From: Thermoleophilia bacterium
GTDB lineage: Bacteria; Actinomycetota; Thermoleophilia; Gaiellales; Gaiellaceae
Length of the DNA: 41,225 nucleotides
Assembly (NCBI GenBank): GCA_009694305.1
Contig: SHVL01000021.1
Location: 1 to 41,225, forward strand
Reading direction: 5' to 3'
The position numbers and the translations under genes were made by a program. Position 1 is the stretch's first letter. Every line of letters begins with the position of its first letter. A model generated the notes under the pieces. It was not told where the DNA came from. It ran no database searches and saw nothing but the letters and a program-made list of their open reading frames with translations. Positions 1 to 41,225 of the stretch are shown piece by piece.

Positions 1-1679
1 GCGAGGCGGCGCGCCGCCTCAGCCCGGTTCACCGCATTCACGATCGCCCGCAATGACGCGGTCAGGATCGAGCCGTGGATTCCGACGCCCCAGAACGCCT
101 CGTCTCCGACATCGGCCTCGACATAGGCGGCCGCTTTCGCGTCCACGCTTGCCGCCATCGCGTGCTCGTGATAGTCACGAATCGAGATAGAAGTGCCGAA
201 TGCCTTCGCGAATGCGTCAACGAGCGCGGCGAGTGGCCCTGATCCCTCGCCCTCGATCACCCGTTCCTCGCCGTCTACCCTGATCCGCACCGCGATCTGA
301 TCGAAGTCTTCTTCGCTCGAATGCGTATAGGCGACGAGCTCGTACGGCGAGACGTGGTCGAGGTAGTGGGTGGTGAACGCCTCCATCAGCTCGCCGCTCG
401 TCAACTCTCCCCCGCGCGCGTCCGTGATCTGCTGCACGCGACGCGCAAAGTCCACCTGAAGGCCACGCGGCAGCTCGAGGTTGTGGTCGGCGGCCATCAG
501 ATAGGCGACACCACCCTTGCCCGACTGGGAGTTCACCCTGATGATCGCCTCGTAGCTCCGCCCCACGTCCTTCGGGTCGATTGACAGGTACGGAACGTCC
601 CACACCTCCGAGCCAGACCGTGCCTGTGCATCCATCCCCTTCTTGATCGCATCCTGGTGGGAGCCGGAGAACGCGGTGTAGACGAGATCACCCGCATACG
701 GGTGACGGGGGTGAACGGGAAGCTCGTTGCACTCCTCGACGATCTCTCTCGCCTCGTCTATCTGCGACAGGTCGAGCCGGGGATCGACTCCCTGTGTCAG
801 CAGGTTCAGCGCGATCGTGACGAGATCGACGTTGCCCGTGCGCTCGCCGTTCCCGAACAGCGTCCCCTCGACACGCTCGGCACCGGCCATCAGCCCGAAC
901 TCGGCGGTCGCGACCGCCGTGCCACGGTCGTTGTGCGGATGCACCGACAGGATCGATGCATCCCGAAACGAGAAGTGACGGCCAAACCACTCCATCCGAT
1001 CGGCGTAGACGTTCGGTGGGAACTGCTCCACGGTCGTCGGCAGGTTGACGATCATCTTCGCAGCGGGTGTCGGCCCCCACTCCGCGGCGACCCGCTCGCA
1101 GATCTCGACGGCGTAGTCGAGCTCTGTGTGATGGAAGCTCTCGGGTGAGTACTGAAAAACGATCTCCGCTTCGGTCTCGTCCGCAAGCCGTCTACACAGA
1201 GCAGTGCCGCTGACCGCGAGAGCGGTGACGCCTTCGCGCTCCATCCGAAATACCACCCGCCGCTGCGTCACCGAGGTCGAGTTGTACAGGTGCATGATCG
1301 CACGGTGGGCACCGTCGATCGCTTCGAAGCTGCGCTCGATCAGCTCCGGCCGCGCCTGGGTCAAAACGGCGACCGTCACGTCCTCGGGGATCAGATCCTG
1401 ATCGATCAGCGTGCGGACGAAGTCGAAGTCCGCCTTCGAGGCCGACGGGAACCCGACCTCGATCTCCTTGATCCCGAGGGTAAGCAGCAGATCGAAGAAC
1501 CGCCGCTTGCGGCCTGCATCCATGGGATTGACGAGCGCCTGGTTCCCGTCTCGGAGATCCGTGGAGCACCAGATCGGGGCGTGTTCGAGCACCCGGTCGG
1601 GCCAGGTGCGATCGGGCAGCGAGACGGTCTCGTACGGGCGGTACTTCTGGAATGGCATCGACACCGGTTGTTCGGACAT
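1..1679 (-). CDS. leuA: 2-isopropylmalate synthase, 3' end outside window
   Basis: First committed step of leucine biosynthesis: condenses acetyl-CoA with 2-oxoisovalerate to 2-isopropylmalate in the cytosol. The minus-strand frame is open from ATG at 1679 to the window edge, about 559 codons. Near the N-terminus it reads STDLRDGNQAL (residues 39-49, the metal-binding Asp region of the HMGL-like TIM barrel), then HPHNDRG (about 247-253, metal-binding His) and GNGERTGNVDL (about 276-286). The part beyond about residue 430 fits the C-terminal LeuA allosteric domain, which is cut by the edge. Actinobacterial LeuA is about 560-640 residues, so little is missing. An AGGAG lies 9 bases before the ATG, inside a small inverted repeat. 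A leucine-rich leader ORF lies upstream at 1759-1833, so expression is probably controlled by leucine. Family assignment is very secure. Confidence 0.96.
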   Translation of the reverse strand, partial: MSEQPVSMPFQKYRPYETVSLPDRTWPDRVLEHAPIWCSTDLRDGNQALVNPMDAGRKRRFFDLLLTLGIKEIEVGFPSASKADFDFVRTLIDQDLIPEDVTVAVLTQARPELIERSFEAIDGAHRAIMHLYNSTSVTQRRVVFRMEREGVTALAVSGTALCRRLADETEAEIVFQYSPESFHHTELDYAVEICERVAAEWGPTPAAKMIVNLPTTVEQFPPNVYADRMEWFGRHFSFRDASILSVHPHNDRGTAVATAEFGLMAGAERVEGTLFGNGERTGNVDLVTIALNLLTQGVDPRLDLSQIDEAREIVEECNELPVHPRHPYAGDLVYTAFSGSHQDAIKKGMDAQARSGSEVWDVPYLSIDPKDVGRSYEAIIRVNSQSGKGGVAYLMAADHNLELPRGLQVDFARRVQQITDARGGELTSGELMEAFTTHYLDHVSPYELVAYTHSSEEDFDQIAVRIRVDGEERVIEGEGSGPLAALVDAFAKAFGTSISIRDYHEHAMAASVDAKAAAYVEADVGDEAFWGVGIHGSILTASLRAIVNAVNRAEAARRL

Positions 1680-1706
1680 TCAGCTCAGCTCCTCTGGAGG
1701 ACAGAC

Positions 1707-1769
1707 TTCCCCCGCTGGATGCGGGTGCACGGGCATTGGTATGTCGTCGCTCGATCCCCTAGCGGGGAA
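1707..1769 (-). promoter_or_regulatory. Leader RNA inverted repeats between leuL and leuA
   Basis: On the minus strand the sequence around the leuL stop (TTCCCCGCT, 1769-1761) is complementary to AGCGGGGGAA (1716-1707), with one bulged G, across a 44-base loop. The downstream arm can instead form a local CCCGC-ATCCA-GCGGG hairpin, so two structures compete for it. Just beyond, TCCTC and GAGGA flank two bases at the leuA Shine-Dalgarno (1691-1702). No U-run follows, so the switch may act on translation or through Rho rather than by intrinsic termination. Pairings were read by eye and energies were not computed. Confidence 0.5.
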
Positions 1770-1833
1770 GGAGGAGGGCAAGCGCAAGCAGGCCAGCGGT
1801 GGCCGAACGATCGCTGCGCGTCTCGCTGAACAT
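1759..1833 (-). CDS. leuL: Leucine-rich leader peptide of leuA (putative attenuator)
   Basis: A 24-codon ORF ending in TAG, 80 bases upstream of the leuA start and on the same strand. Its C-terminal part reads GLLALALLLPR, with six leucine codons (CTG, CTT, CTT, CTC, CTC, CTT) in eight positions just before the stop. The ATG at 1833 lies 8 bases downstream of a TACTCT box (1842-1847), so the RNA would begin at or very near the AUG and the leader would be read leaderless. Leucine-codon runs ahead of leuA are the hallmark of ribosome-mediated attenuation, where stalling on scarce Leu-tRNA changes folding of the downstream RNA. Competing stems are visible downstream. The assignment rests on position, composition and structure, not on homology. 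Confidence 0.72.
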   Translation of the reverse strand: MFSETRSDRSATAGLLALALLLPR

Positions 1834-1841
1834 CGCTCTGA

Positions 1842-1847
1842 AGAGTA
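1842..1847 (-). promoter_or_regulatory. -10 box for leuL-leuA
   Basis: TACTCT on the minus strand, 8 bases before the leuL ATG. It matches TANNNT and the spacing seen before many other genes in this window. Confidence 0.5.
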
Positions 1848-1897
1848 CCGGAGACGGGGGCCCCCTGCACGACATGCACCCGCCACACGCATTCGTC

Positions 1898-1903
1898 TAC
1901 AGT
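1898..1903 (+). promoter_or_regulatory. -10 box for the amine dehydrogenase gene
   Basis: TACAGT on the plus strand, diverging from the leuL promoter about 50 bases away. A transcript would begin near 1909-1910, which leaves no room for the distant in-frame ATG at 1741. Confidence 0.45.
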
Positions 1904-1908
1904 GTCTA

Positions 1909-3993
1909 ATCGCCCGCGACCCCCGCCACGACATTCTCTTCGACCCGGTGCAGATCGGCCCTAAGACACTGCCAAACCGCTTCTATCAGGTGCCCCACTG
2001 CACCGGTTTCGGGACGGATAAACCCGGGTCGCAGTCGTCGCACCGCGCGACAAAGGCGGAGGGAGGCTGGGGTGCTGTCTGCACGGAGTACGCCCCCGTC
2101 TCGACCGACTCCGACGAGACGCCGTACATCTCGGCGCAACTCCGCGACGACGGTGACCTCGCGAACCTCGCACTCATGGTCTCCGCTGCCCACGCCCACG
2201 GCGCCCTCGCCGGCATCGAGCTGACGCATACCGGGGCCCACGCGCAGCGGCGCGGAACACGCTGGCCTGCGATCGGGCCGTCCCAGCTTGCGAGCGACCA
2301 GCATCCGTTCAACGTCCCGAAGGCAATGGAGCTCGATGACATTCGCCGGGTCCAGAGAGACTGGGTCGAAGCCGCACAGAAGGCCTGTTCGGCCGGCTTC
2401 GACATCATCTATGTCTACGGCGGTCATAGCTACCTGCTGACCCAGTTCCTGTCGCCGTTCACGAACACGCGCACCGACGGCTACGGCGGGTCATTCGAGA
2501 ATCGTGCCCGCATGTGGATCGAGACGCTCGAACTCGTGAGGGAGGCCGTGGGAGACCGAGCAGCGGTCGCGGTGCGCATCGGCGTTGACCTCACCCCGGG
2601 TGTGTGCATCGACGAGGCTCTCGACTTCGTGCGGCTCGCCGACCCGCTCGTTGACCTCTGGGACGTCAACGTCGGCTCGATCACCCTCTGGTCACACGAC
2701 TCCGGGGCATCACGGTTCTTCGCCGAGGGATATCAGCTGGAATGGACGGGCCGCGTGCGGGAGGCAACGGCGAAGCCGATCGTCGCTGTCGGACGGTTCA
2801 CGAGCCCCGATTTGATGGCAGAGGTGATTCGCAGCGGAGCCGTCGATCTGATCGGCGCGGCAAGGCCCTCGATCGCCGATCCCTTCCTGCCACGCAAGAT
2901 CGAGGAGGGACGGTACGACGACATCCGCGAGTGCATCGGCTGCAACGTCTGTGTCTCCAGAGCAGAGTCGGGCAACCACCTCGGCTGCACCCAGAATGCG
3001 ACCGCAGGCGAGGAGTACCGGCGGGGCTGGCATCCCGAGCGGTTCGAGCCGGTGCGCGAACCAGAACGCGACGTCCTTGTCGTCGGCGCCGGCCCCGCCG
3101 GGATGGAGTGCGCAATTGTGCTCGCGCAACGTGGCTTCCGGCGCGTCCACCTCGTCGATACGGAGAAGGAGATCGGCGGGATCATGCGGTGGGTTCCACA
3201 GCTCCCCGGCCTCGGTGAGTGGGCGCGCGTCGTCAACTGGCGTCGCATCCAGCTCGAGAAGCTCGGGAACGTCGAGGTGCTCACCGGATTGCCGCTCGAC
3301 GCGGAGGCCATCCGCACCTATGGGGCCGAGCTCGTCGTCTTTGCGACGGGCTCCCACTGGGCAGGAGACGGGCTCAACGCAACAACCCACGAGGCGATTC
3401 CCGGGGCCGACTCCACCCTTCCGTCGGTGCTGACTCCCGAGCAGGTGATGACAGAGGGCAAGCGCCCGCCCGGCAATCGTGTCGTCGTCTACGACGGTGA
3501 GGGATACTTTGTCGCCTCGGGTGTGGCCGAGCTTCTTGCGCTCGAGGGCTACACGGTGGAGCTCGTGACCCCGTTCGACGTGATCGCTCCCGTCACCGAC
3601 GAGACCCTCGAGGGACCCCTGCTTCGCCGCAGGCTCCACGACGCCGGTATCACGATGCGGCGGAATCTCACCGTCACCGGAATCGGGCCCGGGCGCGTCT
3701 CCTGCGAGACCGAGTTCGAAGAGCAGCTCGAAATCGAGACCGACGGAATCGTGCTCGTCACCCAACGGCGATCGGACGATGCGCTCTATCACGCACTCCG
3801 GGCCGACGAGCGGACGGCTGCCGAGGGAATCGAAGCGATCTACCGGATCGGGGACTGCGTGGCGCCGCGGATGATCGCCGAGTGCATCTTCGACGGGCAT
3901 CGCCTCGCGCGAGAGATCGAGTCGGCAAACCCGGCCGTTCCACTCCCGTTCAAGCGCGAACGGATGCTGGTCACCGGCTCGACTCTTCCCTGA
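1909..3993 (+). CDS. Trimethylamine/dimethylamine dehydrogenase-like FMN/4Fe-4S flavoprotein
   Basis: Oxidative N-dealkylating amine dehydrogenase family (trimethylamine, dimethylamine and histamine dehydrogenases). Order: FMN-binding TIM barrel, 4Fe-4S cluster, then a pyridine-nucleotide-reductase-like domain (VVGAGPAGMECA). Collinearity with trimethylamine dehydrogenase starts at ARDPRHDILFDPVQIGPKTL. Key residues in that enzyme's numbering: Cys30 for 6-S-cysteinyl-FMN (VPHCTG), Tyr60 (CTEYAP), Tyr169 and His172 (YVYGGH), Trp264 and Asp267 (LWSHD), and cluster cysteines in CIGCNVC plus a later Cys. Trp355 of the aromatic bowl is Ala here (CVSRAES), so the substrate may not be trimethylamine. 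The start is unresolved. Homology begins at 1912, just behind a -10 box, but the only in-frame canonical codon upstream is ATG 1741, which lies inside the leuA leader and has non-coding-like codon use. I place the start at ATC 1909 provisionally. Length is about 694 residues versus about 730 in the family. Confidence 0.9.
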   Translation: MARDPRHDILFDPVQIGPKTLPNRFYQVPHCTGFGTDKPGSQSSHRATKAEGGWGAVCTEYAPVSTDSDETPYISAQLRDDGDLANLALMVSAAHAHGALAGIELTHTGAHAQRRGTRWPAIGPSQLASDQHPFNVPKAMELDDIRRVQRDWVEAAQKACSAGFDIIYVYGGHSYLLTQFLSPFTNTRTDGYGGSFENRARMWIETLELVREAVGDRAAVAVRIGVDLTPGVCIDEALDFVRLADPLVDLWDVNVGSITLWSHDSGASRFFAEGYQLEWTGRVREATAKPIVAVGRFTSPDLMAEVIRSGAVDLIGAARPSIADPFLPRKIEEGRYDDIRECIGCNVCVSRAESGNHLGCTQNATAGEEYRRGWHPERFEPVREPERDVLVVGAGPAGMECAIVLAQRGFRRVHLVDTEKEIGGIMRWVPQLPGLGEWARVVNWRRIQLEKLGNVEVLTGLPLDAEAIRTYGAELVVFATGSHWAGDGLNATTHEAIPGADSTLPSVLTPEQVMTEGKRPPGNRVVVYDGEGYFVASGVAELLALEGYTVELVTPFDVIAPVTDETLEGPLLRRRLHDAGITMRRNLTVTGIGPGRVSCETEFEEQLEIETDGIVLVTQRRSDDALYHALRADERTAAEGIEAIYRIGDCVAPRMIAECIFDGHRLAREIESANPAVPLPFKRERMLVTGSTLP

Positions 3994-4038
3994 ACAGCCG
4001 CCCGGCTCACTGCTCTCTGGCTGGCCGACCGCGCAGCT

Positions 4039-4440
4039 CTACGGCGCAGCGTCGAGTGCGTCGTTCACGAGCCGGTCGGCAAGAACGTTGTGCTCGCGAC
4101 GCACCGCGGTATAGCGGACGCTGCCGACGGCCCGTGCGAGCCGTGCCGCCTCGATACTGAGCTCCCGCAGAGCCGCGTTCTTGATCTTGTACTCCCCACG
4201 CATCTGCTTCACCATCAGCTCCGAGTCGGACACGACCTCGATCTCGGTCACGCCTAGCTCCGTGGCCCGACGGAGCCCGTTCAGGAGTGCGATGTACTCG
4301 GCGACGTTGTTGGTCTGAATGCCGATCGCGTCGCCACGGGCGTCGAGCACGGTGCCGTCCTCGAGTTCCAGCACGAACGCTGCCGCGGCCGGGCCGGGGT
4401 TGCCGCGGGCGCCCCCGTCGGTGAAGAGGCGCACCCTCAC
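4039..4440 (-). CDS. rnhA: Ribonuclease HI family protein
   Basis: Hydrolyses the RNA strand of RNA-DNA hybrids. 133 residues, about the size of a single RNase H domain. It begins RVRLFTDGGARGNPGP, which carries the first catalytic Asp and the typical GG.RGNPGP turn. It continues with the Glu helix NNVAEYIALLNGL, the third acidic site EVVSDSELMVKQM, and a C-terminal VRREHNVLADRLVNDAL with the His and the last Asp. This resembles the single-domain RNase HI form found fused to a phosphatase in some actinobacteria, but here it stands alone. GTG at 4440 is chosen because it lies 7 bases after the stop of the upstream aldehyde dehydrogenase; GTG 4434 is an alternative. Probably the last gene of a four-gene minus-strand operon. 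Confidence 0.9.
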   Translation of the reverse strand: MRVRLFTDGGARGNPGPAAAAFVLELEDGTVLDARGDAIGIQTNNVAEYIALLNGLRRATELGVTEIEVVSDSELMVKQMRGEYKIKNAALRELSIEAARLARAVGSVRYTAVRREHNVLADRLVNDALDAAP

Positions 4441-4447
4441 GCGCAGG

Positions 4448-5968
4448 TCACGAGGGAACGTCGAAGACGATGCCCTGAGCGAGCGGAAGCTCGTTCGTGT
4501 AGTTGACGGTCGCCGTCTGCCTCCGCATATACGCCTTCCAGGCATCCGAGCCCGACTCGCGCCCGCCGCCCGTCTCCTTCTCGCCACCGAAGGCTCCACC
4601 GATCTCGGCTCCGCTCGGGCCGATGTTGACGTTGGCGATGCCGCAGTCGGAGCCGGAGGATGCAAGGAAGCGCTCCGCCTCACGCAGGTCGGTGGTGAAG
4701 ATCGACGACGCAAGCCCCTGGGGAACACCGTTCTGGAGCGCGATCGCCTCGTCCGGCTCGGAATAGGTGAGGACGTAGAGGAGCGGCGCAAACGTCTCTC
4801 GCTCGACGACTGCTGACTGTGACGGCATCCGCACGAGCGTCGGGCTCGCGTACCAGGCATCGGGGAACTCGTCGGCAAGGAGGCGGTCGCCACCGGCGAC
4901 GACCTCGCCACCGGCCGCGCGTGCGTCAGCCACTGCCTCCTCGAGACGTCCGAAGGAGTCGGCGCCGATGAGCGGCCCGACCAGCGTTCCGGGGTCTCGC
5001 GGATCACCGACCGGCACGCTCCTGTAGGCGGCGGCGAGACGATCGACGACCTCGTCCGCGATCGTCTCGTGCACGATGAGCCGGCGCAGGCTCGTGCAGC
5101 GCTGGCCCGCCGTACCGACGGCGGAGAAGAGGACGCCGCGGACGACCAGGTCGAGGTCGGCACTCGGCGCCACTATCGCAGCGTTGTTGCCCCCGAGCTC
5201 GAGCAGCGACCGGCCAAGGCGGGCTGCAATGCGCGGCGCGAGGTCCTTGCCCATCTGCGTGGACCCGGTTGCGGAGACGAGCGGAATGCGCGGGTCGTCT
5301 GCGAGCTGCACGGCGCGGTCGGCTCCGCCGATCACGAGCTCGGCGAGACCCGTGGGTGCTCCGCCGAACCGCTCCACCGCCCGGTGAAGCAGCGACATGC
5401 AGGCGAGCGCGGTAAGCGGCGTGCGCTCGGATGGCTTCCAGATCACCGGGTCTCCGCAGACGAGCGCGAGAGCGGCATTCCAGCTCCAGACTGCGACGGG
5501 GAAGTTGAATGCGCTGATCACGGCGATCGGCCCGAGCGGATGCCACGTCTCCGTGAGCCGGTGTCCCGGTCGTTCCGAGGCAATCGAGCGTCCGTAGAGC
5601 TGTCGAGAGAGCCCGACCGCGAAGTCGCAGATGTCGATCATTTCCTGCACCTCGCCGAGGCCTTCCTGGGCGATCTTGCCGACCTCGAGGGTGACGAGCG
5701 CGCCGAGCGCTTCCTTCTCACGGCGCAGTTCCTCGCCGAGCAGCCTCACGAGCTCGCCCCGGTGCGGCCCCGGAACGTCGCTCCAGGCCGTGAAGGCCGC
5801 TGCCGCCCGTTGGATCGACGCATCCGTGGCTGCCGCATCGGTGCGAGCAACCCGTGCTAGCTCCTCGCCCGTGATGGGGGTACGGACGACGAGGTCACCG
5901 GACTGCAGCTGCGCTCTATCGACGCCGAGTTGCTCGAGCAGCGATGTCGCCTGGCCGGGTGCGCTCAC
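4448..5968 (-). CDS. Antiquitin-type aldehyde dehydrogenase (ALDH7 family)
   Basis: NAD-dependent oxidation of an aldehyde; the family's usual substrate is alpha-aminoadipic semialdehyde / piperideine-6-carboxylate in lysine degradation. Evidence: the general ALDH motifs ISAFNFPVAVWSWN, the catalytic Glu in LELGGNNA and the catalytic Cys in GTAGQRCTSLRR. The ALDH7 signature IGGAFGGEKETGGGRESGSD near the C-terminus separates it from ordinary ALDHs. Starting at GTG 5968, four bases after the stop of the preceding gene, it is 506 residues, normal for the family. ATG 6007 would overlap the preceding gene by 35 bases and add 13 residues. No other lysine-catabolic gene is adjacent, so the physiological substrate is an inference from the family. 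Confidence 0.92.
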   Translation of the reverse strand: MSAPGQATSLLEQLGVDRAQLQSGDLVVRTPITGEELARVARTDAAATDASIQRAAAAFTAWSDVPGPHRGELVRLLGEELRREKEALGALVTLEVGKIAQEGLGEVQEMIDICDFAVGLSRQLYGRSIASERPGHRLTETWHPLGPIAVISAFNFPVAVWSWNAALALVCGDPVIWKPSERTPLTALACMSLLHRAVERFGGAPTGLAELVIGGADRAVQLADDPRIPLVSATGSTQMGKDLAPRIAARLGRSLLELGGNNAAIVAPSADLDLVVRGVLFSAVGTAGQRCTSLRRLIVHETIADEVVDRLAAAYRSVPVGDPRDPGTLVGPLIGADSFGRLEEAVADARAAGGEVVAGGDRLLADEFPDAWYASPTLVRMPSQSAVVERETFAPLLYVLTYSEPDEAIALQNGVPQGLASSIFTTDLREAERFLASSGSDCGIANVNIGPSGAEIGGAFGGEKETGGGRESGSDAWKAYMRRQTATVNYTNELPLAQGIVFDVPS

Positions 5969-5972
5969 GATC

Positions 5973-6587
5973 TCAGATGCGCTCGATAGCGGGATAGATC
6001 GAACCATCCCCGGTTACGGTCGCGTTCCATTCCTGGAAGCCCGGGTCGAGATCGTCGAGGTCCTGACCCCTCTCGGCCACCCGAACCGGCTGAGACGACT
6101 CCGGCGAAACGCGGTACTGGTACCAGGAGATATCCCAGGCAAAGGTGAGGATCGTCTCCGAATTGACGCCCGAGAGGAACGTAATCGACGCCTTCGGTTC
6201 TCCGAGAGCCTTCGCCACACCGGCGATCGTCCGGCGAAACTGCGTCGCGTTGAAGAGCTCCGCAGCTTCGACACGGGCCAGTTCGTCCTCACTGAGTCGG
6301 CGCAGGATCGGCTCGCTGACGACAGACGGCATCTCCTCGTTGTGCGTCCCGAGGAGCGACTGCCACATCGATCGCTGACGACGGCGACGTGGCTGGTGCC
6401 CGAGCATCGGTGAGAGTGAGGCACCCTCCCTGGTCCAGCCGTTATCGAGTGCAGCGCCGGAGCAGAGTGGGCATACGTCAACGAACGTGATGCCGTCCCG
6501 CGAGTAGCGGAGTGCTCGCTCGCCCTGCAGCAGGGTTCGCTCGCAAACAACGCAGGTTCGGGTAGCCGTGGTCTTGATCACTCGCAT
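5973..6587 (-). CDS. Conserved zinc-ribbon-like protein of unknown function
   Basis: About 204 residues. The N-terminus carries two CxxC pairs (RTCVVCERTLLQG and DVCPLCSGAAL), the pattern of a small treble-clef or zinc-ribbon site. An Arg-rich linker follows, then a region with LRRLSEDELARVEAAELFNATQ and a likely alpha/beta C-terminal domain ending in an acidic stretch (DLDDLDPGFQEW). I do not recognise a named family. ATG 6587 is chosen because a TATAGT box (6597-6602) lies 9 bases upstream, consistent with an almost leaderless transcript; a longer frame to 6689 has no such support. It lies between a WhiG/FliA-type sigma gene and an aldehyde dehydrogenase, and its stop is four bases before the GTG of the latter, so co-transcription downstream is likely. 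Confidence 0.75.
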   Translation of the reverse strand: MRVIKTTATRTCVVCERTLLQGERALRYSRDGITFVDVCPLCSGAALDNGWTREGASLSPMLGHQPRRRRQRSMWQSLLGTHNEEMPSVVSEPILRRLSEDELARVEAAELFNATQFRRTIAGVAKALGEPKASITFLSGVNSETILTFAWDISWYQYRVSPESSQPVRVAERGQDLDDLDPGFQEWNATVTGDGSIYPAIERI

Positions 6588-6596
6588 GGGCTGACC

Positions 6597-6602
6597 ACTA
6601 TA
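6597..6602 (-). promoter_or_regulatory. -10 box for zinc-ribbon gene
   Basis: TATAGT on the minus strand, 9 bases before ATG 6587; the expected 5' UTR is only 2-3 bases. Confidence 0.45.
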
Positions 6603-6704
6603 GCCCCGATGCAGGGATTTTCCTATTTTCTCCGTCAGGGGTGCACGAGGTCGCGGGCTGTATGTGCGTGATACACCCGGAGGAGGCACGGCGCTTTGGC
6701 GTGT

Positions 6705-7511
6705 CTAGCTCTCGGCGGTGTCGTCCACTCCAGCCGACAGGTAGGCCTTGAGCCGAAGCACGGCCTTCGTGTGCAACTGCGACACGCGCGATTCCGTGAC
6801 GCCGAGCACCTCACCGATTTCGCGCAACGTCAACTCTTCGTAGTAGTACAGCGTCACGACAAGTTTTTCACGCTCGGGGAGGCCCGCGATCGCGTCGCCG
6901 AGAGCCTCGTTCATCTCGCTCTGTTCGAGCGCGAACGCTGGGTCGGGCGCGTCCTCGTCCTCGATCATGTCGATCATCGCGATCCGGTCATCGCTGCCCG
7001 ATGGTGCCCACAGCTCGTCGAGCGCCGCCATCGACGACCTTGAGATATCCGAGAGGCTCTTCTCGAGCTCGTCGATAGTGACGCCGACCTTCGCGGCGAT
7101 CTCCTCGTCGGTCGGCGCACGGTGAAGTCGCCGTTCGAGGTCCGCAATCGCACGCTCGATCTCTCGAGCCCGGGTGCGAACCGAGCGTGGCACCCAGTCG
7201 AGCGAGCGAAGCTCGTCGATGATCGCGCCCCTGATGCGGGTGATCGCGTAGGTCTCGAACTTGATTTCACGATCGATGTCGAACCGCTCGATGGCGCCGA
7301 TCAGGCCGAGGAGGCCGTACGAGACGAGGTCCTGCTCGTCAACGTGCGCCGGCAAGGTAGCCCCGAGACGACCGGCGACGAACTTGACGAGCGGCGCGTA
7401 GGTCAGGATCAGCCGATCGCGCAGCGCCCGGTCGCCCGTCTCGCGGTAGTCGCGCCACAGCGCCTGCATCTCGTTTCCGGGCTTGTCTGACACATCGACA
7501 CAATACGCCAT
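6705..7511 (-). CDS. RNA polymerase sigma factor, FliA/WhiG family
   Basis: A sigma-70 family factor of the sigma-28 type, which directs RNA polymerase to alternative promoters for motility or, in actinomycetes, development. Region 2 is clear: LILTYAPLVKFVAGRL, then DLVSYGLLGLIGAIERFD and FETYAITRIRGAIIDELRSLDWVPRSVR, a string highly typical of FliA/WhiG. Region 3 follows (IERAIADLERRLHRAPTDEEIA). Region 4 is LPEREKLVVTLYYYEELTLREIGEVLGVTESRVSQL, which I describe by its ends LPEREK and ESRVSQL. ATG 7511 is the first ATG; GTG 7493 has a TATTGT box 6 bases upstream (7500-7505) and could be the true leaderless start. No flagellar or anti-sigma gene is adjacent, so the regulon cannot be read here. 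Confidence 0.93.
   Translation of the reverse strand: MAYCVDVSDKPGNEMQALWRDYRETGDRALRDRLILTYAPLVKFVAGRLGATLPAHVDEQDLVSYGLLGLIGAIERFDIDREIKFETYAITRIRGAIIDELRSLDWVPRSVRTRAREIERAIADLERRLHRAPTDEEIAAKVGVTIDELEKSLSDISRSSMAALDELWAPSGSDDRIAMIDMIEDEDAPDPAFALEQSEMNEALGDAIAGLPEREKLVVTLYYYEELTLREIGEVLGVTESRVSQLHTKAVLRLKAYLSAGVDDTAES
7500..7505 (-). promoter_or_regulatory. -10 box supporting sigma-factor start at GTG 7493
   Basis: TATTGT on the minus strand, 6 bases before GTG 7493. If used, the sigma factor would be 262 residues and leaderless. Confidence 0.4.
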
Positions 7512-7630
7512 AAGGGCCGGAAGTCTTCTTTGCACGGATTTTCAATCCCGAAGCTCGAATCGTGATGCCGTTTCGCAGACAGGCAGGATGTGCGAGTACG
7601 GCTCGATAACGTCGGCGGCCTACCGCTGCT

Positions 7631-8895
7631 CTACCTGGCTACCAGTCCGCCAATCACGCCGATCCGGAAACCCGTCCACGGATAGCCGTTGACGACATAG
7701 GCATCGTCGCTCGGTGCAAGGCCCACGGCGGAAAGCCACAGCTGGTAGGCCGCCGCATTCGCGACGCCCCCGTGGGCGCGGCGCCAGACGACCGTCCTGT
7801 CAGTGCCAACCGGAGCCTTACCGAGCGTATCGGTCCACTCAACGACATTACCGCCCTGATCGAGGGTGCCCCAGGGTGAGCGGGTCAGCGTCTGGCCAAC
7901 CGTGCCGGCGGTGGCCTTGAACGTCGCCGGCTGTGCGATCGGGTCGGTTCCGTGTGGGTTCACGGTTGCACATTGGTCGGCTGTGAACCGCGCCGGGCAC
8001 CACGACGGAATCGGGAAAAGCGTGTTGGTGTAGGTCGAGATTGGTTACGTTGAACCGTTTGTCACCGCCCCGGTTTTCGGATTCAGAACCGACGGGGTAG
8101 GCACAGTTGCATCGCCGTCGCCAAAGACACCGGCGTTGGTTGGATACTTCCAGTAGGAGTAGGTGCCGCCGCCAGTGGGGTCGTAGTAGGCGGCCTTGAT
8201 CCACTCGTTCTGGCTTGGAATCACAAAACCGTTGGCGGATGTCCGCTTCAGACCCTGGTTCTTTCCGGCGAAGTCGTACATGCCGGTAGTCGTCCTGGCC
8301 GACAGACGGATGCGATACGACGTGATGTCGAAACCGGCGCTGCTCGTTGTGCTCTGCGAGAGAACCTTCCCGTTCTGCAGAGCGTTGACAAAACGTGCGG
8401 CACGCGTGAAGTCGGAGAAGGCATATGGCTTGTTGGCCCATGCGGGCGATGCGACCCTGTAGTGGGAACCATTCGGCTTGCTGGCGGAGTAGTTGATCGA
8501 TCCGTACTTGGGCCAGGCGGTAGAGCTCTCGCCAGCGTCATAGAGCCGGTTCGGGTCGGTGCCGGTGGGATCGACCGTGTTGAGGAACGTCACCCACTGG
8601 GAGACCGTGATCTCGAGCTCGCCGATGCCGTAGTAGCCTTTCACCCTGCCGACCTCCATGCAGCCGCTACCGGATGGCGACTTCGCCGTAACCCCCACGC
8701 AGGACGGGTAGACGGCGTCGGTGAAGGGGACGATCCCGACAGATTTGTTGCCGGGAGAGCCAACGGTCACGGTGCGTATGGTGATCACGGGATTGCAGCC
8801 GTGGAGGTACGAGCAGCACCGACGACGCCGGGGGGAACAAGCACGGCGCAAACCAGAGCCAGTACTGCTATTGCGGAAAGATCACGGTTTCTCAC
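7631..8895 (-). pseudogene. Secreted formylglycine-generating-enzyme-like (SUMF1/FGE-sulfatase fold) protein, broken
   Basis: The minus-strand reading gives a secreted protein with the C-type-lectin-like FGE fold: YYGIGELEITVSQWVTFLN early, then a central FVIPSQNEWIKAAYYDPTGG, and finally LDQGGNVVEWTDT, WRRAHGGVAN and a GFRIGVIGG tail. There are two lesions. First, a signal-peptide frame starting at GTG 8895 (hydrophobic run AIAVLALVCAVLVPPGVVGA) hits TGA at 8785-8787; the domain continues in another frame, so one base has been lost. Second, the domain meets an in-frame TAA at 8045-8047 (after AVTNGST) and then continues in the same frame as PISTYTNTLFP. A C-to-T change from CAA (Gln) would explain the stop. 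I see no catalytic Cys pair, so a non-enzymatic family member is likely. It is a probable pseudogene unless the lesions are sequence errors. Confidence 0.82.
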
Positions 8896-8903
8896 GAGGA
8901 GAT

Positions 8904-8909
8904 TTTATA
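8904..8909 (-). promoter_or_regulatory. -10 box for the FGE-like gene
   Basis: TATAAA on the minus strand, 8 bases before GTG 8895, where the signal-peptide reading frame starts. Its preservation suggests the gene was functional until recently. Confidence 0.5.
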
Positions 8910-8986
8910 GCAGGACGCACTGCTCCGAGAAGGCCACGGCAAGAACCGGACGCGGCGACCGACCTCCAGCACGCACGTCGGCCACG

Positions 8987-9178
8987 CTATACGCCTCGTC
9001 GCCGCTGCATGTTCCAGGGCCAGGCCTTGCGAGCGAGGTCGCCCATCCACAACGCGAGTGCTGCAGCCGCGAGACCGACCACGAACGCCCGTCCGCCAGA
9101 GAGCACGGCAAAGACCGCGAGTGCAGCCAGGGCGACCGCGATACCGAGAAAGAGAAGCGAGAGAAGGCGACGCTGCAT
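8987..9178 (-). CDS. Small two-helix membrane protein
   Basis: 63 residues. Two hydrophobic segments (LLSLLFLGIAVALAALAVFA and FVVGLAAAALALWM) are separated by a short SGGRA turn. The N-terminus is basic (MQRRL), followed by a basic C-terminal tail that includes RRR. No family is recognised. ATG 9178 has a weak TGTAGC box 9 bases upstream (9188-9193), which overlaps the promoter region of the divergent tRNA-Trp gene. The gene stands alone between the broken FGE-like gene and the tRNA. Coding status rests on the membrane pattern and codon bias, so confidence is moderate. Confidence 0.55.
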   Translation of the reverse strand: MQRRLLSLLFLGIAVALAALAVFAVLSGGRAFVVGLAAAALALWMGDLARKAWPWNMQRRRGV

Positions 9179-9189
9179 CTAGCCGAGGC

Positions 9190-9195
9190 TACACT
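9190..9195 (+). promoter_or_regulatory. -10 box for tRNA-Trp
   Basis: TACACT on the plus strand, 14 bases before the tRNA. It overlaps a weak minus-strand TGTAGC box (9188-9193) for the small membrane protein. Confidence 0.4.
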
Positions 9196-9209
9196 GGTGC
9201 GTGCAACCC

Positions 9210-9282
9210 AGGGGCGTAGCTCAATTGGTAGAGCACCGGTCTCCAAAACCGGGGGTTGCAGGTTCGAGTCCTGCCGCCCCTG
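9210..9282 (+). tRNA. trnW: tRNA-Trp (anticodon CCA)
   Basis: A full cloverleaf can be drawn. The acceptor arms AGGGGCG (9210-9216) and CGCCCCT (9275-9281) pair perfectly, with discriminator G at 9282. The D arm is GCTC...GAGC. The anticodon stem CCGGT/ACCGG encloses loop CTCCAAA with CCA at 9243-9245. The T arm is CAGG-TTCGAGT-CCTG. The 3' CCA is not encoded, as is common in actinobacteria. In many bacteria tRNA-Trp precedes secE-nusG; it does not here. Confidence 0.97.
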
Positions 9283-9294
9283 TCGGCTGAAACG

Positions 9295-9327
9295 GGCGCA
9301 ATCCGGCATCTAGGGCGGGATTGCGCC
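9295..9327. terminator. Strong hairpin downstream of tRNA-Trp
   Basis: A perfect 10-bp stem GGCGCAATCC (9295-9304) / GGATTGCGCC (9318-9327) with a 13-base loop. It lies 12 bases after the tRNA on the plus strand and also beyond the pentapeptide microprotein on the minus strand. It lacks a U-run, so it may act as a bidirectional GC-rich terminator or processing signal. Confidence 0.5.
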
Positions 9328-9339
9328 TGCGTGCATAAC

Positions 9340-9364
9340 GGGCGGGCCGTTCAGGCCCCGCCCC
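9340..9364. terminator. Second GC-rich hairpin between convergent tRNA-Trp and microprotein gene
   Basis: GGGCGGG-CC pairs with GGCCCCGCCC with one bulge around a five-base loop (GTTCA). It sits 12 bases after the first hairpin and 41 bases beyond the minus-strand microprotein stop. No U-run is seen on either strand. Confidence 0.45.
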
Positions 9365-9404
9365 TATAGGGTCGAGGTTGTGCACGGCGAGTCGCACGGA
9401 TCGC

Positions 9405-9557
9405 TCAGTCGCGGTTCGCACCAGTGAGGTTCGCACCAGTGAGGTTCGTGCGGCTGAGGGTCGCATGACCGAGGTGCGCGTCGGTGAGGGTCGTACCGAC
9501 AAGCGTGTCGCCCTCGACCGAGTGCAGCAGCGCCCCGCGCTCTGTTCGTATCTCCAT
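9405..9557 (-). CDS. Pentapeptide-repeat microprotein (50 residues)
   Basis: A short minus-strand ORF of 50 codons. After an N-terminal stretch (MEIRTERGALLHSVEGDTL), the rest reads as consecutive pentapeptides of the A(D/N)LXX kind: GTTLT, DAHLG, HATLS, RTNLT, GANLT, GANRD. In the DNA this appears as a 15-base period. Pentapeptide repeats form a right-handed quadrilateral beta-helix; some such proteins mimic DNA and protect gyrase. Six repeats are fewer than in most known members, so it may be a degenerate remnant or a minimal helix. AGGAG lies 12 bases before ATG 9557. It is convergent with tRNA-Trp and divergent from cbbR. Function unknown. Confidence 0.6.
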   Translation of the reverse strand: MEIRTERGALLHSVEGDTLVGTTLTDAHLGHATLSRTNLTGANLTGANRD

Positions 9558-9847
9558 CAAACGGCAAAACTCCTAGACAGAGATGTCGATAGCGTCAAGA
9601 GAGACTCCCCCAGTGACACATCTGCTGTTGGCGAGCCCAGGGCTATTTTGCCGGACTTGGATCCACATACGGAATCTCAGACGACGCACCGGAGAGTCCG
9701 TCCTACAGGCAACGAGCAGGAGATGGAGTTCAAAGCTCCCCTCTGCACCCCGCATGACTACGGGTCGGCACCGGCGCCTTTTCGTGGCTACCTGGAGCAG
9801 ACTCGCTCGTGTCAGACCATGTCGCCGCTCTATGCTGATCTCGAGCG

Positions 9848-10759
9848 ATGGCGATTACCCTGGGCCAACTCTCTACCTTTCTTGCCGTCGCCCGGACAGG
9901 CTCGGTGAAACGCGCCTCCGAGCAGCTTTTCGTCACGCAACCGTCCGTCTCTGCCGCGCTCGCAGCGCTCTCGCGAGAACTCGGTGTTATCCTCACCGAA
10001 CGGGTCGGGCGAGGTGTGCGCCTCACTGCAGCCGGGGAGGCCTTTTTGCCCCATGCGACCGACATCCTCGGGGCACTCGTGCAGGGGAGACGCGCCGCGC
10101 ACGAGGCTGCCGAGATCATGACCCGCGAAGTGCGTATCGCTGCCGTGACGACCGCGGCGGAGTACATCGTCCCCCCGATCCTGCGGCGATTCGCGGAAGA
10201 CCATCCCGAGATCACGCTGACGCTCGAGGTCGGTAATCGGGAGCACGTCTTCGAGAAAGTGCTCGACAGGGCAGTTGACGTAGCTATCGGTGGCTCGCCC
10301 GGGACTGCGCTTGGTCTCGTCGGCCACCCGTTTCTCCGCAACGACGTCGTCCTGATCGTGCCGCCGGAGAGCGACCTAGCCGGCCGAAAGACCGTGACCT
10401 TCTCCGGACTGAGCGATCGAACCTGGCTCCTGCGAGAGGAGGGCTCGGGGACGAGGGCTATGGTCGAAGGACTGCTTGCACGGAACGACATTTCTCCCAC
10501 AACGTTGACGCTCGGCTCGAACGGAGCGATCAAGCAAGGGGTACGGATGGGCCTCGGGATATCACTCCAGTCACGCGCAGCCATTGGACTCGAGCTTCGA
10601 ACGGGTTTCCTCGCGACCGTTCGGCTCCGGGGCCTCCCCGTTCGTCACTGGTATGCCTTGACGATCGAGGGAGATCACCTCCGTCCAGCCGTCGCGTGCT
10701 TCCTGGAGTTCGTCACGAGCGACGCCGCGCGCTCAGTGATCCTGGAGGTCGATGGATAA
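9848..10759 (+). CDS. cbbR: LysR-type regulator, probable CbbR
   Basis: A DNA-binding regulator expected to activate the Calvin-cycle operon that follows. 303 residues. The N-terminal winged HTH reads LGQLSTFLAVARTGSVKRAS, then LFVTQPSVSAALAALSRELG. The effector domain of periplasmic-binding type covers about residues 90-300 (VRIAAVTTAAEYIVPPIL; LLREEGSGTRAMVE; GAIKQGVRMGLGISL). The SGTR and KQGV..GLG motifs are typical of the CbbR branch. Most cbbR genes are divergent from cbbL; here the gene is upstream and codirectional, separated by 178 bases that contain palindromes. ATG 9848 has a TATGCT box about 11 bases upstream. The CbbR label comes from the family branch and the neighbour; the LysR class itself is certain. 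Confidence 0.88.
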   Translation: MAITLGQLSTFLAVARTGSVKRASEQLFVTQPSVSAALAALSRELGVILTERVGRGVRLTAAGEAFLPHATDILGALVQGRRAAHEAAEIMTREVRIAAVTTAAEYIVPPILRRFAEDHPEITLTLEVGNREHVFEKVLDRAVDVAIGGSPGTALGLVGHPFLRNDVVLIVPPESDLAGRKTVTFSGLSDRTWLLREEGSGTRAMVEGLLARNDISPTTLTLGSNGAIKQGVRMGLGISLQSRAAIGLELRTGFLATVRLRGLPVRHWYALTIEGDHLRPAVACFLEFVTSDAARSVILEVDG

Positions 10760-10770
10760 CGATAAGCAAT

Positions 10771-10796
10771 ACATAGAGTACTATCTATGTTTTTCT
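10771..10796 (+). terminator. Hairpin plus T-run after cbbR
   Basis: ACATAGA (10771-10777) and TCTATGT (10784-10790) form a perfect 7-bp stem with a six-base loop, followed by TTTTCT. It starts 12 bases after the cbbR stop, so it can terminate cbbR. The same dyad could be an operator. The stem is AT-rich and therefore weak. Confidence 0.45.
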
Positions 10797-10811
10797 ACTA
10801 AAGTTTGATTG

Positions 10812-10825
10812 TATTCGATCGAATA
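10812..10825. promoter_or_regulatory. Perfect 14-bp palindrome upstream of cbbL
   Basis: TATTCGATCGAATA is self-complementary and lies 112 bases before the cbbL ATG in an AT-rich spacer unlike the surrounding DNA. A further dyad, CGAGA-A-TCTCG, lies at 10847-10857. These are candidate sites for CbbR or another regulator; the LysR T-N11-A box is not an exact fit. Confidence 0.45.
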
Positions 10826-10922
10826 GCCGGGTACCTTTGTGGAGATCGAGAATCTCGGAAACAGGGATATTTCGAGCCGCATCAACCAGAGGTTGTTCTA
10901 ATTCGGCTTCGTGATGTCGTAA

Positions 10923-12401
<1,479 letters not shown>

Positions 12402-12414
12402 AGGAGGAATTTCG

Positions 12415-12855
12415 ATGCGCATTACTCAGGGAGCGTTTTCCTATCTCGCCGAGCTGACCGACGAGCAGATCGAGGCACAACTACGGTACGCACTGCAGAA
12501 CGGGTGGTCGATCTCGGTCGAGTACACGGACGATCCTCACCCGCGCAACTCGTACTGGGATCTATGGGGCACCCCGATGTTCGATCTCTCGGTCGATGAG
12601 GTCGAGACCGCGATGCGCGAAGTTCGTGCCTGCCGCGAAGGATTCCCCTCGCACTACATCAAGGTGATCGCCTCCGACGCCTCGTACAATCGGCAGTCAA
12701 CGGCGCTCAGCTTCATCGTCAACCGACCCGAAGTTGAGCCAGGATTCCGGCTCGACCGAACGGATGCGCACGATCGCGTGGTTCGTTATGGGCTTCACTC
12801 CTACGCGACAGAGCAGCCACCCGGGCAACGATACGGGCAAGGGTCGAACGAGTGA
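12415..12855 (+). CDS. cbbS: RuBisCO small subunit, red-type
   Basis: Caps the L8 core of RuBisCO and stabilises the holoenzyme. 146 residues. The N-terminal [20 protein letters not shown], the segment [20 protein letters not shown] and the FIVNRP strand are characteristic. The extended C-terminus after the core ([16 protein letters not shown]) is the feature of red-type small subunits, which form a beta-hairpin lining the central pore. AAGGAGGAA precedes ATG 12415 by 6 bases, 13 bases after cbbL. Its TGA overlaps the GTG start of cbbX (GTGA), so the activase is translationally coupled to it. Confidence 0.97.
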
Positions 12856-13784
12856 CCACTGATCTCCCGGCAGCGGAAGCAACTGCCGAGGCCGATCTCG
12901 GAGCCGTGCTCGCTGAGACCAACGTCATCGAGGTGCTCGATCAACTCGACCACGACCTGGTCGGACTCGAGCCGGTGAAGACCCGGATCCGCGAGATAGC
13001 TGCTCTCCTCGTCGTCGATCGGCTCCGCACCGAGGTCGGGCTTGCGTCCGACCGGCCGTCTCTCCACATGTCGTTCACCGGCAACCCAGGCACCGGTAAG
13101 ACAACCGTCGCGCTGCGGATCGCCGACATCCTCCACCGTCTCGGCTACATCGAGAAGGCCCAGGTTGTCTCCTGTACGCGTGACGACCTGGTCGGGCAGT
13201 ACGTTGGTCACACGGCGCCAAAGACGAAGGAAGTACTGAAACGCGCCTATGGCGGCGTGCTCTTCATCGACGAGGCCTACTATCTGTACAGGCCCGAGAA
13301 CGAGCGCGACTACGGCCAGGAGGCGATCGAAATCCTCTTGCAGGTGATGGAGGCCCAACGGAATCAGCTCGTCGTCGTTCTCGCCGGATATCGGGATCGA
13401 ATGGATGATTTCTTCCGTTCCAATCCGGGGCTGAGCTCGCGCATCGCGCACCACATCGACTTCCCTGACTACGCCATAGAGGAACTGATCGCGATCGCAG
13501 ATATGATGCTCGAGCAGCAGAGCTACCGGTTCTCCGACGAGGCGCGAGAGACGTTTCTCGAGTATCTCAAGCTCCGGCTCGAGCGTCCGCGGTTCTCGCA
13601 CGCGCGCAGCGTCCGCAATGCGATCGATCGTGCTCGTCTGCGGCAGGCGAACCGCCTCTTCGCGCAGGGCGGCAGGCTCACCGTCCAAGAGTTGACAACG
13701 ATCCTGCCCGAAGACATCCGTAAGAGCAGCGTCTTCGGCAACGACGAGCCAGATGCAATCGCAACCGAGAGGAGTGCCGCCTGA
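12852..13784 (+). CDS. cbbX: Red-type RuBisCO activase, AAA+ ATPase
   Basis: ATP-driven remodelling enzyme that pulls the RuBisCO large-subunit C-terminus into a ring pore to release inhibitory sugar phosphates. 310 residues, the family's usual size. Walker [10 protein letters not shown] is at about 77-85, the pore-loop region [13 protein letters not shown] at about 115-127, Walker [13 protein letters not shown] at about 135-146, and the sensor/arginine-finger region around [14 protein letters not shown]. The GTG start overlaps the cbbS stop by four bases, and the TGA stop shares one base with the prk ATG. Such tight packing suggests fixed stoichiometry with the small subunit. Confidence 0.97.
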
Positions 13785-14728
13785 TGCCTCAACCCGTCAT
13801 CCTCGGCGTCGTTGGTGATTCGGCAGCCGGCAAGACAACCCTCACCCGCGGTCTGGTGCGCTTGCTCGGCGAGGAAAATGTGACCCACGTCTGTACAGAC
13901 GACTACCACCGCTACGATCGGAAGCAGCGTGCCGAGCTGAACCTTACGGCGCTACACCCCGACTGCAACTACGTTGACATGATCGCGCAGCATCTCGCTC
14001 ACCTTCGTAACGGAGAGCCGATCCTGAAGCCGGTCTATCAGCACCACGATGGCACATTCGGGGCGCCGGTCTACATCAGGCCAGCCCGCTTCGCGGTGGT
14101 CGAGGGCCTACTCGGCTACTACACCGCCGCAATGCGCGATGTCTACCACGTGCGGGTCTTTCTGTCCCCACCCGAGGAGCTACGCCGCACGTGGAAGGTA
14201 CAGCGCGACTGTTCTCGCCGCGGCTACACCACCGATCAGGTGCTCGCCGAGCTCGACCGGCGCGAAGACGACGCGAGCGAATTCATTCGACCACAGGAGC
14301 GCTACTCCGACATCGTCGTGCGCTATCTCCCAAACCGTGATGGTAATAGTGACCAGGAACATCTAGACGCTGAACTCGTGCTCCGCTCAAGCCTCCGCCA
14401 CCCCGACCTGAGTGGCCTCGTCGGCGGAGACGCCGGGATCTCTATGAGCGAGCGCAACAACGGCGAGGTGCTCCTTCATGTCGCCGGTTCGGTTGCCCCG
14501 GAGACAGCCGCCGAGCTCGAGGAGGAGATCTGGGATCGAATGCATTTCGCAAGCCATCTTCGTACCGAGCGGCTGGGAGAGTTCACAATCGGCACCGACC
14601 TCCATCGCTCGGACTCGCTCGCGGTCATTCAGGTGCTCATCCTCTACCACCTGCTCACCGCGAGAGCGAGCCTCGCACTCGGCGGCGCCGGAACGCGCTC
14701 GCCCGCGACAGAGACCGTCGAAGCATGA
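13784..14728 (+). CDS. prk: Phosphoribulokinase
   Basis: Phosphorylates ribulose-5-phosphate with ATP to make the RuBisCO substrate. 314 residues. P-loop GDSAAGKTTLTRG is at about 11-23, then CTDDYHRYDRK with the catalytic acidic pair, PVYQHHDGTF (sugar-phosphate binding), VVEGLLGYY and an RRGYTTDQV helix. Two Cys are visible near the N-terminal half, but I cannot tell whether they form a redox switch. ATG 13784 shares its A with the cbbX TGA. It is the last gene of the operon and is followed by an intrinsic terminator. With cbbLS it completes the two reactions unique to the Calvin cycle. Confidence 0.95.
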   Translation: MPQPVILGVVGDSAAGKTTLTRGLVRLLGEENVTHVCTDDYHRYDRKQRAELNLTALHPDCNYVDMIAQHLAHLRNGEPILKPVYQHHDGTFGAPVYIRPARFAVVEGLLGYYTAAMRDVYHVRVFLSPPEELRRTWKVQRDCSRRGYTTDQVLAELDRREDDASEFIRPQERYSDIVVRYLPNRDGNSDQEHLDAELVLRSSLRHPDLSGLVGGDAGISMSERNNGEVLLHVAGSVAPETAAELEEEIWDRMHFASHLRTERLGEFTIGTDLHRSDSLAVIQVLILYHLLTARASLALGGAGTRSPATETVEA

Positions 14729-14755
14729 CATCGCCCGAGTAGCAAGTACAAGAGA

Positions 14756-14796
14756 ACAACGAGTTGGCCCCGTGCGGGCAGAGGCGTTGTCTTTTT
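14756..14796 (+). terminator. Intrinsic terminator of the cbb operon
   Basis: Outer stem ACAACG (14756-14761) / CGTTGT (14785-14790) with an inner GCCC-CGTGC-GGGC hairpin, followed directly by CTTTTTC. It starts 27 bases after the prk stop. Classic form. Confidence 0.8.
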
Positions 14797-14875
14797 CTGA
14801 TGGCGGCATGGTTGACCTCAGCCAGCCTCCGGGATCGGGCTCAGGTATCCCTCGTCCAACCCGTCCTCACCCGAC

Positions 14876-15760
14876 CTACGAGCGAACATCAGGGCACGAG
14901 TCATATCCCGTGTTGCGGGTGAGCCGCATCTGGCTGTGCCCGCGTACGTCCATCGTATAGATCTCGGCATTCCCATCCTGGAAGCTGAAGAACACGATCC
15001 GCTTTCCATCGCGCGACCAGCCAGGCCCTTTGGAGCGGTTAGGGCCCGCGAGTGCCACCTGGCTCCCACCGTCCGCGTCCATGACACGTATCCTGCCGTC
15101 GTCGTCGTCAAAGGCAATCCGGCTGCCATCGGGTGACCAGGCCGGGTTGTGGCTACCGACTGCGGCGGTCGCCAGACGGCTCGGGTGACTGCCGTCTGAA
15201 TCCATCACGTAGATCTCGAAAGCCCCATCTCTGTTACTCGTAAACGCTATCTGCTTGCCGTTCGGCGACCACGCTGGGTTCTCGTCGCCTGCCGCTGTCG
15301 TCGTACGTCGGGACGAATGGCTTCCGTCGGCGTCCATCACGTAGATCTCGAAGTTGCCGTCCCTGTTGCTCTTGTACGCAATCTGTTCTCCGTCCGGTGA
15401 CCACGCTGGACCTTTCTCGTCGGCCGCTGTGTGGGTGAGACGGGTCTGATTCTTCCCGTCGGCGTCCATCACGTAGATCTCGAAGTTGCCGTCCCTGTTG
15501 CTCGTGAAGGCAATCCTGCTGCCGTCCGGCGACCACAACGGGTCGTAGTCCGCGGCTGTGTTCCTCGTGAGGTCGGTCTGGTTGGCGCCGTCCGCGTCCA
15601 TCACGTAGACCTCGTAGTTGCCATCCCGTTTACTCGTGAAGGCGATGGCGCCGTCCCTGACCGGGGCGCTCTGATCATCGGCGGAACCAGCACAGCCGAA
15701 CGCAGATGCGACGCCGACAGACACAAGGATCAGCGTGCAGATCATCGATCTATAGCTCAT
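14876..15760 (-). CDS. TolB-like six-bladed beta-propeller lipoprotein
   Basis: 294 residues. The N-terminus has a lipoprotein signal (hydrophobic [12 protein letters not shown] followed by GCAG, the lipidated Cys), so it is expected on the outer face of the membrane. Six repeats of about 44 residues follow, each of the PD40 type: [14 protein letters not shown], then a T/A-rich link, then PAWSPDGxQIAF. Blades 2 and 3 share an identical 48-base DNA segment (15324-15371 and 15456-15503), which points to recent blade duplication. The PD40 fold is usually a protein- or glycan-binding scaffold, and no enzymatic residue is evident. No tol or pal neighbours. Convergent with the cbb operon. Confidence 0.85.
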
Positions 15761-15908
15761 TTTCGACTACCCTTCTCCAGATGCAGGTACCGACGACCTG
15801 TGGCGACGCGGCCGTCAGCACGCAGACAGCCACCGGGCCTGTGACCGGATTGGCCGGTATACATTCTCTCATTCTATCGACGGAACTACAGTGGAAAGAG
15901 GCTCGGCT

Positions 15909-16436
15909 ATGAGGCAACGCAAACCACGGAACACAGCGATCCTCTCGGCATTCGCGGCAGTCCTTGTGTTCGTCCTTCTCGCAGCACTACCGGCGGCTGC
16001 GGCGCCGGGGCCCAGGAAGAAGACCCTCACGGTCGCCCACGGCCCCGTCATCCTCCCGTATATCGACGCTGCGCCGGCAGGGCCGAGCGTTGGTGACTTG
16101 CGAACGGTGTGGACGGCCCTCACGCGGCCCGGGAAGACAGAGGAGATCGGCTATCTCTCCGGATCGCTCCTCACCGTCGCAGAGGAGAAGCCGGGCCCCG
16201 ACCAGGAGCTACGGACTTCAAACCTCGTCTTCGTCGTAGGCTCACCGGTCAACCAGATCGTCGTGGGTGGGATCGTCGCATACAACAGGACGGCGCCGAC
16301 CGTCGCGACAAAGTCGCTCACGGTCCGGCCGATAGTCGGCGGCTCCGGGGCGTTCGACGGTGCCCGGGGGTCATGCCGCACCATCTTCTACCCGAACGGG
16401 ACATGGACACACACCTTCACCTTATTCATCGACTAG
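15909..16436 (+). CDS. Secreted protein with dirigent/allene-oxide-cyclase-like barrel features
   Basis: About 175 residues. It has a Sec signal peptide (basic MRQRKPR, hydrophobic AFAAVLVFVLLAALPAAAA), then a domain with the strand pattern LRTSNLVFVVG, NQIVVGGIV, VGGSGAFDGARGS and NGTWTHTFTLF. The GG(S/T)GAF.GARG turn resembles the dirigent and allene-oxide-cyclase barrel families; that is pattern recognition by eye, not a search. ATG 15909 is preferred over GTG 15891 because AAAGAGG lies 7 bases upstream. Its TAG stop lies immediately before the Shine-Dalgarno of the following cupin gene, so the two are probably one operon of exported small barrels. Confidence 0.68.
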   Translation: MRQRKPRNTAILSAFAAVLVFVLLAALPAAAAPGPRKKTLTVAHGPVILPYIDAAPAGPSVGDLRTVWTALTRPGKTEEIGYLSGSLLTVAEEKPGPDQELRTSNLVFVVGSPVNQIVVGGIVAYNRTAPTVATKSLTVRPIVGGSGAFDGARGSCRTIFYPNGTWTHTFTLFID

Positions 16437-16449
16437 GAGGAGCCCTCCG

Positions 16450-16950
16450 ATGTCTCGACTTTCTCTCTCACCCGTTCAGCGCCGCGCCGGCCTCCTAGCC
16501 CTTGTGCTCGTGGGACTTGCGGTCGCTCTCGCCCCGGTCGTCCTCGCCGCCGTTCTCGACAAGACGGCGACACGCGCGGTGCTTGCGGAAGCTCCCGCCC
16601 GGGGGGCTCCGGGCCGCGTGCTGGCACTGTCATCGATCGTCGTTCCGGGCGGTATCATGCTCGCAAAGCACCGACATGCGGGAACGCAGGTCGCTACGAT
16701 CCTCGCCGGCAGGCTCCACTACCACGTCTTCACGGGCGGCGTTGACGTCTACCGCACTGGCCCTGACGGGACGCCTGTGCTCTCGCGAAGGGTCGAGCCC
16801 GGAAAGACCACCGTCCTCGCCGTCGGGGACACGGTGGTGGAACAGCCCGGCTCTATCCACCAGGCACAGAACAAGGGGAAGGCGACCGTTCACATCGTGC
16901 TCGGCTCACTGTTTCCGCGCGGCGCTCCTTCCGCGATTCCCGTTCCCTAG
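16450..16950 (+). CDS. Membrane-anchored or secreted cupin-domain protein
   Basis: 166 residues. A hydrophobic N-terminal segment (AGLLALVLVGLAVALAPVVLAAVL) is followed by a single cupin barrel. Cupin motif 1 is seen around MLAKHRHAGTQVATILAGRLHY, with two His and a Gln, and motif 2 around VEQPGSIHQAQNKGKATVHI, with His. The motif-1 acidic ligand is not obvious, so metal binding is likely but not certain. AGGAGG lies 8 bases before ATG 16450 and overlaps the end of the upstream secreted-barrel gene. Substrate unknown; the extracytoplasmic location is inferred from the N-terminus. Confidence 0.82.
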   Translation: MSRLSLSPVQRRAGLLALVLVGLAVALAPVVLAAVLDKTATRAVLAEAPARGAPGRVLALSSIVVPGGIMLAKHRHAGTQVATILAGRLHYHVFTGGVDVYRTGPDGTPVLSRRVEPGKTTVLAVGDTVVEQPGSIHQAQNKGKATVHIVLGSLFPRGAPSAIPVP

Positions 16951-16985
16951 CAGGCGAAGGCGGACGACGATCTCGTCCGGCGGAA

Positions 16986-17849
16986 CTACAGCGCGGCGAG
17001 CCAGACGGAAAGCTCGTGAGACTCGGCTTCCGAGAGGTCACGAAGCGGCGCTCGAACATCGGGCCTGACAGGCACTCCGTGCGCTGCGAGGATGCGCTTC
17101 ATCGCAGCCTGGCGGGGAAACCTCTCGACTGCGGCCCTGAGGGCCGCGAGCGAATCAGCGCCGGCGGCACTCGGCTCGCGGACGACAGCCGCCACCTGCT
17201 CCGGAAAGGCAGCCGCAAGAGCCGACACGGCGCCTACCGCACCACCATTGATGCCCTGGTAGATGAGGGACTCGGGGCCGACAAAAACGTCGAAGCCCAG
17301 CGAAAGATACGGCTCGAACGCCTCCCACGGTGCGTCGCTCACCTTCATCCCGACGAAGTTCGATGCCGCTTCGCGCAGGTTTCTCAACACGTCGAGCCCG
17401 ATCGCATAGCCGCTCGTACGCGCAAACTCGTAGACGTAGAAGGGCAACGGCGCGCACGCGTTCGCGGCGGCGGCGAAGTGCGCAAGCTGGGCGGGCTCGT
17501 CGAGCAGAAAGTAGGGCGGTCCGATCACGGCGACCGCCGTGGCACCGGCCTCGGCGGCGTCGGCTGTGAGGAAGACCGTGTCCGCAGTCGTCTGCGCTCC
17601 GCAGTGAGCGGCGACGTCGAGCCGTCCTCGAGCCGCCTCCACGAAGAGTCGAACACCCCGCTTCCGTTCCTCGACCGAGAACAGCACACCCTCGCCGTTT
17701 GTCCCGAACGCGAGAACGCCGTCGAGTCCCGCAGAGACGTACCGCTCGACGAGCGGCCCGAACGCCTCCTCGTCGAGCTGGCCCCCTCCGGCGAGGAGGG
17801 GAGTCACCGCGGCGGCAAGCGTCCCGTGCAAGACAGAGGTGGTGGACAT
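16986..17849 (-). CDS. DapA/NanA-family class I aldolase or lyase
   Basis: 287 residues, a TIM barrel of the dihydrodipicolinate synthase / N-acetylneuraminate lyase superfamily. It has the pyruvate-binding turn as LAFGTNGEGVLFS (GTTGE in true DapA), the catalytic Tyr in PFYVYEF, and the Schiff-base Lys in FVGMKVSD. The changed turn and the absence of lysine-pathway neighbours argue against housekeeping DapA; 2-keto-acid aldolase, hydratase-aldolase or sugar-acid lyase activity is equally possible. ATG 17849 is chosen because a TAGAGT box lies 7 bases upstream. It diverges from a LiuC-like hydratase, and the two -10 boxes share bases. Confidence 0.87.
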   Translation of the reverse strand: MSTTSVLHGTLAAAVTPLLAGGGQLDEEAFGPLVERYVSAGLDGVLAFGTNGEGVLFSVEERKRGVRLFVEAARGRLDVAAHCGAQTTADTVFLTADAAEAGATAVAVIGPPYFLLDEPAQLAHFAAAANACAPLPFYVYEFARTSGYAIGLDVLRNLREAASNFVGMKVSDAPWEAFEPYLSLGFDVFVGPESLIYQGINGGAVGAVSALAAAFPEQVAAVVREPSAAGADSLAALRAAVERFPRQAAMKRILAAHGVPVRPDVRAPLRDLSEAESHELSVWLAAL

Positions 17850-17856
17850 GGCCGTG

Positions 17857-17866
17857 ACTCTAGACT
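17857..17866. promoter_or_regulatory. Overlapping divergent -10 boxes (dapA-like / liuC-like)
   Basis: TAGAGT on the minus strand (17857-17862) and TAGACT on the plus strand (17861-17866) share two bases in a TCTAGA palindrome. Each sits 7 or 8 bases before its start codon, so both genes would be leaderless and only 25 bases separate the two starts. Confidence 0.5.
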
Positions 17867-17874
17867 GCGAGGAT

Positions 17875-18636
17875 ATGGGCGCGCTACACATCGAACGGGA
17901 CGACGATGTCCTCCGGGTCACGCTGGTCCGTCCCGCGTCGCGGAATGCGTTCGACGCGACGCTGATAGAGGAGCTGGCGGAGGCATTCGTTGACGTGGGC
18001 AAAGCACGCGCCGTAGTGCTCGCAGGTGAGGGGAAGAGCTTCAGCGCGGGAGCCGACATCGAATGGATGCGGCGCTCTGCGCAACTCACACACGACGAGA
18101 ACCTCGCCGATGCCAATGCGTTCCGACGCATGCTCGACACAATCGACAGCTGCCCCGCCCCCGTGATCGCTCTCGTTCAGGGCCATGCTCTCGGCGGTGG
18201 AGCGGGGCTCGTGGCGACCGCCGATATCGCGATCGCTCACGAGCGGGCCGTCTTCGCCTTCTCGGAGGTCAAGTTCGGGATCATCCCGGCGGTGATATCT
18301 CCGTACGCGCTGCGAAAGATCGGCGAGAGCGCTGCGCGGCGGTACTTCGTCACCGGCGAGCGCTTCGACGCGGAGACCGCCCTGAGAATCGGCCTCGTTC
18401 ACGAGGTCACGGTCGATCTCGAGGGCACGCTCGAGACGATCCTCGGAGAGCTGCGAACGGCGGCCCCCCGCGCAGCACGACATGCGAAACGCCTCGTGCT
18501 CGACCGACCCGACGGGCCGGAGACCGCACGCCGTATTGCCGAACGACGAACGAGCGACGAAGGACAGGCGGGGCTACGGGCGTTCGTGGAGCGCGAACGC
18601 CCACCGTGGGCGCCTCCACCCCGGCCCGAAACGTGA
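17875..18636 (+). CDS. Enoyl-CoA hydratase/isomerase, methylglutaconyl-CoA hydratase-like
   Basis: 253 residues with the crotonase fold. The oxyanion-hole motif is GKSFSAGADIEWMRR; the SAGAD.xWM string is typical of methylglutaconyl-CoA hydratases of leucine degradation (LiuC). The second motif is ALGGGAGLVATADIAIA, where the first catalytic Glu of classical hydratases is Gly. The later SEVKFGIIPAVISPY also matches the LiuC branch and keeps the Glu. Reaction expected: hydration of a branched 2-enoyl-CoA. ATG 17875 follows TAGACT by 8 bases. The stop overlaps the EamA transporter start by four bases. No other leu/liu catabolic gene is adjacent. Confidence 0.86.
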   Translation: MGALHIERDDDVLRVTLVRPASRNAFDATLIEELAEAFVDVGKARAVVLAGEGKSFSAGADIEWMRRSAQLTHDENLADANAFRRMLDTIDSCPAPVIALVQGHALGGGAGLVATADIAIAHERAVFAFSEVKFGIIPAVISPYALRKIGESAARRYFVTGERFDAETALRIGLVHEVTVDLEGTLETILGELRTAAPRAARHAKRLVLDRPDGPETARRIAERRTSDEGQAGLRAFVERERPPWAPPPRPET

Positions 18637-19481
18637 CCGCCCTCCTCGCGTTCCTGGCTGCCACCCTCGCGGGCGGTGCAGACTTTGCCGGGGGCTACGC
18701 CTCACGCTTTGCAAACGGCATCCGGGTAGCCGTGTTCGCGCAGGTTGTCGGCCTGGCGTTCGCGCTACCGCTTGCGATCGCCTACGGCTCGGAGCGACTC
18801 GGGGCGGCGGATGTGACGTGGTCGCTCCTCGCGGGCATCGCCGCCGCCTGTGGGTTTGGCTGCTTCTACTCCGCCATGGGACGCGGCCTGATCACCGTCG
18901 TCGCCCCGGTGTCTGCCGTCATGACGGCGATAATCCCGGTCGGCTATGCCCTCGCTCGCGGTGAAAGGCCCGGCACCCCTGCCCAGATTGGCCTCGTAGT
19001 CGCACTCGTTGCGGTTATCGTCGTCTCGGTCGCACCGGGGAAGCAAGATGCCGCTGCCGGAGCACTCGACCGCGGCGTGCTTGCCCTTTCCCTCGCGAGC
19101 GGCCTGTTCTTCGGACTCTTCCTGATCGCATTCTCGCGGGTCTCGGAGCAGGCGGGCATGTGGCCCGTCACGCTCGAACGCCTCGCTGCTGCCGCAACCC
19201 TGGTCGTGCTCGCTCTCGCACTGACGCGCGGGCCGGTCGAGGGGGTTCGCCGCCTGCTCCCCTACGTACTCGCAATCGGGGCAATCGACCTGATTGCATC
19301 GGTGCTTGTGTTGCTGGCATTGCAGCGTGGGCCCGTGGCAATCGCGTCGGTCTTCGCGTCCCTGTACCCCGTCACGACGGTGCTGCTCGCAGGTGCCATC
19401 CTGCGCGAACGGCTTTCGCGACTGCAGTACGTGGGCGTTGTCTGCGCACTCGTTGCCGTCGCGGTCGTCTCGTCGGGATAG
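18633..19481 (+). CDS. EamA/DMT-family transporter
   Basis: 282 residues with about ten hydrophobic helices in two EamA halves (first half TALLAFLAATLAGGADFAGG..., second half beginning GVLALSLASGLFFGLFLIAF). The second repeat carries the family's typical PVAIASVFASLYPVTTVLLA and ILRERLSRLQYVGVV. These proteins export amino acids, nucleosides or other small metabolites from the cytoplasm; the substrate cannot be read. GTG 18633 overlaps the hydratase stop (GTGA), so translation is coupled. GTG 18606 is a possible earlier start. Confidence 0.9.
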   Translation: MTALLAFLAATLAGGADFAGGYASRFANGIRVAVFAQVVGLAFALPLAIAYGSERLGAADVTWSLLAGIAAACGFGCFYSAMGRGLITVVAPVSAVMTAIIPVGYALARGERPGTPAQIGLVVALVAVIVVSVAPGKQDAAAGALDRGVLALSLASGLFFGLFLIAFSRVSEQAGMWPVTLERLAAAATLVVLALALTRGPVEGVRRLLPYVLAIGAIDLIASVLVLLALQRGPVAIASVFASLYPVTTVLLAGAILRERLSRLQYVGVVCALVAVAVVSSG

Positions 19482-19590
19482 CCGTCCGAGACCTATCGCT
19501 CTCGAGGCCACAGAGTGGAGATGGAGATGGCTGTACCGGCGCCCGTTGCGACGACCATGTCGGCACAGAGGTGCTTCGCGTGCAACCCGA

Positions 19591-19968
19591 CTACACCGCC
19601 GCGGCCTCGTTGCCCTCGACTGCCCGTAGGAGCCTCCCGACCGCGACATTGACGAGCCACATCACAATCACGGCGCCGACATACGTCCAGAAGCCGTCGA
19701 TCGAGAAGTGCGGCACGACCCAGACGGTGAACGCGAGGATCGCGACGTTGACGAAGAAGTAGGCGACGCCGAAGGTGAGGATGATCAGCGGGATCGCGAT
19801 GAACGTCAGCAGCGGCTTCAGAAACACGTTCGCGAGGCTGAACACCGCTCCCGCGAGCAGAAGCGGCCACCACCACTCGATCATGAAGCCGGAGAACACC
19901 CAGCCGGCCACGATCAGCGCCAGCACATTGGCGCCCCAGGCGACCAGAAGGCGGACGGCGAGATACAT
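19591..19968 (-). CDS. Phage-holin-4/YvlD-like four-helix membrane protein
   Basis: 125 residues, four predicted transmembrane segments (LLVAWGANVLALIVAGWVF; WWPLLLAGAVFSLANVFLKP; LTFIAIPLIILTFGVAYFFV; FWTYVGAVIVMWLVNVAVG). The N-terminal arrangement and the NxFLKPLLTFIAIPLIILTFG signature match the phage-holin-family-4 / YvlD proteins, which are chromosomal membrane proteins despite the name. Function unresolved; some members are tied to envelope stress. Last of a three-gene minus-strand set (MFS, SCP2, this gene) with gaps of 40 and 32 bases. Confidence 0.85.
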   Translation of the reverse strand: MYLAVRLLVAWGANVLALIVAGWVFSGFMIEWWWPLLLAGAVFSLANVFLKPLLTFIAIPLIILTFGVAYFFVNVAILAFTVWVVPHFSIDGFWTYVGAVIVMWLVNVAVGRLLRAVEGNEAAAV

Positions 19969-20000
19969 CTGTGGCGAGTCTCCCCTGCTGCCGGGACGTT

Positions 20001-20303
20001 CTAGAACAGCTTCTGCAGCTTCAGTGCGACACCCATATCTCCCTTGATCTTCAGTTTGCCGGTCATGTAGGCCGTGGTCGGGTTGGCGCCGCCGCTGGCA
20101 ATCTTCAGCAGCGTCTTCTCGCTCATGGAGAGCGTGCAGTCGGGCTCCTGGCTCCCCTCGACGACCGATACGACGCCGTCTGTGACGATCACCGTCCAGA
20201 TACCAACGTCGGTGACATCGAAGGCGAAGCTGTTGTTCACGCCCACGGTCTTGGCCGGGTCTACCTTCGAGGGCAGCGCGTCGAAGAACTCCTGCACGGT
20301 CAT
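20001..20303 (-). CDS. SCP2 sterol-binding-domain protein
   Basis: 100 residues, one SCP2 domain. It starts MTVQEFFDALPSKVDP and contains SFAFDVTDVGIWTVIVTDG, then PDCTLSMSEKTLLKIASGG and finally AYMTGKLKIKGDMGVALKL, the ligand-tunnel signature of the family. These small cytosolic proteins bind lipids or acyl-CoA-like ligands. ATG 20303 is preferred over the longer frame to 20390 because GGGAGA stands 4-5 bases upstream and because the longer version would run back to within 4 bases of the MFS stop reading frame (20344) with overlap. Confidence 0.9.
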   Translation of the reverse strand: MTVQEFFDALPSKVDPAKTVGVNNSFAFDVTDVGIWTVIVTDGVVSVVEGSQEPDCTLSMSEKTLLKIASGGANPTTAYMTGKLKIKGDMGVALKLQKLF

Positions 20304-20343
20304 TGGATCTCCCTGGGCGAACGGTTGGCCTGCATTGACAACG

Positions 20344-21543
20344 TCAGTCGAGTAGAGGGTATCCGGACGACGGAGCCGACGCAACAGCACCCGGTGCCCC
20401 GGGGTCGGGAAGGAACAGGCACGGGACGACGCCGAGCAAGGGTGCGAGGGCGCAGCAGACGAGTGCCGTCTTCAGGTCAACGACATCGGCGATGGCGCCG
20501 AGGGCGACGGCGGCAAGCCCGCCGAGACCCATCGCAAGGCCGATCGAGAGCCCGGAAGCCATGCCGACATGCCGGGGGAGATACATCTGACTCAGCACCA
20601 TCGTGAGGCCAAAGGTGCCAACAACGCAGGTGCCGACCACCATGAGCGCCATGACGCCCGCAACACCCCCGACGAAAACGAAGACGAGGATCATCGGCGC
20701 CAGCACAGCCTGGGCAACAAGTAGCGTTCGCCGGATGCCCACCCGGTCTGCGATCGGTCCGAGCAGAAGCGTTCCCGCCGCACCGGCGAACAGCATCAGG
20801 GCCAGCAGACGGGCTCCGTCGGCCGCCGAGTTCCCGAGCGAGACGACCCAGAGCGGCACGAAGGTAAGGAGACCAAACCAGGCAACGCTGCGCAGTCCGA
20901 TCACGCTCGTCAGGATCAACATCGCACACACGTCGTCTCTCCCCTCCACGACGCCGCCACCGGTTTCGCGCTCCGCGCGCAGGCGCGAGAGATACGGGAG
21001 TGCCGCGAGCACGGCCAAGGAGGCCAGGATGACGGGCACGGAGGCCAGAAGACCTCCAGGGCCCAGACCGAGCCAGAGAACGAGCGGCGTGACGACGACG
21101 GGACCGAGGGCGTAGCCGGTGTTGCCACCGATGTTGAAGAGGGACATGCCACTCGCACGCCTGTGCCCGCTCGCGAAGACCGCGCACTTTGCCCCCTCGG
21201 GATGAAAGCCGGCAATGCCGAGGCCCGACAGGAACAGGAGAACGAGGAGCAGGCCGTAGCTCGGGGCGACCGCCGCGAGACCGATCCCTACTCCGGCGAG
21301 CGCAACCCCCCCAGGCAGGAGCCAGAGTGCACCCCGGCGGTCCGACCAGAGCCCGAACAGAGGTTGCGTGAGCGACGACGAGGCGAGGACGGCAAGCACG
21401 AGAACGGCGGTGAGCGTATAGCTGAGGTCGAACTTCAGCGCGAAGAAGGGCAGCAGCGCCGGCACGCTCCCGGATGCGAAGTCCGACGCGAGATGCCCAC
21501 CGGACAGCGTCGTCATTCCCCTGCGGTCGATGGACTGGCTCAT
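20344..21543 (-). CDS. MFS transporter, fosmidomycin-resistance (Fsr)-like
   Basis: 399 residues, twelve hydrophobic helices. The central region has GIAGFHPEGAKCAVFASGHR and SLFNIGGNTGYALGPV, both close to the Fsr branch (FHPEAA and NxGxxxGP), and two cytoplasmic loops with DRRGA and DRVGIRR (motif A type). Drug or small-molecule efflux is expected; fosmidomycin itself is only the family name. ATG 21543 follows a TAGACT box by 6 bases and is leaderless. It diverges from a DrrAB exporter, so two efflux systems share one intergenic region. Confidence 0.88.
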   Translation of the reverse strand: MSQSIDRRGMTTLSGGHLASDFASGSVPALLPFFALKFDLSYTLTAVLVLAVLASSSLTQPLFGLWSDRRGALWLLPGGVALAGVGIGLAAVAPSYGLLLVLLFLSGLGIAGFHPEGAKCAVFASGHRRASGMSLFNIGGNTGYALGPVVVTPLVLWLGLGPGGLLASVPVILASLAVLAALPYLSRLRAERETGGGVVEGRDDVCAMLILTSVIGLRSVAWFGLLTFVPLWVVSLGNSAADGARLLALMLFAGAAGTLLLGPIADRVGIRRTLLVAQAVLAPMILVFVFVGGVAGVMALMVVGTCVVGTFGLTMVLSQMYLPRHVGMASGLSIGLAMGLGGLAAVALGAIADVVDLKTALVCCALAPLLGVVPCLFLPDPGAPGAVASAPSSGYPLLD

Positions 21544-21549
21544 ACTCCC

Positions 21550-21555
21550 AGTCTA
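21550..21555 (-). promoter_or_regulatory. -10 box for the Fsr-like gene
   Basis: TAGACT on the minus strand, 6 bases before ATG 21543. Confidence 0.5.
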
Positions 21556-21578
21556 GGCCCCACACGCCCCTCCACAGC

Positions 21579-21584
21579 TAGCTT
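21579..21584 (+). promoter_or_regulatory. -10 box for the DrrA-like gene
   Basis: TAGCTT on the plus strand, 6 bases before ATG 21591; a divergent partner to the Fsr-like promoter. Confidence 0.4.
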
Positions 21585-21590
21585 GACAGC

Positions 21591-22583
21591 ATGGCGATGA
21601 TCGAAACAGAGGGACTCGTGAAGGTGTACCACTCGCGTGGGAGCGAGGTACGCGCGCTCGACGGCCTCGATCTCGAGGTACGGGAGGGAACGGTGCTCGG
21701 CCTCCTCGGGCCAAACGGTGCCGGCAAGACGACGACGGTGCGGATCCTCGCCACTCTCCTGCGCGCGGATGCGGGGCGTGCAACCATCGCAGGGCTCGAT
21801 GTTGCGCGCGACGCACAGGCGGTGCGCCGCCTGATCGGCCTCTCCGGCCAGTACGCGGCGATCGACGAGAACCTCACCGGGCGCGAGAACCTCTGGATGT
21901 TCGGGCGCCTGTACCAGATCGGGTCTGCCGCCGCAAAGCGGCGCGCAACCGAACTGCTCGTACAGTTCGATCTCGAGAACGCAGGCGACCGCGTGGCCAA
22001 GACCTACTCCGGCGGGATGCGTCGTCGCCTCGACCTCGCAGCCGCGTTGATCGGCAGGCCTACGTTGCTCTTCCTCGATGAGCCAACAACCGGACTCGAC
22101 CCACGTAGCCGCCTCGGCATGTGGGACGTCATCCGGGGTCAGGTGCGAGCCGGGACAACGGTACTCCTGACAACACAGTATCTGGAGGAAGCGGACGCAC
22201 TCGCAGACGAGATAGCCGTGGTAGATGCGGGCAAGATCATCGCGCGTGGGACGGCCGACGAGCTGAAGACGCAGGTCGGTGGCGAGCGGATCGAGATAGT
22301 CGTCCACGACCGTGACCTCCTGCACCGTGCGGCACAGGTCGCGGCCCCGGACGGCTCCGCCACGGTGGACGAGCACACCCGGCGGCTGACCGTTACAGCC
22401 GAGGGCGGCGCACAGCAACTCGTCGATGTGGTGCTCCGCCTCGGTGAGGCACAGATCCGCGTCGATGATGTCGGCCTTCGACGCCCGACGCTCGACGACG
22501 TCTTCCTGGCACTCACGGGCCACGCGGCAGAGCGTCCGGCGACCGACGACGAGACTACGACGGCCCGGAAGAAGGGCCGATGA
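21591..22583 (+). CDS. ABC transporter ATP-binding protein, DrrA type
   Basis: 330 residues. Walker A GPNGAGKTTT is near residue 42, Q-loop LSGQYAAIDENLTG, ABC signature YSGGMRRRLDLAAAL, and Walker B LLFLDEPTTGLDP followed by the H-loop-like TTQYLEEADAL, where Gln replaces the usual His as in the DrrA/daunorubicin-resistance branch. A C-terminal extension after about residue 230 (DELKTQVGG, RRPTLDDVFLALTG) is also typical. Powers drug or lipid export together with the next gene, which starts at overlapping ATGA (22580). Confidence 0.95.
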   Translation: MAMIETEGLVKVYHSRGSEVRALDGLDLEVREGTVLGLLGPNGAGKTTTVRILATLLRADAGRATIAGLDVARDAQAVRRLIGLSGQYAAIDENLTGRENLWMFGRLYQIGSAAAKRRATELLVQFDLENAGDRVAKTYSGGMRRRLDLAAALIGRPTLLFLDEPTTGLDPRSRLGMWDVIRGQVRAGTTVLLTTQYLEEADALADEIAVVDAGKIIARGTADELKTQVGGERIEIVVHDRDLLHRAAQVAAPDGSATVDEHTRRLTVTAEGGAQQLVDVVLRLGEAQIRVDDVGLRRPTLDDVFLALTGHAAERPATDDETTTARKKGR

Positions 22584-23377
22584 GCCGCCTACGGAACGCC
22601 GTCGCCGACGGCATCGTGATCAGCTGGCGTAACCTCAAGCGGGTACCACGCATCCCGGAGCTCGCCATCTTCGCGATCCTCCAGTCGATCATGTTCGTAC
22701 TGCTGTTCGCGTTCGTGTTCGGTGGGGCGATCCCCCTTCCCGGTGGGGGCTCCTACCGCGAGTTCCTGATGCCCGGCATCTTCGTCCAGACCCTCGCTTT
22801 CGCCGCGATCACGACGGCGGTCTCGATCGCCGACGACATGACCAAGGGGCTGATCGACCGCTTCCGTTCGCTGCCAATGGCGCGTTCGGCCGTACTCAGC
22901 GGCCGCACGTTCGCCGACATCCTCTACAACATCGGGATCCTCGCTGTCCTGATGGTGACCGGCCTCGCGATCGGCTGGCGCGTGAACGACGGCGTCCTCG
23001 ACTTCTTCGCCGGAGTCGTCCTGCTCCTCTTCTTCACGTATGCGATGGCCTGGATCGGCGTCTTCCTCGGACTCTCCGTCCCTACGGTCGAGGTGGCACA
23101 ACAGGTCGGATTCCTCGTCATCTTCCCGGTCACCTTTCTCTCGAACGCTTTCGTACCGACAGAGACGCTCCCGGCTGTCCTGCAGCCGATTGCCGAGTGG
23201 AATCCCGTGAGCTCGCTGACGGGAGCCACCCGCGAGCTGTTTGGCAACCCGAACCCGTTCATCTCGGACTCCTTCCCCGGGCTTCACCCCATCCTGATGT
23301 CGGTCGTCTGGACGGTCACGCTGCTCGCGATCTTCATGCCGCTTGCGATTCGCAAATACCGCGCAATCGACGGCTGA
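22580..23377 (+). CDS. ABC-2 type permease, DrrB type
   Basis: 265 residues with six hydrophobic segments. The family string IRYREFLMPGIFVQ appears as GGSYREFLMPGIFVQ, followed by DMTKGLIDRFRSLPMARSAV, the classic ABC-2 cytoplasmic loop. Near the C-terminus NPVSSLTGATRELFGNP is also typical of DrrB. Forms the membrane channel for the preceding ATPase; exports an unknown substrate. ATG 22580 overlaps the ATPase stop by four bases. Confidence 0.94.
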   Translation: MSRLRNAVADGIVISWRNLKRVPRIPELAIFAILQSIMFVLLFAFVFGGAIPLPGGGSYREFLMPGIFVQTLAFAAITTAVSIADDMTKGLIDRFRSLPMARSAVLSGRTFADILYNIGILAVLMVTGLAIGWRVNDGVLDFFAGVVLLLFFTYAMAWIGVFLGLSVPTVEVAQQVGFLVIFPVTFLSNAFVPTETLPAVLQPIAEWNPVSSLTGATRELFGNPNPFISDSFPGLHPILMSVVWTVTLLAIFMPLAIRKYRAIDG

Positions 23378-23410
23378 GACGGAGAAGCGCCGACGGCCCG
23401 CTACCATCGA

Positions 23411-23460
23411 CCCGGATGTGGCGGGACACGGATCTCCGCTCCCGGATGTGGCGGGACACG
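23411..23460 (+). repeat. Exact 20-base direct repeat
   Basis: The 20 bases at 23411-23430 (starting CCCGGATGTGG, ending GGGACACG) recur exactly at 23441-23460, separated by ten bases. They lie in the 161-base gap between the ABC permease and the YcnI-like gene. Both copies fall in the frame of the YcnI-like gene and would read MWRDT, but that extension carries no signal peptide. Confidence 0.7.
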
Positions 23461-23538
23461 CCTCGCGGGTATGACTCCACACCCTTCTTGCCCATCCGAA
23501 AAGCAGCAGGCCGTCACCCTGTCCAGCCTCGACCCTTG

Positions 23539-24069
23539 ATGAGAGGGATGCTCGCCGGTCTGGCAGCCGCGCTGCTCCTTCCCGCGGCGGCCGCTGCACA
23601 TGTCACGATCTCGCCCCCGTTTGTCGAGGACGGCGTCGAGACGGAGATCACGCTCAAGGTCCCGAACGAGCGTCCTCCCCACGCCACCGTCGTCGTCCGC
23701 GTCACAACGCCCTCCGGCATCTCGATCGTGTCGGCCGCAACCCCAACAGGCTGGAAGGCAGCGGTCGACGGCTCCACCGCGACGTGGTCAGGCGGGCGTC
23801 TCGAAGGACGCGAGGCTCTCGTCTTCCCGCTCCGGATCGTGGCGAACGTGCGCGCAGGAACATTCACCGTGAAGGCGGGGCAGGGCTACGACGATGGCGC
23901 GACCGTCCGCTGGACGTCCGACCTGAGCGTCCTTCCGGCGACCGGCACGGCCTCCCCAGACCAACGGCCCTGGACCGCGATCGCAGCAGCCGCCGTCGGG
24001 GTTGTCGTGATCGCCGGAAGCTTCATCGGTCTGCGCTCTCTTCGCCGGAGGCCACGCCGCGAGACATAG
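23539..24069 (+). CDS. YcnI-like (DUF1775) copper-site membrane protein
   Basis: 176 residues. Signal peptide GMLAGLAAALLLPAAAAA is followed directly by HVTISPPF, placing a His at the mature N-terminus. This is the hallmark of YcnI proteins, which bind copper with that His. The Glu (VPNERPPH) and Trp (ATVRWTSD) partners also have candidates. A C-terminal transmembrane helix (IAAAAVGVVVIAGSFIGL) and a basic tail anchor it. ATG 23539 is chosen since it gives a proper signal peptide; a longer in-frame extension through the 20-base repeats is doubtful. No copper transporter (ycnJ) or YcnK is adjacent, so the copper role is family inference. Confidence 0.88.
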   Translation: MRGMLAGLAAALLLPAAAAAHVTISPPFVEDGVETEITLKVPNERPPHATVVVRVTTPSGISIVSAATPTGWKAAVDGSTATWSGGRLEGREALVFPLRIVANVRAGTFTVKAGQGYDDGATVRWTSDLSVLPATGTASPDQRPWTAIAAAAVGVVVIAGSFIGLRSLRRRPRRET

Positions 24070-24124
24070 GTGAATCAGGCGAGCCCGATGAGCCTCCAAG
24101 GTCGGGTGGCCCCTCCAGGGGCGG

Positions 24125-25462
24125 CTACGGGGAGATGGTGATTGGTATTCGGACGAGGTCGCGATCGAGAGTCTGCCCGCAGTTGGTGTAGTGGAAGAGC
24201 GTGTAGTACAGATACGGCTTCCCACCCACTGTCTCGAAGTTCCGTGAGGTGCTGGCGGGATCGATGAGCGACGGATACGCGATCGGATCTCTATCACCGC
24301 ATTGGTAATCCCATGTCACCTGTGCCGGGAAGAAGAGGACAGGGGGACTCCAGTTGATGAGATCGGGCGACAGCGAGACGTAGGCGCCGTCAATCGCCTG
24401 TCCGACCCAGAGCCACTGGCGTGCGACCGTGCTGTAGGTGATACTGCCCGGCTGCATGTCGCCTGGGCCGGCGTGCTGGAGCAGCGTGCACAGATGTGCG
24501 TTCGGATCGTCCAGCGAGCGATACGGATCGATGAAGCTCGTGTCGAAGCTGCGACCGCCTGACCAACCGCGCCACGAGGTCGGATCGGCCAGGTTCCGGG
24601 TGCGGATCAGGCAGGTGCCGACACGGGGTCCGCTGAGGTTCAGGTAGACGAGCGCGTAGTAGTAGTTGTCGGCCGCATTGTGGACGATGTTGCTCGGCGT
24701 GAAGATGCCGAGCGGCCCCCTGTCAGGCACGTAGCGGTACGGCGCGCTCGCGACGACATGCGGCTGCGGCTGATCGAAATAAGTCGCACCGCCGTCGGTG
24801 GATACTGCGAGCGTTATTGCGTTGTACAAACAGGCGGGCGTGTACCAGGACTGGCTGCTCGGGCATTGGCCGGGGTGCTCCCAGCCGTGGTACTCGTCAT
24901 GCAGCAGCGCGTAGATCGTCTGACCGTCATTCGTGTAGGTCGAGCCGATCCACTCGCTGTCAGCGAATGCGGCCGGATCGGGATCGAAGTGCGAGGCGAG
25001 TACGACCGAGCACTCGTGGCTCAGGTGATTTAGGTCGGGGCCAACGGAGCGGCGATTTATGAAGTGGGCTGCGATCAGTTGCACGCGGCCGTCGGCCCCG
25101 CGGAACGCCCGTGCAGGCGCGTCGGGAATGTCGAGATCTTCGCAGCGATCGTTCGTCCAGTCGAACACGACCTGCGGCGGGCCCGTGATCGACAGCGTCA
25201 CATATCGCGGCGCCGGCTTCGGCCGTGTCAGACGACCCGTTGCATGGCAATGGAAGCCGTAGCGGTGATACCGGCCATCGAGTGAGCGCTTACAGGACTG
25301 GCCGACCTTCAGACACACGCGCTTGCCGCGGATCACGGCAGCAACAGAACCCTTCTTGCAGGCGGCCGAAGACACCAGGCGAGCGGCGTCCGAACCGGAA
25401 CCGACCGCGAAGCCCGACAGCACCGCAACGATAACAACCCCGACCATGAACAACCGACGCAT
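24125..25462 (-). CDS. Secreted protein with Cys-rich N-module and propeller-like domain (intact paralogue)
   Basis: 445 residues. Signal peptide MRRLFMVGVVIVAVLSGFAV, then a Cys-containing module (GKRVCLKVGQSC, YHRYGFHC), a linker rich in Pro, and a long domain with repeated strand motifs such as FDWTNDRCEDLDIPDAPARA, DPDPAAFADSEWIGS and DPNAHLCTLLQHAG, ending SRNFETVGGKPYLYYTLFHY. The pattern of short beta segments with Asp boxes and aromatic ends resembles a five-bladed glycosidase/sialidase-type propeller, but no catalytic triad is assigned. A paralogue lies back to back at 25648-26985. GAGGAGCG precedes ATG 25462 by about 7 bases. Exported protein of unknown function. Confidence 0.8.
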   Translation of the reverse strand: MRRLFMVGVVIVAVLSGFAVGSGSDAARLVSSAACKKGSVAAVIRGKRVCLKVGQSCKRSLDGRYHRYGFHCHATGRLTRPKPAPRYVTLSITGPPQVVFDWTNDRCEDLDIPDAPARAFRGADGRVQLIAAHFINRRSVGPDLNHLSHECSVVLASHFDPDPAAFADSEWIGSTYTNDGQTIYALLHDEYHGWEHPGQCPSSQSWYTPACLYNAITLAVSTDGGATYFDQPQPHVVASAPYRYVPDRGPLGIFTPSNIVHNAADNYYYALVYLNLSGPRVGTCLIRTRNLADPTSWRGWSGGRSFDTSFIDPYRSLDDPNAHLCTLLQHAGPGDMQPGSITYSTVARQWLWVGQAIDGAYVSLSPDLINWSPPVLFFPAQVTWDYQCGDRDPIAYPSLIDPASTSRNFETVGGKPYLYYTLFHYTNCGQTLDRDLVRIPITISP

Positions 25463-25647
25463 CAGGCGCTCCTCTCAACCGAGGGCTGGCAGGCCACCTG
25501 CCGGTGGCGCATCGCCCTCGCAGCGAACACTATCCTCCGTTCGTTTACGTTCGTCAAGCCCCGAGAATGACAATGTGTCACCCGTGCAGCACGACAGTGG
25601 CAATCGGGCGAACCCTGGCGTACCGTTGTCGTCGAGATGAAAGCCTG

Positions 25648-26985
25648 ATGCGCCGATCAACTGTCGCTGTGGGTTGTGCGGTGGCGGTGCTTTCGGCTTC
25701 GGTGCTGGTGTCGCTGGCGACGGGCGCATCCGAAGTCGCATGTCCGGCCGGCACGGTCAAAGCGCTGATCGGTGGAAAGCGCGTGTGTTTGAAGGCGGGC
25801 CAGAAATGTGCGCCTCGCTACAACGCCCGGTACCACAAGTACGGCTTCGACTGTTCTGTCGGTGCCAGGCTGACCCGACGCAGACCAAAGCCACCACCGC
25901 CGCCGAAGTCTGTGTCGATCGCGATCAGCGGCCAGGAGGAGAGGGTGTTCGACTGGGCCAGCGACCGCTGTAACGACGAAGACATCCCCGACCTGCCGGC
26001 ACGTGCGTATCGAGACGCGGACGGGAACGTGCACCTGATCGCGCCGCACTATCGGGCGATCCCGTTCGTCGGAGCGACTCTGGACACGGTGAAACGGGAG
26101 TGCAAGGTCGTTCTCGACTCCCACCACAACCCCGACCCCGCAGCTTTCGACGACCGCGAATGGCTGGCGTCCGTCTACACCCTCGACGGCAGGAACGTGG
26201 TCGGCTTCGTCGAGGACGAGTACTGGGGAAGCACGCATCCCGGCCAGTGCCCGTCAGGCGACTTCAACCGTTGCTGGTATAGCACGATCACGACTGCCGA
26301 CTCCACCGACGGCGGCAACTCCTTCACGCACGCAACGCCGCCAGGCCACTTCTTCGCCCAGATTCCCGCGCGATACGTCCCTGACTCGGGCCGCCGCGGC
26401 ATCGCCGTTCCGAGCACGATCGTCCGCAACCCCGCCGATGGCTACTACTACCTCGCGCTCCAGGTCAACGACTCGAGCGGCAGGTACCCCGGCGTCCTCC
26501 TGCGCACCCGCACGCCCGACAAGCCAGGCTCGTAGGGCGCCTGGGACGGAACCGGTTTCAACGCACATTTCGCGAACCCGTACGCCCCTCTCGGCGGAGC
26601 GGCCCCGCAACCGCCTCCCGTGCTGGACCTGCCGAACCTTTGCGCCGCGAGCTTCAGGTACGTGCCGGATGCACGACAGTTCATCTGTGTCGGCACCGCA
26701 GGCGGCCCGGCCGGCGGCATCGCCTTCGTCACCTCACCGGATCTCCGGATCTGGAGCACGCAACGGGTCATTCTCCCAGGCACCGAAACGGGCTCCTATG
26801 TCTGCGGCGGGCCCGAGCCGACGATGTACTACTCGCTGATCGACCCGGACAGCCCGTCGCGCAACTTCGAGACCGTCGTCGGCAAGACCGCCTACGTCTA
26901 CTACACCCGCTTCCACTACACGAACTGCCAAATGACCCTCGACCGGGACCTCGTCCGCATCCCAATCTCGGTCACCGTCGGCTAG
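25648..26985 (+). pseudogene. Paralogous secreted protein interrupted by an amber codon
   Basis: It reads like its inverted neighbour: signal peptide RRSTVAVGCAVAVLSASVLV, Cys module (GKRVCLKAGQKC, YHKYGFDC), FDWASDRCNDEDIPDLPARA and DPAAFDDREWLASVYTLDG. At 26533-26535 the frame meets TAG and then continues without shift (GAWDGTGFN...), ending in the conserved SRNFETVVGKTAYVYYTRFHY. The intact paralogue has TSWRGWSG where this one has GS-stop-GAWDG, so the stop replaces a Trp codon (TGG to TAG, one G-to-A). Full length would be 445 residues. It may be a recent pseudogene, a sequence error, or a case of readthrough. A three-codon ATG-AAA-GCC-TGA overlaps its ATG by one base. Confidence 0.85.
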
Positions 26986-27036
26986 GAGCCGCTCCACGCG
27001 CGGACGGAACGCGGAGTCCGACCTCCCGCCCCGGTG

Positions 27037-27056
27037 TCGCATTACTTCAAGTGCGA
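27037..27056. promoter_or_regulatory. Imperfect dyad upstream of the persulfide dioxygenase gene
   Basis: TCGC-ATT-ACTT-C-AAGT-GCGA: two 8-base half-sites interrupted by three bases in the left arm. It lies 17 bases upstream of the TACGGT -10 box, where a repressor or activator could bind. Candidate site for a sulfide/persulfide-responsive regulator; none is encoded nearby. Confidence 0.3.
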
Positions 27057-27072
27057 TAGCGGGACCGGGTGC

Positions 27073-27078
27073 TACGGT
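27073..27078 (+). promoter_or_regulatory. -10 box for the persulfide dioxygenase fusion
   Basis: TACGGT, 6 bases before GTG 27085; used to choose that start. Confidence 0.5.
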
Positions 27079-27084
27079 CGGTTC

Positions 27085-28425
27085 GTGATCTTCCACCAGT
27101 TTCTGAATAACGATCTGGGGTGCGCGTGCTACCTCATCGGTGACGAGGACGCGGGGGCTGCCGTCGTCGTCGATCCCCCCTTCGCGATCGAGCCGGTCGT
27201 CGCCGAAGCAGAGCGGCGCGGCCTTGCGATCGTGCGGGTGATCGAGACGCACACCCATGCCGACCACGTCTCGGGACACGGACGGCTCGCACTCGAGTAC
27301 GGCATCGCGGTGAGCGTGCACGCCGCTGCCGGGGTCGGCTACCCGAACGACCCGATGCACGACGGTGACGCAATCGAGGTCGGAGCAGTCACGCTCGGCG
27401 TCATTCACTCACCGGGCCACCGGCCCGAGCACTGCTGCCTTACCGTCGTTGACCACTCCCGTGGCGACGAGCCCTGGCTCGTTCTCACCGGCGACTCCCT
27501 GTTCGTCGGTGACGCCGCGCGGCCCGATCTCGCCGTCGCGGCGCAGGAGGGTGCCGAGGGGCTCTTCCGCTCGCTTCACCTGCTGCTCGAACTAGACGAC
27601 GGCGTCGAGGTGTTCCCGGGGCACGTCGCGGGCTCGCTCTGCGGCAAGTCGATGAGCTCCAAGCCGTCCACCACGATCGGTTTCGAGCGTCGCTTCAACC
27701 GCACGCTGCAGATCACAGACGTCAGCGCGTTCATCGCCGAAGCTGCCGCAGTCAGCGCTCCGAAGCCACCGAATCTTGCTCGCATCGTCGAGCTGAATCA
27801 GGGGCCATTCGTGGGTGCTCTACCCGCGCCCCAGGAGCTGTTGTCGCCGCCCGACGAGGCACAGCTCCTCGACGTGCGGGATGTCTCGGCTCATCTCGCC
27901 GGTCACCGCCCCGGCGCGATCTCCGTTCCGGTCACCGGCAACAGCTTTTCCACCAAGGCAGGTTTCGTCCTCCACGCGGCACAACCCGTGTGTGTACTCG
28001 CAGAGACCGTTGCGGAGGCGCTGCACGCGATCCGCGGCCTCCAGTCGGTTGCGTTCTTCGACATAGCCGGCTACGTGCTCGGTGGCGGAGACGAGCAGAC
28101 CACCCCTGTCACGATCGACGAGCTCGACGCCCTCATTGCGGGCGGAGCATCCGTGATCGACGTACGCGAGAAGGACGACCGTGACCGGGGCTACATCCCC
28201 GGTAGCCGCAACGTGCCCTACCGGCTGATGGGGGCCTGCTGCCCCGACCTTCCGCTCGACCGTCCCGTGGTGACGATCTGCGATTCCGGCCCGCGCGCCG
28301 TGATTGCCGCGAGCATCCTCCGCAAGCGCGGGTACGATGCACACCCCGTCGCGGAGGGCGGGATGATCGACTGGCGCGCCCGCGGCGGCGAAACGGTCGA
28401 GTTCAGGCGCTGCGGCTCACACTGA
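27085..28425 (+). CDS. Persulfide dioxygenase-like metallo-beta-lactamase fused to two rhodanese domains
   Basis: 446 residues. N-terminal MBL fold of the ETHE1/Blh type with metal ligands HTHADHVSG, HSPGHRPEH, GDSLFVGD and FPGHVAG; iron-dependent oxidation of glutathione or other persulfide to sulfite is the family reaction. Two rhodanese domains follow. The first (QLLDVRD...FDIAGYVLGG) lacks a catalytic Cys at the usual loop (VCVLAET) and is probably structural. The second (SVIDVREKDDRDRGYIPGS) has the Cys in ICDSGPRA and should be active. GTG 27085 is chosen for its TACGGT box; GTG 27034 would add 17 doubtful residues. Role: sulfide/persulfide detoxification in the cytosol. Confidence 0.92.
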   Translation: MIFHQFLNNDLGCACYLIGDEDAGAAVVVDPPFAIEPVVAEAERRGLAIVRVIETHTHADHVSGHGRLALEYGIAVSVHAAAGVGYPNDPMHDGDAIEVGAVTLGVIHSPGHRPEHCCLTVVDHSRGDEPWLVLTGDSLFVGDAARPDLAVAAQEGAEGLFRSLHLLLELDDGVEVFPGHVAGSLCGKSMSSKPSTTIGFERRFNRTLQITDVSAFIAEAAAVSAPKPPNLARIVELNQGPFVGALPAPQELLSPPDEAQLLDVRDVSAHLAGHRPGAISVPVTGNSFSTKAGFVLHAAQPVCVLAETVAEALHAIRGLQSVAFFDIAGYVLGGGDEQTTPVTIDELDALIAGGASVIDVREKDDRDRGYIPGSRNVPYRLMGACCPDLPLDRPVVTICDSGPRAVIAASILRKRGYDAHPVAEGGMIDWRARGGETVEFRRCGSH

Positions 28426-28572
28426 GCCTCGCGGATCACACGGACACCGGCCGGGGCCGCACGACGCGGGCGCGGTACGCGGTACGGGATCACAACGACG
28501 CTCTCGTAGAATAATATCGTCACCCGCGGCGCAGATCCTCACGGGGCGTAAGCTACGCGAGCGGGTTGCCGC

Positions 28573-29763
28573 TCATGTCAACCGCCGAACCTCGAAGCCG
28601 TCCGCGGCGAGCGCCGCGACGATCTCACGTGAATGCTCCTCGCCACGCGTCTCGAGCGTCAACTCGGCCTCGGTCTCGAGCACGCCGATGTTGCGCCCCT
28701 CCCGGTGATGGGTGACGGAGAGCACATTGGCTCGCAGAGCCGCTGCGGCCGTAACGATACGCGCGAGTTGTCCCGGACGGTCGGGAATCAGGATCGCCAC
28801 GACGAGATACCGGCCGGATGACGCGAGGCCGAAACGGGTCACCGAGACGAGCGTCGTCGCGTCGATGTTGCCGCCCGCCAGCACGGCACAGGCCGGGCCG
28901 TCACCGGGTACGAGCCCCTGGAGCAGCGCCGCGACGGGGGCGGCGCCTGCCCCCTCCACGACGAGCTTCGACCGCTCGAGGAGCAGGAGGAGTGCCTGCG
29001 AGATTGCCGCGTCATCCACGACGACCACCTCGTCGAGAAGGTCGCGCAGGATCGCGGAGGTCAACTCGGCAGGCGTCTTGACCGCGATCCCGTCAGCGAT
29101 CGTCGGCCCGACCGGCACTCGCCCGGCAAACGGCGCGCACGCCGCCGCCTGGACGCCGACGAGCGACAGCTCCGGTCGCAGCGCCCGCAGCGCGATTGCG
29201 ATACCCGATGCCAGGCCGCCGCCCCCGACGGGAATCACGACGGTTCCCGGCCCCGGCGGCAACTGTTCCGCCAGCTCGAGACCCAACGTACCCTGCCCGG
29301 CGATGACCCGCGGGTTGTCGAAGGCGTGCACGAATGTCGCACCGGTCTCATCCACGTGCCGAAGCCCTGCCGCAACGGCCTCGTCGAAGCCCTCGCCAGC
29401 GAGGATGACGGTTGCACCGTAGCCCACGGCAGCGTCGAACTTGGCCCTCGGAGCTCCCTCGGGAACGAAGATCGTGGCCCGTATGCCCGCCTGCCGTGCC
29501 GCCCACGCGACTGCCTGACCATGATTCCCGGCGCTCGAGGTGACGACGCCTGCCTCCCGCTCCGCCTCGGTGAGTTGGGCAATCGTGTTGTAGGCACCGC
29601 GGATCTTGAACGAGCCGGTCAGCTGGAGGTTCTCGGCCTTCAACAACACGGGGCGCCCGACCAGGTTGCTGAGCGTACCCGAGGAGTGCAGAGGTGTCAC
29701 CTGGGCGATACCGGCGAGGCGCCCCCCGGCTGCTCGGATGTCATCGAGCGTCGGCCGGGTCAC
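28573..29763 (-). CDS. Threonine dehydratase (ammonia-lyase) with ACT-like domain
   Basis: PLP-dependent conversion of threonine (or serine) to 2-oxobutyrate (or pyruvate) and ammonia. 396 residues. PLP Lys in LTGSFKIRGAYNTI, SSAGNHGQAVA, the phosphate-binding GGGGLASGIA and the C-terminal Gly-rich AVLAGGNID. A single C-terminal ACT-type domain (LVVAILIPDRPGQLARIV) matches the shorter catabolic/actinobacterial IlvA rather than the two-ACT E. coli IlvA, so whether it serves isoleucine synthesis or degradation is open. GTG 29763 overlaps the meaB stop by four bases (GTGA). Confidence 0.95.
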   Translation of the reverse strand: MTRPTLDDIRAAGGRLAGIAQVTPLHSSGTLSNLVGRPVLLKAENLQLTGSFKIRGAYNTIAQLTEAEREAGVVTSSAGNHGQAVAWAARQAGIRATIFVPEGAPRAKFDAAVGYGATVILAGEGFDEAVAAGLRHVDETGATFVHAFDNPRVIAGQGTLGLELAEQLPPGPGTVVIPVGGGGLASGIAIALRALRPELSLVGVQAAACAPFAGRVPVGPTIADGIAVKTPAELTSAILRDLLDEVVVVDDAAISQALLLLLERSKLVVEGAGAAPVAALLQGLVPGDGPACAVLAGGNIDATTLVSVTRFGLASSGRYLVVAILIPDRPGQLARIVTAAAALRANVLSVTHHREGRNIGVLETEAELTLETRGEEHSREIVAALAADGFEVRRLT

Positions 29764-30731
29764 GGTGCTCCCTCACGCAGCACGGCCGCAACGATTGTTT
29801 CAACAGCGGTCAGCGGGTCTACCTGACGCTGCTGGACGCCGACGACGAGTGCTGCCAGCGCCGGGTCGCCGGCGATTGCCCCCTCGATCCGGGTGCGGGC
29901 ACGGGCGGTCGCCGCGGAGATGACCTCCCCGGCGAGGTTCTGGCGACGCCTCTCCTCGAGTACGCCGTTCGCAGCCAGTGCGTCGCGCCGTTCGACGAGC
30001 GTCTCCCAGAGACTGTCGATTCCCTCTCCCCGCAGGGCCTCGGTCAGCACGATCTCCGGACGCCGTTCCGCATCGGGACTGAGAGACATCACCGTGCGGA
30101 TGTCGTTCAACAGCGACTTCGCCCCCGGTTGATCCATCTTGTTGATCGCGATCACGTCGGGAATCTCCATGATCCCTGCCTTCAGGGCCTGAACCGAGTC
30201 GCCCGACCCCGGCATCAGCACGAGTAGCACCTCGTCCGCGATGCCCATCACCTCGACCTCGCTCTGCCCGGTGCCGACCGTCTCGAGGAAGATCACATCG
30301 CGGCCCGCCGCGTCGAGCAGGAGCAGCGTCTGGAGCGTCGCCTCGGCTAATCCTCCCAGGTGACCACGTGTGCCCATGGAACGGATGAACACGCCGGGGT
30401 CGAGGAAGTGGTCTACGAGCCGGATTCTGTCGCCGAGCAGTGCGCCCTGCGTGAACGGGCTCGAGGGATCGACCGAGATGACGCCGACCGTGAGCCCGAG
30501 ACCACGAACGTGGTGGACGAGAGCCGCGATCAGGGACGACTTGCCGACACCCGGCGGGCCCGTGATCCCGACGGCAAACGCCGTGCCGGTCTGCGGGTAG
30601 AGCTCCGAGACGACCGCCGCTGCACCGGGGTCACGGTTCTCGACGAGCGTGATCGCGCGCGCGAGGGCACGGTGGTCGCCCGCCCGGACACCGGCGACGA
30701 GTTGACCGTGTGTCCAGGGAGTCCGTGCCAT
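29760..30731 (-). CDS. meaB: Methylmalonyl-CoA mutase-associated GTPase MeaB
   Basis: A G3E-family GTPase chaperone that loads and protects the adenosylcobalamin cofactor of methylmalonyl-CoA mutase. 323 residues. P-loop GITGPPGVGKSSL, switch region VDPSSPFTQGALLGDRIRL, Asp-rich FLETVGTGQSEVEV (Walker B) and base-specifying INKMDQPG. An N-terminal helix and a C-terminal dimerisation arm match MeaB/ArgK. ATG 30731 has a TAGAGT box 7 bases upstream, so it is leaderless. The mutase subunits are not in the window. The downstream overlapping threonine dehydratase makes 2-oxobutyrate, a source of propionyl-CoA and so of methylmalonyl-CoA. Confidence 0.95.
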   Translation of the reverse strand: MARTPWTHGQLVAGVRAGDHRALARAITLVENRDPGAAAVVSELYPQTGTAFAVGITGPPGVGKSSLIAALVHHVRGLGLTVGVISVDPSSPFTQGALLGDRIRLVDHFLDPGVFIRSMGTRGHLGGLAEATLQTLLLLDAAGRDVIFLETVGTGQSEVEVMGIADEVLLVLMPGSGDSVQALKAGIMEIPDVIAINKMDQPGAKSLLNDIRTVMSLSPDAERRPEIVLTEALRGEGIDSLWETLVERRDALAANGVLEERRRQNLAGEVISAATARARTRIEGAIAGDPALAALVVGVQQRQVDPLTAVETIVAAVLREGAP

Positions 30732-30738
30732 CGGAGCC

Positions 30739-30744
30739 ACTCTA
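30739..30744 (-). promoter_or_regulatory. -10 box for meaB
   Basis: TAGAGT on the minus strand, 7 bases before ATG 30731. Confidence 0.5.
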
Positions 30745-30794
30745 CGGTACGGGCCCATCCTCCCCGGACAGCTGCCTCCGTGGGACGAGGGTTG

Positions 30795-30800
30795 TAGGCT
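30795..30800 (+). promoter_or_regulatory. -10 box for the divergent MFS gene
   Basis: TAGGCT on the plus strand, 8 bases before ATG 30809; GAGGAG lies in the same 8 bases. Confidence 0.45.
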
Positions 30801-30808
30801 CGAGGAGC

Positions 30809-32215
30809 ATGCTGAGCAAGTTCACCGTGCAGTTCTCGATCGTTGGGATGCCCGAGCACCGCTCGTACCGCAAGCTCCTCGCCGGACGGCTGATCTCTGC
30901 ACTCGGCACCTGGACGGCGTTCTTCGCCGTCCGGATCGCGCTCTACAACCAGACGAACTCCGCCTGGTGGGTCAGCATCCTGCTCTTTGCGGAGCTCGTC
31001 CCCGGGGTCATCCTCGGGATCGCCGTGGGGCCACTGATCGACCGCTGGCCACGTCAGAGAATGATGATCCTGTCCGATCTCGGCGGCGCAGCGTGCTTCG
31101 GCGTGCTCCCGTTCGTCCACTCCCCTGCAGGCATCTGTGCGGTCTCGGCACTGGCGGGTTTCTCGGCTGCATTTTTCCGGCCGGCCTGTTACGCCGCCAT
31201 CCCGAACCTCGTCGGCGAGAAGTACGTGGTAACGGCCAACGCTCTCATCCAGGGAGCCGAGAATCTCGCCACGCTGATGGGTCCCGTGATCGCAGGCGTG
31301 GGAATCGTGTTGCTCGGCCCGAGCACGGTGTACACGCTCAATGCGGTCAGCTTCCTGTTCTCGGCTCTCCTCCTCGCTCGGGTTGGCAGCCGGCTGCAGT
31401 CAAACGTGGCTGCACGGATTGGCCGTACCCACTGGCGCGAGGTGCGGGCCGGGTTCTCCCTCGTGCGCAGAGACAACCAGCTCTCGTCGCTCTTCCTGAT
31501 CTGGAGCTGGGCGACGCTCGCCTACACCGGCATCAACGTGGCGGAGATCGTGCTCACCACCGACGCCTACGGCGTCGGGAGCGCGGGTTTCGGCGTGTTC
31601 GTAGCGTTCTCGGCCGCAGGCATCCTGATCGGCAACCTCGTGGCTCCTTCGTTCATCGGTCGGCTGACGGTGTACGGCGGCTACCGCGCCTCGTTTCTCA
31701 TCACCGCGGCCGGTGTAACGATCTGTGCTGTCAGCCCCAACCTCACACTCGGATGTGTCGGCGCGGCACTCTTCGGCGTAGGCAACGGGATCGGTCTCGT
31801 CTGCAACGTGACCCTGATTCAGCAGGTCGTCGCGGACGACCGGCGGGGCCAGATCTTCGCGGTGCTCGGCAGCCTGGTACAGATGTTCACGCTGATCGGG
31901 ACGCTCGCAGCCGGCCCTCTCACGATGACTGTCGGCCCACGGATGGTCTGGGGCATCAGCGCCGCGCTCCTCGTGATCGGCTATCTGAACACGATCGTCA
32001 TCTCGGCCCTGCGCCGCTCGAATGGGGTGGAGCCTGCTTCACCGACCTTCGTTCTACCCTCTATCGAAGCAGGGGGCGAGACTCCCGGCAACGCCTTCAA
32101 CCGCATTGCCACGCTGCTCGACGAAGTCGAGCGGACACGTGAGGCCGAGGCGCCGTCGGGCATCGGCCGGCGTCGTAGTCGAGGAGCGGATGAGACCAGA
32201 CCTCCGCCTTCCTGA
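30809..32215 (+). CDS. MFS transporter, EntS/TetV-like
   Basis: 468 residues with twelve hydrophobic helices. N-terminal RSYRKLLAGRLISALGTWTA, then VGPLIDRWPRQRMMILSDL (motif A) and PACYAAIPNLVGEKYVVTAN, the pattern of enterobactin-exporter-type MFS proteins. The C-terminus carries an unusual 65-residue cytoplasmic tail (EPASPTFVLPSIEAGGETPG ... RRRSRGADE) that is acidic then basic and probably disordered. Substrate unknown. ATG 30809 is chosen for its promoter spacing; ATG 30848 (MPEHRS) is a possible shorter start. Divergent from meaB with 77 bases between starts. Confidence 0.87.
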   Translation: MLSKFTVQFSIVGMPEHRSYRKLLAGRLISALGTWTAFFAVRIALYNQTNSAWWVSILLFAELVPGVILGIAVGPLIDRWPRQRMMILSDLGGAACFGVLPFVHSPAGICAVSALAGFSAAFFRPACYAAIPNLVGEKYVVTANALIQGAENLATLMGPVIAGVGIVLLGPSTVYTLNAVSFLFSALLLARVGSRLQSNVAARIGRTHWREVRAGFSLVRRDNQLSSLFLIWSWATLAYTGINVAEIVLTTDAYGVGSAGFGVFVAFSAAGILIGNLVAPSFIGRLTVYGGYRASFLITAAGVTICAVSPNLTLGCVGAALFGVGNGIGLVCNVTLIQQVVADDRRGQIFAVLGSLVQMFTLIGTLAAGPLTMTVGPRMVWGISAALLVIGYLNTIVISALRRSNGVEPASPTFVLPSIEAGGETPGNAFNRIATLLDEVERTREAEAPSGIGRRRSRGADETRPPPS

Positions 32216-32284
32216 CCTCCGCTGCATCGTGCCTGGCGACCGCTACGACACCGCAGTCGGTGACCCGCGCGACCTGTGTCTGTC

Positions 32285-32722
32285 CTACGCTCTGCCGGTC
32301 GCGTGGCCCAGGACGTCGAGCTGATTCTGGGCATGCAGGATGCGCTGCTCGGCTTGCCAGCGATCGCCCTTCGACTCGCCCGCTTCGATCTTCTCGAGAT
32401 CTGCCCGGGCAGCCTCGAGCTGAGCTGTCGCCCGAGCCTCGTCGATCTGCCTGATGTTCACTGCCTCATCGACGAGCGCCAGCGCCGTATCGGCCTCGAC
32501 CTTGAAGAAACCGGGCCCGGTAGCGAACTCGAGCACCTCCTTACCGCCGAGATGCACGCGCGTCGAGCCTGCCTTGAGCGTTGCAACAAGCGGCGCGTGA
32601 CGAGCGAGTACCCCGATCTCTCCGTCCTGGCCGGGGACAATCAGCATCTCGGCCTTTCCCTGATAGACCGGGCCGTCGGGCGTGACGACGGAGACGTCGA
32701 AACTGGGGTGGCCGTCAGCCAT
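32285..32722 (-). CDS. atpC: ATP synthase F1 epsilon subunit
   Basis: Central-stalk subunit that inhibits ATP hydrolysis. 145 residues. N-terminal beta-sandwich: FDVSVVTPDGPVYQGKAEML, PGQDGEIGVLARHAPLVATL, then a C-terminal helical hairpin (DEARATAQLEAARADLEKIE). The C-terminal tail is a little longer than in E. coli. Lies 9 bases after atpD, the standard order, and is the last gene of the pair. Stop is 69 bases from the stop of the convergent MFS gene. Confidence 0.96.
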   Translation of the reverse strand: MADGHPSFDVSVVTPDGPVYQGKAEMLIVPGQDGEIGVLARHAPLVATLKAGSTRVHLGGKEVLEFATGPGFFKVEADTALALVDEAVNIRQIDEARATAQLEAARADLEKIEAGESKGDRWQAEQRILHAQNQLDVLGHATGRA

Positions 32723-32731
32723 CGATCGCCA

Positions 32732-34457
<1,726 letters not shown>

Positions 34458-34919
34458 CTAGAGGTTAGAGCGCCCCTGTTCGTGGCTGACCCTGGAACGG
34501 AACGAGACCAGCAGATGCCTCGGCAGGCCCCGCGCCTCGTCGTCATAGGAGCCTTCCAGCAGCACACCCGCGCGTGCCTGACTGATAGCGACGCGCATCT
34601 GGTCTGTACTCGACGGTGGCGACAGGAGCGTCCCGAGTCCAACCGCAAGCAGAGCCACGGCGGCAGCGGCTGCAGTCTGGACGAATCGACCGGCTACCCG
34701 GCGGGTCGAGGGTAGCACGACGGGAGCCGGGATTTGCTCGTGCGGCGCGAGACGCAGAGCATTCGTGATCACCGACAGCTCTGACGCGAAGGCTGCGCAG
34801 GAGGCACAACTGGCCAAGTGCCCGACCAGCATCGTCTCCTCGAGCTCCGAGAGCTCCTCGTCGAGATCGAGTGAGACCCGGCTACGGGCCCGTTCACAGT
34901 TCCATGGTAGAACACCCAT
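34458..34919 (-). CDS. Anti-sigma-factor-like zinc-finger membrane protein
   Basis: 153 residues. N-terminal zf-HC2-type zinc site: NCERARSRVSLDLDEELSEL, then HLASCASCAAF (His-x3-Cys-x2-Cys), with Cys8 as a further ligand candidate. A central transmembrane helix (TAAAAAVALLAVGLGTLL) separates it from a short outer domain. This is the layout of RsiW/RskA-type anti-sigma factors. No ECF sigma gene is next to it, so its partner is elsewhere or it is an orphan zinc-finger protein. ATG 34919 leaves little room for an RBS; GTG/ATG choices nearby are possible. Confidence 0.78.
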   Translation of the reverse strand: MGVLPWNCERARSRVSLDLDEELSELEETMLVGHLASCASCAAFASELSVITNALRLAPHEQIPAPVVLPSTRRVAGRFVQTAAAAAVALLAVGLGTLLSPPSSTDQMRVAISQARAGVLLEGSYDDEARGLPRHLLVSFRSRVSHEQGRSNL

Positions 34920-35014
34920 TAAAATCTATGACGCCTCCGAGCACACAGGGTTAGCAGATATTACAGGGGCTGTAGGTCGTAGCGTCTGCACCCGGCTCCT
35001 CCTGTCTACTTGAC

Positions 35015-35365
35015 TCAGACGAGACTGTAGCGCGGATCGAGCGCAAAGCCGGCCAGGACAAGCACAAAGCCGATCGTCACAAAGAGAGCCGAGAGGTTGA
35101 TGGTCTCGACCCGCTCATCGGGTTGGGCCACGCGAACGAACCGGTGGGCGGAGCCCTGGGCCGGAGAGCCACCCAGTCGAAACGGTCCTCGAACCCCGAT
35201 GAAGAAACCGATCACGAGAAAGAAAGCGCCCACCACGTCGAGGCCGAGTGACACTGCGCGCTGAGGCTCTGACCCGAGGAGCCAGCCGACAAGCAGGGAT
35301 CCCAGAACGGTGCCACCGAGAATGATGCCAAAGATGGCTCCGAGGCGACGGCCGGCCGCAACCAT
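35015..35365 (-). CDS. Small membrane protein linked to the peptide ABC operon
   Basis: 116 residues with three hydrophobic segments (LGAIFGIILGGTVLGSLLVG; LDVVGAFFLVIGFFIGV; LSALFVTIGFVLVLAGFAL) and a polar stretch with RFVRVAQPDERVE between the second and third. No family recognised. ATG 35365 is 6 bases after the oppF-like stop, so it is co-transcribed with the importer and may be an accessory membrane subunit. Function not inferable from sequence. Confidence 0.68.
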   Translation of the reverse strand: MVAAGRRLGAIFGIILGGTVLGSLLVGWLLGSEPQRAVSLGLDVVGAFFLVIGFFIGVRGPFRLGGSPAQGSAHRFVRVAQPDERVETINLSALFVTIGFVLVLAGFALDPRYSLV

Positions 35366-35371
35366 TGCCCG

Positions 35372-36412
35372 TCAGGATGCAGGCGTCGGGTTATCGACGC
35401 GCTGCATCTCCTCGAGCGTCATCGGCCAGTGCCCGAGTGGGAAGAAGCACGAGGCCGTGTGATCGGTTCCGACATCGACGGCCTCCGGGATCGACGCGTC
35501 GCACACGCCCTCCTGAAATCGCGGACAGCGAGGGTGGAACCGGCACCCGTCAGGCGGGTTGATCGGGTTTGGCACGTCGCCTTCGAGCACAATCGGTTTT
35601 CGGGCTCGCCCGAGGCGCGGATCGGGGATCGGCACGGCGGAAAGGAGCGCCCCGGTGTACGGATGCTTCGGCCGGGCGTAGAGCTCGGCGCTGCCGGCGA
35701 CCTCGGCAATCTTGCCGAGGTACATCACCATCACCCGGTCGGAGATGTAGCGGACGACGTTGAGGTCGTGGGCGATGAAGATGTAGGTGAGGCCGAACTC
35801 CTTCTGCAGGTCCTTGAGCAGATTGAGAATCTGTGCCTGCACGGAGACGTCCAGTGCCGAGACCGGCTCGTCACAGACGATCAGCTTCGGGTTGACGGCA
35901 AGTGCGCGGGCGATCCCGATGCGCTGGCGCTGGCCACCCGAGAACTCGTGTGGGAAACGGTTGTAGTGCTCGGGGTTCAGACCGACCACCTCGAGCAACT
36001 CCTGAACACGCCGCTTGATCGCGGCATCTGTCCCCGTGTTGTGCACGACGAGTGCTTCCCCGACGATGAACCCGACGCGCTTCCGCGGGTTCAGCGATGC
36101 ATAGGGATCCTGGAAGATCATCATCATCTCCCTGCGGATCGGGCGCATCTCGTTGCGGGACAGCCGGGAGATGTTCTGGCCCTCGAAGGTCAGGGTGCCG
36201 GAGGTGAGGTCGAGCAGACGCATGATGCATCGGGCCATGGTCGATTTCCCGCAGCCCGACTCACCGACGACGCCGAGGGTCTCACCGCGGTTGACGGTGA
36301 ACGAGATGTCGTCAACGGCCTTGACCGCCGCGACCTGCTTCTGGAACACGATCCCGCGGCTGACGGGAAAGTGCTTCGTCAGGTTCTCGACTCTGAGGAG
36401 CTCGTCTACCAC
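35372..36412 (-). CDS. oppF: Oligopeptide/dipeptide ABC transporter ATPase, OppF type
   Basis: 346 residues. Walker [12 protein letters not shown]-loop [17 protein letters not shown], signature [15 protein letters not shown], Walker [14 protein letters not shown] and switch His IAHDLNV. The C-terminal extension [15 protein letters not shown] is the oligopeptide-ATPase tail that binds a 4Fe-4S cluster in some members. Energises import of peptides or nickel-like ligands with the upstream ATPase. Its GTG 36412 is 6 bases after the preceding stop. Confidence 0.96.
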
Positions 36413-36418
36413 GGGCTC

Positions 36419-37444
36419 CTACGGGACTTCCGTGGCGAACGATGCGAGCGTCCGCTCGGCTTCACGCTGCTTGGTCACGTCATCGAGAAAGCAGGACTGC
36501 AGGTGCTCGCTGTCTCTTGGTGAAGCAACGAGTTCCGGCATCTCCTCCTTGCAGCGGTCGAAGACGTACGGGCAGCGCGGGTTGAACCGACAGCCGCGAG
36601 GGGGCGAGAGGAGCGACGGTGGTGTACCCGGTATCTGTACGAGTCGATCGATATCGGCCTCGAGCCGTGGCAGCGAGCCGAGAAGCCCCCAGGTGTACGG
36701 GTGTAGCGGCTCCTCGAACAGTTTGCCGACCGGAGCCCGTTCAGCGATTCTGGCCGCATACATCACAACCACGTCGTCCGCGATCTCGGCGACGACGCCG
36801 AGATCGTGAGTAATCATCACGATAGCTGTGCCGTAGTCGCGCTGGAGACTGTGCATCAGCTCGAGAATCTGTGCCTGCGTGGTCACGTCGAGCGCGGTCG
36901 TCGGCTCGTCGGCGATCAACAGGGAGGGCTCGTTCACGAGCGCCATGGCGATCATCACGCGCTGACGCATCCCACCCGAGAACTGGTGCGGGTAGTCGTC
37001 GGCCCGCCGATCGGCCCGTGGAATCCCGACCTCTTTGAGAGCGTCGATCGCCCGTCGGCGGGCCTCCTTTTTGGAGACGTCACGGTGCAGCAGGATCCCC
37101 TCGACGATCTGGTCGCCGATCCTGTGCACGGGGTTCAACGAGGTCATCGGGTCCTGGAAGATCATCGCGATGTCGTTGCCCCGGATCTCGCGCAGCCGCT
37201 GGTTCGAGGCCTGCAGCAGGTCCTCGCCTCGGAAGAGAGCGCGCCCCTTGCTCGTTGCCGACTTCTTGGAATTCAAGCCCATGATCGTCAGACACGTGAC
37301 GCTCTTGCCCGAACCCGACTCACCGACGATGCCAAGCGTCTTACCCTCTTTGAGGGTGAACGAGACGCCGTCAACCGCCTTCACGATTCCGTCATCTGTC
37401 GTGAAATATGTCCTGAGGTCTTCGACCTCGAGCAGGGTCGCCAT
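36419..37444 (-). CDS. oppD: Oligopeptide/dipeptide ABC transporter ATPase, OppD type
   Basis: 341 residues. Walker [13 protein letters not shown]-loop [20 protein letters not shown], signature [15 protein letters not shown], Walker [14 protein letters not shown], switch ITHDLGV, and the C-terminal [14 protein letters not shown] motif. Pairs with the OppF-type ATPase on the cytoplasmic side. ATG 37444 shares one base with the oppB TGA. Confidence 0.96.
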
Positions 37445-38415
37445 CAGTCGAGCCGGATGCGAGGGTCGATGAAGGCGTAGGCGACATCTACGACGATGTT
37501 GAAGACGATGATGCAGAGGGTTGCGAAGACGACCGTTCCCTGGATCATGGGTAGATCGAACGTGTTGAGCGACTGCACGGCGAGCCGGCCGAGGCCGGGC
37601 AGGCCGAAGATCGCCTCGGTGAAGATGGCGCCGCCGAGCGCGATCCCGATGTCCATTCCCAGCATCGTCACGACCGGCAGGAGTGCGTTGCGGAGCACGT
37701 GGCTGCGCATCACCTGGGGCTCGGGAGCGCCCTTGGCGCGGGCGGTGCGCACGTAGTCCTCACCGAGGGTGTCCATCACGTTGGCGCGGATCATCCGCAC
37801 ATAGATCGCACAGAACAACAGCGCGAAGGTGATCCAGGGCAGGATCAGGTGGTAGGCCCAGTCTACCGGGCCCCCGCAGGTCGCGAACTCGGCCGGGTCG
37901 ATGAAATCGCAATACCCCGCATTCGGCGTCCAGGCGAGGCGGTAGCCAACGACGTACTGGAGCACGAGGCCGATCCAGACGACGGGCAGCGAGATCCCGA
38001 AGAGGACAAAGACGGTCGCGGCTCTATCGAGTAACGACCGCGGCCGTAACGCAGAGAGGATCCCGATCGGGAGCGCCACCAGCATCCAGAGGATCGCGCC
38101 GCCGATGACGAGCGACGCCGTCACCGGGGCGGCGTCGAGGATCGTCTTGTTAATGTCCTGCCGATTCGTGAACGACTGGCCCAAAGAGCGGTCGATCACG
38201 AGCCGCTGCAGGAACTTCGCGTACTGCACCGGGATCGGCCGATCGAGACCCAACCGGGCCTCCGCATTCCTGACACACTCCTCCGTCGCCCGCTGACCAC
38301 AGGCCAGCCGCGCCGGATTCGCGGGAATCACGAAGAAGATCATGTACGTCACCATCGTCACCGCGACGAACAGCACGACCGCCCACAGCAGGCGCCGAAT
38401 GAGATAGCGGAACAC
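37444..38415 (-). CDS. oppB: Oligopeptide ABC transporter permease, OppB type
   Basis: 323 residues. N-terminal MFRYLIRRLLWAVVLFVAVT is typical of OppB/DppB. A periplasmic loop with PANPARLACGQRATEECVRN follows, then the ATPase-coupling EAA loop near VRTARAKGAPEPQVMRSHVL and the C-terminal FVNIVVDVAYAFIDPRIR-like end. Six transmembrane helices. Starts 103 bases after the oppA stop; a strong hairpin lies in that gap. Confidence 0.95.
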   Translation of the reverse strand: MFRYLIRRLLWAVVLFVAVTMVTYMIFFVIPANPARLACGQRATEECVRNAEARLGLDRPIPVQYAKFLQRLVIDRSLGQSFTNRQDINKTILDAAPVTASLVIGGAILWMLVALPIGILSALRPRSLLDRAATVFVLFGISLPVVWIGLVLQYVVGYRLAWTPNAGYCDFIDPAEFATCGGPVDWAYHLILPWITFALLFCAIYVRMIRANVMDTLGEDYVRTARAKGAPEPQVMRSHVLRNALLPVVTMLGMDIGIALGGAIFTEAIFGLPGLGRLAVQSLNTFDLPMIQGTVVFATLCIIVFNIVVDVAYAFIDPRIRLD

Positions 38416-38467
38416 GAGGGCAGTCTATCGAAGCCGCATGATGAAACGATGGCCGTCCGGGGAAACA

Positions 38468-38497
38468 GGTGGGGGTCGGCAAGCGCCGACCCCCACC
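38468..38497 (-). terminator. 13-bp hairpin between oppA and oppB
   Basis: A 13-bp perfect stem (38468-38480 with 38485-38497) and a four-base loop, rich in G-C. It follows the oppA stop by 21 bases and precedes the oppB start by 52. No T-run follows on the minus strand, so it probably stabilises the abundant binding-protein mRNA or causes partial termination. Confidence 0.6.
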
Positions 38498-38518
38498 CAA
38501 CGTTCCGGATTGCGTTTG

Positions 38519-40174
38519 TTACTTGTTGACGAACACCGTCGCGTAGTCGAACGAGAAGACCGGGTTGTAGGTGAAGCCCCGGGTACGCGCCGACACGAAG
38601 ATGCGGTCGTTGAAGTTGGAACGAGCCGCCCAGGCGGGGTCGTTCGTCGTGATGTCTACATCGAGGGCCTGGTAGGCGGCTTGACGTGCGCTGCCTACAA
38701 GGTTCGATGCAGCCGTCATCTGCTTGTTGTACTTCGGGCTGTTGAAGTACGCCACGTTGTTGTTGTTGGACTCGTGGATCGTGTTGCCCGAGAGCAGGAT
38801 GTTGATGAAGTCGTACGCATCGGCGTAATCGGCGATCCACCCTTCCGTCGTGAAGTCGAACTCGGCACCACGGGTGCCTTCCTTCTCGATCTGCACACCA
38901 CGGGAGAAGGCCTGCACCGACACGTCGAGGCCGATCTGCTTCAGGTTGAACTGGTAGATCTGTGCCTGGAGGAGGGACGCAGCACGGTTGGCCGTCCAGA
39001 GGACAGCCTTACCATCCTGCGTGTGGCCTGCGGCCAGCAACTTCGCCTTCGCGATCGTCCTGGCATTGACCTCCAGCGGGTAGATCGCCACGTTCTTGGC
39101 GCCCGGGAGGCCCGGGGGAAGGATCTGATCGTTGCGCGTGCCGTCCAGGAAACCGCTCTGGTTGAGGAGTGCGCGGCGGTCGATCGCCCAGTTGACAGCC
39201 TTCTTCAGCTGCGGGTTGTTCTTGAAGAGCGGGCGGTCGTGGTTCATCGCGAGGTACTGCACACCGAGCTGCGGCTTGACGAATAGCCGGCCCTTGTTGA
39301 CGCCGTATTTCGCAGCGAGCGTTGCGTAGGCGGTCGAGGGCACGCCGGTTGCGGCGTAGTCGGACGCGCCGGACTCGACGTTCTGCAGGGCGACCTCCAG
39401 CGAGTTGCCGATATTGACCTGGATCGTGTCGACATTCGCCGAGCGGCCGCCCGTGTAGAACTTGTTCTTCTTCAGCGTGATCGACTTGTTCGGCGTGCGG
39501 GCCGCGAAGTAGTACGGGCCGCAGCTGGAGTAGGTGAGCACGCCATTCGGATCGTGGTTCCCCGAAAGGCTCTTCGGGATCGCCTGGAAGAACGGCATCG
39601 TGAGACGCGAGATGAGGTCAGGCGCCGGCTTCGTCAGCTTGATCTGGAGCGTCGTTGCATTAATTGCATTGACACCCGAGATCTTCGTCGCCTTACCGTC
39701 AACCACTGCCTGCGCACCGGCGATGACGTCCATGAAGGGCGTCGCGGGCGACTGCAGCTTGGGGTTGGCGAGGCGGTTCATCGCTGCAACGAAGTTCGAG
39801 GCGGATACCTTCGAGCCGTCCGAGAACTTGTACGTGCTCTTCAACTTGATCGTGTACGTCTTGCCGCGATTCGAGATGACCGGCAGGCCGACAGCAACTT
39901 CCGGCTCGAGGTGTGATCCGGCAGGCGCCTCCTTGTCGGGGAAGTTGTAGAGCTTGCAGGCCGCGGCGTACATCAGTTCCCAGCCGGTCGACAGGTAGTC
40001 GAGCGCGGGATCGGTGTAGTCGACATCGCTGTCCATCTCGACAACGAACGTGCCACCCTTCGCGGCGTGGCCCTTTTTGGCCTGGATCTTGGTCGGGGCA
40101 GCGGTCGCCGCCGCAACGAGCAAGCTCGCCCCGATCGCCGCAGCGGCGACCGACAGCCAGATTTTTCTGTCCAC
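38519..40174 (-). CDS. oppA: Peptide-binding protein of the ABC importer, OppA/DppA type
   Basis: 551 residues. Signal peptide IWLSVAAAAIGASLLVAAAT (no lipobox Cys seen), then the SBP family-5 fold: DSDVDYTDPALDYLST, YKFSDGSKVSASNFVAAMNR, CGPYYFAARTPNKSITLKKN, KKAVNWAIDRRALLNQSG and EFDFTTEGWIADYADAYDFI. It captures peptides or similar ligands outside the membrane. GTG 40174 is chosen since AGGAG lies 5 bases upstream and the signal peptide then starts correctly; the longer frame to 40252 is unsupported. It lies between the oppC and oppB genes rather than at the operon head. Confidence 0.95.
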   Translation of the reverse strand: MDRKIWLSVAAAAIGASLLVAAATAAPTKIQAKKGHAAKGGTFVVEMDSDVDYTDPALDYLSTGWELMYAAACKLYNFPDKEAPAGSHLEPEVAVGLPVISNRGKTYTIKLKSTYKFSDGSKVSASNFVAAMNRLANPKLQSPATPFMDVIAGAQAVVDGKATKISGVNAINATTLQIKLTKPAPDLISRLTMPFFQAIPKSLSGNHDPNGVLTYSSCGPYYFAARTPNKSITLKKNKFYTGGRSANVDTIQVNIGNSLEVALQNVESGASDYAATGVPSTAYATLAAKYGVNKGRLFVKPQLGVQYLAMNHDRPLFKNNPQLKKAVNWAIDRRALLNQSGFLDGTRNDQILPPGLPGAKNVAIYPLEVNARTIAKAKLLAAGHTQDGKAVLWTANRAASLLQAQIYQFNLKQIGLDVSVQAFSRGVQIEKEGTRGAEFDFTTEGWIADYADAYDFINILLSGNTIHESNNNNVAYFNSPKYNKQMTAASNLVGSARQAAYQALDVDITTNDPAWAARSNFNDRIFVSARTRGFTYNPVFSFDYATVFVNK

Positions 40175-40524
40175 GGGACTCCTTTCACATTTTCTTCGAG
40201 ACCGTAGCAGCGCGAGCTCCCGTGGCCTCCTAGTCAAACAACGTGCGGTCAATCACACACCTTCGGATCTTTCGACGGAGCCGACCGAGTTTAGTTAGTG
40301 GAGGCAGGGACGGGTAACGAGAGCCGATATCCAGATCGACAGACGATGCACGGACCCGTGAGTTCGGCAGCAGGGAACACGACTGGCGGCGATAAGGCAG
40401 TAACCGACGCGTGGACGACCGTAATGCGGAAGACAGGCGAAACCGTGGAGACGTGCGAAACCCTGGAGACAGGCTAAAGCCTTTCGCCGGCGACATGTCC
40501 ACCGCCCGTCGCGAGGGTGTGCTC
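40175..40524. other. 350-base gap upstream of oppA
   Basis: No gene seen. It holds a TACGGT box (minus strand, 40201-40206) about 26 bases before the oppA start that may be its promoter, the 18-base tandem repeats at 40431-40484, and a short AGGCTAAAGCCT dyad. oppA therefore may have its own transcript besides any readthrough from oppC. Confidence 0.4.
40431..40484. repeat. 18-base tandem repeat, three copies
   Basis: Units AGACAGGCGAAACCGTGG, AGACGTGCGAAACCCTGG and a decayed third copy starting AGACAGGCTAAAGCC stand head to tail in the oppC-oppA gap. No coding frame explains them. Confidence 0.65.
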
Positions 40525-41225
40525 TTACCGAGAGCTGCGCGGGTCGAAGGCGTCGCGGAGGCCGTCGCCGAGCAGGTTGAAGGCGAGAGTCGTACAGACG
40601 AGTGCGAGGCCTGGCCAGAGGAGCAGGAGCGGCCGCGTGAGGTAGAAGTTCGGTGCGTCGGCGAGAAGGCTGCCCCAGCTCGCCGTGGGCAGCGGGACGC
40701 CGAGGCCGAGGAACGAGAGACCGGCTTCAGCAAGGATGAACCCGGCCACGCTGAGCGTCGAGAAGACGATCAGCGGCCCTACGAGATGAGGGAAGATATG
40801 CGAACGGACAATCCGCGCGTCACTGGCCCCGATCATGCGAGCCGCCTCGACGAACTCCTTCTCACGGAGCGAGAGCGTGATCCCGCGGAACACCCGTGCG
40901 GAGTAGAACCAGCTGAACAGCCCGAAGACGACAATCAACGTCAAGACACCGTCCGCGAGGAACCCCAGAGTGATCTTGTTGAGACGAGTACCGACAGTCG
41001 AGGCAAGCGCAATCACGAAGAGCAGATACGGGAACGCCATCGTGATCTCGGTCACCCGGGAGATCACGGTGTCGAGCGTGCCACGGAAGAATCCCGCCAT
41101 CGACCCGAGAACGAGCCCTATGAACATCGAGATGGCCGTGGCGCCGATCCCGACCTCGAGCGACACCTGGGCACCTTTGAGGAGGCGCAGGAACTCGTCG
41201 CGTCCCGCGGTGTCGGCGGCGCCGA
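40525..41225 (-). CDS. oppC: Oligopeptide ABC transporter permease, OppC type (5' end outside window)
   Basis: The frame is open to the window edge; 233 codons are seen. It has the DppC-type entry GRDEFLRLLKGAQVSLEVGI, the permease core, the EAA coupling loop EFVEAARMIGASDARIVRSH and the terminal LSFLGLGVPLPTASWGSLLA ... FNLLGDGLRDAFDPRSSR signature. A second membrane subunit of the importer. On the minus strand it lies upstream of oppA, so the order is C-A-B-D-F instead of the familiar A-B-C-D-F. Confidence 0.95.
   Translation of the reverse strand, partial: GAADTAGRDEFLRLLKGAQVSLEVGIGATAISMFIGLVLGSMAGFFRGTLDTVISRVTEITMAFPYLLFVIALASTVGTRLNKITLGFLADGVLTLIVVFGLFSWFYSARVFRGITLSLREKEFVEAARMIGASDARIVRSHIFPHLVGPLIVFSTLSVAGFILAEAGLSFLGLGVPLPTASWGSLLADAPNFYLTRPLLLLWPGLALVCTTLAFNLLGDGLRDAFDPRSSR

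Follow-up and report, generated by a model that had tools for sequence, protein, structure and literature searches.

A leucine-rich leader peptide and a conserved hairpin suggest translational attenuation of leuA in Thermoleophilia

Organization of the leuA leader region

The stretch of DNA analyzed here (the window; 41,225 nt, Thermoleophilia bacterium, SHVL01000021.1) contains on its minus strand a leuA gene that is preceded by a short leader ORF, leuL, and by the features collected in Table 1. Inspection of the 559 residues of LeuA that could be read revealed a 2-isopropylmalate synthase of the TIGR00970 type (765 bits, against a cutoff of 697), with its closest named relatives, at 74-92% identity, in Thermoleophilia/Gaiella MAGs. 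Coordinates confirmed the layout described in the earlier note, in which a 24-codon ORF lies between a TACTCT box, 8 nt before its ATG, and leuA. Leucine occupies six of eight positions (LLALALLL) directly before a terminal Pro-Arg-stop, and only ~80 nt separate the leuL stop from leuA.

Table 1. Features of the leuA leader region, in window coordinates
Feature	Position	Strand	Remarks
-10 box TACTCT	1842..1847	-	8 nt 5' of the leuL ATG (1833-1831); leader promoter
leuL leader ORF, MFSETRSDRSATAGLLALALLLPR and stop	1759..1833	-	24 codons and TAG; Leu run kept in relatives
P0 5' arm, CUCCUC (two Leu codons)	1771..1776	-	Complement of the leuA Shine-Dalgarno (SD); paired in the MFE structure
P1 hairpin, UCCCC-GCUA-GGGGA	1755..1768	-	Covers the codons for the last Leu, Pro and Arg plus the stop, which is partly in the loop
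Motif GACAUACC	1738..1745	-	Between P1 and P2; ACAUA invariant in 20/20 aligned sequences
P2 hairpin, CCCGC-AUCCA-GCGGG	1711..1725	-	Local fold; counterpart with compensatory changes in family f5
Possible P3, GAGCGACGAC (1752-1743) with GUCUGUCCUC (1706-1697)	1697..1752	-	MFE structure here and in close relatives; without covariation support
Long-range stem, UUCCCCGCU (1769-1761) with AGCGGGGGA (1716-1708)	1708..1769	-	z -3.5 here; not conserved in relatives
leuA SD, GAGGAG (P0 3' arm)	1689..1694	-	9 nt before the leuA ATG
leuA, 2-isopropylmalate synthase	3..1679	-	ATG at 1679; 559 aa read, runs off contig end

Among the 638 short ORFs of the window, leuL alone contained at least six leucines within eight codons near its stop, and no ORF matching this description was present in ten Markov-shuffled windows of ~850 ORFs each. 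That leuL is a functionless ORF that is rich in leucine by chance, a reading suggested by nothing beyond its small size, can be practically dismissed; it is refuted by the class-wide conservation described below, at distantly related and at unrelated genes, and the shuffle test also speaks against it. The folding energy of the whole 192-nt leader was no better than that of shuffled sequences (z 0.20). Folding energy was therefore not used, and the evidence presented here is comparative.

Conservation of the leader in relatives

A LeuA search over 103 genomes of the family to which the window belongs returned 33 with a window-type leuA. About 20 distinct upstream regions in this family carried a Leu-rich leader ending in LPR, LLPQ or LLP, and leuA genes of Thermoleophilia were likewise preceded by Leu-rich leaders, mostly ending in PR. 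Matches to a model that includes the P1 pairs (R1) were found in 67 of 399 genomes of the class, and those fetched from outside the window's family lay almost all upstream of another LeuA type; the type present in family f5 is distantly related to the LeuA of the window. Because this first sample was partly selected on P1 pairing, f5 was re-sampled by LeuA protein search alone. P1 was present at 30 of the 30 loci read in this P1-independent sample, together with the leader and -10 box at all except L144, which is truncated, and L170, in which a Leu-rich leader was not recognized under the rule of the script. Credible matches to a broader model (R2), searched against 396 genomes of the phylum, were confined to the class, with the proviso that the stricter Infernal filters used in this search could miss weak, distant copies. 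The R2 matches outside the class (G536, G629 and G706) were weak, did not precede Leu genes and were taken as chance.

The position of the promoter was similarly constrained. A TANNNT sequence was found 6-11 nt upstream of the leader start in 57 of 59 homologous leaders, compared with 2.0% at arbitrary positions; approximately 2.4 candidate starts were allowed per leader in this test, so the chance level is roughly 5%. A near-fixed distance of this kind is strong, if indirect, evidence for a leaderless start, and the mRNA from which leuL is translated is probably leaderless or nearly so. The leaderless leucine leader peptide proposed in the earlier note gains support from this spacing, from which we infer that transcription begins at the ATG.

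Several loci departed from this arrangement. No leader was recognized at six loci (L027 and L041-L045), at which TANNNT lies immediately 5' of the leuA start, so that the leuA mRNA itself looks leaderless there. In the sister genus g9 (L037-L040), which belongs to the window's family, the leuA leader (ending in TLLLSLATAG and similar) is followed by a hairpin and a U-run and looks like an ordinary transcription attenuator with an intrinsic terminator. Two divergent leuA leader elements lie ~370 nt apart at L122 (G168:C75:64-149 and 521-606), the minus-strand copy facing the contig end.

A covarying hairpin encloses the leader stop codon

P1 spans the last Leu codon, the Pro codon, the codon that follows and the stop, and was kept in the homologous leaders examined. 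Covariation links the wobble base of the last Leu codon (U/C) to the post-stop base (A/G), such that, in the set of 60 leuA leaders, CUU CCC endings pair with post-stop GGGGA and CUC CCC endings with GGGGG. For the corresponding pair (22-35) in 46 distinct sequences, ilvB leaders included, C-G was observed 25 times, U-A 19 times and an unpaired state twice. Across these 46 sequences, 94% of cells in the P1 helix were paired, a value that fell to at most 72% when the helix was slid. Both wobble states recurred in the f5 re-sample (5 versus 25 loci) and also within genus g53 and within family f10, which makes several changes probable. P1 was retained with a shifted loop in leaders that have lost the last codon (L025, L029 and L031) and with a UAA stop in L018. 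That the codon following Pro differs among leaders (R, Q, L, A or F) implies that the conserved feature is the hairpin and not the end of the peptide. The local stem noted earlier at 1768-1755 is thus real, class-wide and covarying.

P1 is a near-perfect inverted repeat in many relatives, and a palindrome such as CTTCCCCGCTAGGGGAAG could in principle be a DNA operator for a repressor instead of an RNA hairpin; covariation of the arms by itself cannot separate the two, since palindromes covary too. An operator is nevertheless very improbable. P1 is frame-locked with the stop codon at its center, sits within what is presumably transcribed leader, downstream of the run of branched-chain amino acid (BCAA) codons, and tolerates codon loss and loop change, both in the three leaders that lack the last codon and in the ilvB copy of the window's own genome. 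A second covarying hairpin downstream of P1 also argues against an operator.

A conserved motif and a second hairpin follow P1

The 20 sequences in which ACAUA is invariant are from the window's family, with one (L059) from f5. The counterpart of the motif in f5 is GACAC or GACAU followed by P2, which in this family is mostly 5-7 bp long and 16-18 nt from P1 and shows compensatory swaps, for example from GCCCGG/CCGGGC to GCCGGG/CCCGGC. The motif and P2 region differs in sequence in family f10. A wider helix, the possible P3 enclosing the motif and P2, was seen in the sequence of the window and its close relatives. An alternative pairing of an ACCCG motif with the 3' strand of P2, proposed by RNAalifold on alignment A1, was dropped, since several members lack CCCG and the pairing competes with P2. 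One f5 genome, G129, contains both LeuA types with the element before each (L059/L209 and L222); ACAUACCCGU is kept as in the window's family in the copy that resembles the LeuA of the window.

The element recurs at other genes of the pathway

P1-type leaders containing Ile, Val and Leu codons were found upstream of ilvB in several members of the window's family, including the genome of the window itself, whose ilvB leader (G000:C11:16037) reads MLCLAVPAPDSDPRPAVSRGVGIELIDILPR and stop. This leader (L181/L223, G000:C11:16037-16181) ends in GIELIDILPR and carries the hairpin CUCCC-GCGCUA-GGGAG. In a single f7 genome, a P1-bearing leader with Leu and Ile codons lies before leuC. That the element occurs, with matching codons, at mutually unrelated genes within a single pathway is the strongest sign, as judged by sequence comparison, that the element is a portable cis-regulator, and the presence of Leu codons before leuA and of Ile, Val and Leu codons before ilvB argues for codon sensing. 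In genus g7 (L183, L187 and L189), a second small ORF (MSHxM...GAVIA) overlaps the GTG start at ilvB, an overlap that suggests translational coupling. A second perfect copy of CCCCGGTAGGGG in the window's genome (C29) does not precede a BCAA gene and was attributed to chance.

This tracking of the downstream pathway by the codons also bears on the possibility that the GACAU/C motif and P2 are a binding site for a protein or a small molecule controlling access to the SD, with the peptide being secondary or a second input. Such a reading would account for the invariance of ACAUA in 20 sequences without a settled pairing partner; a protein-bound LEU element was favored by the authors of the 2005 study (PMC1262725), in which the leader mutations of Craster (1999) are cited as non-classical. 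The codon match at leuA and ilvB speaks against this reading, which is quite unlikely. A broader proposal, also quite unlikely, is that the core seen in Thermoleophilia (P1, whose loop holds the stop, together with GACAU/C and P2) may constitute a distinct, uncatalogued RNA class that would couple sensing by a leaderless ribosome to a further input from a ligand or protein bound at the invariant motif, and that has been re-used across the leucine/BCAA pathway.

Pairing and accessibility of the leuA Shine-Dalgarno sequence

In the MFE structure of the leader, the CUCCUC of the Leu codons pairs with the GAGGAG of the SD and encloses both P1 and P2. Pairing between Leu run and SD was better with the native than with swapped partners, with permutation p values of 0.027 (f1), below 0.0002 (f5) and 0.064 (f10), uncorrected for relatedness. 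Synonymous-codon shuffles, drawn from leuA coding usage, pointed overall in the same direction, with Stouffer values of -1.1 (f1), -2.8 (f5) and -1.8 (f10); for the sequence of the window alone the test was not significant (z +0.9). The evidence for P0 is thus modest to weak in f1 and clearer in f5.

Modeling indicated that the mean unpaired probability of the window's leuA SD would rise from 0.08 in free RNA to 0.44 when the leader is occupied up to the stop codon. A modeled rise upon ribosome occupancy was obtained for 13 of 20 sequences in f1 and 24 of 25 in f5, with no decrease beyond 0.1. In f10 the SD was no more hidden than with shuffled leaders, which fits a model of SD release poorly. 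A modeled ribosome at the stop codon also freed the SD (0.46), so the off state requires ribosome release.

Two further pairings had been put forward in the earlier note. The long-range stem is present and strong in the window (nine contiguous pairs), where it is mutually exclusive with P1 and P2, but it shrinks to about five pairs in most relatives and to three or four in several. It was rejected as a conserved switch, being largely private to the species of the window with weaker versions in some relatives; the alignment of related leaders that the note had called for upheld the Leu run and the local stem and not this pairing. Modeling points to the run of Leu codons as the more plausible means by which the SD is hidden. 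The small dyad around the SD (1700-1691) comprises three pairs and is too weak to count.

No terminator-like site or U-run was found between leuL and leuA. Neither a T-box nor any other credible match was returned for the leader of the window by a scan against Rfam 15 (E up to 5), or for four relatives (E up to 0.1). Both absences had been claimed at the outset, and the terminator search supports the further claim that control acts on translation and not by intrinsic termination.

Proposed mechanism

Taken together, these observations make it likely that the leader is a leucine-responsive translational attenuator of leuA, translational attenuation being the simplest reading. The leader peptide, the position of the -10 box, P1 and, in one family, P2 are apparent from comparison of the sequences themselves, and sequestration and release of the SD are predicted by modeling. 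Transcription would start at or within ~2 nt of the leuL ATG, and leuL would be translated leaderless. With charged tRNA-Leu plentiful, the ribosome would pass the Leu codons, terminate at the stop in the P1 loop and depart; P1 and P2 would then form, the Leu run would pair with the SD as P0, and leuA translation would be low in the modeled state. When leucine is short, a ribosome stalled on the Leu run would cover the 5' arms of P0 and P1, and the model predicts that the SD is freed and LeuA made. Stalling as the sensor, as the earlier note had it, is supported by the codon evidence, and we infer the stall itself and the direction of control from this arrangement. The conserved GACAU/C motif is left unexplained by the SD-release model. 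Mutations in the leuA leader of Streptomyces coelicolor, with effects inconsistent with classical attenuation according to PMC1262725 (citing Craster 1999), count against the proposal.

Stalling could also set Rho-dependent termination, in that ribosome release would expose to Rho the stretch separating leuL from leuA, which is rich in C and poor in G, with a stalled ribosome or P1 blocking Rho loading. This would be compatible with translational attenuation. It is consistent with the lack of an intrinsic terminator between the two genes and with the conserved C-rich strand after P1, and Rho was proposed in 2005 for similar terminator-less cys leaders (PMC1262725). Control by Rho is unlikely, however, given the short distance from the leuL stop to leuA, the hairpins within that stretch and the SD-occluding pairing in two families.

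How leuA leaders of actinobacteria work has been an unsettled question since the paradoxical mutation results in Streptomyces, and among the Thermoleophilia there are dozens of naturally occurring variants, with compensatory changes, on which Leu-run/SD pairing could be tested directly. If the proposed translational attenuation is correct, control by a leaderless uORF and the SD at two leuA types, ilvB and leuC would form a translational regulon spanning the pathway, in a deep class that has been little studied.

Comparison with known systems

The arrangement had been thought undescribed, which is incorrect. Seliverstov et al. (2005; PMC1262725) described leuA leaders in most Actinobacteria in which a run of Leu codons pairs with the leuA SD, with a conserved pseudoknot inside this base stem. 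The leader of the window shares with this LEU element its position upstream of an actinobacterial leuA, a short ORF with a Leu run, the capacity of that run to pair with the SD and the absence of a described terminator. A candidate for the base stem is the CUCCUC:GAGGAG pairing of the MFE structure, with modest support in f1, clearer support in f5 and no significance for the window's species alone. The Thermoleophilia leader may work like the LEU element, a comparison that covers the Leu run and the modeled SD pairing. By contrast, actinomycete peptides run on past the Leu codons, as in LLLLSCRGEGL of Streptomyces lividans and LLLRCRGGV of Pseudonocardia (L009), whereas the leuL peptide of the window ends in LLLPR; its stop codon falls in the P1 loop, and GACAU/C and P2 come next.

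The leuL1 leader before leuA of S. lividans TK24 was likewise reported to be leaderless and without a Rho-independent terminator (PMC8079986), and none was found between leader and leuA here. It differs in its 15-codon peptide, in its C terminus and in that P1 was not reported; its start is supported by RNA-seq, and that of the window's leuL by promoter spacing. According to PMC9031893 and PMC13236596 (citing Canestrari et al. 2020), leaderless poly-Cys sORFs of mycobacteria regulate downstream translation by attenuation. From these accounts, they share with leuL a leaderless start and an amino-acid run that senses supply and controls downstream translation, but they respond to cysteine, precede cys operons and have been tested experimentally. 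Classical BCAA attenuators, such as that of Mycobacterium tuberculosis ilvB1NC (PMC13236596) and those of the g9 loci, also place before leuA or ilvB a peptide in which the regulated amino acid is abundant but possess a terminator hairpin and U-run, both of which are absent from the window's leader; it also matched no T-box covariance model.

A literature search on Thermoleophilia leader peptides returned none, and no description of the core was found among the papers searched. What is already known in actinobacteria is a Leu-run leader, its pairing with the SD, a leaderless start and the absence of a terminator. What is new, as delineated by comparative analysis, is a class-wide RNA core that is shared across Thermoleophilia and is absent from Rfam.
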